Part shown: positions 1 to 57,423 of the stretch, in pieces
How the letters are laid out: each line of letters opens with the position of its first letter
How positions within the stretch are numbered: position 1 is the stretch's first letter
Origin: Flavobacteriales bacterium
GTDB lineage: Bacteria; Bacteroidota; Bacteroidia; Flavobacteriales; Flavobacteriaceae
Reading direction: 5' to 3'
Assembly: GCA_027066995.1 (NCBI GenBank)
Contig: JAMOMQ010000005.1
Location: 1-57,423, forward strand
Length of the DNA: 57,423 bases
Translations under genes and position numbers: made by a program
The notes under the pieces: model-generated
Database searches by the model: none
Seen by the model: the letters and a program-made list of their open reading frames with translations, nothing else
Told to the model about the DNA's origin: nothing

Positions 1-8
1 GATTTTTG

Positions 9-39
9 CAAAAGTAAGATTTTTTTTCTTTTTGACAAT
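9..39 (-). promoter_or_regulatory. Possible leftward promoter for a gene beyond the left edge
   Basis: Read on the minus strand, positions 16 to 9 give TACTTTTG, a full match to the Bacteroidota -7 element TAnnTTTG. Nineteen bases upstream lies ATTG (39 to 36), three of four bases of the -33 element TTTG. Transcription would leave the window to the left, so the gene cannot be seen. The assignment rests only on the consensus match and on the operator-like repeats directly upstream. Confidence 0.35.
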
Positions 40-80
40 TTTTTTTTGACAATTGTCAGGTTTTGACTAATGACAATTAT
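31..80. promoter_or_regulatory. Cluster of TGACAAT sites with a 12-bp palindrome
   Basis: TGACAAT occurs three times, near 33-39, 47-53 and 72-78. The middle copy is part of the perfect palindrome TGACAATTGTCA at 47-58. The first copy overlaps the presumed -33 element of the leftward promoter and the palindrome lies just upstream of it, a position suited to a regulator. The same 12-mer recurs at 51695-51706. Part of the cluster is in T-tracts, so chance contributes. The binding protein is unknown. Confidence 0.35.
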
Positions 81-192
81 GAGTCAGAAGTCATACTTAT
101 GAAATATGGGATTTATAATCTGATTATTGGGAGAGTATCTCTTATAGTATTTTAAAACAATGTATATATTAATAAAAAAGATTATCAATCAA

Positions 193-220
193 AAAGCCAT
201 CCGAATAACCGGATGGCTTT
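193..220 (-). terminator. Intrinsic terminator of the beta-propeller gene
   Basis: A perfect 11-bp stem (AAAGCCATCCG / CGGATGGCTTT) encloses a six-base loop. On the minus strand it is followed by further T residues. It lies 25 bases past the stop codon of the gene ending at 245. Confidence 0.85.
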
Positions 221-244
221 ATAATTTATAAGGTAAATTAATAA

Positions 245-1687
245 TTATTGTAATACTAACTTAACAGCTTGTTTTGCGCCGTTTTCATCTTCAATTTTCA
301 CCAAATAAATACCTCTTTGTAAATTAGATACATCAATAGAAGTATTATTAAGGGACAAATCATTCATTTTTATAACTTCTTTGCCGGTAATATCAAATAT
401 AGCTATATTGGCAATAGGAGCATTTTCTGATTTGAAGTTAACAGTGTTAGTAGCAGGGTTAGGATAAACACTCAACCCTTCAATAGTTTGATTAGCAATA
501 CTACCTGTATCTACTGCTTCATCAACATATTTGAATACACCTTGGCTGGAAGGGCTGTCGGGGTCATTAGGGTCATTAAGGTGAGAGAATCCACCGCTTA
601 AACCAAAGTCGATATCTCTAAATGCTACGGAAGTATGTTGGATTTGTCCGCCATTGGCAACGTCTAACACTTCCCAAGGGCCACCGTCAAAATTGTAATA
701 AATTATACGTTCCCAAGTAGCACCGCCGTCTCTGCTTACTGCAGCACCGGCATGGTTATTGGTTGCATCGGCATCAACAGCAACTAACATGTCGGTTTGA
801 CCGGGAACAAAAGTAATTTCCCCACCATAGTTATTCAATCCTGTAGTCGTCATTAATGTCCAAGTTACACCACCATCAGTTGTATGATATAATTCTCCGT
901 TACCTCTTAAAATCCAACCTTCATTGACATCTTTGAAAGTAACCGAACCGTTGTCGGCGGCACCGCCAAAGTCAGTTAGGGGTGTTTGGTAAGCATTAGG
1001 CCAAGTTAATCCCCCATCGGTTGATTTGTATAAACGTCCTTTATTGGTTGTAAACCATATAGTTGAACCGACACCAACAACACCGCCTGTATAACCGTAT
1101 TCTCCGGCTAAAGGATCGGCGATATCAGATCCGGCAATAGGAGTCCAAGTAGCACCGGCATCTGTGGTGTAATACATTTCAAATTCGCCGTTGATAGGGT
1201 CGCCTTGTACAAAACCATTGTTTTGATCTACAAAATAAATGATATTACAAAAAGAGGCCGAATTGCTGTACATATTACTGGTGGTTACTTTGTTCCAAGA
1301 AGCACCTGCATCGGTTGTTTTCCATACACCGCCATTTCCAAAACTTCTTTTGTAACCGGCAACATAAGCTGTATTAGCATCGGAAGGGAAAACCATAGAA
1401 ATACCCAAGTTAACCACGCCCGGTAATTGTACAGGATCATAAGCAGTCCAAGTAAGGCCTCCGTCATTAGTGTAGGCAATTGCGGAAATATCCGCGCCAT
1501 TACCGGAACCGTCGTAAGCAACACTCCAAGCCACATCGGCAGAAGTGTCATTTAAAATACCAAAACGTGAAATACCACGTGATTCTTCCGTATATCCGGA
1601 ATGATAAACTTCCCAACCGGGAGCCATTTGTGCCATCAAATTAAGACTGTAAAAGATGGCAAATGTAAAAAGTAGTGTTTTTTTCAT
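245..1687 (-). CDS. Secreted beta-propeller protein (YCF48/BNR-like) with T9SS sorting domain
   Basis: 480 residues. The N-terminus (MKKTLLFTFAIFYSLNLMAQ) is a Sec signal peptide ending near residue 20. The mature part contains repeated blocks such as TNDGGLTW, TTDAGASW, TTDAGATW, STDGGLTW and TTDGGVTW. These Asp-box-like sequences are typical of BNR/YCF48 beta-propellers. The last 75 residues begin with SVYPNPATNTV and continue GIYLVKIEDENG, the hallmark of a type A T9SS C-terminal sorting domain, so the protein is expected to be exported through the type IX system and anchored or released at the surface. No catalytic residues are recognised and the ligand is unknown. The gene stands alone, has its own terminator, and diverges from the protease gene starting at 1918. 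Confidence 0.85.
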   Translation of the reverse strand: MKKTLLFTFAIFYSLNLMAQMAPGWEVYHSGYTEESRGISRFGILNDTSADVAWSVAYDGSGNGADISAIAYTNDGGLTWTAYDPVQLPGVVNLGISMVFPSDANTAYVAGYKRSFGNGGVWKTTDAGASWNKVTTSNMYSNSASFCNIIYFVDQNNGFVQGDPINGEFEMYYTTDAGATWTPIAGSDIADPLAGEYGYTGGVVGVGSTIWFTTNKGRLYKSTDGGLTWPNAYQTPLTDFGGAADNGSVTFKDVNEGWILRGNGELYHTTDGGVTWTLMTTTGLNNYGGEITFVPGQTDMLVAVDADATNNHAGAAVSRDGGATWERIIYYNFDGGPWEVLDVANGGQIQHTSVAFRDIDFGLSGGFSHLNDPNDPDSPSSQGVFKYVDEAVDTGSIANQTIEGLSVYPNPATNTVNFKSENAPIANIAIFDITGKEVIKMNDLSLNNTSIDVSNLQRGIYLVKIEDENGAKQAVKLVLQ

Positions 1688-1885
1688 AGGATTGTATGTT
1701 TATATATTTATAATTGAATGTAAAAATACGAAAAAAAAGCCTTTCTAAAGTTTAAGATTAAAATAAAAAACATCCTTTTTGAATAATAGATAATATTTGG
1801 ATGTTTTTTTTACGAATATCTTAAACAACATTTGTTTGTGGTCATTTAAATATTATATCTTGGAAATAAAACAGTATATTTTTTG

Positions 1886-1893
1886 TATTTTTG
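1886..1893 (+). promoter_or_regulatory. -7 promoter element (TATTTTTG) of the S8 protease gene
   Basis: TATTTTTG matches TAnnTTTG exactly and ends 24 bases before the ATG at 1918. No clear TTTG -33 element is seen at the usual spacing. Its position over the alternative TTG codon at 1891 argues that translation starts at 1918. Confidence 0.5.
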
Positions 1894-1917
1894 TGTTCTT
1901 TTAAAATTAACATTATA

Positions 1918-4881
1918 ATGACTTACAAAAACTTTTTATCATTTTTATTTATTTTATTTTTTCTTTCAGGTTTTTCACAAACCCGCAAAGAGAGAATACA
2001 AATATTATCACACTCTAACACGTCTCAATTGTTATATTTACAAAATAAATTTACCATGGCCAATACTAAAGCCAAACAAGAGGCTGTGCAGCGAGCCAAA
2101 ATTATGGGCTGGCCTGTTAAAGGTATAGATCATGGGGTGGCTTTTGAGTTGGTGCGGTTAACCGCTGACGGACAACCGGTTTACTATCAAACAGAAAATT
2201 ATTATGCCGCCAAGACTATTAATACGGATAAACTTTATAGCGGTGGCAACTTAGGATTGAATATTCAGGGACAAAATATGATAGTTGGCATTTGGGATGG
2301 CGGTGCCGTAAGGGCAACACACCAGTTTTTGACAGGCCGTGTTACGCAAAGAGATGGTGCTATATTTAATGGCCCCGATGATTTAAACCGGCATGCTACA
2401 CACGTTACAGGCACCATGATTGCCAATGGTGTTACCAGATATCGTGGCATGGCTTTTAACGCATCGGTTTGGGCACAAGATTGGATCAATGACGACGCCG
2501 AAATGGCAGCAAGAGCCGCCGAAGGTTTGTTATTGTCTAATCATTCTTACGGTATGCGTTCTTTTAATTATTACGGTCAACGTTTGATAGATGTGTATTG
2601 GTTTGGTAAATATTCCGATGAAGCGCGTAACTGGGATGAAATTATGTTTAATGCACCTTATTACTTGGCTGTTGATGCTGCAGGTAATGATCGTTATTAT
2701 GCAGCAAATGGTTCTAATAAAGGTGGTTATGATATGCTAACAGGCAATTCAACCAACAAAAATGGTCTTACGGTAGCTGCTGTAAGACGTGTTTCATCTT
2801 ATTCAAGTCCTTCGAGTGTTGTAATGAGTGGTTTTAGTAATTGGGGACCCACAGATGACGGACGTATTAAGCCGGAAATAAGTGCTCAAGGAGTATCGGT
2901 TTCATCTTGCACTTCTGACACTGATACTTCTACCGACACATATGACGGCACTTCTATGGCTGCACCTACCGTTACAGGTAGTTTACTTTTGCTGCAACAG
3001 TTGTATCATGAAACTTACGGTAATTATATTAAATCGGCAACGGTCAAGGCTTTGGCTTTGCATACTGCCAGAGAAGCAGGTTCACATCCCGGACCTGATT
3101 ATGCTTTTGGATGGGGATTGATGGATACGGCTAAGGCAGCAGAAACTATTGTAGATAACGGTTTATCATCTTTAATAAAAGAAATTACGTTAAATCAAGG
3201 AGAAACTTATAGTTTTACTGTTGAAGCAGATGGTACCGAGCCTTTAATGGCTAGTATTTGTTGGACTGATCCTGCCGGACATGTAATTACCGGTACACCT
3301 GCCGATTTGTTAGACAATCCCACTCCGGCTTTGGTCAATGATTTGGATATTAGAATAACCAAAAACAGCACGGTATATTATCCGTGGAAGTTGAATCCGG
3401 CTAACCCAAGTGCAGCTGCAACTACAGGCGACAATTTAGTTGATAATTTTGAAAAAATACAGGTAAATAATGCTTCCGGAAGTTATACAATTACCATTTC
3501 ACATAAAGGAAATTTAAAATATAATAAACAGGATGTATCCATTATTGTAACAGGCATTAATAATCCCTTTGCCGTCAATACTACTAATGGCGCTAAACGT
3601 GCTGTTTGTACTGCTAATAACACATCTACGATTTACGAACTCTTATATACTAAAACCAATAATGTTTCCGGCGCAACAACTTTTTCGTTAAACGGTTTGC
3701 CAGCCGGTGCTTCTGCCGTTTTTTCCCCTCCCTCTTTATCTGTTAATGGTAATTTTAATTTGGAAATTACAGGCTTGGATAATGTAGCCGCAGGCTTATA
3801 TAATTTGGAAGTAGTGGCAACTAATGGAGGAGCGTCGGTTATAAAGAATTTGGAATTGCATGTTTTGAAAAATGCATTTGCTCCTATGTATTTATTGGCA
3901 CCTGCCGATGGTGCAATCGATTTAAAAAAGCCCTTTAACTTGGAATGGGAACCGCACCCCAATGCAGAAGAATATCAATTGCAAATTGCGGTTAACCCCG
4001 ATTTTAGTAATATAATTTTAGATGAAATAGTTCCTGCAACTTCTTTTTTGATAAAAGAACATACTTACGGTATTACCGATGGTTCCACTTATTATTGGCG
4101 TGTCAAACCTAAAAATCAATGTGCTGACGGTGTTTTTTCCGAAAGTAGATCTTTTTCAACTTTACAAATACACTGTACACAAGAATTTAACACTACGTCA
4201 GTCAATATTCCTACAACTGTGAACAATACTCCAATTGAATCTCATATCAACTATTCTGCCACTAATATTATTAGTAAAACCAAAGTTTTTGTAGATATTG
4301 CCCATACCCGCATATCCGATTTGGAAATTAAGTTGATTAGTCCGTCGAATACTGAAGTCATTTTGAATCAGGCCGGAACTTGTGCAGGAAATTACCAGAA
4401 CATACAAGTGGTTTATGATGATGCTTCTGAAAACTTTTTAGATTGTCATGATTCATCTCCGGCTATTAGAGATGATATGAAACCTTTTGAAACACTAAGT
4501 GTTTTAAACGGTGAAGATGCACAAGGTGATTGGACTTTACAAATAACAGATTCGGTTGATGGTGACGGTGGTTCATTAAATATGTGGGCTTTGGAAATTT
4601 GTGAAGAAATATCAGCGGCTTTAACTGATCAAAAATTTGATTTATTTAAAGTATGGCCCAATCCGTCAAACGGTCAAGTTAACATTGAATTGAATGCAGG
4701 ACGTATTATTGATTTAAAACTTATGGATTTATCCGGTAGAGTAGTGTTTAGCCGTGTTTATCATAATAATGGCGATACTTTTACAAAGAGCATTATTTTG
4801 GGACATTTAAATAAAGGTGTGTATTTATTGCAAGTCCATTCTAATGACAAATCCGGCATCAAAAGAATTATCATCAAATAA
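1918..4881 (+). CDS. Subtilisin-like S8 serine protease with P domain and T9SS sorting domain
   Basis: 987 residues from the ATG at 1918. An upstream in-frame TTG at 1891 overlaps a promoter element and would spoil the signal peptide MTYKNFLSFLFILFFLSGFSQ, so it was not chosen. The S8 catalytic triad is visible: Asp127 in VGIWDGG, His159 in HATHVTG and Ser346 in GTSMAAP. After the protease come a beta-sandwich region, a fibronectin-type-III-like segment (EWEPHPNAEEYQLQIA) and a proprotein-convertase P domain (SDLEIKLISPSNTEVIL to DWTLQITDSVDGDGG). The C-terminus (VWPNPSNGQVNIEL, KGVYLLQV) is a T9SS type A sorting domain. The protein is probably a secreted or cell-surface endopeptidase that breaks down extracellular protein. 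It stands alone, with a terminator downstream. Confidence 0.92.
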   Translation: MTYKNFLSFLFILFFLSGFSQTRKERIQILSHSNTSQLLYLQNKFTMANTKAKQEAVQRAKIMGWPVKGIDHGVAFELVRLTADGQPVYYQTENYYAAKTINTDKLYSGGNLGLNIQGQNMIVGIWDGGAVRATHQFLTGRVTQRDGAIFNGPDDLNRHATHVTGTMIANGVTRYRGMAFNASVWAQDWINDDAEMAARAAEGLLLSNHSYGMRSFNYYGQRLIDVYWFGKYSDEARNWDEIMFNAPYYLAVDAAGNDRYYAANGSNKGGYDMLTGNSTNKNGLTVAAVRRVSSYSSPSSVVMSGFSNWGPTDDGRIKPEISAQGVSVSSCTSDTDTSTDTYDGTSMAAPTVTGSLLLLQQLYHETYGNYIKSATVKALALHTAREAGSHPGPDYAFGWGLMDTAKAAETIVDNGLSSLIKEITLNQGETYSFTVEADGTEPLMASICWTDPAGHVITGTPADLLDNPTPALVNDLDIRITKNSTVYYPWKLNPANPSAAATTGDNLVDNFEKIQVNNASGSYTITISHKGNLKYNKQDVSIIVTGINNPFAVNTTNGAKRAVCTANNTSTIYELLYTKTNNVSGATTFSLNGLPAGASAVFSPPSLSVNGNFNLEITGLDNVAAGLYNLEVVATNGGASVIKNLELHVLKNAFAPMYLLAPADGAIDLKKPFNLEWEPHPNAEEYQLQIAVNPDFSNIILDEIVPATSFLIKEHTYGITDGSTYYWRVKPKNQCADGVFSESRSFSTLQIHCTQEFNTTSVNIPTTVNNTPIESHINYSATNIISKTKVFVDIAHTRISDLEIKLISPSNTEVILNQAGTCAGNYQNIQVVYDDASENFLDCHDSSPAIRDDMKPFETLSVLNGEDAQGDWTLQITDSVDGDGGSLNMWALEICEEISAALTDQKFDLFKVWPNPSNGQVNIELNAGRIIDLKLMDLSGRVVFSRVYHNNGDTFTKSIILGHLNKGVYLLQVHSNDKSGIKRIIIK

Positions 4882-4892
4882 AAAATATAGCA

Positions 4893-4914
4893 TTATGCCA
4901 AATTGATTTATATT
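4893..4914 (+). repeat. Solitary end of the palindromic repeat family
   Basis: The stretch around GCCAAATTGATTTATA resembles the terminal sequence ATACCAAATCGATTTATA of the full repeats at 4971 and 11433. It lies just after the protease stop codon and before the terminator. No matching right end follows directly, so it may be a decayed remnant. Confidence 0.35.
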
Positions 4915-4943
4915 TTTAACTAAATATATGTCATTTAAACATT

Positions 4944-4972
4944 AAAGCCATGGCCTTTGCTGTGGCTTTTTT
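4944..4972 (+). terminator. Terminator of the S8 protease gene
   Basis: AAAGCCA pairs with TGGCTTT, and the stem can extend inward with wobble pairs. The 3' arm runs into a T-tract. It lies about 60 bases past the stop at 4881. Confidence 0.7.
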
Positions 4973-5126
4973 ATACCAAATTCATTTATAGAATAGTCCA
5001 AGATGTTTTGGACTGAATCAAGGAGAACAACGCAGTTGTAGCCGTATCTACGAGCAAGTATTTTCGATGCGGAGTAAGTGATAAAGAAACGAAATATTGG
5101 TTTAATTTATATTTGTATTTGGTATT
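4971..5126. repeat. Palindromic MITE-like repeat, copy 1
   Basis: This element shares an 85-base core (5016-5100) with the copy at 11433-11606, with about ten differences. The left end (TATACCAAATTCATTTATA) and the right end (reverse complement near 5097-5126) are imperfect inverted repeats, about 22 of 30 positions alike. A sub-terminal hairpin AGTCCAA / TTGGACT lies at 4995-5014. It fills the space between the convergent protease and endonuclease genes. Its right end overlaps the final codons of the endonuclease gene. No reading frame of a transposase is present. Confidence 0.65.
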
Positions 5127-6061
5127 AGCAAGGCATATACGGGAAAATGATCACTATATCCGGCTTGGTAATGTCGTCCCCGGTAAGTTCTAAAAGGTTG
5201 GTTTTTATGTTTGCCTTGCCATACTTTTAAAAATGACGGTTTAAAAATATGAAAACTGTCAAAGGATAAACCTTGATCTAAAAAATTACGACTAAACATA
5301 ATTTGATCAAATAAATGCCACTGTTTCTGATGATTAAGACTACCTTGGTTATTTTGATATATATTTAGTGCCGGATTAAAAAAGCGTTTGTTAAACATTA
5401 TTAAATGCGCATCGTCGGGGTCGGTATTAAAATCGCCCATTAAGACAAATTTGGCTTCAGGCTGTTCGTAGTAAATATAATCCACTATTTCATTGAGTTT
5501 TTCAGCAGCACGGTATCGTTTATAATCCGATTCAAAATCTCCTTCGCGTCGCGACGGCCAATGGTTAATAATTATATGAATCGTTTCTCCAAACAGTTTG
5601 GTTTTGACATATAAAATATCGCGGGTGTTGTAAGCTTCACCTGCATCATTATACAGTGTAAGCGGATAAACTTTTGATTGTAATATTTGCACCAAATCTT
5701 TACGGTATAGCAAGGCCACATCCATACCGCGACGGTCTGCCGATTCAAAATGAACATAACCATAAGGTAGTTTTTTTAACGGTTTGCGTTTGATGATGTT
5801 TTTAATAACCCGTTTGTTTTCCACTTCGGCCAGACCTATTAAGACCGGGGACAGACCGGTTTCAGCCAGCCCTATTTGACTGATGGCAAAAGCTATTTTT
5901 TTAGACTTGTTTTCAAAACGTTTTTTGACCCAATGCATAAAACCTTTAGGTGTAAACGGGTCGTCGGCCGTATTGGGGTCATCATACGTATCAAAGAAGT
6001 TTTCCAAATTATAAAAAGCAATGCTAATTTTATCTATACCGGTTAAATCCATAAAAATCAT
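5102..6061 (-). CDS. Endonuclease/exonuclease/phosphatase family protein
   Basis: 319 residues without a signal peptide, so probably cytoplasmic. The motifs follow the family order: SIAFYNLENFFD near the N-terminus, LIGLAEVEN with the metal-binding Glu, GMDVALLYR, INHWPSRREG with the catalytic His, MGDFNTDPDD with the Asp/Asn pair, and YSDHFPVYA with the terminal Asp-His. This is the DNase I / exonuclease III metallohydrolase fold acting on phosphodiesters or phosphomonoesters; the substrate is unknown. Translation may start at residue 1 or at Met4 (6052). The gene diverges from gmk. The last seven residues (IPNTNIN) and the stop codon are encoded by the end of a palindromic repeat, so the original C-terminus may have been different. 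Confidence 0.85.
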   Translation of the reverse strand: MIFMDLTGIDKISIAFYNLENFFDTYDDPNTADDPFTPKGFMHWVKKRFENKSKKIAFAISQIGLAETGLSPVLIGLAEVENKRVIKNIIKRKPLKKLPYGYVHFESADRRGMDVALLYRKDLVQILQSKVYPLTLYNDAGEAYNTRDILYVKTKLFGETIHIIINHWPSRREGDFESDYKRYRAAEKLNEIVDYIYYEQPEAKFVLMGDFNTDPDDAHLIMFNKRFFNPALNIYQNNQGSLNHQKQWHLFDQIMFSRNFLDQGLSFDSFHIFKPSFLKVWQGKHKNQPFRTYRGRHYQAGYSDHFPVYALLIPNTNIN

Positions 6062-6074
6062 AATTTATAAACGA

Positions 6075-6082
6075 CAAAGTTA
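6075..6082 (-). promoter_or_regulatory. -7 promoter element (TAACTTTG) of the endonuclease gene
   Basis: On the minus strand the bases read TAACTTTG, a perfect TAnnTTTG, 14 bases before the start codon. No good -33 element was found, and the leader would be very short. Confidence 0.4.
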
Positions 6083-6133
6083 TTATTTATAAATGAGTTT
6101 TAGTTTGGAGATTATATATTTCATAAAAAAACT

Positions 6134-6141
6134 TATCTTTG
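6134..6141 (+). promoter_or_regulatory. -7 promoter element (TATCTTTG) of gmk
   Basis: TATCTTTG is the commonest form of the Bacteroidota -7 box and ends 19 bases before the gmk ATG. The nearest TTTG upstream (6104-6107) is spaced 26 bases away, longer than usual. Confidence 0.5.
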
Positions 6142-6160
6142 AAAGATAATTTTTAGCTAA

Positions 6161-6733
6161 ATGAAGACAGGTAAATTAATCATTTTTTCGGCTCCGTCGG
6201 GCAGTGGCAAAACAACATTGGTGCATTATCTTTTGAGTAAACCGGAGCTCAATTTGGCTTTTTCGGTATCTGCAACTTCGCGGAGTAAACGCCCCAATGA
6301 AGTTGATGGTCAAGATTATTATTTTTTAAGCCCGGTCGATTTTCAAAAAAAAATAAAAGAAAATGCTTTTGTAGAATGGGAAGAAGTTTATAAAGATAAC
6401 TATTACGGCACTTTAAAATCGGAAGTGGACCGCTTGCTCAAAGCCGGAAAAAATGTGATTTTTGATATAGATGTCAAAGGTGGTTTAAATATCAAACAGC
6501 AATATCCGGACAATAGTTTGGCTATTTTTGTGCAACCGCCCTCGGTGGCTGAATTGCAAAAAAGACTACAAGCCAGACAAACCGAAACACCGGACAAAAT
6601 TAGGATGCGGGTAGAAAAAGCCGAATCGGAAATGCAATATGCCAAGGATTTTGACGTCATTATAGTAAACGACGATTTGAACCAAGCCAAGGAAGCGGCT
6701 TACAAAGTGGTTAAAAAATTTATTGAATCATAG
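6161..6733 (+). CDS. gmk: Guanylate kinase
   Basis: 190 residues, the usual length. It phosphorylates GMP to GDP with ATP, an essential cytoplasmic step of guanine nucleotide synthesis. The P-loop is APSGSGKTT at residues 11-19. The GMP-binding region follows, with SVSATSRSKRPNEVDGQDYYFL, here as SATSRSKRPNE and DGQDYYF. FVEWEEVYKDNYYGT and FDIDVKGG are further family blocks. The lid region RLQARQTETPDKIRMR is intact. The gene is followed three bases later by a lipoprotein gene on the same strand, with which it is probably co-transcribed. Confidence 0.96.
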   Translation: MKTGKLIIFSAPSGSGKTTLVHYLLSKPELNLAFSVSATSRSKRPNEVDGQDYYFLSPVDFQKKIKENAFVEWEEVYKDNYYGTLKSEVDRLLKAGKNVIFDIDVKGGLNIKQQYPDNSLAIFVQPPSVAELQKRLQARQTETPDKIRMRVEKAESEMQYAKDFDVIIVNDDLNQAKEAAYKVVKKFIES

Positions 6734-6736
6734 TTT

Positions 6737-7159
6737 ATGAAATCCTATGCACTTTTTTTAGTAGTTTTTTTTCTGATGTTTGCTTCGTGTAAAAAGAATA
6801 AAACTTACAATAACCCCTATCTTGAAGATGTCAGTTTCTCAATTAGTATCAATTTGGATTTACCGGAATATTCATCCTTACAATTTGCCAACAATTCGGT
6901 TTTGGTGCACAATATAGGCATCAAAGGTGTTATTGTTTTTAACACGGGCAATTCATTTACGGCTTTTGAAGCCAGTGATCCCAATCATTATCCATCGGCA
7001 TGTTCAACCATGCAACCCAATCAGTTTACCTGTCGCTGCGATTGTGAAGACAATACATACAGTTTATACACCGGCCAATTAACCAGTGGCGACGGCGAAT
7101 ATCCTATGAAGCCTTATCATGTTACACAAAACGGAAATACTTTGCGTATTTATAATTAG
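6737..7159 (+). CDS. Rieske-fold-like lipoprotein lacking the cluster ligands
   Basis: 140 residues. The signal sequence ends in a lipobox (MFASC, Cys18), which predicts a lipoprotein. The body resembles small flavobacterial proteins described as Rieske-like ferredoxins: SISINLDLPEYSSLQF, VLVHNIGIKGVIVFNTG, FTAFEASDPNHYPSACSTM, then CRCDCEDNTYSLYTGQL and YPMKPYHVTQNGNTLRIYN. A real Rieske centre needs CxH and CxxH. Here those places read ACSTM and CRCDCEDN with no histidine, so a [2Fe-2S] cluster of the usual kind is unlikely. The gene lies directly behind gmk and overlaps the end of the convergent nuclease gene by four bases. Confidence 0.65.
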   Translation: MKSYALFLVVFFLMFASCKKNKTYNNPYLEDVSFSISINLDLPEYSSLQFANNSVLVHNIGIKGVIVFNTGNSFTAFEASDPNHYPSACSTMQPNQFTCRCDCEDNTYSLYTGQLTSGDGEYPMKPYHVTQNGNTLRIYN

Positions 7160-7959
7160 CGTTGCCACGATTCAAATTTGACAAATCGCCATTTTTCAGG
7201 GTGTTTGCCGGCTTCCACTTTGTTTTCGATGCTATCGGGTAGGGCGGGAAAGAAGTCAATACCGGTTATTGTTTCAATACTGTCTACAGGCACTACAAAG
7301 TTTTTTAAAGGCTTGTCAAGGTCTTTATGTGGCACTAAAAAACCAATCATTCTTACTTTGTCAGGATTTTTATAATCTAAAACAATTTTATAAAAATAAT
7401 CGGGGACGGCTACTTCTTCACGACCGATTCGTTCCAATCCGGGTTGTAATATACCGCCGGTAACTATATATAATTTACCGTATCTTTTGACCCAATAGCG
7501 GACTTGTTTCTCCAAATTATTCCAGATGCCACTATTAAAATAATGATCCATAGGACTGACATTAGACGTGTAGAAAGTTTCGTCAAAAGCTTCTGTTGAA
7601 AAACGGCGGTCGGCAGCCGGCAGCAAATGGCCTTTTTCATAGCCGTTGGGATAATAGTTTTTATAGTGCGCCGATTTGGTTTTAACTTGTGGGTCGCGAA
7701 TAAAACGGGGGCGTTCTATTTGTCTGTAACTTAACTGTTTTGGGCTTAAACTATAAGCCACCCATTCGGCATTTTCATAATCTTCATTATAAGACAAGCT
7801 GTAATAATGATGTTTTACTACTTGTCCGGTGGTTGATGTGGGTAAATAATTAAAAGTGTCTTTTTCTATATTTACCGCCGGTTCTTGTGATATAGATGTA
7901 TTGTTTTGACAGCCAATCATCAAGCTTGTTATAATAAAATATATAAATTTTTTAAGCAT
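7156..7959 (-). CDS. DNA/RNA non-specific endonuclease (NUC1 family) lipoprotein
   Basis: 267 residues. The N-terminus (MLKKFIYFIITSLMIGC) ends in a lipobox with Cys17, so the mature protein should be a membrane-anchored lipoprotein outside the cytoplasm. The beta-beta-alpha-metal nuclease motif is GYEKGHLLPAADRRF, with the presumed general base His111 and the Mg-binding Asn142 in YFNSGIWNNLE. The family consensus for the first motif is DRGH; here it is EKGH, an acidic but non-identical residue. A role in degrading extracellular nucleic acid is inferred. It follows radA by 17 bases on the same strand, so it may be the last gene of the rlmB-radA group. Confidence 0.85.
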   Translation of the reverse strand: MLKKFIYFIITSLMIGCQNNTSISQEPAVNIEKDTFNYLPTSTTGQVVKHHYYSLSYNEDYENAEWVAYSLSPKQLSYRQIERPRFIRDPQVKTKSAHYKNYYPNGYEKGHLLPAADRRFSTEAFDETFYTSNVSPMDHYFNSGIWNNLEKQVRYWVKRYGKLYIVTGGILQPGLERIGREEVAVPDYFYKIVLDYKNPDKVRMIGFLVPHKDLDKPLKNFVVPVDSIETITGIDFFPALPDSIENKVEAGKHPEKWRFVKFESWQR

Positions 7960-7976
7960 ATATAGTTATTGAAGTA

Positions 7977-9314
7977 TTAAACCAAATGTTGCAAATCTTT
8001 GATTTCGCCAATCATATTGACAGCAATTTTATAGTTTTTGGGATTTATTTTATTATGTTTTGAAATAAAAATACGTTCAAAACCCAACTTTTCGGCTTCG
8101 GAAATACGTTGTTCTATACGTGTGACGGGACGCACTTCGCCGGTCAATCCCAATTCGCCTACAAAGGCCCACTGTGCCGATACGGGGCTGTCATTATTTG
8201 AAGACAAAATGGCTGCTGCCACTGCCAAATCAATAGCAGGATCATCAATGCGAATACCACCGGTGATGTTTAAAAAGACATCTTTGCCTGAGAGTTTAAT
8301 ACCCATTCTTTTTTCTAAAACAGCCAAAATCATATGCAGTCTTTTGATATCGTAGCCGGTGGTGGTGCGTTGTGGCGTGCCGTAAACTGCAGGGCTGACC
8401 AGGGCTTGCACTTCAATCAATAAAGGGCGGACGCCTTCCATGGCTACTGCTATTACCGTGCCGCTTAACCCTGATTCGTTAGAGGATAGTAATAGTTTAG
8501 ACGGATTTTTTATTTCGCGCAGTCCTTTGTTATACATTTCAAAAATCCCTATCTCGTGGGTAGAGCCGAAACGGTTTTTTTGAGCCCGCAATATGCGAAA
8601 CAAATGATTGCGGTCACCTTCAAATTGCAATACCGTGTCCACCATGTGTTCCAGCACTTTGGGGCCTGCTATTTGTCCTTCTTTATTGATATGACCTATG
8701 ATAAACACCGGCACGTGATTTTGCTTGGCATATTTGATAATTTCTCCGGCCGATTCACGTATTTGCGATATACTGCCGGCAGACGATTCGATAAAGTCAC
8801 TGTGCAGAGTTTGAATGGAATCAATAATCAAGATGCCGGGTTTGTTGTGTTGCAAAGTATGCAATATTTTTTGCACATTGGTTTCAAACAGTAATTGCAT
8901 TTGACCGGCGTCGGTGCCTATGCGTTGTGCCCGCATTTTAATCTGTTTGGGACTTTCTTCGCCCGAAATATAAAGTGTGTTTAATGGTAAATGGAGCGCC
9001 ACTTGCAGCATTAAGGTCGATTTGCCAATACCGGGTTCGCCACCGAGTAATATGACACTGCCGGGCACTATACCACCGCCCAATACACGATCCAATTCTT
9101 CATTATTGGTTTTGATGCGGTATTCCGATTCGGTATCAATATCCGATAATTTGATCAATTTGCTTTGCCCGGGTTTGACACCGGTTTTGGCTTCTTTTTT
9201 AGACACTACTTCTTCAACTATGGTGTTCCATTGTTTGCAAGCAGTGCATTGCCCCATCCATTTTGAATATTGTGCGCCACAGTTTTGACAATAATATGTG
9301 GTTTTTACTTTCAC
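7977..9314 (-). CDS. radA: DNA repair protein RadA/Sms
   Basis: 445 residues, full length. It is a RecA-like ATPase that helps process recombination intermediates. An N-terminal zinc finger is formed by Cys9, Cys12, Cys23 and Cys26. The Walker A motif GGEPGIGKST lies at residues 91-100. The RadA-specific KNRFGS motif lies near residue 250. The C-terminal Lon-like domain contains DPAIDLAVAAAILSS and VGELGLTGEVRPV. The stop codon of the upstream CNNM/CorC-type gene adjoins the start here without a gap, which supports co-transcription. Confidence 0.96.
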   Translation of the reverse strand: MKVKTTYYCQNCGAQYSKWMGQCTACKQWNTIVEEVVSKKEAKTGVKPGQSKLIKLSDIDTESEYRIKTNNEELDRVLGGGIVPGSVILLGGEPGIGKSTLMLQVALHLPLNTLYISGEESPKQIKMRAQRIGTDAGQMQLLFETNVQKILHTLQHNKPGILIIDSIQTLHSDFIESSAGSISQIRESAGEIIKYAKQNHVPVFIIGHINKEGQIAGPKVLEHMVDTVLQFEGDRNHLFRILRAQKNRFGSTHEIGIFEMYNKGLREIKNPSKLLLSSNESGLSGTVIAVAMEGVRPLLIEVQALVSPAVYGTPQRTTTGYDIKRLHMILAVLEKRMGIKLSGKDVFLNITGGIRIDDPAIDLAVAAAILSSNNDSPVSAQWAFVGELGLTGEVRPVTRIEQRISEAEKLGFERIFISKHNKINPKNYKIAVNMIGEIKDLQHLV

Positions 9315-10583
9315 TTATTCGTGCAATTTTTTCAAGACGACTTTTTCTATCTTTTTTTGATTGGCTTTGTTTATTTTGATATGAAAATGATCAATGTCAA
9401 AAGCTTCGTTTTCCTCGGGAATTTCGCCTATTTTAGACAAGATATAACCGCCCAAGGTTTCATAAGATTCATCTTCGGGAATGTTTAAATGGTATTTTTT
9501 ATTCAAATCTTCAATTTCATGTCGCCCCGACAAAATAAAGGTGTTTTCGTCTATTTGTTTTTCAAACAATTCATTTTTGTCGTGTTCGTCTTCTATTTCG
9601 CCAAAAATTTCTTCTATAATATCTTCAAGTGTAATTAATCCGGCCGTACCACCGTATTCGTCCAAAACTATGGCAATGTTTTTTTTCTTTTTGGTCATTA
9701 GTTTGAGCAGTTCGTGTATTGAAATAGTTTCGGGGACAAATAATACTTTCCGTATAACGGACTTTAGATTTTTAGGATTTTGAAACAGTTCAAACGAATG
9801 TATATAACCAATGACATCATCAATATTATCATGATAAACAATAATTTTAGACAAACCCGAATCTATGAATTTTTGTTTTAATTCTTCTATGGATGCATCA
9901 TCTTCAATGGCTACAATTTCGGTGCGCGGTATCATTATTTCGCGGGCTTTGACATCGATAAAGTCCATGGCATTGTTTAAAATTTCCAATTCTTTATCGG
10001 TTTCGCCCTCTTGTTTTTCGGCATGTTCGAGTTTTTGTGATATAAATTTGGCCAATTCCACTTTGGTTACAGCGTCTTGCACATCGGCGGTTTTGGTTTT
10101 AAAAAAATATTTTAGAATAAAATTGGACAAGCGCAAGATAAATTGGGTTACAGGCCAAAATATAACATAAATAATATAAGCGGGTATGGCAAACAAACGT
10201 AATAATTTATTGGCATATAACTGAAAAATGACTTTGGGCAAAAATTCCGCTGTGAATAAAATCACCAAGGTGGATATCAAGGTTTGCAATAGCAGTTCGT
10301 TAAAACCATGTATATGCGGCCAATATATTTTTAAATAGCGCGTGATGATATCACCCATAAAAAAACCATAGATAACCAAAGCAACATTGTTGCCTACCAG
10401 CATGGTGGTGATAAAATCGGAAGGTTTTTTAGTCAGTTTTTGTAATATATTGGCTACCACACCTTGATTCTGTTTATCAATGGCCAATTGCACCCGGTCG
10501 GCACTGACAAAAGCTATTTCCATGCCCGAAAAAAAAGCAGATAACAATAAAAGGCTTAAAATAATAATGATATCTAATTCCAT
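9315..10583 (-). CDS. CNNM/CorC (HlyC) family membrane protein
   Basis: 422 residues from the chosen start at 10583 (MELDIIIILSLL). The longer frame begins at 10625, but a TATATTTG promoter box lies inside that extension and the first membrane segment begins right after the inner Met. Domains in order: a DUF21/CNNM transmembrane region of about 180 residues (SAFFSGMEIAF, LIFTAEFLPKVIF), two CBS domains (REIMIPRTEIVAIE and VVLDEYGGTAGLITLEDIIEEI) and a C-terminal CorC/HlyC domain. Homologues are linked to magnesium or cobalt efflux, or called hemolysin-like. The gliding protein GldE belongs to the same superfamily, but the GldE neighbours gldD and ssb are absent here. It sits between rlmB and radA, 57 bases after rlmB. 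Confidence 0.85.
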   Translation of the reverse strand: MELDIIIILSLLLLSAFFSGMEIAFVSADRVQLAIDKQNQGVVANILQKLTKKPSDFITTMLVGNNVALVIYGFFMGDIITRYLKIYWPHIHGFNELLLQTLISTLVILFTAEFLPKVIFQLYANKLLRLFAIPAYIIYVIFWPVTQFILRLSNFILKYFFKTKTADVQDAVTKVELAKFISQKLEHAEKQEGETDKELEILNNAMDFIDVKAREIMIPRTEIVAIEDDASIEELKQKFIDSGLSKIIVYHDNIDDVIGYIHSFELFQNPKNLKSVIRKVLFVPETISIHELLKLMTKKKKNIAIVLDEYGGTAGLITLEDIIEEIFGEIEDEHDKNELFEKQIDENTFILSGRHEIEDLNKKYHLNIPEDESYETLGGYILSKIGEIPEENEAFDIDHFHIKINKANQKKIEKVVLKKLHE

Positions 10584-10601
10584 TGTTTCAAAATCGTTAT
10601 A

Positions 10602-10609
10602 CAAATATA
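10602..10609 (-). promoter_or_regulatory. -7 promoter element (TATATTTG) of the CNNM/CorC gene
   Basis: On the minus strand the bases are TATATTTG, a perfect TAnnTTTG, 18 bases before the ATG at 10583. A TTTG lies 13 bases further upstream, closer than normal. It is used mainly as evidence for the downstream start codon. Confidence 0.4.
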
Positions 10610-10640
10610 CGGCAATTTTTACCAAATAAAATAGTCAAAC

Positions 10641-11366
10641 TTATAGCCGCTGGCGGATGGCTTCATACAAAATAATACCGCAAGCTACCGAGACATTGAG
10701 AGAGTCCATTTTGGGGGACATAGGCAGTTTGGCACGTGCTTGGCTCATTTGTAGCAACGATTTGTTGATTCCTTTGCCTTCGCTACCCATAATTAAAGCA
10801 AAGTCAGGTTTTAGGTCTATATTATATACCAAAGTATCCGATTTTTCTGTGGCAGCTACTATTTTAATATCGTGAGCTTGTAACAAGAAAATAGCATCTT
10901 TTAAGTGTTTTACTTTTATAATAGGGATTTTAAAAATACCACCTGCAGATGTTTTAACGACATCTTCATTGACCGGTGCACTATTGTTTTCAGGAATAAT
11001 TATACCATCGGCATCAACGGCAACAGCTGTTCTGACAATGGCACCGAAATTGCGCGGATCGGTAATGCCGTCGAGCAAAATAAAACTGCGGGCTTTGCCG
11101 GCCGGTTTTTCCAAGATATCTTCCAAGGTATAAAAGGTAATGGGACTGACAAAAGCAACAACACCTTGATGGTTGTCCCGGGTCAGGCGGTTTATTTTTT
11201 CAACAGGTACTGTTTTGTAGGTGATGTTTTTGTTTTTTAACAGTGACAGTAGTTCTTGTGACAAGCTGCCTTTAAGATTTTTTTGAATAAAAATTTTATC
11301 AATTTGTTTGCCGGAGTTGATGGCTTCCATAACCGGATGAAGCCCGTATATCATATTGTTTTTCAT
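10641..11366 (-). CDS. rlmB: 23S rRNA 2'-O-ribose G2251 methyltransferase
   Basis: 241 residues. It is a SpoU/TrmH-type SPOUT enzyme that methylates the 2'-OH of a guanosine in the ribosomal P-loop with S-adenosylmethionine. The N-terminal substrate-binding domain begins IYGLHPVMEAI, typical of RlmB. The three SPOUT motifs are present: LLDGITDPRNFGAIVRTA, IMGSEGKGI and LNVSVACGIILYEAI, which form the knotted cofactor site. RlmB and TrmH-family enzymes are hard to separate by sequence; RlmB is favoured by length and the N-terminus. The repeat-filled region 11367-11755 separates it from the TonB-dependent receptor gene upstream. Confidence 0.88.
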   Translation of the reverse strand: MKNNMIYGLHPVMEAINSGKQIDKIFIQKNLKGSLSQELLSLLKNKNITYKTVPVEKINRLTRDNHQGVVAFVSPITFYTLEDILEKPAGKARSFILLDGITDPRNFGAIVRTAVAVDADGIIIPENNSAPVNEDVVKTSAGGIFKIPIIKVKHLKDAIFLLQAHDIKIVAATEKSDTLVYNIDLKPDFALIMGSEGKGINKSLLQMSQARAKLPMSPKMDSLNVSVACGIILYEAIRQRL

Positions 11367-11412
11367 ATTGCAAAATTACAACATTATCCTGTATGATGGT
11401 TAATATTAAAAA

Positions 11413-11714
11413 AAGCTGTCTCAAAAGTATCTTTTATAATACCAAATCGATTTATAAAATAGTCCAAAATATTTTGGACTATTTTTTGCTTAATCAAGGA
11501 GAAAAACGCAGTAGTAGCGTAGCTACAGACAAGTATTTTCGACGCTGAGTAAGTGAAAAAGAAACGAAATATTGGACTATTTTGTATGTCGTTTTGATAT
11601 AATACATTAACAAAAAGCATTAATTGTTAAGTTATTGATTGTCAAGCAAAAGATTTTCCATTCCGTAAAAACGGGATTCAAAATGACAGAAAATTTCACC
11701 TTTTGAGACAGCTT
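11413..11714 (-). terminator. Terminator-like inverted repeat with a long loop, downstream of the TonB receptor
   Basis: The arms 11700-11714 (CTTTTGAGACAGCTT) and 11413-11427 (AAGCTGTCTCAAAAG) are perfect 15-base complements. On the minus strand the second arm is followed by a run of T residues, as in an intrinsic terminator for the receptor transcript. The arms are separated by about 270 bases, which include a complete palindromic repeat (11433-11606). The simplest reading is a normal terminator whose loop was enlarged by insertion. An alternative is a composite element with 15-bp ends. Confidence 0.5.
11433..11606. repeat. Palindromic MITE-like repeat, copy 2 (most complete)
   Basis: The outer 28 bases at each end (11433-11460 and 11579-11606) are inverted repeats matching at 21 of 28 positions. 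Similarity continues inward through the TTGGACTATTTT segment, giving ends of about 40 bases. Inside the left end, 11456-11485 is a perfect 30-base palindrome centred on AAAATATTTT. The core at 11492-11575 matches copy 1. No protein is encoded. The structure fits a non-autonomous mobile or REP-like element. Together with its flanks it fills the 389-base gap between rlmB and the receptor gene. Confidence 0.7.
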
Positions 11715-11755
11715 CTTTGTTATTACAGAATCTGACAATGGGATTTATTGTCTTT

Positions 11756-14083
11756 TTAAAAAGTAATGGTTACGCCTCCCAATACATTAAATCCGGCTTG
11801 TGGAAAATAATATGGTGTATCGCCCCACATATAGCCGTTAGAAGCATATTTTTTATTGAAAATATTATTTAGTTTTAAGCTTAAATTTAAGTTTTTAAAA
11901 GATTGTCCTGACAACTGGTAGGACATAAATATGTTTTCAGTCCAATATGCATCCAGTTTTGAAGCGGCAATATTGCGATTGTCCATATATTGTTCGCTAA
12001 CATATTTGGTAATAGCTTGTATATTAAATGATTTTACGGGTTTAAAACTGATAATGCCGGCTCCAATCAGACTTGGTGAGTAGGCAATTTGTGTATTTTT
12101 AAAACCTGCATACTCATCGTTTCTGTTATCACTTAGGGTCAAATTGGCTTGTAGTTGCCATTTATTAGCAGCTTGATAAGCGGTTTGCAATTCGACACCT
12201 ATACGATGACTTTTACCCACATTGGCTTTGATTGGATCGCCGGTATTCGTTATTTTGCCGGTCAAAACCAATTGGTTTTCATAAAACATGCCATATAAAT
12301 TAACCTCTGTTTTTAGTTTATCATTACGGTATTTCCAACCGGCTTCAATATCATTCAAGGTTTCGGCTTCAGGTTTGCTGCCGGTAGCATATTTGTAGTC
12401 GGAACGATTGGGTTCGCGGTGTGTCTGTGCTATGGAAATATATAAATCATTTTGTAAATTCAGATTGTAAGACAATCCTAATTTGGGGTTGATAAAAAAG
12501 AAATTATCAGATATTTCAATAGGAATTTGCCAACCTTTAGTGCCTGTTACTTGGTAGTCAATGCGTCTAAATTGCACATCGGTAAACAATTTTAATTTAG
12601 GGCTGATTTGATATAAGGCTTTGGCAAAACCGTTAACCGACTTTTTGAGACCTGTATTGCGATAATATTCGTGGTCATAAGCGCTGTTGAAAGCATTTTT
12701 AGCCCAAATAATACGGCCGAAATGACGCCCGTCATATTCATTGGCAGCCAGCCCGAAGGTGTATTGAGCGGTTTCTGTTTTATAGCTGAGTGAGGCGGCT
12801 AATCCATAAAAATCATTGTCGAGCCATTTGCGTTGGATTATATCGGTTTGTTCTATGATTTCTCCGTTGGCAGTAAATGAGCTTAAGCCGTATTTACTCA
12901 AACTTTTATCTTGTTCATACTCTTCGTAATAACCGCGTCCGTATGTGTAATGAGCTGCCAAATGGAGTTTTAAATCTTGACTGAAACGGTGGCTGTAATG
13001 CAATTGGTAATGATCTTGCCGGTAATCGTCCACTTGGTTGTCATAATAGTCAATTACATTCCAATTGCTGTCGTATATGGCACCGGCGTAGTTAAAGGTG
13101 GGGTTGGTTTCAAAAGTCGCTTTGTCAAGACCGTACCAAGCTTGGTAAGTGCGTTCGTGTCCTCCGAAAATAATGGCTTTTAAGGTGTTTTTTTGGTCTT
13201 TATAGGCGCCGGATACATAATAAGATTTTAAATCGGATGATGCCCGGTCAATGTAACCGTCCGAAGTGGTTTTTGAAAAATGACCGCTAAATTCGAAATG
13301 TTTGTTAAGCAGACCGGTGCTACCTTTGACACCATATTTTTTGGTGTTAAAACTACCGTAACCGGCTTGAACGGTAGCATAAGCTTTTGGGCTGATTTTA
13401 TCGGTTTGCAAATTAAGGGCAGCACCAAAAGCACCGGTTCCAAAACTTGATGTAGCTACACCTCGTTGTATTTGGATACTTTCGGTATTGGCGGCAATAT
13501 CCGGAATATCTACCCAATAGACACTTTGCGATTCGGGGTCGTTAAAAGGTATGCCGTTTAAGGTCACATTGATTTGTTGCGAACTGATACCTCTAATTCT
13601 AATACCTGTATAACCGATACCGGCGCCGGCGTCGGATGTAACCACCACGCTTGGTAAAGTTTCGAGTAAATAAGGCACGTCTTGTCCTACATTTTGAACA
13701 ACTATGGTTTTTTTAGACAGATTGGTCTGAGCCACCGGCATGCCGGAGGTTGCTTTTACGGCATTGATTAAAACTTCGCCCAGTTGTTCAATAGCCGGTT
13801 GTAATTTAATAAGCAGATAAGTATCTCGCTGAGCTATTACTACGGTTTTTTTGGGCTTATAACCCGTGTAAGAAACCGCTAAGGTGTATTTGCCCGGTTT
13901 TACAGCAAAGACAAATTCGCCGTTTTGTCCGGTGATTTGCTGCTGGTGGGTTTCTAATAATTCTACATTGGCACCTTTTAAGATTTCATTGTTTTCACCG
14001 GTTACTTTACCGTTGATTTTGATGTCTTGTGCCGGAAGAATATACCATCCCGACAAGAAAATTAGTAATAAAAATTGTTTCAT
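11756..14083 (-). CDS. TonB-dependent outer-membrane receptor, probably for thiamine
   Basis: 775 residues. Signal peptide at 1-19 (LLLIFLSGWYILPAQD), then a carboxypeptidase-like regulatory domain (INGKVTGENNEILKGANVELLE) near 20-105. A plug domain follows, near 115-225 (VVVTSDAGAGIGYTGIRIRGIS, here with TGIRIRG as the key block), then a 22-strand-type beta-barrel ending in a C-terminal Phe. It should import a substrate across the outer membrane using TonB energy. The substrate is inferred from the TPP riboswitch in its leader: thiamine or a thiamine precursor. Riboswitch-controlled TonB receptors are known in Bacteroidota. No inner-membrane thiamine transporter gene is adjacent. Confidence 0.88.
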   Translation of the reverse strand: MKQFLLLIFLSGWYILPAQDIKINGKVTGENNEILKGANVELLETHQQQITGQNGEFVFAVKPGKYTLAVSYTGYKPKKTVVIAQRDTYLLIKLQPAIEQLGEVLINAVKATSGMPVAQTNLSKKTIVVQNVGQDVPYLLETLPSVVVTSDAGAGIGYTGIRIRGISSQQINVTLNGIPFNDPESQSVYWVDIPDIAANTESIQIQRGVATSSFGTGAFGAALNLQTDKISPKAYATVQAGYGSFNTKKYGVKGSTGLLNKHFEFSGHFSKTTSDGYIDRASSDLKSYYVSGAYKDQKNTLKAIIFGGHERTYQAWYGLDKATFETNPTFNYAGAIYDSNWNVIDYYDNQVDDYRQDHYQLHYSHRFSQDLKLHLAAHYTYGRGYYEEYEQDKSLSKYGLSSFTANGEIIEQTDIIQRKWLDNDFYGLAASLSYKTETAQYTFGLAANEYDGRHFGRIIWAKNAFNSAYDHEYYRNTGLKKSVNGFAKALYQISPKLKLFTDVQFRRIDYQVTGTKGWQIPIEISDNFFFINPKLGLSYNLNLQNDLYISIAQTHREPNRSDYKYATGSKPEAETLNDIEAGWKYRNDKLKTEVNLYGMFYENQLVLTGKITNTGDPIKANVGKSHRIGVELQTAYQAANKWQLQANLTLSDNRNDEYAGFKNTQIAYSPSLIGAGIISFKPVKSFNIQAITKYVSEQYMDNRNIAASKLDAYWTENIFMSYQLSGQSFKNLNLSLKLNNIFNKKYASNGYMWGDTPYYFPQAGFNVLGGVTITF

Positions 14084-14149
14084 TTGGTTTGTTTTTTACG
14101 GTTATAAATAAAATTATAGGTAAAAAACAAGGGAAGTTGCAAATCAAAA

Positions 14150-14230
14150 TATTAGCTTCCTTAACAGCATTACCTGTTCAGGTTCTAAGGGTATGATCTC
14201 AGCTCGTTATTTTGAGCACCCCTGTTTTTA
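14150..14230 (-). ncRNA. TPP (thiamine pyrophosphate) riboswitch, THI element
   Basis: On the minus strand the leader contains the conserved blocks in order: CAGGGGTGCTC, a small hairpin GCTC/GAGC (P3), CTGAGATCATACCC, then GAACCTGAACAGGTAATGC and TTAAGGAAGC. These are the signature bases of the THI box, including the CTGAGA pyrimidine sensor and the CCTGA..GGTAATG pyrophosphate sensor. It lies about 70 bases before the receptor ATG. When TPP is bound it should lower receptor expression. Whether it acts on transcription or translation is not clear; no strong terminator is visible between it and the start codon. Confidence 0.95.
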
Positions 14231-14237
14231 TCACCGG

Positions 14238-14245
14238 CAAAGATA
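14238..14245 (-). promoter_or_regulatory. -7 promoter element (TATCTTTG) of the riboswitch-receptor transcript
   Basis: On the minus strand TATCTTTG ends eight bases before the first riboswitch stem, so the RNA would begin at or just before the aptamer. A TTTG is present 13 bases upstream, a shorter spacing than usual. Confidence 0.55.
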
Positions 14246-14537
14246 ATTGATTTTGTTACAAATTTGTATAAAAAGTAAAAAAATGTGATAAAGAAATTAT
14301 TTTTTTATAACAGCATTTTTAAAAGTGTTTTTGTCACGAATGCATGATTGATTTCAGATTAACGATTCCGGGTGGCGGATTTGGTATAAACATGCGATTC
14401 TCTATGTATGTCGAACAAAATGAAGTGAAAAAATTTGCTTAAAACATCTAATCATTCCGGTATTATCAATGTATATGCTACTGGTTTTATTGAGAAAAAT
14501 AATGATAAAATCAGTATTTCGTTTATACCTAAGTCAA
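14246..14537. other. Gene-free stretch between riboswitch promoter and TonB-C-like gene
   Basis: About 290 bases with no credible reading frame. The only recognisable item is TTTATACCAAATC on the minus strand at 14378-14390, identical to the ends of the palindromic repeats. I see no terminator for the gene ending at 14538 and no RNA gene. Confidence 0.5.
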
Positions 14538-14936
14538 TTATTTTTTTATATCAAAACTTACAGGCAATTGGTATTGCATAGTAACCGGAGTTTGCCCTTT
14601 TTTAGCCGGAATAATTTTTGGCAGTTTTGATAAAACACGTTGCATTTCGGTATTTAACGAGTCATAAGGTGAGTTGATATGAATTTCAGTGAGACTACCA
14701 TCGGTGTCAATGATAAAAGTGATAAGCATTTGCACACTGGAACTGTCTTTAATACTAAATAAAATATCCTGATTAAAATTACCGGCAATAAAGTCGAGTA
14801 ATTTTTCTTTTAAACAAGGCATTTTTTCTTTAGCTGTTTCACAACCCGGATATACCGGCATGCTATCGGGACGGCTTTGTGCCATAACCGGTGTCATAAA
14901 ATAAAGAAAGGCAAAAATAAATATCGCAACTCTCAT
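14538..14936 (-). CDS. Small secreted protein with TonB C-terminal-like domain
   Basis: 132 residues. Signal peptide MRVAIFIFAFLYFMTPVMAQ, then PVYPGCE and a cysteine-containing helix (ETAKEKMPCLKEKLLDFI). This is the arrangement seen in Bacteroidota proteins called energy transducer TonB. The second half (ITFIIDTDGSLTEIHINSP, LSKLPKIIPAKKGQTPVTMQYQLPVSF) matches the TonB C-terminal fold. The usual N-terminal membrane anchor and proline-rich linker of true TonB are missing, so it probably binds a periplasmic partner rather than transmitting energy. It lies on the same strand as the thiamine receptor, about 450 bases upstream of its start, and has its own TATTTTTG box at 14953-14960. Confidence 0.7.
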   Translation of the reverse strand: MRVAIFIFAFLYFMTPVMAQSRPDSMPVYPGCETAKEKMPCLKEKLLDFIAGNFNQDILFSIKDSSSVQMLITFIIDTDGSLTEIHINSPYDSLNTEMQRVLSKLPKIIPAKKGQTPVTMQYQLPVSFDIKK

Positions 14937-15080
14937 ACTTATTAATTTTTAACAAAAATACAGGAATTTTGTTAATGGCTAAGTATATTTTAGGCAAAAT
15001 ATCCAAATTGAAACAAAATACCATCTAAAAATCAATATATTTTGGTAAATTTATTGGACTTAAATTAGAGGGCAGGTCGT

Positions 15081-15113
15081 ATACTATATACTACATTTTA
15101 AGATATAGTGTAT
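15081..15113. promoter_or_regulatory. Inverted repeat upstream of the split-barrel/transporter operon
   Basis: ATACTATAT and ATATAGTGTAT form an imperfect inverted repeat separated by about a dozen bases. It lies just upstream of a TATTTTTG -7 box at 15124-15131, overlapping where the -33 element should be. That suggests an operator, but the sequence is AT-rich and could arise by chance. Confidence 0.25.
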
Positions 15114-15123
15114 GATAGCTTGG

Positions 15124-15131
15124 TATTTTTG
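15124..15131 (+). promoter_or_regulatory. -7 promoter element (TATTTTTG) of the split-barrel/transporter operon
   Basis: A full match to TAnnTTTG, ending 23 bases before the ATG at 15155. No TTTG -33 box is found at normal spacing, which would fit an activator-dependent promoter. Confidence 0.45.
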
Positions 15132-15154
15132 TTATTAAAACTATTTATTAAATT

Positions 15155-15718
15155 ATGAAAAAAATCGTAGGTTTCTCATTATTTTTATTGGTATTTGCCG
15201 GCTACTATTTCAGTATGTCCGGTTCTAAAGTATTGCCGGAAAGAAAACATCCGGTTGATTTTAACCAAATGGAACACAGGGCTTTACATATAGCTCGACA
15301 AATCATAAAAAGAGCTTATTATGGTAGTTTGGTTACCATAGACAAAAACGGAACACCTAAGGTAAGGTTGATGGAGCCTTTTGCTCCGGATTCATTGTTT
15401 GTCATATATTTGGCTACCAATCCGAATAGTAGAAAAGCACAAGAAATTAAGCACAATCATACCGTATCCCTACATTATGTTGACGAGCCGCGAACCGGTT
15501 ATGTTTCCTTATACGGCAAGGCTTTTATTGTAAATGATGACAGCTTGAAACAAACGATGTGGAAAGAGGGGTGGCAAAAATTTTATCCCAACAGGGACAA
15601 GGATTATATGCTCATCAAATTTGTGCCCGATTATTTGGAATTAATTAGCATTCGTGATCAAATTACCGGTGATAAGAAATCGTGGCATCCTTTAAAAGTT
15701 GATTTTTTAAAGCAATGA
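15155..15718 (+). CDS. Membrane-anchored or exported FMN-binding split-barrel protein (PNPOx-like)
   Basis: 187 residues. The first 20 (KKIVGFSLFLLVFAGYYFS) form a signal anchor or uncleaved signal peptide. The rest is a pyridoxamine-5'-phosphate-oxidase-like split barrel: ARQIIKRAYYGSLVTIDKNGTPKVRLMEPF, here with GSLVTID and PKVRLM, then FVIYLATNPNSRKAQEIKHN, VSLHYVDEPRTGYVSLYGKA and YMLIKFVPDYLELISI. Such domains bind FMN, F420 or heme in general-stress and oxidoreductase proteins. An exported version is less usual. Its stop overlaps the next gene's start in an ATGA junction, so it is translationally coupled to the transporter. Its biochemical role is unknown. Confidence 0.75.
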   Translation: MKKIVGFSLFLLVFAGYYFSMSGSKVLPERKHPVDFNQMEHRALHIARQIIKRAYYGSLVTIDKNGTPKVRLMEPFAPDSLFVIYLATNPNSRKAQEIKHNHTVSLHYVDEPRTGYVSLYGKAFIVNDDSLKQTMWKEGWQKFYPNRDKDYMLIKFVPDYLELISIRDQITGDKKSWHPLKVDFLKQ

Positions 15719-17250
15719 TTATGAAACTGTTGCAAGAAGTTTCTTATGTTAAATTAGTCTTATTTGCATTAGCGCCTTTGATATTTGCCGGATTGATACT
15801 GTTTCCTGAAGTCTTGGATCCGGACAAGCCGGTTATAGCTTATATGGCAGGCATTGCCTTATTGATGGCTATTTGGTGGATGACTGAAATCGTGCCTTTG
15901 GCGGTTACTGCATTGTTGCCTGTGGCACTTTTTCCATTACTGGGTATTATGAGCGGCAAGACAGTCGCTTCCACTTATTTTAATCATATTATTTTTTTGT
16001 TTATTGGTGGATTTTTAATGGCTTTGGCCATGGAAAAATGGCATTTACACAGGCGAATTGCCTTGCGTTTACTTTTGCTGATAGGTTTGAGTCCATCAAG
16101 GCTTTTATTAGGCTTTATGTTAACTTCCGCTTTTTTGTCTATGTGGGTTTCTAATACGGCCACTACTATGATGATGGTACCGATTTTATTATCCATAATA
16201 GCAAAAATGGAAGAAATGAACCGCTCATCCGCTTTAAAAAAAATGGAAAAAGGTTTGTTGTTAAGTATTGCTTATGCCGCTTCTATAGGAGGCGTAGCGA
16301 CATTGATAGGCACGCCACCCAATTTGTCTTTTGTGCGGATATTTAAAATTTATTTTCCGGACGCCCCTGACATTTCTTTTGCGCAATGGCTGTTGTTTGC
16401 GTTGCCATTATCCCTTATTTTATTAGCCGTCACTTATATTTATTTGTATTTACTGTTTTTTAAAAAAAGCCAAGTAAATTTTACGGACGGCCAAACAGTA
16501 ATCGAACAAGAATATAAACAATTGGGTCCTATGCAATATGAAGAAAAATGGGTGTTGGGTTTATTTATCACTTTGGCTTTATTATGGTTATTTCGTCGTC
16601 CTATAGATTTGGGATATTTTACTATCCCGGGTTGGTCACAAATATTTAGACATCAAAAATGGATAACGGACGGCAATGTTGCTATTTTAATTGGCGTTTT
16701 ATTATTTTTGATTCCCGCCAAAAACCAAACAAAATCATATTTTTTGATGGATTGGCGCACTGCAGAGCGAATACCTTGGGGTATCATTTTGCTGTTTGGG
16801 GGTGGTTTTGCATTAGCCAGTGGGTTTAAAGATTCGGGTTTGTCGGCTTTTATAGGACAACATTTAAGCGGCTTACAATCATGGCATCCTATTCTTATTT
16901 TGTTGATTATCATTACTACCATTACATTTTTAACCGAATTGACTTCCAATACAGCCACGGTTGAAACTTTTTTACCGATATTGGCGGCTATGGCAGTGGC
17001 GACACAAGTCAATCCCTTATTTTTAATGATACCGGCTACTATTGCCGGCTCTTTTGCTTTTATGTTACCGGTAGCTACACCACCTAATGCCATAGTTTTT
17101 GGTAGCAAAAAATTAAAAATTGCAGATATGATGCAAACCGGTTTTTGGTTAAATATTATGGCTATTCTTATTTTAACCTTAGTAGCTTACTTGTATATGA
17201 ATTGGGTGTTTGGTATCAATTTACAGACTATGCCTAATTGGGCACAATAA
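15715..17250 (+). CDS. SLC13/DASS family sodium-coupled carboxylate or sulfate transporter
   Basis: 511 residues with about a dozen hydrophobic segments. The two family-defining SNT motifs are present, SNTATTMMMVPI in the first half and SNTATVETFLPIL in the second. They coordinate sodium and the substrate carboxylate in DASS transporters. GGVATLIGTPPNLSF and ATPPNAIVFG are the matching repeat motifs after each. It should import dicarboxylates, citrate or sulfate with Na+; sequence alone does not decide. Translation starts at 15715 (MIMK) or at 15721. It overlaps the upstream split-barrel gene by four bases and is followed immediately by a terminator shared with the convergent susD gene. Confidence 0.9.
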   Translation: MIMKLLQEVSYVKLVLFALAPLIFAGLILFPEVLDPDKPVIAYMAGIALLMAIWWMTEIVPLAVTALLPVALFPLLGIMSGKTVASTYFNHIIFLFIGGFLMALAMEKWHLHRRIALRLLLLIGLSPSRLLLGFMLTSAFLSMWVSNTATTMMMVPILLSIIAKMEEMNRSSALKKMEKGLLLSIAYAASIGGVATLIGTPPNLSFVRIFKIYFPDAPDISFAQWLLFALPLSLILLAVTYIYLYLLFFKKSQVNFTDGQTVIEQEYKQLGPMQYEEKWVLGLFITLALLWLFRRPIDLGYFTIPGWSQIFRHQKWITDGNVAILIGVLLFLIPAKNQTKSYFLMDWRTAERIPWGIILLFGGGFALASGFKDSGLSAFIGQHLSGLQSWHPILILLIIITTITFLTELTSNTATVETFLPILAAMAVATQVNPLFLMIPATIAGSFAFMLPVATPPNAIVFGSKKLKIADMMQTGFWLNIMAILILTLVAYLYMNWVFGINLQTMPNWAQ

Positions 17251-17278
17251 AAAAGGCTACCTTGAAGGCAGCCTTTTT
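17250..17278. terminator. Bidirectional terminator between transporter and susD
   Basis: AAAAAGGCT pairs with AGCCTTTTT, with an inner CCT/AGG extension after one mismatch. A-tracts on one side and T-tracts on the other let it serve both the plus-strand transporter gene and the minus-strand susC-susD operon. Confidence 0.85.
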
Positions 17279-17298
17279 AAATTTATGTTTCTATTTTT

Positions 17299-18729
17299 TT
17301 AGTAAAGCGGTGTATTAATATCAATTGTGCCCGGATAATTGTCATTTGCATCCTCTTCATTTTGCGGATAGATAAATCTTAAAGGTTGTCCCGAATATTT
17401 TGGGTCCCCGTTATCATCATAATGCAAGCGCATGTATTGTGGTACATCAGGATCGTTAAAACTTCTTGAAAAATCTATAAATGATTCATAATCACCAATA
17501 AAGAAAATATATCTTTCTTCAAATATTTCTCTAAAAAAGGCTTTAACAGGATCAATATTATCAGTATTTTCAATACCACCATGATCAAAATCCGAACTCG
17601 TATAAGGTTGGAAATCGCCGGAGCCAAATCCTCCACTGTAATTGCCTGCAGTTAATAAGGCTCTGTAAGTATTATAATAATTGAGGGCATCGTCAATTCT
17701 ATTTGCGTTACCGGTATTTCTCAATGTAGCTTCGGTTGCAATTAATAACATTTCACCATAAGTGACTAAAGGCATATTCCCGAAAAACAAACCGGTTCCT
17801 GAAGCGGTGGCATTAACATTAAGACCGTCTCCGGTATAATAATATGATTTACGAGTATCGGTGGTTTTAGAGTTATTTCTGAGGCCGTTTAATAGCCTTT
17901 TGTGTGCCCATGCTTCATTTGCTTTTAAATCACCGGATCTTTGATAATCAAATTGTTTGGTAGGGTTCCATTTTGAGTAAGGAGCATCTTCGTTACTGTC
18001 AAATTGGGCATATAAATCTTCATTTACATTTGAGGGGCCTAGAAGTGCTTCACTAAGTGCCAAATCGTATTGACGAGTATGTAAATAAAAACGGGCTTTG
18101 AGTGCGTGGGCTATTTTAACCCATTTATGTGAATCACCGGTAAAATAAATATCACGTTCCTCCGGTATATTACCAACATTTGAGTTTAAATCATCAATGG
18201 CTTCATCTAACAAATTTTGTACTTGTTGAAAAACTTGCGCTTGCGAATCGTAAACAGGATCAGGGTATTGATCAAAATCATTTAATTGAGAAAACGGCAC
18301 ATCTCCCCATAGAGAAGTTACCACGCCACCTGCCCAGGCTTTATATAGTTTGCCAATACCTCTTAACACGATATTGCCATCGTCATTTGCCATTTTAACG
18401 AGTAAGTCGGCTTGGCTCATTGTTAGGTATGCTTCACTCCATGGATTGTTAAAATCAGTTCCATCTGCATTATTCCAATTATCAAGTGATTTATATTGCC
18501 GGTCTGCTCCTGTGGCTTGGTTCATCCACATTAAAGCCATTCTCATACCATCTGCTTTATTAAAAAATTGATTTTCGAGCATAACAGCAGTCATTTCTTG
18601 TTCAGCTAAGGTAAATGTTATACCGTGAGGGTCCTCGTAGTAATCTTCTACAAATTTTTTACACGAAACACTTGATAAGAGTATCGCAATGTTTAATATT
18701 AATATTTTTATATGTTTCATAGTTGTCAT
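17299..18729 (-). CDS. SusD/RagB-family nutrient-binding lipoprotein (pair A)
   Basis: 476 residues. The signal sequence ends LLSSVSC with the lipidated Cys at residue 23 (Met at 18720 is an alternative start, which would make it Cys20). The body has the SusD tetratricopeptide-like helices: MSQADLLVKMAND, KLYKAWAGGVVTSLWGDVPFSQ, HKWVKIAHALKARFYLHT. The C-terminal segment FREIFEERYIFFIGDYESFIDFSRSF is also characteristic. The protein caps the SusC barrel at the cell surface and delivers ligand. The start is two bases (or eleven) after the susC stop, so the pair is one operon. No hydrolase is adjacent, so the ligand, glycan or peptide, is unknown. Confidence 0.9.
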   Translation of the reverse strand: MTTMKHIKILILNIAILLSSVSCKKFVEDYYEDPHGITFTLAEQEMTAVMLENQFFNKADGMRMALMWMNQATGADRQYKSLDNWNNADGTDFNNPWSEAYLTMSQADLLVKMANDDGNIVLRGIGKLYKAWAGGVVTSLWGDVPFSQLNDFDQYPDPVYDSQAQVFQQVQNLLDEAIDDLNSNVGNIPEERDIYFTGDSHKWVKIAHALKARFYLHTRQYDLALSEALLGPSNVNEDLYAQFDSNEDAPYSKWNPTKQFDYQRSGDLKANEAWAHKRLLNGLRNNSKTTDTRKSYYYTGDGLNVNATASGTGLFFGNMPLVTYGEMLLIATEATLRNTGNANRIDDALNYYNTYRALLTAGNYSGGFGSGDFQPYTSSDFDHGGIENTDNIDPVKAFFREIFEERYIFFIGDYESFIDFSRSFNDPDVPQYMRLHYDDNGDPKYSGQPLRFIYPQNEEDANDNYPGTIDINTPLY

Positions 18730-18731
18730 AA

Positions 18732-21700
18732 TTAAAAGTTAATTATTGTGGTAAATATAAAGGATTTAGTGGTGGGGTGGTTAAAGTATTGTAAACCACG
18801 GCCGCGACTGGACCCACTTAAATTACTTTCGGGGTCTATATGCCAATTTTTATCTTTGGTCCATAAATATAAATTGCGACCTGTAACACCGAAATAAATA
18901 GATTTAATTTTACTTACACCAAAAGTTTTTCCTTTAAAGGTGTAGCCAGCAGATACTTCTCTTAATTTAATCCATGTGGCATCTCTAAAAAACTGTGTGC
19001 CAACAGGGCCAAATCCTCCGCCGATACCGGTATACCAAATTTCATCTAATAACACTTCTCCGGCCCCAAAGTCTTTGACATTACCACGCACGGTATAAGT
19101 TCCATCACCATTATTTACTCCCCATATTTTTTGAGAAAAAACCAATGACTGTACGGTTTCACCTTTTGAGTTAACCATACTACCATCTACAGTTACTTCG
19201 TTTGCAGTTTCAAGCGTTCGACCAAAATAGGTCAGAGCACCATAGGTACCATCCCAAGATTTACCTCCGAAGGAACCGTCAACTAAAACTTTAAATTTAA
19301 ATTTCTTATAGCGTAGGTTAGTATAGATACTGGCTTTAAAATCGGCATTAGGATCACCGGCAAATTCTTTATCACCCTTAACTGGAAATCCGTTATCATC
19401 TAATACATATCCATTATTATCTCTTTTAAAATCACCGGAACGTAAAATACCGTAACCATATCCTTCGGCAACGCCGGATGATGTTGAAATGAAACCGTCA
19501 AGGGGTATATATTTACTTCCTTCTATATGTACTACTTTATTTTTATTTTGTGTAAAAGTTCCACCAAAGGTTAAATTTATATTAGGTTTACTGATTGTGA
19601 CATAACTGGCCTCTAATTCAAAACCTTTGTTAGTCATAGATGCCACATTACTCCAACGTTTTGTAAAACCTGTAGCTGCAGGAACACTTACAGGTAATAT
19701 TAAATCTTCAGATTTGCTGTCATAGTAAGAAAGGTTTAATGATAAACGTCGATTGAACATTTTAACATCTGCACCAAATTCAATTTCTGTTGTAATTTCC
19801 GGTTTTAATTTAGGATTGCCATTTCTGGGAGAACGCCAAAAAGCGCCACCATATCCACCGGCTGACCAGTAAGAAGCATAGCCGTCACGATCAGAAGCGT
19901 TAACATAATAAGTTGTAAGAAAATATGTTCCTGAAGGTTCGTTCCCAACTTTAGACCAATTTGTTCTTAAGGTTAGTTGGTTTAACAAGTTACTATCTTT
20001 ATCTTTAAAATATTTTAAGTTGGCTACATCAAAAGCTAGTGAAACAGATGGATATGAAATAAGGCCATAATAACCTGACGAACGTTCTGCTCGCTCGGTT
20101 AAGGTTAAATAGGCTAAATCTTTATATGTTAAAGTAGCTGTTCCGTATCCAGAATTTTTTCTTTTAACATATCCACCAATACCAGGGTATCTTTTGTCAG
20201 GAGTTGCATTTCCGGCATTTGAATTTTCAATAGGTAGCAAGAAATCATAATAATAAACCCAGTCATAATCATATTCTCTATGGAACCAATTTGTTCCTAT
20301 CATCATATCCAATGTTAGATCTTTAACAATTTCTGTATTTATTTGGGCTATTAAATCTCCACTCAATTGTAAAGAATTGTATATATAAGTGCTATAACTT
20401 CCTTTTGGCTCTTCGCCGCTACTTGTAGGAAAATAGGAGTCAGCTTGTTCTCCTGCATAGTCTACGCCGGCTTTGGCAATAAGTTTTAACCATTCATTTA
20501 CTTGATATCCGAAATTAGTACCGGCTATAATATGATTGGAGTAATAGGGGTTTTTTTGTTTATTTACTGTAAACAAAGGATTGCTATATCCCGGATTTCC
20601 TTTATAGAAAGTTCCAACAGGAGCCCTGTAACTACGATGGCTAAACTTTGAAATACTACCATATTCATGCCGTTCTCCATAATATCCGGAATTGTCAAAA
20701 TCAGCAGGCGTTCTATATAAACCTAATAACAAACCGGATAAGTTAGATCCTTTTTGAATCGCATTTTGTTTGGTATTGGCATATTGAATATTGGTTTTTA
20801 TTTTTAATTTTTTGGTAGGACTGATAATTGTATTAAAATTGACACCTATTTTTTTATAATAACTTTGGGCAAAAATACCTGTTTGATCCAAATGATTAAA
20901 TCCTAAAAAATATCGGGCTTTATCGGTAGCGGTTGATAATTGTATGGAGTTTCTAAGTGTGGTTCCGGCACCGATAACGGCATCATAATTTTTTTTATTG
21001 TAAGTTTTAGTTGAGTTTTTTTGAAAAACCATACCCCATTTATTACCGTCTTGGTCTTCAAAGTATAACGAATTGGCTTCATCATTTGGAATATAGGATG
21101 TTAAATCAGGAGCTCCGGAGCGCTCGGATATTTTATCTCCCCAGGATCCTGATTTGTCAAAGAATTGTCCTGGTAAAGGGTATTTACCCTCCTTTCCTTG
21201 ACCAAAAGTATCTTGTAAGGGAAATTTGGTTAAGGCATTGTCAATGCCATAAGAACTGGTTATGGTGACATTAATTTGACCTTTTTTGGCACTCTTTCCT
21301 TTTTTAGTGGTAATAATAACGACACCATTGGCTCCTTTTGAGCCCCAAAGTGCTGCCGCAGATCCGCCTTTAAGGATTTTAATACTGGCAATATTGTTAG
21401 GGTCAATATCGGCAATTTTTGAAGGACGTTCTACACCGGCTACGCCACTTCCGTAAATGTCATCTACAACGGGAACGCCGTCAACTACAAACAGTGGTTT
21501 GTTACTTAATATAATTGATTTTGGACCCCGTATGGTTATATTGGTAGATGCCCCGGGATCTCCGGAAGCTAAGTTAATATTAACACCGGAGACTTTACCT
21601 GACAACGCTGCAACAGGGTCACTTTCTCCGGAGGTTAATAGGGTTTTGGCTTTAACATTTGATATAGCTATACCCTTTTGACTGCTTTTTTTCACCTCTA

Positions 21701-22037
21701 CACCCAAAGCATTGATAGTTACAGCTTTAAGCATCTCTTGTGCTTCTCTAAGACTGACATTGATAACTTTTTTATCCCCAACTTTTTTTGAGGTATTTTG
21801 ATAGCCTATAAAAGAAAAGACCAGCGTTTGTCCTTTTTGAGCTTTAATCTTATAGTGACCGTCAAAATCCGTTGAAGTTCCGGCTTGGGTACCTTTTATT
21901 GCTACATTGACACCCGGCAATGGTTCACCGGTTTCTGCGTCCGTAACCGTACCTGTAATAATACCATTTTGTGCAAAGGTTAATTGAGTTGCCAATGCAA
22001 AAATGAGCATGAGTAAAACATGATAATTTTTTTTCAT
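18732..22037 (-). CDS. SusC/RagA-family TonB-linked outer-membrane transporter (pair A)
   Basis: 1101 residues. Signal peptide near 1-22 (LMLIFALATQLTFAQ), then a carboxypeptidase-like domain (ITGTVTDAETGEPLPGVNVA, with DFDGHYKIKA). The SusC plug follows with TINALGVEVKKSSQ, NITIRGPKSI, PLFVVDGVPV and LKGGSAAALWGSKGANGVV. A large beta-barrel ends at FTTIINF. It imports oligomeric nutrients as a complex with the SusD protein encoded next. The plug region differs clearly from that of pair B, although the first 100 residues are much alike. The start codon lies about 250 bases after the pair B operon, with a terminator between them, so this pair is probably transcribed independently. Confidence 0.93.
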   Translation of the reverse strand: MKKNYHVLLMLIFALATQLTFAQNGIITGTVTDAETGEPLPGVNVAIKGTQAGTSTDFDGHYKIKAQKGQTLVFSFIGYQNTSKKVGDKKVINVSLREAQEMLKAVTINALGVEVKKSSQKGIAISNVKAKTLLTSGESDPVAALSGKVSGVNINLASGDPGASTNITIRGPKSIILSNKPLFVVDGVPVVDDIYGSGVAGVERPSKIADIDPNNIASIKILKGGSAAALWGSKGANGVVIITTKKGKSAKKGQINVTITSSYGIDNALTKFPLQDTFGQGKEGKYPLPGQFFDKSGSWGDKISERSGAPDLTSYIPNDEANSLYFEDQDGNKWGMVFQKNSTKTYNKKNYDAVIGAGTTLRNSIQLSTATDKARYFLGFNHLDQTGIFAQSYYKKIGVNFNTIISPTKKLKIKTNIQYANTKQNAIQKGSNLSGLLLGLYRTPADFDNSGYYGERHEYGSISKFSHRSYRAPVGTFYKGNPGYSNPLFTVNKQKNPYYSNHIIAGTNFGYQVNEWLKLIAKAGVDYAGEQADSYFPTSSGEEPKGSYSTYIYNSLQLSGDLIAQINTEIVKDLTLDMMIGTNWFHREYDYDWVYYYDFLLPIENSNAGNATPDKRYPGIGGYVKRKNSGYGTATLTYKDLAYLTLTERAERSSGYYGLISYPSVSLAFDVANLKYFKDKDSNLLNQLTLRTNWSKVGNEPSGTYFLTTYYVNASDRDGYASYWSAGGYGGAFWRSPRNGNPKLKPEITTEIEFGADVKMFNRRLSLNLSYYDSKSEDLILPVSVPAATGFTKRWSNVASMTNKGFELEASYVTISKPNINLTFGGTFTQNKNKVVHIEGSKYIPLDGFISTSSGVAEGYGYGILRSGDFKRDNNGYVLDDNGFPVKGDKEFAGDPNADFKASIYTNLRYKKFKFKVLVDGSFGGKSWDGTYGALTYFGRTLETANEVTVDGSMVNSKGETVQSLVFSQKIWGVNNGDGTYTVRGNVKDFGAGEVLLDEIWYTGIGGGFGPVGTQFFRDATWIKLREVSAGYTFKGKTFGVSKIKSIYFGVTGRNLYLWTKDKNWHIDPESNLSGSSRGRGLQYFNHPTTKSFIFTTIINF

Positions 22038-22072
22038 ATTGAGTTATTTTGTTTAAACAAATTTTTAATAAA

Positions 22073-22080
22073 ACAAAGAT
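22073..22080 (-). promoter_or_regulatory. Possible -7 promoter element (CATCTTTG) of SusCD pair A
   Basis: The minus strand reads CATCTTTG, seven of eight bases of the consensus form TATCTTTG, 35 bases before the susC ATG. No -33 match was found, so this is tentative. Confidence 0.3.
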
Positions 22081-22197
22081 GGTAAAAATTTGTTATAAAA
22101 CATAATTTATGTAACTGTTCGTATATATTTTTTCGAATATTTGAATAATATTCTTTCTGATTATGTATTTTATTAAATATCATTAAATTGTATTTAA

Positions 22198-22235
22198 TTT
22201 TTGACAATAAATTTTTTAATATTTTTTGTCAAAAA
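22198..22235. repeat. Inverted repeat TTTTTGACA / TGTCAAAAA
   Basis: Two perfect 9-base arms are separated by a 20-base AT-only spacer, between the pair B terminator and the pair A promoter region. The arms contain the TGACA half-site also seen at 31-58 and 51695-51706, but with different spacing. Function unknown; it may be an operator or part of an extended terminator. Confidence 0.3.
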
Positions 22236-22266
22236 AAAGAGACTGCCTTTTGTGACAGCCTCTTTT
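22236..22266 (-). terminator. Terminator of SusCD operon B
   Basis: On the minus strand AAAAGAGGCTGTC can pair with the later GGCAGTCTCTTTT apart from two mismatches, and the 3' arm runs into a T8 tract. It lies 23 bases past the susD stop at 22289. Confidence 0.75.
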
Positions 22267-22288
22267 ATATATTATACTGGGTTCAATT

Positions 22289-23815
22289 TTATTGATCCCA
22301 CCATATTCTACTGGTATTTTTATCAGCAGGAGGTACTAGTGCATTAACACCCGATTGATAATTAGCTCCATTTAAACCTGATTCGTCAGATGGATAGATA
22401 TATCTTCTCGGAATATTTCCATCATTTAAATAATCATGTGCAGGTTGTAAAGCCGGGAATCCTGTTCTTCTCCATTCAGCCCAAGCGTCAAAACCTTGAG
22501 GGAATAAGCTTACCCATTTTTCTTCAGCAATTACTTGACCATAATCACCAGCATTTGCATCAGCTACACGTGCTGCAGCATATATAGGAGCATATGTGGG
22601 AAGTTCATTTTCATCAGCTATGTTAGGAGCAGATCCTCCATTTGCAATGATAGGTTTAACTTTATGATCATTAAGAGATTCATAAGATTTAATAATTCCT
22701 TGAGTTAACATATCATCTTTAACTTCGCCTGTCCAACCCAAATTGGCAGCATCAGCTCTGTTTAAATATGTATAAGAAGCGGTTAATAAAGGCAATGATG
22801 CTTTTACATTCCAGAAATAAGTTCTATTCATTTGAGCATCACCACTTTGAACAGCTGCATAACCGTATGGACGTCCATCAGCTGTTGGGTCAGTTGAATA
22901 GATATTGATACGTTTATCGTTGGTGTGGTTTGAAGTAGGATTCAAAGCTCCCGCACCATGTAAAGCATCGGTAAACTCCTGGGATAAGTTATAATCTTTG
23001 GCTCTATTTCGAGACCAAGGGTTATTTTGGCCGGGAGAGCTGTTATAAAAACTAAACCAAGCTTCATCGCTAACTGTTTCAATAACACCAGCGGGATCAT
23101 TTAAGGCAGCATTAAATTCAGTGGCAGCATAATCAGCAGCGCCTGGATATTTTTTTGATAATTGTAAACTGGCTTGCAGAATGAATGAGTTGGCAAATTT
23201 CTTCCATTTTGTCATGTCGCCATTATAGATAATGTCACCAATCGGGCCTGTTTTGCTTTCATCCATCAAATCACGAGCTTCTTTTACTTTGGCAATAATG
23301 CCTTTATACACATCTTCTTGATTGTCATAGGCTGGTGTTAAATTATCCAATCCTTTCATAGCTTCGCTATAAGGAATATTTCCAAATAAATCGGTTACTC
23401 TTTTATATATCACCGATTGAAAAACCATAGCTACGGCTTTTTGGTTTTCAGGTGCTCCTTTACTAACAACTGTGGGTGTGATATTATCACTATCGCTAAG
23501 AAAGTCTATTACTTCTTGCAATTCACTTATTTCATTGGAATAATATTGCCCCCAATAAGAAGCAACCTCATTATATCTCATCTCGTCAGTATAAACATTT
23601 TGAGTTTGATACTGTACGTACAAAGTTGGTCTGATTAGATACTCTCTACCTGTTATTGTGGCATAATTAACCATTGCTGCCGTCAATAAGGTTTGAGGAT
23701 CTGTTGAAGTAGGGCCATTGGTGTTTTCATTAATATCACCAAAATCTACATTTTTACAAGCCCCAATAGTAAGGGCAATTGTTACAAATAATATTATTGT
23801 TTTTAAGTTTTTCAT
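22289..23815 (-). CDS. SusD/RagB-family nutrient-binding lipoprotein (pair B)
   Basis: 508 residues with a lipoprotein signal (IALTIGAC, Cys20). Family features include NTNGPTSTDPQTLLTAAMVNY near the N-terminus, RPTLYVQYQTQNVYTDEMRY, VIYKRVTDLFGNIPYSEAMKG, WKKFANSFILQASLQLSKKYP, and near the C-terminus EEKWVSLFPQGFDAWAEWRRTGFPAL. The sequence resembles the SusD-like_2 group more than the original starch SusD. It follows its susC partner by four bases. Surface binding of the substrate taken up by that partner is the expected role; the substrate is unknown because no enzyme lies nearby. Confidence 0.9.
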   Translation of the reverse strand: MKNLKTIILFVTIALTIGACKNVDFGDINENTNGPTSTDPQTLLTAAMVNYATITGREYLIRPTLYVQYQTQNVYTDEMRYNEVASYWGQYYSNEISELQEVIDFLSDSDNITPTVVSKGAPENQKAVAMVFQSVIYKRVTDLFGNIPYSEAMKGLDNLTPAYDNQEDVYKGIIAKVKEARDLMDESKTGPIGDIIYNGDMTKWKKFANSFILQASLQLSKKYPGAADYAATEFNAALNDPAGVIETVSDEAWFSFYNSSPGQNNPWSRNRAKDYNLSQEFTDALHGAGALNPTSNHTNDKRINIYSTDPTADGRPYGYAAVQSGDAQMNRTYFWNVKASLPLLTASYTYLNRADAANLGWTGEVKDDMLTQGIIKSYESLNDHKVKPIIANGGSAPNIADENELPTYAPIYAAARVADANAGDYGQVIAEEKWVSLFPQGFDAWAEWRRTGFPALQPAHDYLNDGNIPRRYIYPSDESGLNGANYQSGVNALVPPADKNTSRIWWDQ

Positions 23816-23819
23816 TTTT

Positions 23820-26800
23820 CTAGAATTTTAATTTTAAGTTCATACCAAAACTTCTAGTACCTGGCAATTGACCATTTTCACCATAAGTTTGGGCCAATTC
23901 CGAAGGATCCCAGCCGTGAACGTTATCACTAGCAACGGCAATCATCATTAAGTTACGACCAATTATTCCTATAGAAGCGCTTTTAACAGCCTTACCTAAG
24001 AATCCTTTAGGGAAGTTATAATTTAAAGCAACTTCTCGAAGTTTAATGTAACTGGCATCATGTACAAAAGGCTCAGCCAATCGGTTACCATACCATTGTG
24101 TTGCCCAGTCATGAGCTTCAATATAATTGTCATAAGGTGTACCATCGGCAAGTACAGCTTGAATATGTACACCACCACCGTCAGCTACTGCATCACGTTT
24201 TGGATTACCTTTATCGTTGTTGCCAGCAGTTTCTGCGTATAAACCGGTATAAGTTCCCCACATTTCAGACAAGGAGAAAAATTTACCTCCTTTTTGGAAA
24301 TCTATAGCAGCTGTTAATGAAATTCCTTTATAAGATAACGTGTTTACAAAACCTCCTGTAAAATCAGGTAATACACTACCGAAATATTGGTTTGGAGCAA
24401 CGGCATATTTACCATTAGCATTAACTATAATATTACCATTTTCGTCTCTTAAGTAACCGTTACCTTTTAGTTGTCCCCACTCTTCGCCTTCTATATGTTC
24501 TAATGTTACAAAGCCAAATGCAGGTCTATTTGATGCACCTGCAGGTGTAATATCACCTCCGGATACACCGGGTGCTTGTAATACAGGAACGCCTTCTCTT
24601 ATTTTGTTTACAATAGTTTTGTTTTTACCAAAGTTAAAGGTCATATTCCAGTTCAAACCATTTCTGTCAGCTTTTAATATGTCACCACTTAAAGTAAATT
24701 CGATACCGCTTCTTTCAATTTCTCCAGCATTGGTTAAGAATTCAGTATAACCTGTTGTGGGTGAAATTGAAATAGGAATGATTTCATCAGTTCTTAATTC
24801 ATCATAATAAGTAAAGCTTAAAGCCATTCTGTTTTTGAAGAATTTAAGATCAGTACCTACTTCAACTGCAGTGTTCAATGCTGGTTTAATATTTGGATCA
24901 ACCAAAGTAGAAGGATTATAAGTATAAATTTGAGAACCCGCTCCACCAATAGGCTTAGTACCTATGTTATAAGCCGGATTGATTTTCAATGCATCTACGT
25001 CATTACCTACTTGTCCCCAACTAGCTCTTAATTTGGCAAAAGATAAAATATCATTTTTTTCAATTAATTTGCTAGCTATAAAAGATAAACCTACTGAAGG
25101 ATAGCCGTACCCGTTATTATTAGCAGGTAATGCAGAACTCCAATCCTTTCTATAAGTGGCATCTAAGTAAACCATATTTTTATAACCTAATGATAATTTG
25201 GTATAAATACTATTTACTTGTTTTTTATAAACGTATTTTCTGGTTACAGGGATTTCAGAGGCATTATTGAACACATAAACGTCAGGGATAACTAAACCGC
25301 CTTGGTTGGCAGTAACATCCATTTGTGTAGAAACTCTGTAATAATTATTTTTACGGATATTTCCTCCAATAAATGCTTCCACATCAAAGTTTTCAAACTT
25401 ATTTTTATAATTTAATCTGGCATTGTAGTTATCTTCTTGAGATTCACTATCCCATACACCAAAGCCATTTTGCCATGCATTATACAATTCTGGTGCTGCA
25501 GAAACACTTAGGTAAGAGTCTAACTTATACATGTTATGATAATTGTTTTTGTATCTTGACACACCGGTGTTTAAACTCCAATTGTCATTAATATCAATTA
25601 CCACACCAACGTTAGCAGTGTATTTATTAGATTTATCTCTGTTGTCATAGTGTTCTAACCAAGTGTAAGGGTTGTACCAGAATGCAGGCTTTTTGAACCC
25701 TTCTCTTCCATTAACCACACCTAAGTAACCATAATAATCAGGTCCCCACCAGTTCCATGAAGCGGTATACCCGTCAGGTGTTTGTAAATCTTTCAATTCT
25801 TTCATTTTTTGGGTGTCTAATTGACGACCGAACCAAGAGTTGAATGAACCGGTAGTTTGGTTACCATAGTCATCATTAAAATCACCGTGAATTTTAGAGA
25901 ACACCATATTTAAACCTAAATTCAATTTAATTTTAGGAGAAATGTCATAACTAAAATTAGAATTTACAAAATCTTTGGTCATGTCAGTATAAGGGATGAC
26001 ACCATTTACATCTAATTTAGAATATGCAAAACGTGCAGTAAATTTATTTGTACCACCGCTGACTGCTAAATTAGTTTTACTAAATATACCAGTATCGAAG
26101 AAATCTTTAACATTATCAGGTTGTGCAACATATTTTTCGGTTTTTCCATAGTAAGGACTATCGGGCCACCAAGCATACCAAGGTAAGTAATCTTGGCCAT
26201 CAAATTTTGGCCCCCAACTTTCATCAGCATAGTTATTGTCCCATATTAAATATCTTTTGCCGTCAAACTCTCCTCCTGTCCAATAAGAAGGATAATATGA
26301 AGGAGGAAGTTGGGATCCGAAAACATCAAAAGAAGCGTCTCCTTCATAGCCTTGGCCATATTCATTTTGATAATTAGGCAAATAGGCAATTTTATCCATA
26401 GTTACTGCTGTACCTATTTCCACATTGAAGGTGCCTTTTTTAGCTTGTTTACTGGTTAATACTACAACACCAGCATCAGCACGTTGTCCATATAGAGCGG
26501 TAGCTGTCGGTCCTTTTAATACGTTAACAGATGCAACATTGTCCATGTCAATATCATTTGGATTATCAACAGGAACACCATCCAATATGTATAAAGGATC
26601 ATCATCAGAAGTCAAGGAAATAGCACCACGAATTCTAATTTTACCGGACTCTCCTAATTTAGAACCGGCTTGACCATTTATTTGAACACCAGCTACTTTT
26701 CCGGCAATAGCTGTTTTAATATTGTCATTATGAGTGATGTTTAACTCTTTTTCTTTGACTTGTTGTGTTGCATAAGACAGGGTTTTTTCTTCTCTTTTAA

Positions 26801-27134
26801 TACCCATAGCCGTTACAACTACTTCGGCCAATTTGCCGCCTTCTCGCATTTGTACATTGATAACATTAGAGTCACCAACTTTTTTCTCCACGGTATTATA
26901 CCCTACATAAGAGAAGACTAAGGTTTGTCCTTTGTCTGCCTTAATAGTGTATTTACCGTCAAAATCTGTTGTAGCACCTGTGTTGGTACCTTTTACAACA
27001 ATGTTAACACCCGGTAGGGGATCCCCCGATCCGGCTTCGGTAACCACACCTGTGATTACCTTACTTTGTGCAAATGTCACTTGCACAACTAACGCTAGCA
27101 TGAGCGTTAAGATTACATTAAACTTTGTTCTCAT
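23820..27134 (-). CDS. SusC/RagA-family TonB-linked outer-membrane transporter (pair B)
   Basis: 1104 residues. Signal peptide (LMLALVVQVTFAQ), carboxypeptidase-like domain with VITGVVTEAGSGDPLPGVN and DFDGKYTIKADKGQ, then a canonical SusC plug: VVVTAMGIKREEKTLSYAT, IRIRGAISL, PLYILDGVPVDNP and LKGPTATALYGQRADAGVV. The barrel ends in NLKLKF with a C-terminal Phe. It probably forms the transport channel for the SusD protein encoded directly downstream. An Omp85-like gene ends 93 bases upstream on the same strand. A TATTTTTG box at 27214-27221 could provide a separate promoter in that gap. Confidence 0.93.
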   Translation of the reverse strand: MRTKFNVILTLMLALVVQVTFAQSKVITGVVTEAGSGDPLPGVNIVVKGTNTGATTDFDGKYTIKADKGQTLVFSYVGYNTVEKKVGDSNVINVQMREGGKLAEVVVTAMGIKREEKTLSYATQQVKEKELNITHNDNIKTAIAGKVAGVQINGQAGSKLGESGKIRIRGAISLTSDDDPLYILDGVPVDNPNDIDMDNVASVNVLKGPTATALYGQRADAGVVVLTSKQAKKGTFNVEIGTAVTMDKIAYLPNYQNEYGQGYEGDASFDVFGSQLPPSYYPSYWTGGEFDGKRYLIWDNNYADESWGPKFDGQDYLPWYAWWPDSPYYGKTEKYVAQPDNVKDFFDTGIFSKTNLAVSGGTNKFTARFAYSKLDVNGVIPYTDMTKDFVNSNFSYDISPKIKLNLGLNMVFSKIHGDFNDDYGNQTTGSFNSWFGRQLDTQKMKELKDLQTPDGYTASWNWWGPDYYGYLGVVNGREGFKKPAFWYNPYTWLEHYDNRDKSNKYTANVGVVIDINDNWSLNTGVSRYKNNYHNMYKLDSYLSVSAAPELYNAWQNGFGVWDSESQEDNYNARLNYKNKFENFDVEAFIGGNIRKNNYYRVSTQMDVTANQGGLVIPDVYVFNNASEIPVTRKYVYKKQVNSIYTKLSLGYKNMVYLDATYRKDWSSALPANNNGYGYPSVGLSFIASKLIEKNDILSFAKLRASWGQVGNDVDALKINPAYNIGTKPIGGAGSQIYTYNPSTLVDPNIKPALNTAVEVGTDLKFFKNRMALSFTYYDELRTDEIIPISISPTTGYTEFLTNAGEIERSGIEFTLSGDILKADRNGLNWNMTFNFGKNKTIVNKIREGVPVLQAPGVSGGDITPAGASNRPAFGFVTLEHIEGEEWGQLKGNGYLRDENGNIIVNANGKYAVAPNQYFGSVLPDFTGGFVNTLSYKGISLTAAIDFQKGGKFFSLSEMWGTYTGLYAETAGNNDKGNPKRDAVADGGGVHIQAVLADGTPYDNYIEAHDWATQWYGNRLAEPFVHDASYIKLREVALNYNFPKGFLGKAVKSASIGIIGRNLMMIAVASDNVHGWDPSELAQTYGENGQLPGTRSFGMNLKLKF

Positions 27135-27227
27135 CTTCTTTTATTTTTGAGTTTGTCAACCACAAATATCTTAATAAAAAGTTAATTATACAACTTTTAA
27201 AATCATGTTTTTTCAAAAATACACGTG

Positions 27228-28613
27228 TTAAAACCTCCATGTTTGTTTTATGTTTATGTAAACACCTTGATAATCAGTTAGATAAGATGTGTTTAATACT
27301 TTTATTATTTCAAATGTTAAAATTTGATTTTTATTAAGAATTTTTAATCCGGCTCCAGTGTTTACGTAGGTATAAAGCAAATTATCAATTGTTTTCTTAT
27401 AAATATAATCACCAATGATATAAAAACTTGTCGTTTTAATGGTATATCTCAAATCGTTTTTAAAGCTAAAAATTTGTTTGTAAGTTTTATTCTCCGTTAT
27501 ATATTTTCTAAAAATATCCGGATGTAGTTTTTCATAAGACAAATCTTGATTTGACCTGTTAAACATGATTTGCACTACCGGCACATATTTTAGCGATTCG
27601 GATGCAATAATATCATATCTTATATTACCAAAATATAATATGTTTCTTATCTGTGACATGTCAACTTCTATATCAGTGCCAATATACCTTTTTATGTGTT
27701 TTTTATTAAAATTAAACCGGTATTTTATTCCGGCATAGGTTAATCGTTGACTTTTTTGACCGCTGATGCTTTTAAAATTATAAGTCGAATTTATACCTGC
27801 TATATGATTTTTTAAATGCCAATTTATGCCCGTTTTGTTCATAATTTGGAGGCTAAGCGTATCGTTTCTATTCATATAAAAATGATTAAAAAAACTAGTG
27901 TTGGTGCCATTTACAAAAGGCCAATTAATAGACCAGTCCAAATTTTGAAAACTTTCTTTTTTTTGCCATTTGAGTTGCAGACTTTCATTGGCGTTAAACA
28001 AATTGTATAATCTTGTTTCAATGGCACCTTCCAACTTTATAGCCTTTTGTTTTTGATCATACACAAAACCCAAAAATCCACCAATATTGTTTTGGCTGAT
28101 GTGCCGGGCTTTTATGACAATTAAATTACGGCCGTTTTTAAAATTTATAACCGGTTCCTCAAATGAAAACGATGACAAATCATTTAATCTTGCCAAAAGT
28201 GTGTGGAGTGTTTGAGTTTGTATAACCTTTGTTTTAAATTCTTTGTTGATTTTTTTTAAAATACTATGAGGAAAGCTTAAATCTCCGGCGATAATGATGC
28301 TGTCAACTCTTCTTTTATACAGTAATTCCGCATGGTAATAAATAAAAGTTTGTTGATGTTTTATTTTTATGCTATCAGGCACAAGTCTGTTAAAGATGTA
28401 ACCCTTTTGTCGTAACGAATCGTTAATATACTTCAAGTAATTATCTATTTTTTTAAAAGTACCGGTTTTTTGAATAAAGACATCGGAAAATGTTATATTT
28501 AAATGTAACGTGTCTTTGTTATCAGTTATTGGTTTACGAATAATTTGTCCGCTTATAGAAGTATTTCCGGCTATACATATTATTATATATAAAAATATCA
28601 CTTTAAAGTTCAT
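27228..28613 (-). CDS. Omp85/BamA-like outer-membrane protein with POTRA-like region
   Basis: 461 residues. A signal peptide covers about the first 23 residues (VIFLYIIICIAGNTSISGQ). Residues of about 95-180 (DSIIIAGDLSFPHSILKKIN, LLARLNDLSSFSFEEPVINF, NLIVIKARHI) have the alternating pattern of POTRA domains. NIGGFLGFVYDQ then opens a predicted beta-barrel rich in alternating aromatic and polar residues. The protein ends KQTWRF with a terminal Phe, as outer-membrane barrels do. Similar short ShlB/BamA-like proteins occur in flavobacteria, but their cargo is not known. It is upstream of SusCD pair B on the same strand and could be co-transcribed. The family call rests on pattern recognition, not on an alignment. 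Confidence 0.55.
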   Translation of the reverse strand: MNFKVIFLYIIICIAGNTSISGQIIRKPITDNKDTLHLNITFSDVFIQKTGTFKKIDNYLKYINDSLRQKGYIFNRLVPDSIKIKHQQTFIYYHAELLYKRRVDSIIIAGDLSFPHSILKKINKEFKTKVIQTQTLHTLLARLNDLSSFSFEEPVINFKNGRNLIVIKARHISQNNIGGFLGFVYDQKQKAIKLEGAIETRLYNLFNANESLQLKWQKKESFQNLDWSINWPFVNGTNTSFFNHFYMNRNDTLSLQIMNKTGINWHLKNHIAGINSTYNFKSISGQKSQRLTYAGIKYRFNFNKKHIKRYIGTDIEVDMSQIRNILYFGNIRYDIIASESLKYVPVVQIMFNRSNQDLSYEKLHPDIFRKYITENKTYKQIFSFKNDLRYTIKTTSFYIIGDYIYKKTIDNLLYTYVNTGAGLKILNKNQILTFEIIKVLNTSYLTDYQGVYINIKQTWRF

Positions 28614-28876
28614 CTTGTCATATAGAAATTAAATATCTCAATTTTTAATTAAGAAAACAGTGTCATTAGCATAGAAAACGGTTAATGTGAATCCAACGTT
28701 AATGTCACATAACAATAACTTTATAATACATTTTACATTAAGTTTCAACAGAGGTAAATATATAAAAGATTTCTAACAACAAGCCTTTATGTCTAAATTT
28801 ATTCCAATATTAAACGCTCTAAATTCACTTTTGTTGCCATTTTGAAAATTATTTTTTCTAAATAAGTCAAAATCAG
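28614..28876. other. Gene-free region upstream of the ribosomal block
   Basis: AT-rich, with no credible reading frame or RNA gene. The octamer GTTAATGT occurs twice, at 28681-28688 and 28698-28705. That might be a binding site for either the Omp85-like gene (starting at 28613, leftward) or the rpsL promoter. Nothing else stands out. Confidence 0.4.
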
Positions 28877-28907
28877 TTTGAAAAACAAAAAAATATTTCT
28901 ATCTTTG
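28877..28907 (+). promoter_or_regulatory. Main promoter of the ribosomal operon (rpsL)
   Basis: TTTG (28877-28880), a 19-base spacer and TATCTTTG (28900-28907) match both elements of the Bacteroidota housekeeping promoter exactly. It lies 37 bases before the rpsL ATG. No other complete match was noticed in the block down to rplQ. Confidence 0.85.
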
Positions 28908-28944
28908 CCGTCCGAAAAAGAATAAGTTAAATTAAAATAAACAT

Positions 28945-29319
28945 ATGCCTACAATTCAACAATTAGTTAGAACAGGAAGAACCAAAATAACTAAGAAGAG
29001 TAAATCGGCTGCTTTAAAAGGGAGCCCTCAAAAGCGAGGCGTGTGTGTGCGTGTATATACAACAACGCCTAAAAAACCTAATTCTGCCATGAGAAAAGTG
29101 GCACGTGTTAGACTGACCAATGGCAACGAGGTAAACGCATACATCGGCGGCGAAGGACACAACTTACAAGAGCACTCGATAGTATTAGTTAGAGGTGGAA
29201 GGGTGAAAGATTTGCCCGGAGTGAGATACCATGTTATCCGCGGTGCATTAGATACTGCCGGAGTAGATGGAAGAAAACAACGTCGTTCCAAATACGGAAC
29301 CAAACGCCCTAAGAAGTAA
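28945..29319 (+). CDS. rpsL: 30S ribosomal protein S12
   Basis: 124 residues. S12 sits at the decoding centre and helps check codon-anticodon pairing. The loop [11 protein letters not shown] carries Lys43 and the segment [14 protein letters not shown] carries Lys88 and Asp89. These are the wild-type residues at positions where streptomycin resistance usually arises and where Asp is often methylthiolated. First gene of the block, 37 bases behind its promoter, followed by rpsG after 17 bases. Confidence 0.98.
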
Positions 29320-29336
29320 TTGAAAAAAATTAAGAA

Positions 29337-29813
29337 ATGAGAAAAGGAAGACCTAAGAAAAGACAACTTTTACCCGATCCTAAGTTTAATGATACACTTG
29401 TAACAAGATTCGTTAACAATTTAATGTGGAACGGGAAAAAATCTTTAGCATTCAATTTATTCTATGAAGCTTTAGATATCGTTGATCAAAAGAAAGGAGA
29501 AGAAGAAAAATCAGCTCTGGAAATTTGGAAGCAAGCCCTTTCAAACGTTATGCCTCATGTTGAGGTTCGTAGTCGTCGTGTGGGTGGTGCAACATTCCAA
29601 ATACCGATGCCTATCAGACCGGAACGTAAAGTATCATTGGCTATGAAGTGGATGATTAATTTTGCGCGCAAACGTAACGAAAAATCTTATCCGCAAAAAT
29701 TAGCCGGTGAAATTTTGGCTGCCTACAAAGAAGAAGGTGGTGCCGTTAAAAAGAAAACAGATGTTCATAGAATGGCAGAAGCCAACAAAGCATTCTCGCA
29801 TTTTAGATTTTAA
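29337..29813 (+). CDS. rpsG: 30S ribosomal protein S7
   Basis: 158 residues. S7 nucleates assembly of the 30S head and contacts tRNA at the exit site. Family blocks are [18 protein letters not shown] at the start, [15 protein letters not shown] in the middle and [13 protein letters not shown] at the end. Twelve bases separate it from fusA, completing the classic str order S12-S7-EF-G. The tuf gene that often follows fusA is absent here. Confidence 0.98.
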
Positions 29814-29825
29814 TACATAGCAGTA

Positions 29826-31916
29826 ATGGCAAAAGATTTAAGTAAAGTAAGAAATATTGGTATTGCAGCGCACATTGACGCCGGTAAAACCACCGTCACT
29901 GAGCGGATTTTGTATTATACAGGTATCAGTCACAAAATAGGTGAGGTGCACGATGGCGCCGCCACTATGGACTGGATGGAACAAGAGCAAGAAAGAGGTA
30001 TCACCATTACATCGGCCGCCACACAATGTGTTTGGCCTTATAATGGCGAAAATTATACCGTAAACATTATTGATACTCCCGGCCACGTTGATTTTACCGT
30101 AGAGGTAGAGCGTTCTTTACGTGTGTTGGATGGTATGGTGGCTTTATTTAGTGCCGTTGACGGTGTAGAGCCACAATCGGAAACCGTTTGGAGACAAGCA
30201 GATAAATACAAGGTGCCCCGTATAGGATTCGTTAATAAAATGGACCGACAAGGCGCCGATTTTTTTAATGTTTGTAACCAAGTAAAAGAAATGTTGGGGG
30301 GTAATCCCGTTCCATTGCAAGTGCCTATTGGAGAAGAGGCCGATTTTAAAGGTGTGGTGGATTTGATTTCCAAAAAGGCTATCATTTGGAATGAGGAAGA
30401 CAAAGGTATGACTTATGAAGAAGTGCCTATCCCCGAAGAACTACAAGACGAAGTAAACCAACACAGAGCCAATTTAATTGAAGCAGTGGCCGAATATGAT
30501 GATGAATTGATGGAAAAATTCTTCGAAGATGAAGAGTCTATAACCGAAGATGAAATTATTGCCGCTTTAAGAGCTGCTACCATTGACATGTCAATAATTC
30601 CTATGTTTGCAGGCTCTGCTTTTAAAAACAAAGGCGTGCAAGCTATGTTGGATGGTGTTATGCGTTACTTGCCTTCACCTTTAGATATAGAAGCCATTGA
30701 AGGCGTCAATCCTGAAACAGGCGAAAAAGAATTACGACATCCTAATGTCAAGGATCCGTTTGCAGCTTTGGCTTTTAAAATTGCTACCGACCCTTTTGTC
30801 GGACGTTTGGCTTTCTTTAGAGCTTATTCCGGATTTTTAGATGCAGGATCTTACGTGTTGAACAACCGTTCCGGTAAAAAAGAACGTATTTCACGTATTT
30901 ATCAAATGCATGCCAACAAACAAAACCCCATAAAACGGGTTGAAGCCGGAGATATTGCTGCAGGTGTCGGATTTAAAGATATCAAAACAGGAGATACTTT
31001 ATCTGATGAAAAACATCCAATTGTTTTAGAATCAATGGATTTCCCTGATCCCGTTATCGGTATTGCAGTGGAGCCCAAAACTAAGGCGGATGTTGATAAA
31101 TTAGGTATGGCTTTGGCTAAATTAGCAGAAGAAGATCCTACATTTCAAGTCAAAACCGACGAAGCCTCGGGACAAACCATTATCTCGGGTATGGGCGAAT
31201 TACATTTGGAAATTATTGTAGATCGGTTAAAAAGAGAATTTAAAGTCGAAGTCAATGTGGGGCAACCCCGTGTAGAATATAAAGAAGCCTTATCGGCAGC
31301 TGTAGACCATAGAGAAGTTTATAAAAAACAAACCGGTGGTCGCGGTAAATTTGCCGATATTATCTTTACTTTGGAACCTGCAGAAGAAGGAAAAGACGGA
31401 TTGGAGTTTATCAATGAAATTAAAGGAGGTAATATCCCCCGTGAATATATCCCTTCGGTAGAAAAAGGTTTTAAAGAAGCCATGAAAACCGGACCTTTGG
31501 CAGGATTTGAAGTGGAAGCTATGAAAGTGACTTTAAAAGACGGATCATTCCACCCGGTTGATTCCGATTCATTATCTTTTGAATTGGCTGCCAAACTAGG
31601 ATTTAGAACTGCTGCCAAAAAAGCCCAGCCGGTTTTGTTAGAACCCATTATGAAACTCGAAGTGGTTACACCTGAGGAAAATATGGGAGATATTGTAGGT
31701 GATCTCAACAGACGTCGCGGACAAGTATTAAGCATGGACGAACGTGCCGGTGCCAAGGTTATCAAAGCCAATGTGCCGTTGTCGGAAATGTTTGGTTATG
31801 TCACGACCTTGAGAACCTTATCATCAGGACGTGCTACCTCTTCTATGGAATTTTCGCACTATGCCGAAACTCCTAAGAACATAGCCGAAGAAGTAATTGA
31901 AAAAGTTAATGGATAA
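29826..31916 (+). CDS. fusA: Elongation factor G
   Basis: 696 residues. EF-G is the GTPase that drives tRNA-mRNA translocation and, with RRF, ribosome recycling. G1 is AHIDAGKTT, switch I includes [14 protein letters not shown]3 is DTPGHVDF and G4 is NKMDRQGAD. Domain II, the domain III-V region ([18 protein letters not shown]) and the C-terminal [24 protein letters not shown], here cited by [14 protein letters not shown], are complete. The gene is between rpsG and rpsJ with gaps of 12 and 10 bases. No second copy is seen in the window. Confidence 0.98.
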
Positions 31917-31926
31917 ATCATAAGAC

Positions 31927-32232
31927 ATGGCTCAAAAAATAAGAATAAAATTAAAATCATACGATCATAACTTGGTTGACAAGTCAGCCGAGAAAATCGT
32001 GAAAACCGTAAAAAATACAGGTGCTGTGGTAACCGGTCCCATTCCGTTGCCCACGCACAAAAGAATATTTACGGTATTACGTTCACCACACGTAAACAAA
32101 AAATCCAGAGAGCAATTTGAACTGAATACCCACAAACGTTTGTTGGATATTTACAGCTCGTCACCAAAGACTGTAGATGCTTTGATGAAACTGGAATTGC
32201 CTAGCGGTGTTGAAGTAGAAATTAAAGTTTGA
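31927..32232 (+). CDS. rpsJ: 30S ribosomal protein S10
   Basis: 101 residues. S10 (NusE) is part of the 30S head and also binds NusB in transcription antitermination. The sequence has [16 protein letters not shown] at the start, [23 protein letters not shown] in the extended loop (seen as [16 protein letters not shown]) and [13 protein letters not shown]. It begins the S10 part of the block and is only ten bases behind fusA, so str and S10 units are fused into one. Confidence 0.97.
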
Positions 32233-32256
32233 TATAAACATATATAAATAAACATA

Positions 32257-32877
32257 ATGTCGGGTATAATAGGAAAAAAAGTAGGAATGACCAGCATTTT
32301 CGATGAAAATGGTAAAAATATTCCCGTTACGGTGATATTGGCTGGTCCGAATTATGTTACCCAAGTCAGAACCAAAGAAGTTGACGGGTACGATGCTGTG
32401 CAGCTTGGTTTCGATGACAAAAAAGAGAAAAACACCCCCAAAGCCCTCAAAGGGCATTTTGAAAAAGCCGGTGTATCTCCTAAGAAAAGAGTTGTCGAAT
32501 TCCAGGATTTTGAAAAAGAAGTTAAATTAGGAGATGAAATTACCGTAGGTGATATCTTTACCGAAGGTGAATATGTCGATGTATCGGGAATATCCAAAGG
32601 TAAAGGATTTCAGGGTGTTGTCAAAAGACACGGATTTAGAGGTGTGGGTCAAGCCACGCACGGACAACATAACAGGCTGAGAGCTCCCGGTTCAATCGGT
32701 GCCTCTTCTGATCCTTCCAGAGTTTTTAAAGGAATGCGTATGGCAGGTCAAATGGGTAATGAAAAAGTTACCATTCAAAACCTTAAAGTCATGAAAGTGA
32801 TTCCTGAAAAAAATCTTTTAATCGTAAAAGGGAGTGTTCCCGGACATAAAAATACTTATTTAATAATTAAGAAATGA
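32257..32877 (+). CDS. rplC: 50S ribosomal protein L3
   Basis: 206 residues. L3 starts 50S assembly and its long loop reaches the peptidyl transferase centre. Recognisable blocks are [34 protein letters not shown] and [19 protein letters not shown], with the Gln of GQMG being the usual methylation site. Its TGA stop overlaps the start of rplD by four bases, which suggests translational coupling. Confidence 0.98.
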
Positions 32878-33500
32878 TGGAATTGAAAGTATACGATATA
32901 AAAGGCAATGACACAGGAAGAACCGTAAAGCTTTCTGAAGACATATTTGGCATTGAGCCCAATGATCACGCTATATATTTAGCTGTAAAGCACTATATGG
33001 CCAATCAAAGGCAAGGTACTCATAAAGCTAAAGAACGAGGAGAAGTAAAGGGAAGTACCCGTAAGATAAAGAGACAAAAAGGAACCGGAACTGCCAGAGC
33101 AGGTGCCATTCGTAATCCTTTATTTAAAGGCGGTGGCCGTGTATTTGGTCCGCGTCCCAGAAGTTATTCGTTCAAATTGAACAAAAAGGTTAAACGTTTG
33201 GCTCGCAAATCTGCTCTAAGCACCATGCTTAAAAACGGTCAAATTATGGTAGTTGAAGCTTTTGATTTTGATACACCAAAAACCAAAAATTTTGTTGATG
33301 TATTGAAATCCTTGAAGTTAGATGATAAAAAGTCAACATTTGTGTTTGTAAATCCAAATAAAAATGTATATTTGTCATCACGTAATTTGCCGAAATCAAA
33401 AGTGATAAATGGCTTAAACTTAAACACTTACGCCATTTTAAATGCCGGAAAATTGGTCTTAATTGAAGATGCAATTCCCGAAATTGAAGCTAATTTTTAA
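32874..33500 (+). CDS. rplD: 50S ribosomal protein L4
   Basis: 208 residues. L4 lines the exit tunnel; in some bacteria it also controls its own operon. The tunnel loop is [19 protein letters not shown] and [20 protein letters not shown], here [14 protein letters not shown]. Two ATG codons lie in tandem at 32874 and 32877. The first overlaps the rplC stop, so either may be used. rplW follows after twelve bases. Confidence 0.97.
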
Positions 33501-33512
33501 ACAAAGCGTGTT

Positions 33513-33803
33513 ATGAGTATTATAAAAAAACCAATTTTAACAGAAAAAATGATGAGCGATTCAGAGCAATTTAATCGCTATGGATTTGTGGTAGATCGAA
33601 AAGCTAATAAAATTGAGATTAAAAAAGCAATAGAAGAGTTATTCGGTGTGGATGTGTTGGCTGTACGTACAATGAACTACCCTCCCGAAAGAAAAACACG
33701 CTATACCAAAAGTGGCGTAGTGACAGGAAAAACAAATGCTTATAAAAAAGCAATTGTTCAAATAGCAGAAGGTCAAAGTATAGATTTCTATAACAATATC
33801 TAA
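33513..33803 (+). CDS. rplW: 50S ribosomal protein L23
   Basis: 96 residues. L23 sits at the exit of the peptide tunnel and is the docking site of trigger factor and the signal recognition particle. It begins [12 protein letters not shown] and has the family segments [19 protein letters not shown] and [11 protein letters not shown]. Four bases separate it from rplB. Confidence 0.96.
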
Positions 33804-33807
33804 GAAA

Positions 33808-34632
33808 ATGGCAGTAAGAAAATTAAAACCCATCACCCCGGGACAACGTTTCAGAGTCGTCAACATGTTTGAGGAGGTGACTACCGACAAACCCGAAAAA
33901 AGTTTGTTGGCCCCCAAAAAACGTACCGGTGGTAGAAATAAAAAAGGTAGAATCACAGCGCCTCACAGAGGTGGTGGTCACAAACAAAAATATAGAATAA
34001 TTGATTTTAAACGTAATAAAGTAGGTATACCTGCAACCGTTAAAACCATTGAATATGATCCTAACCGGTCAGCATTCATTGCTTTAGTTGTATATGCCGA
34101 CGGAGAAAAACGTTATATCATTGCTCCTAACGGATTAAAAGTTGGACAAACTATTATGTCCGGAGAAAATGCCAGTCCTGACACAGGTAACGCATTGCCG
34201 TTAAAAGCCATTCCTTTGGGAACAATTATTCATAATATAGAATTGAAACCCGGCCAAGGCGGTTTAATCGCTCGTAGTGCCGGCACATTTGCACAATTGA
34301 TGGCAAGAGACGGTAAATATGCCACTATCAAATTGCCTTCCGGAGAAACCCGTTTGGTATTGGTAGAAGCTTTTGCAACCGTCGGTGTTGTATCTAACTC
34401 TGATCATCAATTGGAAGTATCAGGTAAAGCCGGACGTAGTCGTTGGAAAGGTCGCAGACCCAGAACCAGACCGGTAGTTATGAACCCTGTTGATCACCCC
34501 ATGGGTGGTGGTGAAGGCCGCGCTTCAGGAGGGCATCCAAGATCTAAAAACGGTATACCTGCCAAAGGTTACAGAACCAGATCTAAGAAGAAATATAGTA
34601 ACAAGTACATTATTGAACGTAGAAAGAAATAA
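33808..34632 (+). CDS. rplB: 50S ribosomal protein L2
   Basis: 274 residues. L2 binds 23S rRNA domain IV and supports subunit joining and peptidyl transfer. It starts [15 protein letters not shown]. The RNA-binding section includes [17 protein letters not shown], and the functionally critical C-terminal loop is [19 protein letters not shown], which carries the conserved His near the active centre. rpsS starts three bases later. Confidence 0.98.
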
Positions 34633-34635
34633 GAT

Positions 34636-34917
34636 ATGGCTAGATCGTTAAAAAAAGGACCTTATGTTCATTATAAATTAGAAAAGAAAATTCTTGCCAA
34701 TCAAGAATCGGGCAAGAAAACTGTGGTCAAAACCTGGTCAAGAGCATCTATGATTACACCAGATTTTGTTGGACATACCATTGCAGTACATAACGGACGT
34801 CAATTCATTCCGGTTTATATTACTGAAAATATGGTAGGACACAAATTGGGTGAATTCTCTCCAACCAGAAGTTTTAGAGGACATGCCGGAGACAAAAAAA
34901 ATAAAGGCAAAAAATAG
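34636..34917 (+). CDS. rpsS: 30S ribosomal protein S19
   Basis: 93 residues. S19 forms a pair with S13 in the 30S head and contacts A-site tRNA and 50S bridges. The sequence [40 protein letters not shown] and [15 protein letters not shown] is fully conserved (shown in part as [12 protein letters not shown]). A lysine-rich tail (KKNKGKK) follows. Five bases separate it from rplV. Confidence 0.97.
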
Positions 34918-34922
34918 GGATT

Positions 34923-35321
34923 ATGGGAAAAAGAAAACGCTTAATGGCTGAAGCCATCAAAGAAAATAAGAAGAAAGTTGCTTTTGCAAGTTTGAGCAAT
35001 CATGGTGTTTCTGCCAAAAAAACAAAATTAGTTGTTGATTTGGTAAGAGGCATGGATGTAGCCAGAGCTTTGGGAGTATTAAAATTCACCCCCAACAAAA
35101 GTGCCTCTGTTATAGAAAAACTTTTATTAAGTGCCATTGCCAATTGGGAAGCCAAAAATCCTGATCGTGATATTGAAGACGCCGGATTGTATATTAAAAC
35201 CATTTCGGTAGATCAAAAAGGCATGCTCAAGAGAATCCAACCCGCACCTCAAGGTCGTGCACACCGGATTAGAAAAAGATTTAGTAAAATTAACATAGTT
35301 TTAGGCGAAAAAAATAGTTAA
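34923..35321 (+). CDS. rplV: 50S ribosomal protein L22
   Basis: 132 residues. L22 reaches through the exit tunnel with a beta-hairpin, here near [20 protein letters not shown]. The core has [21 protein letters not shown] and [18 protein letters not shown]. The N-terminus carries an extra lysine-rich stretch ([17 protein letters not shown]) of about 15 residues compared with short bacterial L22. Five bases separate it from rpsC. Confidence 0.97.
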
Positions 35322-35326
35322 GAAGT

Positions 35327-36031
35327 ATGGGACAAAAAACAAATCCAATAGGAAACAGATTAGGAATCATCAAAGGATGGGATTCTAATTGGTATGGCGG
35401 AAAAAACTATGGCGATAAAATTGCTGAAGATCACAAAATAAGACAATATATTAAAGCACGGTTACCAAAAGCCAATATTTCAAAAGTTATTATTGAACGT
35501 ACTTTAAAATTAATTACCGTAACAATTACAACTTCGCGCCCCGGTATTATTATCGGTAAACAAGGAGCAGAAGTTGACAAGCTAAAAGGTGAGCTGGCTA
35601 AATTGACCGGTAAAAAAGTACAAGTCAATGTTTTTGAAATTAAAAGACCCGAATTAGATGCCAATTTGGTGGCGCAAAATATTGCCCGTCAAATTGAGAA
35701 TCGAATTTCATACAGAAGAGCAATCAAACAAGCTATTGCATCTACCATGAGAATGAATGCCGAAGGTATTAAAGTTCAAATTTCAGGTAGATTAAACGGC
35801 GCTGAGATGGCTCGTTCTGAGAGTTATAAAGATGGTAGAATTCCCCTTTCTACTTTTAGAGCTGATATAGATTATGCTCTTGAAGAAGCCCATACCACTT
35901 ACGGCCGTTTGGGTGTAAAAGTATGGATTATGAAAGGAGAAGTTTACGGTAAAAGAGATCTATCCCCGATGATTGGTTTATCCAAGAAAGATGGTCGCAG
36001 ATCAAGAGGCGGAAATAGAAGAAGAAAATAA
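35327..36031 (+). CDS. rpsC: 30S ribosomal protein S3
   Basis: 234 residues. S3 guards the mRNA entry channel and has helicase-like roles with S4 and S5. It begins [19 protein letters not shown]. The type 2 KH domain has the GxxG loop in [16 protein letters not shown]. The C-terminal half includes [22 protein letters not shown] and [16 protein letters not shown], here as [11 protein letters not shown] basic tail ([14 protein letters not shown]) ends the protein. Confidence 0.98.
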
Positions 36032-36053
36032 TTTATATTTAAAATTGTAAAAA

Positions 36054-36476
36054 ATGTTACAACCCAAAAGATATAAACATCGCAAGCAGCAAAAAGGACG
36101 CATGAAAGGTAATTCTCAACGGGGACACCAGTTAGCTTATGGTATATACGGTATCAAAGCTTTGGAGCCCACTTGGATGACTTCCAGACAAATAGAAGCT
36201 GCGCGTGTTGCTGCCACTCGATATATGAAAAGAGAGGGGCAATTATGGATCAAAATATTTCCGGATAAGCCTATCACCAAAAAACCTCTTGAGGTAAGGA
36301 TGGGTAAAGGAAAAGGTAATGTTGAATACTGGGCAGCTGTGGTACGCCCCGGTAAAGTGTTATTTGAAGTTGATGGTGTGCCTTTGGAAGTCGCTAAAGA
36401 AGCCCTTCGTTTGGCAGCACAAAAATTGCCCATCAAAACCAAATTTATAATTGCACCGGAATTTCAACAAAAATAA
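36054..36476 (+). CDS. rplP: 50S ribosomal protein L16
   Basis: 140 residues. L16 organises the A-site side of the 50S subunit. Family blocks: [36 protein letters not shown] (with the arginine-rich contact), [14 protein letters not shown] and [17 protein letters not shown]. The start is 22 bases after rpsC. rpmC follows after nine bases. Confidence 0.97.
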
Positions 36477-36485
36477 TCTGAAATT

Positions 36486-36674
36486 ATGAAAATGTCTGAA
36501 ATTAGAAATATGGATATCGCTGAGCTTAAAGAACGTTTGGCTGATTATAAAAAGAAATATGACAGCTTAACATTAAGCCATGCTGTAACCCCGCTGGAAA
36601 ATCCGATGGAAATCCGTAAAATGAGAAGAACCATTGCCAGAATGATGACGGAATTAAACCAAAGAGGTAACTAA
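36486..36674 (+). CDS. rpmC: 50S ribosomal protein L29
   Basis: 62 residues; Met3 is an alternative start. L29 is a small two-helix protein near the exit tunnel, next to L23. The sequence [21 protein letters not shown], then [21 protein letters not shown], is a clear match to the family. The gene lies in the usual place between L16 and S17. Confidence 0.95.
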
Positions 36675-36688
36675 AAGAATTTAAGGAA

Positions 36689-36952
36689 ATGGAAAATATT
36701 ACAAGGAACTTAAGAAAAGAACGTATTGGTTTGGTTACCAAAAACAAAATGGATAAAACCATTGTTGTTTCCGAAGTTAAAAGAATGAAACACCCCCTTT
36801 ACGGAAAATTTGTTCATAAAACTAAAAAATATGTCGTTCATGACGAAAAAAATGAATGTAACGTAGGGGATAAGGTAAAAATTATGGAAACCCGTCCTTT
36901 GAGTAAAACCAAAAGATGGCGTTTAGTGGAAATATTAGAAAGAGCTAAGTAA
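36689..36952 (+). CDS. rpsQ: 30S ribosomal protein S17
   Basis: 87 residues. S17 is a primary 16S rRNA binder of OB-fold type. It has [38 protein letters not shown] and [22 protein letters not shown], all typical (the last seen as [13 protein letters not shown]). Two bases separate it from rplN. Confidence 0.96.
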
Positions 36953-36954
36953 TT

Positions 36955-37323
36955 ATGGTACAACAAGAATCAAGAGTTAAAGTTGCAGATAATACCGGTG
37001 CCAAAGAAGCATTGGTTATTAGAGTATTGGGTGGTACAAAAAAACGTTATGCCTCTTTGGGAGACAAAGTGGTGGTAACCGTAAAAGAAGCTACCCCTAA
37101 CGGTACCGTAAAAAAAGGAACCGTTTCAACCGGTGTCGTTGTAAGAACCAAAAAAGAGGTCAGAAGACCTGACGGTTCTTATATTCGTTTTGAAGACAAT
37201 GCTATTGTACTTCTTAACCCTACCGGTGAAATGAGAGGAACACGTGTCTTTGGTCCGGTGGCCAGAGAATTGCGTGATAAAAAGTTTATGAAAATTGTAT
37301 CATTAGCCCCTGAGGTTTTATAA
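36955..37323 (+). CDS. rplN: 50S ribosomal protein L14
   Basis: 122 residues. L14 forms a bridge to the 30S subunit and binds the silencing factor RsfS. The signature is [42 protein letters not shown] and [20 protein letters not shown], ending in [13 protein letters not shown]. The length is exactly the bacterial norm. Confidence 0.98.
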
Positions 37324-37336
37324 AATCTAAAGTATA

Positions 37337-37651
37337 ATGAAAAAGTTTAAAATTAAAACCGGAGACGAAGTAGTCGTTTTAACCGGAAAAGATAAAGGTC
37401 AGAAAGGAAAAGTACTTAAGATCGTAAGAGCAAAAGACAGAGTGATTGTCGAAGGAGTGAACGTAGTAAAAAAACACGTCAAACCCAGTGCCGAAAATCC
37501 TCAAGGTGGTATAATGGAAAAAGAAGCTCCTATTCATATATCCAATGTTGCTTTGGTTGACCCCAAAACCGGTAAACCTACCAGAGTGGGATATGAAATC
37601 AAGGATGGAAAAAAAGTGAGAGTTTCTAAAAAATCAAAACAGGTCATTTAA
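37337..37651 (+). CDS. rplX: 50S ribosomal protein L24
   Basis: 104 residues. L24 begins 50S assembly by binding the 5' end of 23S rRNA. The KOW motif is [21 protein letters not shown], seen as [39 protein letters not shown] and [20 protein letters not shown] complete the family pattern. Three bases separate it from rplE. Confidence 0.97.
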
Positions 37652-37654
37652 GCC

Positions 37655-38212
37655 ATGAAGAATTATACACCAAGATTAGAAAAAGAATATAAAGAACGTA
37701 TCATAGATGCGTTGATGAAAGAGTTTGGTTACAAAAACGTCATGCAAGTACCAAAATTAGAAAAAATTGTGGTCAGCAGAGGTGTAGGTGCCGCCGTGTC
37801 GGATAAAAAATTAGTTGACTATGCCGTAGACGAGTTGACAACTATTACCGGTCAAAAAGCTATACCGACCATCTCTAAAAAAGACGTTGCAGCATTTAAG
37901 TTGCGTAAAGGCATGCCTATAGGTGCTAAAGTAACCCTCAGAAAAGATAAGATGTACGAATTTCTTGATAGATTGATTACCATCGCTTTACCGCGAGTGA
38001 GAGATTTTCAAGGAATTAAACCGGACGGTTTTGACGGTAGAGGTAATTATAATTTGGGCGTTACCGAACAAATTATTTTCCCGGAAATAGATTTTGATAA
38101 AATCAATAAGATTAACGGGATGGATATTACCTTTGTAACTTCGGCTAAAACCGATAAAGAAGCAAAAGCATTATTAACAGAACTAGGTTTACCATTTAAA
38201 AAGAAAAAATAA
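37655..38212 (+). CDS. rplE: 50S ribosomal protein L5
   Basis: 185 residues. L5 binds 5S rRNA in the central protuberance and touches P-site tRNA. Characteristic segments are [59 protein letters not shown] and [20 protein letters not shown], each recognisable (for example [16 protein letters not shown]). One base separates the stop from rpsN. Confidence 0.98.
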
Positions 38213-38213
38213 T

Positions 38214-38483
38214 ATGGCAAAAGAATCAATGAAAGCCCGCGAACGCAAGCGTGAGAAATTAGTGGCCAAATATGCTGCCAAAAGAAAAGCTTTAATTGAA
38301 GCGGGTGATTGGGAAGGCTTACAAAAACTTCCTAAAAATGCATCACCGGTACGTTTACATAACAGATGTAAATTGACCGGACGTCCCAGAGGTTATATGA
38401 GAGTCTTTGGTATTTCTCGTGTTACTTTTAGAGAAATGGCAAACGAAGGTTTAATACCGGGCGTTAAAAAAGCCAGTTGGTAA
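38214..38483 (+). CDS. rpsN: 30S ribosomal protein S14, zinc-free type
   Basis: 89 residues. S14 completes the 30S head. The sequence [20 protein letters not shown], then [28 protein letters not shown], belongs to the long form that lacks the CxxC...CxxC zinc ribbon; only one Cys remains. The shorter zinc-binding form found in many Gram-positives is therefore not encoded here. rpsH follows after 18 bases. Confidence 0.97.
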
Positions 38484-38501
38484 ATTTAAAAAAGAAGCAA
38501 G

Positions 38502-38900
38502 ATGAATACAGATCCCATAGCAGATTTTCTAACAAGAATTAGAAACGCACAAAGCGCAGGACATAAAGTAGTGAAGATACCTTCATCCAAACTTAAAAAA
38601 GATATTACTCAAATTTTATTTGATCAGGGTTATATTTTAAGTTATAAGTTTGACAAAGAAGGTAACAGAGAATTTATCAAAATCGCATTAAAATACGATA
38701 AAGATAGTAATTTGCCTGTTATCAAAAAATTGGAAAGAATCAGTAAACCGGGTTTGCGTAAATATGTTGGGGTTGATGAAATGCCCAAAGTATTGAACGG
38801 TCTCGGTATTGCTATCCTTTCAACTTCCAAAGGAGTAATGACCGATAAACAAGCTCGTAGAGAGAATGTAGGCGGTGAAGTTTTATGTTACGTTTATTAA
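38502..38900 (+). CDS. rpsH: 30S ribosomal protein S8
   Basis: 132 residues. S8 binds the central domain of 16S rRNA and, in enterobacteria, represses the spc mRNA. It begins [19 protein letters not shown], and the C-terminal RNA-binding part has [20 protein letters not shown] and GGEVLCYVY. The family is certain. Whether feedback control exists here cannot be told. Confidence 0.98.
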
Positions 38901-38912
38901 AAAAATTGAACT

Positions 38913-39458
38913 ATGTCAAGAATAGGATTTAAACCCGTTACAATACCCGAAGGTGTTACGGTTGATATCAAAGATAATTTGATTACCGTTAAAGGAAAGT
39001 TGGGAGAATTGACCCAAGAGATAAAAGGAGGTATTGAATTTGATATCAAAGATGGTGTCATAGAAGTAAAACGGCCTTCAGAAAGTAAAAAACATAAAGC
39101 TTTTCACGGGCTTTACAGATCATTACTATACAATATGATTGAAGGTGTGTCTAAAGGATGGACCAAAGAATTGGAATTGGTTGGTGTAGGTTATAAAGCC
39201 TCCAATCAAGGACAACTTTTAGATTTATCTTTGGGATTCTCTCACAACATTTTGATAGAATTGCCTAAAGAGGTAAAAGTGGAAACCGTATCTGAAAAAG
39301 GTAAAAACCCGATTGTCAAATTAACGTCTTACGATAAACAATTAATCGGCCATATTGCCGCTAAAATCAGATCATTCCGTAAACCTGAACCTTACAAAGG
39401 AAAAGGTGTCAGATATGTAGGTGAAGAAGTAAGAAGAAAAGCCGGTAAAACAGCCTAA
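38913..39458 (+). CDS. rplF: 50S ribosomal protein L6
   Basis: 181 residues. L6 lies at the base of the stalk beside the sarcin-ricin loop. The two repeated L6 domains are visible. The first starts SRIGFKPVTIPEGVTVDI. The second has ELVGVGYKASNQGQLLDLSLGFSH, here as VGVGYKASNQG. The end carries RSFRKPEPYKGKGVRYVGEE. Twelve bases follow rpsH. Confidence 0.97.
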   Translation: MSRIGFKPVTIPEGVTVDIKDNLITVKGKLGELTQEIKGGIEFDIKDGVIEVKRPSESKKHKAFHGLYRSLLYNMIEGVSKGWTKELELVGVGYKASNQGQLLDLSLGFSHNILIELPKEVKVETVSEKGKNPIVKLTSYDKQLIGHIAAKIRSFRKPEPYKGKGVRYVGEEVRRKAGKTA

Positions 39459-39469
39459 TAAGTAGAATT

Positions 39470-39826
39470 ATGAAACTAAGCAAATTAGATAGAAGAAGAA
39501 GAATACAAAAGCGTATTCGTAAGATTGTGAAAGGAACTCCCGAAAGACCCCGTCTTTCTATATTCCGTAGCAATAAAGAAGTATATGCGCAAATTATAGA
39601 CGATGTAAACGGTGTTACTTTGGCTGCAACTTCGTCCAGAGCTAAGGATGTTGCCGCTGCAAAAGGCACTAAAATTGAAAAAGCAGCTTTGGTTGGTGAG
39701 AATATTGCCAAACTGGCACTTGAGAAAGGAATAGAAACCGTAACCTTTGACCGTTCCGGTTTTTTATATCACGGACGCGTAAAATCATTGGCAGAAGGCG
39801 CCAGAAAAGGTGGATTAAAATTTTAA
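39470..39826 (+). CDS. rplR: 50S ribosomal protein L18
   Basis: 118 residues. L18 binds 5S rRNA with L5. It begins with an arginine-rich segment (KLDRRRRIQKRIRK) and continues GTPERPRLSIFRSNKEVYAQ and IDDVNGVTLAATSS. It ends FDRSGFLYHGRVKSLAEGARKGGL, with VKSLAEGARKGGL the best-conserved block. Confidence 0.97.
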   Translation: MKLSKLDRRRRIQKRIRKIVKGTPERPRLSIFRSNKEVYAQIIDDVNGVTLAATSSRAKDVAAAKGTKIEKAALVGENIAKLALEKGIETVTFDRSGFLYHGRVKSLAEGARKGGLKF

Positions 39827-39829
39827 GAT

Positions 39830-40354
39830 ATGCTTGATAAATATAAAGATATAGAAAGAATAAAACCCGGCGGATTAGAATTGGAAGATCGCTTGGTAGC
39901 CGTTAACCGTGTCACCAAAGTAACCAAAGGTGGTAGAACTTTTAGTTTCTCAGCCATTGTTGTTGTCGGAGATAAAAACGGCGTAGTAGGCTATGGTATG
40001 GGTAAATCTAAAGAAGTGCCCGATGCCATTCAAAAAGCTATAGACAATGCTAAGAAAAATTTGGTTCGTGTACCGGTTATCAATGGCACTATTCCACACG
40101 AACAACTTGGTAAATTTAGTGGAGCTCGCATCTTTTTGAAACCTGCTTCACCAGGAACCGGGGTTATCGCCGGAGGTGCTGTAAGGGCTGTATTAGAATC
40201 GGCCGGAGTGCATGACGTATTGACCAAATCACACGGTTCTTCTGATCCTAATAACGTTGTTAAAGCTACAATGGATGCATTGCTCAATATGCGTGATGCC
40301 CACACCATTGCCAAACAACGTGGTATTTCTCTCAATAAAGTTTTTAACGGATAA
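39830..40354 (+). CDS. rpsE: 30S ribosomal protein S5
   Basis: 174 residues. S5 works with S4 in decoding accuracy. [23 protein letters not shown] ([16 protein letters not shown] is the double-stranded-RNA-binding-like part) and [20 protein letters not shown] are well conserved. The second domain has [21 protein letters not shown]. Three bases separate it from rplR. Confidence 0.97.
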
Positions 40355-40362
40355 AATATTGG

Positions 40363-40545
40363 ATGATGACAAAAGTTAGAGTTAAACAAGTAAAGAGTAC
40401 CATAAACAGACCCAAAGATCAAGAACGAACTTTGGAAGCATTAGGGTTGAGACGTATCGGTCAAGAACGTGAGCATGAGTTAACACCTCAGATCAAAGGT
40501 ATGATCGACAAAGTGAAACATTTAATCACCGTAGAGGAAATTTAA
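40363..40545 (+). CDS. rpmD: 50S ribosomal protein L30
   Basis: 60 residues, with a second Met directly after the first. L30 is a small ferredoxin-like-fold protein. The sequence is [20 protein letters not shown], then [12 protein letters not shown] and [20 protein letters not shown]. Its usual place, between S5 and L15, supports the call. Confidence 0.96.
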
Positions 40546-40558
40546 AATTAGGAAAGAG

Positions 40559-41008
40559 ATGGAGTTACATAATCTTAAACCTGCAAAAGGTTCAGTAAAA
40601 AAAGATATCAGAAAGGGTAGAGGAGAAGGATCTAAACGTGGTGGTACAGCTACCAGAGGACACAAAGGTGCTAAATCACGTTCCGGATACTCTAGAACAC
40701 CCGGATTTGAAGGTGGTCAAATGCCGCTATATAGACGTGTCCCCAAATTTGGTTTTACCAATATTAACAGGGTAGAGTACCAAGCGGTTAATTTAGATAC
40801 ATTACAAAAGTTAATCGATGATAAAAAAGTGAAGGATGTTATCACTTTTGAAGATTTTGTAGCCTTAGGTTTGGTAGGAAAAAGAGAATTATTAAAAGTA
40901 TTGGGTCGTGGTGAAATAAAAGCACCGTTGACCGTTTATGCACATAAATTTTCTAAAAGTGCCAAAGAAGCCATTGAAGCTGCCGGAGGTAAAGTAGAAT
41001 TAATATAA
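40559..41008 (+). CDS. rplO: 50S ribosomal protein L15
   Basis: 149 residues. L15 is a late assembly protein with a long, glycine- and arginine-rich N-terminal extension reaching into 23S rRNA ([20 protein letters not shown]). [19 protein letters not shown] and [19 protein letters not shown] close the family pattern. secY follows after 15 bases. Confidence 0.97.
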
Positions 41009-41023
41009 ATATTTGATTTATTC

Positions 41024-42358
41024 ATGAAGAAGTTTGTAGATACAATTAAAGCAATATGGAGCATTGAAGAGCTTCGAAAAAAAATACTTTTTACTTTAGG
41101 TTTGATTTTGGTCTATCGGTTTGGTGCGCAAGTATCATTGCCCGGTATTGATCCGACACAGTTGGCAAATTTACAACACCAAACCTCCAGTAATACCTTA
41201 TTGGATTTGTTAAACCAATTTACAGGCGGTGCTTTCTCAAGAGCCTCTATATTTGCTTTGGGTATTATGCCCTATATCTCGGCTTCTATTGTTGTGCAGT
41301 TGATGGGTATCGCTGTTCCTTATCTGCAAAAATTGCAAAAAGCCGGAGAGAGCGGTCATAAAAAAATCACGCAAATTACACGTTGGTTAACTATAGCCGT
41401 AACCTTGATTCAAGGTCCGAGTTATGTTTATAACTTGTATAATCAATTGCCTAAAAGTGCCTTTTTGATTGAACAAACATGGTTATTTGTAACCATTTCG
41501 GTTATAATCTTATCTGCCGGAACCATATTTGCTATGTGGTTGGGCGAAAAAATAACCGATAAAGGTATTGGTAACGGTATATCATTATTGATTATGGTGG
41601 GTATTATAGCCCGGTTACCATCCGCATTCTTACAAGAATTTGCATATAGAGTTACCAATCAAAACGGAGGCCCTATGGTTTTATTGTTTGAAATAGTGGT
41701 ATGGTTATTAGTGATTGCAGCCAGTATTATGCTGGTCAAAGCCTATAGACCGGTACCTGTTCAATATGCACAAAGAACCGTAGGTGGTGGTTATGAAAAA
41801 AATATTTTCGGTGCCCGTCAGTATTTACCTTTAAAGTTAAATGCCGCCGGAGTGATGCCTATCATATTTGCGCAAGCCATGATGTTTTTTCCGGGAATGT
41901 TAGCTTCGCTATCAGATTCTGATTGGGCTATGACCCTAAAAACTACATTCAGTAATATGTTTGACCCGTGGTATAATGTCGTATTTGCCTTATTGATAAT
42001 CATTTTTACATATTTTTATACGGCAATCACCGTTCAAACAACTAAAATTGCCGAAGATTTAAAAAGAAGCAACGGCTTTATACCCGGTGTAAGACCCGGA
42101 ACGGATACAGCTAATTATTTAGATGATATTTTATCTAAAATTACATTACCCGGTTCCATATTTTTAGCCTTGATTGCAATTTTTCCTAAATTTGCATATT
42201 ATTTATTTCCGGGAATGCAAATTTCATGGGCTATGTTTTATGGTGGCACCTCTTTATTGATTTTAGTAGGTGTGGCCATGGATACCATCCAACAAGCCGA
42301 AGCTTATTTGCTCAATAGACATTACGATACCTTAATGAAATCAGGTAGAAAAAGATAA
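41024..42358 (+). CDS. secY: Protein translocase subunit SecY
   Basis: 444 residues with ten predicted membrane segments. SecY is the channel of the Sec translocon for export and membrane insertion. Recognised features: the plug region after [37 protein letters not shown] in TM2, [20 protein letters not shown], the cytoplasmic loop [33 protein letters not shown] ([17 protein letters not shown]) and GIRPG-like GVRPGTDT. As in most bacteria, it sits between L15 and IF-1. Confidence 0.98.
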
Positions 42359-42366
42359 ATATAATT

Positions 42367-42582
42367 ATGGCAAAACAACCCGCAATAGAAGTTGATGGAA
42401 TAATCAAGGACGCATTGTCAAATGCGATGTTTAAGGTAGAGTTGGAAAACGGACATGTTATTACAGCTCATATATCCGGAAAAATGCGGATGCACTACAT
42501 TCGTTTATTGCCCGGAGATAAGGTAAAAGTGGAATTAAGTCCATATGATTTAACAAAAGGTAGAATAACTTATAGATATTAA
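42367..42582 (+). CDS. infA: Translation initiation factor IF-1
   Basis: 71 residues, a single OB-fold. IF-1 blocks the A site during initiation. It reads [20 protein letters not shown], then [20 protein letters not shown], with [28 protein letters not shown] completing the S1-like fold ([16 protein letters not shown]). The 44 bases from its stop to rpmJ make up the largest gap inside the block. Confidence 0.97.
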
Positions 42583-42626
42583 TGAATGAGCTACAGCTAA
42601 TAACTGGAAGCCAAAAGCATAAAAAA

Positions 42627-42743
42627 ATGAAAGTAAGAGCATCAATAAAAAAAAGAAGTCCCGAAGACAAAATTGTCAGACGAAAAGGACGTTTGTATGT
42701 TATTAACAAAAAGAATCCGAAACATAAACAAAGACAAGGATAA
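42627..42743 (+). CDS. rpmJ: 50S ribosomal protein L36, zinc-free type
   Basis: A 38-codon frame runs from the ATG at 42627 to the TAA at 42741-42743. It translates to [17 protein letters not shown] followed by [21 protein letters not shown] ([14 protein letters not shown] and KHKQRQG). This is L36 in its usual place between infA and rpsM. The zinc-binding form has three Cys and one His. Here every Cys is replaced, although the flanking basic residues are kept. rpsM starts two bases later. L36 helps fold a late 23S rRNA domain. Confidence 0.96.
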
Positions 42744-42745
42744 TT

Positions 42746-43120
42746 ATGGCAAGAATAGCAGGGGTAGATTTACCAAAGAATAAACGCGGCGTAATTGCAT
42801 TGACCTATATCTACGGTATAGGCAAATCCAGAGCTAAAGAAATTTTAGCCAAAGCCGGCGTAGACGAAGATAAAAAAGTAAAAGATTGGGACGATGCCGA
42901 TATAGCCGGCATTCGACGTGAAATTGCAAATTACAGAATTGAAGGAGAGTTACGTTCTGAAGTGCAGTTAAATATCAAACGTTTGATGGATATTGGTAGT
43001 TATAGAGGTATCCGTCACAGACTTGGTTTACCTTTACGTGGCCAACGCACCAAGAACAACTCACGTACAAGAAAAGGAAAAAGAAAAACTGTTGCTAATA
43101 AGAAAAAAGCAACCAAATAA
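42746..43120 (+). CDS. rpsM: 30S ribosomal protein S13
   Basis: 124 residues. S13 forms 30S-50S bridges and contacts P-site tRNA with its C-terminal tail. It starts [18 protein letters not shown] and has [15 protein letters not shown] and [27 protein letters not shown] ([16 protein letters not shown] is the family block). A lysine-rich tail ends the chain. Confidence 0.97.
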
Positions 43121-43135
43121 AAGTAAGTAAATATT

Positions 43136-43531
43136 ATGGCTAAGAATAATAAATCAGCTAAAGCAAAAAAGAGAAAGGTTAAAGTAGAGCCTAACGGCAA
43201 AGCTTTTATTCAAGCAACATTTAATAATGTGATCATTTCTCTAACCAATAAACAAGGAGAAGTCATTTCTTGGTCTTCTGCAGGCAAAAACGGTTTTAGA
43301 GGTTCTAAGAAAAATACGCCTTATGCCGCTCAAGTAGCTGCAGAAGATGCTGCCAAAGTTGCTTACGAAGCAGGCTTAAGACGCGTAAAAGTTTATGTAA
43401 AAGGCCCGGGTAATGGTAGAGAATCTGCCATTAGAACTATCCATAATAGTGGTATTGAGGTAGTTGAAATTATTGACGTAACACCCATTCCGCACAATGG
43501 TTGTCGTCCACCTAAAAGAAGAAGAGTATAA
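43136..43531 (+). CDS. rpsK: 30S ribosomal protein S11
   Basis: 131 residues. S11 lies on the platform next to S7 and near the E site. It has [42 protein letters not shown] and [17 protein letters not shown], and ends in [18 protein letters not shown] ([15 protein letters not shown]). The N-terminus carries a Lys-rich extension ([15 protein letters not shown]). Confidence 0.98.
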
Positions 43532-43545
43532 TAAAATATTGAATT

Positions 43546-44151
43546 ATGGCGAGATATACAGGACCAAAAACCAGAATTGCCCGAAAATTCGGCGAGGCTA
43601 TATATGGCGAGGATAAATACTTCGAAAGAAGAAAATATCCCCCCGGACAACACGGCAATAACAGAAGACGAGGCAAAAAATCACAATATGCTATTCAGTT
43701 AAATGAAAAGCAAAAAGCTAAATATACTTACGGTATTTTAGAAAAACAATTTAGAAATTTGTTTGAAAAAGCATCGCGCCAAGGTGGTAATACCGGTGAA
43801 GTGCTTTTGCAATTGGTAGAATCAAGACTTGATAATGTTGTTTATAGATTTGGTTTAGCCCCCACACGTCGTGCAGCACGTCAATTAGTGTCGCACAGAC
43901 ATATCACCGTAAACGGAGATGTTGTAAACATTCCGTCTTACCAATTAAAACCCGGTGATGTTGTAGGTGTGCGTGAAAAATCAAAATCGTTGCAAGTTAT
44001 CAATGATTCTCTAGATCAAAATAAATCGAGTTATGAATGGCTAAAATGGAATTCTGAAAAAATGGAAGGCGAGTTTGTTAATCGTCCCGAACGTGTTCAG
44101 ATTCCCGAAAATATTCAAGAACACTTGATTGTCGAGCTTTACTCTAAATAA
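43546..44151 (+). CDS. rpsD: 30S ribosomal protein S4, zinc-free type
   Basis: 201 residues. S4 is a primary assembly protein that also takes part in decoding fidelity and mRNA unwinding. The N-terminal part begins [18 protein letters not shown] and lacks the CxxC-type zinc knuckle of S4 proteins that bind zinc. [21 protein letters not shown] and the S4 RNA-binding domain ([20 protein letters not shown]) are conserved. Thirteen bases separate its stop from the rpoA ATG. Confidence 0.97.
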
Positions 44152-44164
44152 TAAGGAAACATTT

Positions 44165-45154
44165 ATGGCAATATTAAATTTTCAAAAACCTGATAAAGTA
44201 CTGCAAATCCATTCGGATAACCAAACCGGTAAGTTTGAATTTAAACCACTTGAACCCGGTTACGGATTAACCATTGGTAATGCGCTCAGACGCGTATTGT
44301 TGTCGTCTTTGGAAGGCTACGCAATTACTTCACTTCGTATAGATGGAGTTGATCATGAATTCACCTCTATAGATGGCGTCGTTGAAGATGTGACCAAAAT
44401 AGTGTTGAATTTAAAACAAGTCCGTTTTAAAAATCAAGTGGAAGGTATCGATACCGAGACTGTAAAAGTTTCAATCAGCGGCAAAGACAAATTGACAGCC
44501 GGTGATTTACAAGAGTTTATTTCGGGCTTTCAAGTTTTAAATCCTGATTTGGAAATTATCCACTTGGATCCTAAAACCAACCTCGATTTCGAATTTACCA
44601 TAGAAAAAGGTAGAGGTTATGTTACAGCCGAAGAAAATAAAAGACACGATGTTGCCTTTGGAACCATTTTCTTAGACGCTATTTTTACGCCGATTAAGCA
44701 TGTAAAATATAGCATTGAAGACTTTAGGGTTGAACAAAAAACCGATTATGACAAGTTGATTATAGAAATTGAAACAGATGGTTCTATTCATCCTAAAGAA
44801 GCTTTGACCGAAGCGGCTAAAATTTTAATTCAACATTTTATGCTGTTTTCTGATGAACGTATTTCTATTGATGATGATATTTCGTCAGATACTGAAACTT
44901 ATGATGAAGAATCATTGCATATGAGACAGTTATTAAAAACCAAATTAATAGATTTGGATTTATCCGTCAGAGCGCTTAATTGTTTAAAAGCAGCAGATGT
45001 TGAAACTTTAGGAGAATTGGTGCAATATAATAAGTCCGATTTAATGAAGTTTAGAAATTTCGGTAAAAAATCTATGACCGAATTAGAGAAATTGGTAGAC
45101 AAGAAAGGCCTTACTTTCGGTATGGATCTTTCAAATTATAAATTAGAAGAATAA
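44165..45154 (+). CDS. rpoA: RNA polymerase alpha subunit
   Basis: 329 residues from the ATG at 44165 ([10 protein letters not shown]). A longer frame opens with a TTG at 44129 inside rpsD and was rejected. The N-terminal domain, which dimerises and nucleates polymerase assembly, has [20 protein letters not shown]. The C-terminal domain, which binds upstream DNA and activators, has [21 protein letters not shown] and [13 protein letters not shown], joined by an acidic linker ([16 protein letters not shown]). The gene precedes rplQ as is normal. Confidence 0.97.
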
Positions 45155-45171
45155 TATAGAAGATACAGGTT

Positions 45172-45648
45172 ATGAGACACGGAAAGAAATTTAACCATTT
45201 AGGAAGAAAATCAGCGCATAGAAAAGCCATGTTGGCTAATATGGGCAGCTCGTTGATTAAACATAAAAGAATCAATACTACAGTGGCAAAAGCCAAAGCA
45301 TTGCGCGTATTTTTAGAGCCTTTGATTACAAAATCTAAAAATGACACAATGCATAACCGTCGTGTGGTTTTTAGCAAATTACGAGATAAAGATGCTGTTA
45401 CGGAATTGTTTAGAGAAATCTCTACAAAAATTGCAGATCGTCCCGGTGGCTATTTACGTATTATAAAATTAGGAAACAGACTAGGTGATAATGCCGAAAT
45501 GGCAATGATTGAGTTTGTAGATTATAATCCTACTTATAATGCAGATAAACCGGCTAAGAAAAAAACAAGAAGAAGACGAAAAAAAGCTAAAACCGAAGAT
45601 GTGGCGGCTGAAAATACTGCCCCTGCTGAAGAAAAAAGTGAAGAATAG
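45172..45648 (+). CDS. rplQ: 50S ribosomal protein L17 with C-terminal extension
   Basis: 158 residues. L17 lies near the tunnel exit. The N-terminal 115 residues match the family: [43 protein letters not shown] (here [18 protein letters not shown]) and [12 protein letters not shown]. Beyond that is a 35-residue tail, first basic ([13 protein letters not shown]), then acidic (EEKSEE), as seen in other Bacteroidota. The ribosomal block ends here with a strong terminator. Carbamoyl-phosphate synthase (carA), often found here in flavobacteria, is missing. Confidence 0.97.
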
Positions 45649-45672
45649 TATTCTTGATAATATATTTACAAT

Positions 45673-45706
45673 AAAAACCGGATGTTTTAAAGCATCCGGT
45701 TTTTTT
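45673..45706 (+). terminator. Terminator of the ribosomal block
   Basis: A perfect 12-bp stem (AAAAACCGGATG / CATCCGGTTTTT) with an eight-base loop, followed by more T residues. It lies 24 bases past the rplQ stop and before the eno start. Confidence 0.92.
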
Positions 45707-45736
45707 ATTTCGTAATTTTACACAAAAATTTATATT

Positions 45737-47023
45737 ATGAGTGCAATAACAGATATTAAAGCAAGACAAATATTTGACTCCCGTGGCAATCCCACGGTTG
45801 AAGTCGATGTCATAACTGAATATGGCGTATTAGGACGCGCCGCTGTACCATCAGGAGCCTCTACCGGTGAACACGAAGCGGTTGAATTAAGAGATGGGAG
45901 TGATGGGTATATGGGCAAATCGGTTTTTAAAGCCGTTCAAAATGTCAATGAAATTATTGTGAATGAACTCATAGGACATGAGGTGACAGATCAATTGGGT
46001 ATTGACAGAATACTGTTGGCATTAGATGGCACCGAAAATAAATCCAAATTAGGAGCAAATGCCATCCTCGGTGTGTCTTTGGCTGTTGCTAAAGCCGCTG
46101 CTATCGAAGAGGAAATGTCGTTGTTTAAATATATAGGCGGTGTGGGTGCCAAAACTTTACCGGTTCCTATGATGAATATTATTAACGGAGGTTCGCATTC
46201 GGATGCACCTATTGCTTTTCAAGAGTTTATGATTGTGCCTCATGGTGCTCATTCTTTTGCAGAAGCTATGAAAATGGCGACAGAAGTTTTTCATAACCTC
46301 AAAACCATATTAAAAAAACGCGGCTTGTCAACTGCCGTAGGCGATGAAGGCGGCTTTGCACCCACTTTTAAAGGCACCGAAGATGCCATTGAAACTATTT
46401 TGGCAGCGATTAAAGCAGCCGGTTATGAGCCGGGAAAAGAAGTCTCAATAGCCTTGGATGTGGCAGCCTCAGAATTTTATAAAGATGGTATTTACGATTA
46501 TACCAAATTTGAAGGCCCCGACGGTGCTAAACGAACTGCCAAAGAACAAGCCGAATATTTATTGGAGTTGGTCAATAAATACCCGATTATTTCTATAGAA
46601 GACGGTATGGATGAAAACGATTGGGATGGTTGGAAAATACAACAAGAACTTTTGGGTGATAAAATTCAATTGGTAGGTGATGATATTTTTGTTACCAATC
46701 CTAAAATATTAGCTCGTGGCATCAAAGAAGGTATTGCCAATTCCATTTTGATAAAACTCAATCAAATCGGATCGTTGTCCGAAACTTTAGATGCCATCAA
46801 TATGGCACACAAAGCCGGATATACAGCAGTGGTGTCTCACCGTTCAGGCGAAACCGAAGATACCACTATTGCCGATTTGGCTGTGGCTATGAACACCGGA
46901 CAAATCAAAACCGGCTCTCTTTCAAGAACCGACCGGATGGCAAAATACAATCAATTGCTTCGTATAGAAGAAGCATTGGGAGAAAATGCCGTTTATCCGG
47001 GCATTAAGGCTTTTAAAAAATAG
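45737..47023 (+). CDS. eno: Enolase
   Basis: 428 residues. It converts 2-phosphoglycerate to phosphoenolpyruvate in glycolysis and needs Mg2+. The N-terminal block has [16 protein letters not shown] and [17 protein letters not shown]. The active site includes GDEGGFAP with the catalytic Glu, the metal ligand Asp in [27 protein letters not shown] and [10 protein letters not shown], the catalytic Lys in [15 protein letters not shown], and [17 protein letters not shown]. It is flanked by two terminators, so it is a single-gene unit. An AT-rich element (TAATTTTA, 45714-45721) may be a weak -7 box. Confidence 0.98.
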
Positions 47024-47046
47024 AATTATTATAGAGCATAATTTGT

Positions 47047-47070
47047 AAAGGCGGCCCAAAGGCCGCCTTT
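47047..47070. terminator. Terminator between eno and the convergent fusion-protein gene
   Basis: AAAGGCGGCC and GGCCGCCTTT form a perfect GC-rich 10-bp stem with a CAAA loop. It lies 23 bases past the eno stop and 31 bases past the stop of the convergent gene, so it could act in both directions. Confidence 0.9.
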
Positions 47071-47077
47071 AATAAAA

Positions 47078-47098
47078 TATAAACTGATTTGGTATAAA
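47078..47098 (-). repeat. Solitary end of the palindromic repeat family
   Basis: On the minus strand TTTATACCAAATCAGTTTATA follows the stop of the 992-residue gene by only a few bases. It matches the repeat ends at 4971 and 11433 over most positions. No second end or core is present before the terminator. Confidence 0.5.
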
Positions 47099-47101
47099 AA
47101 T

Positions 47102-50080
47102 TTAATTGTCTTGACCGTTTTTTAAGATAGCACCCCGTCGTTTTTTGCCGTCAATAATAACTTTGACAGGTTGGTCAAAACGCACATGTTTAAAATATTC
47201 GGTTTCTTCCATCAATTTGGCACTATTGAGCAAGTCGTAATTGATAGCATCAGGGTTTTTGTCGAGAAACACCGAAAAATAGGCAATGTTTAAGGTGGTT
47301 AGATTATGAAAAAAATGTGAGCCCGATGAGGCATCGAGGGGATAGCCTTCCAAACTTGTTTCTACAATGACTTTGGCATTAGATATTTGCGTCCAGTTGA
47401 CGGGAATACCTATAAACCTATCTCTGGTTCCCCACCGGCCGGGGCCTATGAGTATGTAATGTCTGTTATGAAATTTTTTATTTAAGGTCTCAATTTCATG
47501 GGCCATTTCAACGGTTTTTGTTTTGTCAAAGGCATCGTTTTTAACAAAGATAAAATCGGTTATGGTATTGATCATGCCGTTACCCATGCTTTTTTCGGCA
47601 TATAAAATTAATTTATCTTTATCCAGCTCTTCCGGTTTAAAGGTATAGTCTTCAGCCGGCATTAGCAAGGGTTTTACTTGTAAAATATAAAATGTCGCAT
47701 CACCGTCTTCGTCAGGTGCCAAATCTACGGCAAATTCTATCTCTACCGGTGTGTCAAAAGCTTGTTTGAGGTTGTGTAGGACATCTTGAATCATTTCCGG
47801 TAAGGGGATATATTCATTTTGTAATATACTGGCAAAATTAGTTACCAAAACGCCATTTTCGTCCACTCCCGGATACATTATGTCATTATTAAAATCATAA
47901 GTTGATACCAAATGGGTTAACGTGCCGTGTGGAATGGCATCATACAAATCCACTTTTTTAATGGCGGAATAAGGCCCGTTTAACAAGTTGATATCTTGTT
48001 TGGTCATATCAACGGCATAAAAATAGCTTTGACTTTGTTTGATTTGGTCTTGTAAAGAGTTGAGCTGTATTTTTGGGTATTTAGGAGCAAACCGGTAAGC
48101 GCGTTCGCCTTCTACCACATAAGAGCCCAATCCTATGGCAATAACGGCAAATCCGTCACGGGGTTTCATAGAGGCAAACGGATAATAGTTATATGATTGT
48201 GCCACACCACTTATATCGGGATAGTATAATCCGTCATGTTCGCGACCAACCAATTCTTGAATGACTACAGACATTTTTTCATCTCCCAGTTTATGATCCA
48301 AAGCTCTGGAATAATTAACCGCCACATTGGAAAAAGTTGAGGCGTAAACCAACTTAATGGCATCAATCAATTGTTGTAAACGTTGGTTTTTATCGTGATG
48401 GTTATTCGGTATGATATAAGTTTCGAAAATACCGGCAAACGGCTGGGTTAGACTATCTTCAAACAAACCGGATGAGCGGACAGCCAAGGGTTTTTTAAAG
48501 CAGTCTAGAAATTGGTCGAGTTTTTGAACCAATTCATTTGACAAGCGGGCTTTTAAAAAGCGTTTATTAATTTCTTCATCTGATAAGTTTAAATCTTTTA
48601 GATTTTGTAAATTATTATCTTCTATAAACCGGTCAAATTCATTGGCTCCGATAATAGCCGTACGCGGCATTTTTATTTTCAAACCCTTCAAATGGCTGGC
48701 CAATTCGGTTTTGTGCAATAGTGAATTGATAAATGCCAACCCGCGTCCTTTACCGCCATAAGCTCCGTCAGACAATAGAAAAATATTTTTATCATTGTTG
48801 CAATCGCTATCTTCCCAAGGCACGACTTTGCCTTGAGGTTTTTCATCGCGGTAAGCTTTGAGCATTTTTAAAATATAGTTTCTGATTTCTTCTATGTCTT
48901 TAAAATGATGTGCCTTTTTAGCTTCTAATATTTTGGCCAATTGTATTTCGGAACGGGCCATAAGCCATAAAGAAAAATCATCACGTTTGGCATGAAAATC
49001 AATGCTTTCTTGCGGTATGCGTTTTAAAATCCGCTCAAATTCTTTTAAAGTAGAAGCCTTTTCTATGACTTTACCCTCTTTGTCTCTAAAAACAAAATCG
49101 CCAAAACCTATCTTTTGTGTGACTTGTTCTATGAGTTTTTGATATAGATTTTCATCATTTTTATCTATAAATGTCAAGAATTTTTGATCGGCGATTTGCT
49201 TTTGATTTTTATCAGATGACAATACGATTATAGGCAGATTGTTTTTCTTTTGACGAACTTCATCTATCAGTTGAAAACCGGTATCAGGTTCTATTTTGCC
49301 GTTTTTTGGGAATTGCACGTCGGTAATCATGACAAAAATATTGTCTTTAAATTTATTAAACAATTCCATGGCTTCTTCATAATTGGTTGCCAATAAGATT
49401 TTTGGACGTGCCCTGAGTTTTAAAACTTTGTAGAGCTTATCCATCTTGATTTCATCTATAATTTTATTGGTTTGACGAAAAATTATTCTATATAATTTAT
49501 TGAGGTAATTAGAATAGTATATCGGATTATCTTCAACAACCAAGATCATACGAACGGAAGCCAGTTTGCTGTCATTTTCGGCATTCATCTTATCTTCTAA
49601 ATACTTGATCATGGCAAAAAATATACGCGATTCGCCATCCCAAACAAAAATTTTGTCGTAACCGATATCTTCCTTCTGTTTTTCTAAGAACTTAATATGA
49701 TGGGTATTGTTGAGTAAGATAAAAATAGGTAAATCGGGGTAACGTTCTTTAATTTTTTTGATGATTTTTAAGGGGCGCTGTTTATTAAATCCCACAGTAA
49801 TAACCACCATATCTATATTTTTTTGCTCTAATTGTTCCAGTGTTTCTTCGGTAGAATATACACCGGTGATACGGGGCAAGGAGGTTAAATTGAGCTTGCC
49901 GTAATCGTATAACATAATTTCTGAAAAACGCCCTTCCTTATTGATGGAGAAGGCATCGTAAAGATTAGAAACCAAAAGTATTTCTTTGACTTTAAATTTG
50001 CTCATATCATGGTAAATGTCGCGCATGCGACTGTCACGATTGAGATAATTTTGCAGCAGTTGTTTACGTTTTTGTTTCAT
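47102..50080 (-). CDS. Two-receiver / PEP-synthase-like ATP-grasp fusion protein
   Basis: 992 residues, cytoplasmic. Residues of about 30-165 look like a degenerate response-regulator receiver that lost the acidic pocket (MVVITVGF in place of the phospho-Asp strand). Residues of about 175-330 look like a second receiver with an acidic pair (VVEDNP), a candidate phospho-Asp near 254 (MITDVQFP) and a Lys in FIDKND. From about 430 to 810 the sequence follows the pyruvate phosphate dikinase / PEP synthase nucleotide-binding domain: SDGAYGGKGRGLAFI, LAVRSSGLFEDSLTQPFAGI and FYILQVKPL. The phospho-His swivel domain and the PEP/pyruvate barrel of true PEP synthase are absent. A conserved-looking GPGRWGTRDRFIGIPVNW follows near 880. 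Function unknown; a phosphorelay-controlled kinase or regulator is one possibility. Confidence 0.7.
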   Translation of the reverse strand: MKQKRKQLLQNYLNRDSRMRDIYHDMSKFKVKEILLVSNLYDAFSINKEGRFSEIMLYDYGKLNLTSLPRITGVYSTEETLEQLEQKNIDMVVITVGFNKQRPLKIIKKIKERYPDLPIFILLNNTHHIKFLEKQKEDIGYDKIFVWDGESRIFFAMIKYLEDKMNAENDSKLASVRMILVVEDNPIYYSNYLNKLYRIIFRQTNKIIDEIKMDKLYKVLKLRARPKILLATNYEEAMELFNKFKDNIFVMITDVQFPKNGKIEPDTGFQLIDEVRQKKNNLPIIVLSSDKNQKQIADQKFLTFIDKNDENLYQKLIEQVTQKIGFGDFVFRDKEGKVIEKASTLKEFERILKRIPQESIDFHAKRDDFSLWLMARSEIQLAKILEAKKAHHFKDIEEIRNYILKMLKAYRDEKPQGKVVPWEDSDCNNDKNIFLLSDGAYGGKGRGLAFINSLLHKTELASHLKGLKIKMPRTAIIGANEFDRFIEDNNLQNLKDLNLSDEEINKRFLKARLSNELVQKLDQFLDCFKKPLAVRSSGLFEDSLTQPFAGIFETYIIPNNHHDKNQRLQQLIDAIKLVYASTFSNVAVNYSRALDHKLGDEKMSVVIQELVGREHDGLYYPDISGVAQSYNYYPFASMKPRDGFAVIAIGLGSYVVEGERAYRFAPKYPKIQLNSLQDQIKQSQSYFYAVDMTKQDINLLNGPYSAIKKVDLYDAIPHGTLTHLVSTYDFNNDIMYPGVDENGVLVTNFASILQNEYIPLPEMIQDVLHNLKQAFDTPVEIEFAVDLAPDEDGDATFYILQVKPLLMPAEDYTFKPEELDKDKLILYAEKSMGNGMINTITDFIFVKNDAFDKTKTVEMAHEIETLNKKFHNRHYILIGPGRWGTRDRFIGIPVNWTQISNAKVIVETSLEGYPLDASSGSHFFHNLTTLNIAYFSVFLDKNPDAINYDLLNSAKLMEETEYFKHVRFDQPVKVIIDGKKRRGAILKNGQDN

Positions 50081-50164
50081 AAGAAATATTTAAAATATAA
50101 AGTTACGCAAAAAATTTCTTTGCGACTATTATTTAAAAGAAAATACAAGCGCATTTTATCAATA

Positions 50165-50193
50165 AAAAAGGGACGCTAAAAGCATCCCTTTTT
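50165..50193 (-). terminator. Terminator of gdhA
   Basis: AAAAAGGGA and TCCCTTTTT pair, with an inner GC/GC extension after one mismatch. On the minus strand the second arm ends in T residues. It lies 21 bases past the gdhA stop. Confidence 0.85.
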
Positions 50194-50213
50194 CTAAAGT
50201 ATATAAAATAAAA

Positions 50214-51569
50214 TTATACGACACCTTGTGCTAACATAGCATCGGCTACTTTTACAAAACCGGCAATATTGGCTCCTTTTTCATAATCGACCCAACCATC
50301 GGGTTGTTTACCGTATTTGACGGCATTGTCATGAATGTCTTTCATAATGGTTTTGAGTTTGGCATCCACTTCTTCTGCCGTCCAATTGTATCGCATTGAG
50401 TTTTGGCTCATTTCCAAACCGGAAACCGCCACACCGCCGGCATTAGAGGCTTTGCCCGGAGAATAAAGTATTTTGGCTTCTTTAAACACTTTGATAGCGT
50501 CCGGTGTAGAAGGCATATTAGCACCTTCAACAACTGCAATAACACCGTTATTAACCAAGTTTTCGGCATCTTCTTTATGCAATTCGTTTTGGGTGGCACA
50601 AGGTAGGGCTATATCCACTTTTTGTTCCCAAGGTTTTTTGCCGGCATAAAAAGTAGCTTCGGGGAATTGCTCGGCATAAGGTGCAACAACATCATTGTTA
50701 GTAGCACGCAAGCGAAGTAAATAATCTATTTTTTTACCTGAAATACCTTCCGGGTCGTAAATGTATCCGTCGGGGCCTGAGATGGTTACCACTTTGGCGC
50801 CCAATTGGTTGGCTTTGGTAATAGCGCCCCAAGCTACATTACCGAAACCGGAAACAGCTACCACTTTACCTTTTAAATCTTCACCTTTGGTTTTGAGCAT
50901 TTGTTCGGCAAAATAAACGACTCCAAAACCGGTAGCTTCCGGACGAATCAAAGAACCGCCAAAAGCCAAACCTTTACCGGTTAAAACGCCCGAAAATTCT
51001 TTGGTTAGTTTTTTATATTGACCGAATAAGTATCCTATTTCGCGACCGCCAACACCAATATCACCGGCAGGCACATCAATATTAGGACCAATATGCCGGA
51101 ACAATTCGCTCATAAAAGCTTGTGCAAAACGCATGACTTCGGCATCTGATTTTCCTTTGGGATTAAAGTCAGAACCACCTTTACCGCCACCCATAGGTAA
51201 TGTGGTTAAAGCGTTCTTAAAAATCTGTTCAAACCCCAAAAATTTTAAAATACTTTGATTAACGGTGGGGTGAAAACGCAAGCCGCCTTTATAAGGTCCA
51301 ATAGCCGAATTAAATTGAATACGGTAGCCGCGGTTTACTTGTATTTCGCCTTTGTCGTCAACCCAAGGCACTCTAAACGAAATGGTGCGTTCGGGTTCTA
51401 TCATTCTCTCCAATAGTTTTTTTCCTTGATATTTCGGATTTTCTTCTATATAAGGAATGACAGCTTCTGCAACTTCTTTTACAGCTTGCAAAAATTCAGG
51501 TTCATTTTGGTTACGCATTTTTGCGTATTCCATGAAAGCATCAATTTTTTCTTGATATTTATTTTTCAT
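50214..51569 (-). CDS. gdhA: Glutamate dehydrogenase, NADP-type
   Basis: 451 residues, the size of the hexameric small enzyme. It interconverts 2-oxoglutarate plus ammonia and glutamate, mainly to assimilate ammonium when NADP-linked. The substrate site has YKGGLRFHPTVNQSILKFLG and PMGGGKGGSDFNPKGKSD with the catalytic Lys, then DVPAGDIGVGGREIGYLFG. The dinucleotide fold has VAVSGFGNVAWGAITKANQLG (GFGNVAWGA is the Gly-rich turn). NADP preference is inferred from family resemblance and was not tested. A full-match promoter lies 36 bases upstream and a palindromic site 125 bases upstream, which makes regulation by nitrogen state plausible. Confidence 0.95.
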   Translation of the reverse strand: MKNKYQEKIDAFMEYAKMRNQNEPEFLQAVKEVAEAVIPYIEENPKYQGKKLLERMIEPERTISFRVPWVDDKGEIQVNRGYRIQFNSAIGPYKGGLRFHPTVNQSILKFLGFEQIFKNALTTLPMGGGKGGSDFNPKGKSDAEVMRFAQAFMSELFRHIGPNIDVPAGDIGVGGREIGYLFGQYKKLTKEFSGVLTGKGLAFGGSLIRPEATGFGVVYFAEQMLKTKGEDLKGKVVAVSGFGNVAWGAITKANQLGAKVVTISGPDGYIYDPEGISGKKIDYLLRLRATNNDVVAPYAEQFPEATFYAGKKPWEQKVDIALPCATQNELHKEDAENLVNNGVIAVVEGANMPSTPDAIKVFKEAKILYSPGKASNAGGVAVSGLEMSQNSMRYNWTAEEVDAKLKTIMKDIHDNAVKYGKQPDGWVDYEKGANIAGFVKVADAMLAQGVV

Positions 51570-51604
51570 TTCAAAGGTTTTTGATTATTTGTTTTTTTAA
51601 TGCC

Positions 51605-51634
51605 CAAAAATATACTTTTTTATCAAAAAACAAA
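51605..51634 (-). promoter_or_regulatory. Promoter of gdhA
   Basis: On the minus strand TTTG (51634 to 51631), 18 bases of spacer and TATTTTTG (51612 to 51605) match both parts of the Bacteroidota consensus. The -7 box ends about 35 bases before the ATG at 51569. Confidence 0.75.
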
Positions 51635-51693
51635 CTGAAAAAGGTGAAAAATTTATCATTTTTTTATTGATAAAGCTTGAATGTCAATTAAAT

Positions 51694-51707
51694 ATGACAA
51701 TTGTCAT
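51694..51707. promoter_or_regulatory. 14-bp palindrome ATGACAATTGTCAT upstream of gdhA
   Basis: A perfect 14-base palindrome whose central 12 bases are identical to 47-58. It lies 60 bases upstream of the gdhA -33 element and about 130 bases from the deaminase promoter on the other side. The half-site TGTCAATT at 51682-51689 is nearby. The spacing suits an activator site. The protein that binds it is unknown. Confidence 0.4.
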
Positions 51708-51834
51708 TTATTTTTTTTAATAGACAGGTTGTTGTTTTGAGCCTGCAATTAATTGCTTTATATTTTAATGGCAATCCGGTGATTTTGAATCGTTAATAAA
51801 AATTAAAATACGGATGAATTAATCAAAAAAATTG

Positions 51835-51842
51835 TAATTTTG
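51835..51842 (+). promoter_or_regulatory. -7 promoter element (TAATTTTG) of the deaminase operon
   Basis: A full match to TAnnTTTG, ending 27 bases before the ATG at 51870. It covers the alternative TTG start at 51840, which is therefore unlikely to be translated. Confidence 0.5.
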
Positions 51843-51869
51843 AGTTTCAAAAAACATTCTATATATACC

Positions 51870-52301
51870 ATGTCCGATAACAAATTGACAAAACATGATC
51901 TTGCCTACATGAAAATGGCCAAAGAATGGAGTAAACTGTCTTATTGCAAACGCAAAAAGGTAGGGGCGTTGATTGTAAAAGACAAGCGTATTATTTCCGA
52001 TGGCTACAATGGCACTCCCAGCGGTTTTGACAATGTTTGTGAAGATGCGTCCGGTTTGACCAAATGGCATGTGTTACACGCAGAAGCCAATGCCATATCA
52101 AAAGTGGCGGCATCTACCCAAAATAGTGATGGTGCCAGTTTGTATGTTACTTTGTCTCCCTGTAAAGAATGTAGCAAATTGATTTATCAAGCCGGTATTA
52201 AAAAGGTATTTTATATGGAACAATACAGCGATACAACCGGATTGGAATTTTTAAAGAAAGCCGGAGTTAAAGTAGTTCAAATACTTGATAATAATGAGTA
52301 A
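51870..52301 (+). CDS. dCMP deaminase family zinc enzyme
   Basis: 143 residues from the ATG at 51870. A TTG at 51840 lies in the promoter and was not chosen. The family deaminates dCMP to dUMP, feeding thymidylate synthesis (ComEB-like). Zinc ligands are seen in VLHAEANAI (His, with the catalytic Glu) and SPCKECSKLIYQAGI (two Cys). The N-terminal KRKKVGALIVKDKRIISDGYNGTPSGFDN, shown by VGALIVKDKRIISDGYNG, is typical. Its stop lies eight bases inside the S41 protease gene, so the two are translated together. Cytidine or tRNA substrates cannot be fully excluded, but length and motifs favour dCMP. Confidence 0.88.
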   Translation: MSDNKLTKHDLAYMKMAKEWSKLSYCKRKKVGALIVKDKRIISDGYNGTPSGFDNVCEDASGLTKWHVLHAEANAISKVAASTQNSDGASLYVTLSPCKECSKLIYQAGIKKVFYMEQYSDTTGLEFLKKAGVKVVQILDNNE

Positions 52302-53898
52302 CAATCAAAAAGCCATATATGTCATTTTTATGGGCATTGCCATTATTTTGGGCATTGGCATAGGTCGCATGTTAAATTTTAAAAACTCCGTAGCCTTAGG
52401 TTTTGAGTCGCATAATAAAGATAAAATAGAAAATTTATTGCAATATATAAATGAAGAATATGTCGATACCATTCAAACCGACAGTATTGTTGATGTGGTT
52501 ATTCGCGATATACTTAAAAATCTTGATCCGCATTCCGTTTATATTCCCAAGCAAGAAGTTGCGGCCGTAGATGAGGAGCTGGAAGGTGCTTTTACGGGAA
52601 TAGGCGTGCTATTTCAGCAGTATAAAGATACTTTTACGGTTATAAGACCGCTTGATAACAGTCCGGCGATTAAAGCCGGATTAAGAGCTATGGACCGGAT
52701 TATAATGATAAATAATGATACGGTTGCCGGCAAAAAATTAGACATTAATGAATTGTCAAAAAAAATCAAAGGTAAAGCAGGAACCGGTATTCGGATGACC
52801 ATTTACAGGAAATCCAATGACAGTCTTTTTGAGATTAAAATTACGCGCAGTAAAATTCCGTTGGTTAGTGTGCCGGCACATTTTATGTTAAACGATACCT
52901 TGGGTTTTATTAAGCTGACAACTTTTGCAGCTAATACATATGACGAATTTCACCGGGCTGTAAAAAATTTGAAACAAAAGGGAATGACTGCATTGGTCTT
53001 GGACTTGCGTGATAATACCGGTGGATTGTTAAATCAAGCCGATTTGATAGCCGATGAATTTTTACCCAATGGAAAAATAATTTTTTACACCAAAGATCAA
53101 AAAGGTCACCAAAAGATAGTATCGGCAACCTCCAGAGGCAGTTTTGAAAACGGAAAAATTTATGTATTGATTAATGAAAATTCTGCTTCGGCCAGTGAAA
53201 TAGTTGCCGGGGCACTTCAAGATAATGATAAAGCCACAATTATAGGCCGGCGTTCATATGGTAAAGGTTTGGTGCAAAAAGAGATGGTGTTAAGTGATGG
53301 CTCAAAGGTGCGTTTAACAACAGCCAGATATTATACGCCTACCGGCAGGTCTATTCAACGTCCCTATAAAAAAGGGCATAAAAAAGAATATGAAGAAGAT
53401 TTTAAAAAACGTTTATATAATGGAGAATTGTATTACAAAGATAGTATTCATGTAGTAGATTCTTTAAAATATACCACGCCCAAAGGTAAAGTTGTTTATG
53501 GGGGCGGCGGTATTGTGCCGGACATATTTGTACCTAAAACTTATGATGATTATCTTTATAGTTACGGCTATATAAACAGGTTTTTGTCAGATTTTATTAC
53601 AGATTATTTGGACAGGCATTTGGACGAATTGCAAGCTTATACAGCTGAAGATTTTATGGCGGATCATCAGATTGAACAACAACTGTATCAGCTTTTTAAA
53701 AGTAGACACGGTAAAAACAATACTTCAAAGCATAAGATACGTAACCCCAAAGCCGAACAATATTTAAAACAACTGATGAAAGCTTTGCTTGGCAGGGATT
53801 TATATGGCACAAATGTCTATTACCAAATATTGTTGCAAAATGATCCTATGTTAGATACCCTGTTGCACCAACCAAAACAAACGGCTGATGTTAAATAA
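52294..53898 (+). CDS. S41 family C-terminal processing protease
   Basis: 534 residues from the ATG at 52294. One transmembrane segment near residues 7-25 (AIYVIFMGIAIILGIGIG) anchors the enzyme, with the rest in the periplasm. A PDZ domain near 95-180 includes GAFTGIGVLFQQYKDTF and SPAIKAGLRAMDRIIMIN. The protease core has LVLDLRDNTGGLLNQA, then INENSASASEIVAGALQDND with the nucleophilic Ser, and GRRSYGKGLVQ with the general-base Lys. It probably trims or degrades periplasmic or lipoprotein substrates. It overlaps the deaminase gene by 8 bases and the next gene by 11 bases. Confidence 0.92.
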   Translation: MSNNQKAIYVIFMGIAIILGIGIGRMLNFKNSVALGFESHNKDKIENLLQYINEEYVDTIQTDSIVDVVIRDILKNLDPHSVYIPKQEVAAVDEELEGAFTGIGVLFQQYKDTFTVIRPLDNSPAIKAGLRAMDRIIMINNDTVAGKKLDINELSKKIKGKAGTGIRMTIYRKSNDSLFEIKITRSKIPLVSVPAHFMLNDTLGFIKLTTFAANTYDEFHRAVKNLKQKGMTALVLDLRDNTGGLLNQADLIADEFLPNGKIIFYTKDQKGHQKIVSATSRGSFENGKIYVLINENSASASEIVAGALQDNDKATIIGRRSYGKGLVQKEMVLSDGSKVRLTTARYYTPTGRSIQRPYKKGHKKEYEEDFKKRLYNGELYYKDSIHVVDSLKYTTPKGKVVYGGGGIVPDIFVPKTYDDYLYSYGYINRFLSDFITDYLDRHLDELQAYTAEDFMADHQIEQQLYQLFKSRHGKNNTSKHKIRNPKAEQYLKQLMKALLGRDLYGTNVYYQILLQNDPMLDTLLHQPKQTADVK

Positions 53899-54865
53899 TT
53901 TTCCAATTTTTGATATCAAAGGTGAGGATGATTTTACCCGGATTGCCATAGATATTTTTAATTTCCAATCGGAATACAACCCTGTTTACAAACAATTTTT
54001 AAAATATTTGAATTTTACGCCAGCTAGCGTAAAAACACTTATGGATATACCATTTATGCCCATTACGTTTTTTAAAAACCATCAGGTGGTTAGCGCACCC
54101 CCTCCCTTCGAGGCGCTATTTATGAGTAGTGGCACTACGGGCATGCAGCGCAGTCGGCATTATGTTAAAAATTTAAAACTTTACGAAGAAAGTTTTGTCA
54201 AAACTTTTGAACTGTTTTACGGCCCTGTAAACAACTATACTATTTTAGCGCTTTTGCCGTCTTATGTTGAGCAAGGGCACTCGTCTTTGGTGTATATGGT
54301 TGATTATTTGATTAAAGCTTCAGGACAAAATTATAGCGGTTTTTATCTCAATGACGAACAATTTCCAGATATATTAACTTTAGCCGATCAACAACAAGCC
54401 AATGTTTTATTAATAGGTGTTTCTTATGCCTTGTTGGATTTAGTGAGCAAGCATCAATTTCAATTAAAAAGTACCATTGTTATGGAAACCGGTGGTATGA
54501 AAGGGCGTCGTAAAGAAATGTTACGAGAAGAATTGCACCAATATTTAACCAAAGGTTTCGGGGTAGACCAAATACATTCGGAATATGGCATGACCGAGCT
54601 ACTGAGTCAATCTTATTCAAAAGGGAACGGTATTTTTAGATCGCCACCTTGGCAAAAAATATTGATAAGAGACACTGAAGATCCTTTGAGTTATTTACCC
54701 CAAGGTAAAACCGGAGGCATTAGTGTAATAGATTTGGCCAACTATCACTCGTGTGCTTTTATAGCTACGCAAGACTTAGGCCGGCATATTGACAATGAGC
54801 ATTTTGAAATTTTGGGTCGTTTTGATCAATCGGATGTACGTGGTTGTAACCTATTAATTGTATAA
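53888..54865 (+). CDS. LuxE-like acyl-protein synthetase / AMP-forming acyl transferase
   Basis: 325 residues, soluble. The adenylate-forming motif is LFMSSGTTGMQRSRHYV near residues 75-92. Further resemblance to the LuxE family (long-chain acyl-protein synthetase of bacterial luminescence) is seen in VYKQFLKYLNFTPASVKTL, DIPFMPITFFKNHQVVS, METGGMKGRRKEM and IHSEYGMTELLSQ. LuxE activates a fatty acid as its AMP ester and passes it to a partner; the companion reductase LuxC is not encoded here. In the cell this protein may activate an acyl group for an unknown acceptor. It overlaps the S41 protease gene by 11 bases and closes the operon before a terminator. Confidence 0.8.
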   Translation: MLNNFPIFDIKGEDDFTRIAIDIFNFQSEYNPVYKQFLKYLNFTPASVKTLMDIPFMPITFFKNHQVVSAPPPFEALFMSSGTTGMQRSRHYVKNLKLYEESFVKTFELFYGPVNNYTILALLPSYVEQGHSSLVYMVDYLIKASGQNYSGFYLNDEQFPDILTLADQQQANVLLIGVSYALLDLVSKHQFQLKSTIVMETGGMKGRRKEMLREELHQYLTKGFGVDQIHSEYGMTELLSQSYSKGNGIFRSPPWQKILIRDTEDPLSYLPQGKTGGISVIDLANYHSCAFIATQDLGRHIDNEHFEILGRFDQSDVRGCNLLIV

Positions 54866-54912
54866 AAAGGAGTAAATTACATAAAGTCCATTTCTTATAA
54901 TGTATAAAACAA

Positions 54913-54938
54913 AAAACCGGACCATAAGGCCCGGTTTT
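54913..54938. terminator. Terminator between the LuxE-like and OmpA genes
   Basis: AAAACCGG pairs with CCGGTTTT, with a small inner stem. A- and T-tracts flank the two sides, so it can serve the plus-strand operon and the convergent minus-strand gene. Confidence 0.8.
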
Positions 54939-54960
54939 AAAATACTTATTTATTAATAAC

Positions 54961-56319
54961 TTATTTTACCAAGTTAATTTCAACACGTCTGTTTTTAGCA
55001 CGTCCGGCTCTGGTTCTGTTAGATGCAATAGGTTTGGTTTCACCATAACCTTTGGCATTTAATTTAGATTTAACACCGTGTTCTTTTAAGTAGTTAACAA
55101 CTGCTTCTGCTCTTTTTTGAGATAAAGCCATGTTAAATTTGGCGCTACCAACACTGTCTGTATGACCTTCAACATCAAATTCGGCAGTAGGATATTGAAT
55201 TAATATTTCAACTACTTTATTTAAAGTTTCGATAGTTTTAGGTTTGAAAGAAGCTTTTCCTGAGTCAAAGTAAATAACTTTGGCATAGTCATTCAATTGT
55301 TTTTGAACTTCTTTAGTAACTTCGGGGCAGCCTTGGTTAGCTACAGGGCCGGCTACTTCGGGACATTTATCATCTTTATCCAACACACCGTCTTTGTCAG
55401 TATCAGGGTAAGGGCAACCTTGGTTAGCCACAGGACCTGCAACTTGAGGACAATTATCTTTAGCATCGGTTACACCGTCGCCGTCAGCATCGGGGCATCC
55501 GTTTAAGGCTGCAACACCGGCTACATCGGGGCAAGCATCTTTAGAGTCGATAATGCCGTCGCCATCAGTATCGGGGCAACCGTTAAACTCAACTTTACCG
55601 GCTACATCGGGACAAGCATCTTTAGAGTCGATGATACCGTCGCCGTCGCTATCGGGACAACCGTTAAACTCAGGCAAACCTTTTACGGTAGGACAAGCAT
55701 CGTCTTTGTCAAAAATGCCGTCGCCGTCAGTGTCAACACCACCGAATTTTACGGCAATACCAACACCATGTTGGAAATAGGGTGCTACATTTACATCAAA
55801 AGTATGATGATAAGCAGACTCAACATAAAAACCGATATTGTCATTAAACCAATACTCTAAACCTAAACCGGCGTTTAAGTTACCACCGTCTTGTTTATCA
55901 AGCCAAGTGTAACCGCCACCGGCAAAAATATAAGGTTGTAAGCTTTTATCTTCTTTGCAGATGCTGTATTTAACATCTAAATTAGGATTGATAAATGATA
56001 AACCGGTATTGGTTTCATTATCACCCATTTGGGTAATTTTGTTTAATTTAATTGAGCCTATGAGGCTGAATTTATTACCTAAATAATGACCGACTCTAAT
56101 GTCAGAAATGGCATAAGCCGCATTGTAGTGGTCAAAATTGAAGTAATCTTTAAACAATTGATCGCTGGCAAAGCCAAAGTCGCTTTGCTGTCCTGTGGGA
56201 TAAAAATCCACAGCATTCAATCCAACTTTTACCAACCATGGATTGTTCTTGTCTTGAGCATTTAATGTAACAGTGGCAAGCACTATTACTGCTAATAATA
56301 ATTGATTTAATCTTTTCAT
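54961..56319 (-). CDS. OmpA-family protein with thrombospondin type 3 repeats
   Basis: 452 residues. Signal peptide of about 21 residues ([16 protein letters not shown]). Residues of about 25-190 form a beta-barrel-like N-terminal region ([19 protein letters not shown] pattern, seen as [13 protein letters not shown]). Then come five Asp-rich repeats such as [15 protein letters not shown] and [15 protein letters not shown], the calcium-binding thrombospondin type 3 motif. The OmpA C-terminal domain ([46 protein letters not shown]) binds peptidoglycan. It is probably an abundant outer-membrane protein linking envelope and wall, with its own TATTTTTG box at 56349-56356. Confidence 0.93.
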
Positions 56320-56348
56320 ATCCTTATATAGTTTAATAATATTTATAG

Positions 56349-56356
56349 CAAAAATA
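56349..56356 (-). promoter_or_regulatory. -7 promoter element (TATTTTTG) of the OmpA/TSP3 gene
   Basis: The minus strand reads TATTTTTG, a full consensus match, 30 bases before the start codon. No -33 match was seen. Confidence 0.45.
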
Positions 56357-56384
56357 ATAAAAATATATTTAAAAAAAATGATTT

Positions 56385-57423
56385 TTAAATAATATCTAAT
56401 TTTTTTCCCACTTTTTCAAAGGCGGACAATGCTTTATCCAAGTGATCTTTGGTGTGGGCAGCTGATAATTGCACTCTGATGCGGGCTTTTCCTTTGGGAA
56501 CTACAGGAAAAAAGAAACCGATAACATAAATACCCTCTTTTAGTAATTCGTTGGCCATATCTTGTGACAATTTGGCATCGTAAAGCATAACCGGAATTAT
56601 GGGAGATTCGCTGTGGCCTATATCAAAACCTAAGCGTGTCATGCCCTCTTTAAAGTAATTTGTATTCCAATGCAGTTGATCAATTAAGCCGGTATTGCCT
56701 GTCAGCATATCCAAAACTTTTAAGGCGCCGCCTACTATTTCGGGAGCTAAAGAATTAGAAAAAAGATAAGGGCGTGAGCGTTGACGTAACATTTCTATAA
56801 TTTCTTTACGTCCGGTGGTATAACCGCCCATGGCACCTCCTAAGGCCTTGCCGAGGGTGCCGGTAATAATATCTATTTGTCCCATGACATTTTTTAATTC
56901 CACGGTGCCGCGACCGGTTTTGCCCAAAACGCCTACGGCATGACTTTCGTCTACCATGGTCAGTGCATCGTATTTTTCGGCCAGAGCTACAATTTTATCC
57001 AATTGTGCCACCACACCGTCCATAGAAAAAACGCCATCGGTGACTATTATTTTAAATCTATGTCCGGCGGCATTGGCTTCTTTGAGTTTGGCTTCCAAGT
57101 CGGCCATGTCATTATTTTTATAACGGTAACGAGCTGTTTTGGTTAGTCTGACACCGTCAATAATAGAAGCGTGATTGAGTTCATCCGAAATAATAGCATC
57201 TTCGGGTCCGAATAAGGGTTCAAAAACCCCACCGTTGGCATCAAAGGCGGCTGCGTATAGTATGGTATCATCCGTTTGATAAAATCCGGCTAGCTTTTGT
57301 TCCAATTCTTTATGCTTGTCCTGTGTACCGCATATAAAGCGGACGGATGCCATACCGTAACCGCGAAAGTTCATCATTTTTTTTGAAGCTTCGATCACTG
57401 CCGGATCATCAGCCAGTCCCAAA
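56385..57423 (-). CDS. kbl: Glycine C-acetyltransferase (2-amino-3-ketobutyrate CoA ligase), 5' end cut by the window
   Basis: 345 residues visible. The beginning lies beyond the right edge; the first codon shown, TTG, is an internal Leu of the NNYLGLADDP-type motif. It is a PLP enzyme of the alpha-oxoamine synthase family. [69 protein letters not shown] and the PLP-lysine segment [18 protein letters not shown] are seen. Kbl cleaves 2-amino-3-ketobutyrate with CoA into glycine and acetyl-CoA, the second step of threonine breakdown. 8-amino-7-oxononanoate synthase is related, but the FICGTQD and FDANGG blocks favour Kbl. Its 3' end lies about 30 bases from the OmpA promoter. Confidence 0.9.

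Follow-up and report, generated by a model that had tools for sequence, protein, structure and literature searches.

What kind of sequence is repeated in two intergenic regions of a flavobacterial contig, and does it persist as a mobile element, as a structured RNA or as both? The window analysed here, i.e. the whole stretch of 57,423 nucleotides from Flavobacteriales bacterium (assembly GCA_027066995.1, contig JAMOMQ010000005.1), holds two copies of this repeat, which a first-pass annotation made from the sequence alone had described as MITE- or REP-like. The explanation that we favour, at a probability of roughly 0.75, is a MITE-like non-autonomous mobile element of about 160 bp, moved in trans by a DDE-type transposase and carrying a fold selected on one strand, probably as RNA.

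The repeat and its copies in the genome

The two copies, 11440-11599 (160 bp) and 4974-5124 (151 bp), share one orientation and are separated by 6.5 kb, and their exact ends fall within 7 bases of the earlier positions. Their parts are as follows:

4971..4973, TTA, target-site duplication on the left of copy 2
4974..5124, plus strand, copy 2, 151 bp (covariance model 91 bits; BLAST)
5125..5127, TTA, target-site duplication on the right of copy 2
11412..11715, MITE 'B', a second inverted-repeat element with ends AAAGCTGTCTCAAAAG / CTTTTGAGACAGCTTC, which received copy 1
11437..11439, TAA, target-site duplication on the left of copy 1
11440..11599, plus strand, full-length copy 1, TACC..GATA (BLAST family; covariance model 156 bits over model positions 1-160)
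11440..11476, plus strand, helix 1, left arm, a terminal inverted repeat that pairs with 11565-11599
11456..11485, perfect 30-base palindrome in the left half of copy 1
11482..11495, plus strand, 5' side of helix 2, pairing with 11547-11560 and covarying between lineages
11511..11530, plus strand, terminal hairpin region (limits approximate)
11547..11560, plus strand, 3' side of helix 2
11565..11599, plus strand, helix 1, right arm, the other terminal inverted repeat
11600..11602, TAA, target-site duplication on the right of copy 1

Overall, 131 of 163 alignment columns are identical between the copies, and copy 2 is without 10 bases on the 5' side of helix 2. For the core (11492-11575), annotated as 85 bases with about ten differences, we counted 77 identical columns out of 86 and 9 that differ, including 3 gaps. 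The inverted ends, put at 30-40 bases, form 36-nt arms that are 81% complementary, and the perfect 30-base palindrome is present as described. The statement that neither copy codes for protein was slightly too strong: it stands except for 23 bases of an ORF on the minus strand (5102-6061), whose last codons and stop (5102-5124) are supplied by the right end of copy 2. To this description we add the 3-base flanking duplications (TAA and TTA) and the nesting of copy 1 within 11412-11715.

The element is far from confined to the window. A BLAST search of its own genome (2.34 Mb in 187 contigs) with 11435-11604, in which the best 40 of 126 candidates were scored, returned 41 rows at E 2e-19 or better; as one copy is split by an insertion, these are 40 places, i.e. 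39 besides the query. A left-end pattern matched 37 times in the same genome, versus 0 for a backward control, and 19 of the 37 matches fall outside the BLAST list, giving at least 59 places, a figure that takes in decayed copies, short derivatives and the loci L055 and L056 and in which four of the 19 extra places (on C91, C101, C147 and C159) are counted by the pattern only. Loci were available for 30 of the 37 left ends: 15 are copies already known, and among the other 15 a right end lies nearby in 13, with none for L055 and L056 in the 330 bases inspected. The annotation had accepted two findings as fatal to its reading, namely that the genome held no further copies or that one duplication of the two neighbourhoods explained the similarity. 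The first is contradicted by the counts above. The second would fit the short distance and common orientation of the two copies, and we reject it as having next to no probability, given at least 59 places in the genome, duplications of TTA at one copy and TAA at the other, and differing flanks between which only the element is common.

Insertion sites, spread and recent activity

The element is short, carries no transposase gene, occurs in many copies and has imperfect terminal inverted repeats (TACCAA..). Among 73 copies from several species whose ends could be typed, a set outside which L061 and L074 fall because the motif failed to type their ends, the flanks agreed over 1, 2, 3, 4 and 5 bases in 4, 4, 42, 1 and 1 cases, respectively. 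With L114, the ortholog of L100, omitted, identical flanking 3-mers were found in 42 of 72 copies, compared to a mean of 24.1 and a maximum of 41 in 20,000 shuffles; both flanks were TWA in 48 of these copies, and 41 of the 48 were concordant. Copies found with the covariance model in other genera behaved alike, with identical 3-mers in 41 of 66, where shuffles gave a mean of 21.1 and at most 35, and concordance in 40 of 42 TWA pairs, one place (G292:C11; L210 = L073) being counted in both sets. The 3-base flanks were not identical in 15 of the 49 full-length copies, nor in 14 of the 19 short derivatives. Judging from these flanks, a 3-base TWA duplication arises on insertion of the element; the annotation had advised defining ends and target-site duplications, and both can now be given.

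Comparison of filled and empty sites pointed the same way. One site carries the element in G299 and G303 and is empty in seven aligned relatives. Once the element and 3 bases are taken out, the filled site aligns with G301 and G128 save for a one-base gap, while the other five relatives are 4-12 bases shorter; the right side of G000 is not alignable at this site, and the flanks of the filled copy are TTA/TTT. At the window site, the distance between aligned flanks is 109-119 bp in three relatives versus 376-398 in the window, a comparison of lengths in which the intergenic bases themselves do not align among relatives and from which the G309 ortholog, with its 1.65-kb gap of other content, was omitted. 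Moreover, removal of copy 1 and one TAA from MITE B leaves 141 bases that align with other B copies, with one extra base near the junction and with the two copies closest in length measuring 140. Target duplications, empty sites and the large number of copies bear out the annotation's proposal of a non-autonomous transposable element, and on this evidence the element is mobile.

How far it has spread was addressed at several scales. Among 299 genomes of the family searched by BLAST, 12 besides its own gave matches; in five of these 12 the elements are full-length (about 157-162 bases) and their flanks mostly TWA, and the rest are partial or chance-like. A covariance model built from 27 copies, the annotation having proposed such a model as well as a search of relatives, matched 101 of 397 sampled Flavobacteriaceae genomes and 80 of 237 genera at E <= 1e-4, with up to 7 candidates scored per genome, so that the true copy numbers may be higher. 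In other genera, each of the 67 copies typed has a length of 157-162 bases; full-length copies of the host's own genus that lack nested insertions measure 151-185 bp. A pattern scan of named genomes found the same element in a single record, the Flavobacteriaceae MAG NORP215, and a narrower pattern over the named genomes gave no record; one query each of plasmids and phages gave no match. The element is old and widespread in Flavobacteriaceae.

In at least one genome it has also been active recently. G177 (5.0 Mb, draft) contains 95 end matches versus 0 in the control, of which 65 belong to one subfamily, with one matching end per copy, and 30 to another, in which 12 copies have both ends and a further 6 ends are single. 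The 11 complete young copies of the first subfamily are 95.7-100% identical and all 11 bear perfect duplications; of six copies fetched from the second, five are identical and sit at five different sites. The two subfamilies differ in their cores and have common ends, TACGATTT.., unlike the TACC.. ends usual elsewhere, and L316 is a hybrid with one subfamily's body and the other's ends. That different cores have the same ends and L316 mixes body and ends suggests that the ends in G177 are matched to a resident transposase and the fold is kept for another reason.

Much of the above could also be produced by an ordinary MITE, an internal-deletion derivative of one insertion sequence whose fold is a by-product of long inverted repeats, template switching or conversion between the arms having preserved their complementarity. 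Such an origin accounts for the inverted ends, the duplications and the nesting, and also for the sharing of ends by the two G177 subfamilies, which is expected if the resident transposase sets them. The constant length of the 67 copies from other genera does not follow from it, and in the light of the fold described below we regard this account as unlikely. The preferred reading, a mobile element with a selected fold, is itself not free of tension here, since the retention of core and length across genera is unexpected for a classic MITE.

A hairpin that covaries and favours one strand

Most full-length copies examined fold into one long hairpin, which runs from the terminal arms past an asymmetric internal loop to helix 2 and on, via another internal loop and an A/T-rich helix 3, to the terminal hairpin. 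Copy 2 of the window folds weakly (z -2.35; 6 of 200 shuffles as good), L022, L023 and L065 have kept mainly the arms, and in L094, L097 and L098 of G309 an unrelated palindrome stands in place of the terminal hairpin.

The fold is supported by covariation. In the 27 copies, 91.3% of cells are paired and 38 of 63 pairs show two-sided change (168 cells), compared to 41.9-47.8% of cells, 14-22 pairs and 30-49 cells with slid partners, and 22.5 pairs and 63 cells with column shuffles. An alignment of 53 rows from other genera, fitted to the model and including one reverse-strand row (L209 +), has 87.1% of cells paired and two-sided change in 57 of 63 pairs (607 cells); slid partners gave 44.5-52.0%, 41-46 pairs and 163-185 cells, and column shuffles 42.5 pairs and 196 cells. 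RNAalifold derived its own structure of 55 pairs from these 53 rows, 49 of them with compensatory change. By helix, two-sided change in the 53 rows occurs in 33/33 pairs of helix 1, 14/14 of helix 2, 6/8 of helix 3 and 4/8 of helix 4; outside the host's own genus, support is weaker for helices 3 and 4 (78 and 80% of cells paired) than for helices 1 and 2, and pairing is rare there in parts of the terminal stem. In helix 2, for example, CTTAATC/GAGTAAG in one clade corresponds to CTGTATC/GATACAG in another. The unpaired stretches are largely conserved, with GAATTA opposite GAAAC. That the fold has been conserved across many genera while its letters changed suggests that the folded form itself is functional, and the annotation's alternative of a structured repeat thereby gains support alongside the transposable element. 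These observations also bear on the by-product account: full covariation of the terminal arms agrees with it, whereas helix 2 inside the element covaries just as completely (helices 3 and 4 less so), and conversion between arms should have erased the internal loops that persist.

No known RNA family was recognised. The window gave no Rfam 15 match at threshold, and 22 loci compared to Rfam 15 at E <= 10 gave 20 matches, none reaching the threshold of its family; the two that fall on an element proper, SQ2397 on L254 (19.8 of 100 bits) and aCoV-5UTR on L236 (16.1 of 70.3 bits), were taken as chance. A consensus scan of L063 and the window copy found no intrinsic terminator in the core.

We then compared the two strands in 94 copies, the number left from 116 after near-identical ones were dropped. 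The strand as read here folds better in 90 of the 94 (mean -47.7 versus -33.5 kcal/mol), and z scores below -2 relative to shuffles were obtained for 91 copies on this strand and 82 on the other. The bias holds for 31 of 35 genus copies found by BLAST and for 56 of 56 model-found copies, among which the covariance model itself may favour the read strand. When G-U pairs were forbidden, the gap between strands shrank from 10.1 to 2.1 kcal/mol in the genus copies and from 16.1 to 2.8 kcal/mol in the model-found ones, and the bias was left in 26 of 35 and 45 of 56 copies, respectively; the strand advantage comes largely from G-U pairs. In the aligned pairs, which were chosen from the read-strand fold and therefore lean the same way, 472 G-T cells stand against 109 A-C cells, with 563 and 249 in column shuffles, over 82 rows that contain a few places twice (L207/L094, L208/L077, L210/L073). 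Because G-U is tolerated better than A-C mismatches on this strand, the fold is probably selected mainly on one strand and in RNA form, although a folded single DNA strand may be the substrate of selection instead. Arm conversion gives no strand bias, which is a further point against a by-product. This conserved fold with its one-strand bias is the element's most interesting feature.

If the fold acts as RNA, it could serve the host's genes rather than the element, as a regulator or an mRNA stabiliser that happens to be repeated. Covariation and a one-strand fold agree with such a role. In tandem-gene contexts, copies of the host's own genus lie 14 with and 4 against the gene strand (p 0.03); in other genera the count is 6 with and 7 against, both counts coming from simple ORF calls in which 59 copies were classified and 6 skipped, copies with less than 450 bases of flank having been omitted beforehand. 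Orientation towards neighbouring genes is not consistent. The unrelated sites with fresh duplications, the patchy presence (101 of 397 genomes) and a genome in which two subfamilies have 65 and 30 end matches, respectively, likewise speak against a host RNA, which we hold to be improbable. Within the preferred reading of a mobile element, the putative folded transcript would most likely serve the element, since gene orientation is inconsistent, for instance by rendering insertions harmless via processing or insulation.

Transposases, known elements and nested repeats

Under the same reading, a DDE-type transposase encoded elsewhere would act in trans, cutting at the inverted ends and pasting the element at TWA. 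A 3-bp TWA (TWA/TNA) duplication is typical of IS5/IS1031 and PIF/Harbinger transposons and would point to a transposase of one of these groups. Mobility is shown by the sequences themselves, whereas what moves the element, its transcript and the fold's role are inferred. The annotation had also anticipated a transposase with matching ends, and here the outcome was negative: all 27 PF01609 matches in the host's own genus were scanned without convincing matching ends, and 15 PF13359 loci from 249 genomes showed no element ends, some loci being cut by contig ends. The ends of the examined loci do not match, and we discarded the PF01609 and PF13359 transposases at these loci as partners; an end pair at L162 with TCA/TCA flanks was not taken either, as only 12 of 20 end bases match over 2094 bp. 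The element occurs in five of eight PF13359 carriers (G033, G072, G122, G125, G177), in which it seemed enriched. Draft genomes often lack multi-copy insertion sequences, so the failure to find a partner is weak evidence.

Palindromic, intergenic and abundant, the element could also be taken for a REP/BIME sequence moved by a RAYT (Y1) transposase, the strict sense of 'REP-like'. Y1_Tnp matches occur in 7 of 13 genomes of the genus, including the carriers G299, G300, G303 and G308; none was found in G000, G305 and G309, all copy-rich. Moreover, the element has three-base duplications, and REP/BIME elements are not known to make a target duplication. On these grounds we dismissed the RAYT link, whose probability we see as very small, and with it this part of the first-pass label.

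A more unusual possibility, which we also rate as unlikely, is that what is recognised in spreading is the fold itself: the mobilising machinery would need a 160-nt hairpin of fixed form, made of RNA or of one DNA strand. If this were true, we would be dealing with a structure-dependent bacterial transposon, closer in spirit to a SINE or to the folded-hairpin site of integrons than to a MITE, whose terminal repeats are adapted anew to the transposase of each host, with length and fold unchanged.

As a rule, MITEs are recognised by their ends, and their range tends to be a single lineage. In the present family, length and a covarying hairpin have been kept over many Flavobacteriaceae genera while the end sequences changed. 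This makes it testable whether a stable hairpin is of any consequence to an ERIC-like element, and whether RNA or DNA is folded; the covariance model is ready for annotating the repeat, even where a copy supplies the last codons of a gene (5102-6061).

Porphyromonas gingivalis belongs to the same phylum as the present host. The accessible text on its MITEs (BrickBuilt, MITE239 etc.) gives ends shared with IS5-family elements for several of them, termini such as GAGACC.. or ACGTGAG.. that are unlike those found here, and for BrickBuilt variable-length duplications and an internal minisatellite, also unlike the present element (PMC4596501). Closer parallels come from the small mobile sequences, a class that, as far as the source's available part goes, comprises A+T-rich elements of <200 bp with terminal inverted repeats, target-site duplications and long stem-loop transcripts and includes ERIC, NEMIS and RUP (PMC2229807). 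The present element fits this class and adds a TWA duplication, a near-fixed length and family-wide covariation. According to the same partial source, ERIC/IRU/RU-1 of enterobacteria are likewise short (127 bp), non-autonomous and intergenic, with target-site duplications and a mover that is unknown, they occur in many enterobacteria, and their transcript folds as a long stem-loop, a likeness by description; ERIC has TA termini and 7-bp inverted repeats (PMC2229807), whereas here the duplication is TWA, the arms are imperfect and about 35 bases long, and the whole measures about 160 bp. Similarly, Correia/NEMIS elements of Neisseria (about 107 and 155 bp) form hairpins and have inverted repeats of about 24 bp and target-site duplications, and they differ from ours in host phylum and in their TA termini, ours being marked by covariation across many genera; RUP of Streptococcus pneumoniae is a 107-bp MITE in about a hundred copies with target-site duplications, for which IS630-Spn1 is the proposed partner, while in our case none was found in PF01609/PF13359 loci (PMC2229807, in its consulted sections). 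A survey of bacterial RNAs has a category of mobile or repeat candidates with a fold, which, in the portion available, resemble the element in being structured, present in dozens of copies per genome and inconsistent in gene orientation; its main text contains neither 'Flavobacter' nor 'Bacteroid', and no target duplication is given in that portion (PMC11109978). In Tenacibaculum maritimum, repeats make up 10.35%, and the accessible part of that paper does not describe the present element (PMC5561996). The portion of the open-licence full-text literature that we covered held no description that we recognised as this element. Its best reading is a new MITE-like family of the ERIC/NEMIS kind, set apart from these by their descriptions.

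Several other repeats accompany the element. MITE B (GAGGCTGTCTCAAAAG..CTTTTGAGACAGCCTC, about 118-141 bp without nested copies), the host of copy 1, replaces the inner palindrome in several element copies (L010, L013, L020, L024, L045, L116). A PF01609 locus in a relative (L165, 529-aa frame) has the same ends as MITE B, and another in the element's own genome (L078, 571-aa frame) has similar ones; both loci are presumably IS1182-like. In L026 (G000:C8), a third inverted-repeat element of about 245 bp (GGGCTTGCTGAAAAA..TTTTCAGCAAGCCC) lies inside an element copy with a TACAGTC duplication, and in L317 (G177:C51) the 3' half of a copy holds an inverted-repeat element, AACCCGCTTTATG.., itself with a GCATAGC hairpin. 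Many copies have a tiny palindrome of the CCCGAAGCTTCGGG type in their left arm, and others have it in the right arm, at roughly one position (L008, L009, L011, L014, L097, L098, L120, L122); this palindrome looks mobile itself.

Derivatives of 50-60 bp keep both ends (L048, L050, L051, L054 and L059 in G000; L129-L142 in G309); their flanks are often T-N-A on both sides with differing middle bases, and identical 3-base flanks were seen in 5 of 19 copies of the short class (<100 bp) versus 34 of 49 full-length copies. L143-L148 (G299, G303, G304, G305) form a related subfamily whose left end is similar and whose core is different; its right end, where seen, is degenerate. Lastly, the window contains three direct repeats with 81-base spacing at 55435-55734, inside an ORF on the minus strand (54961-56319), the second and third being 78% and 70% identical to the first.
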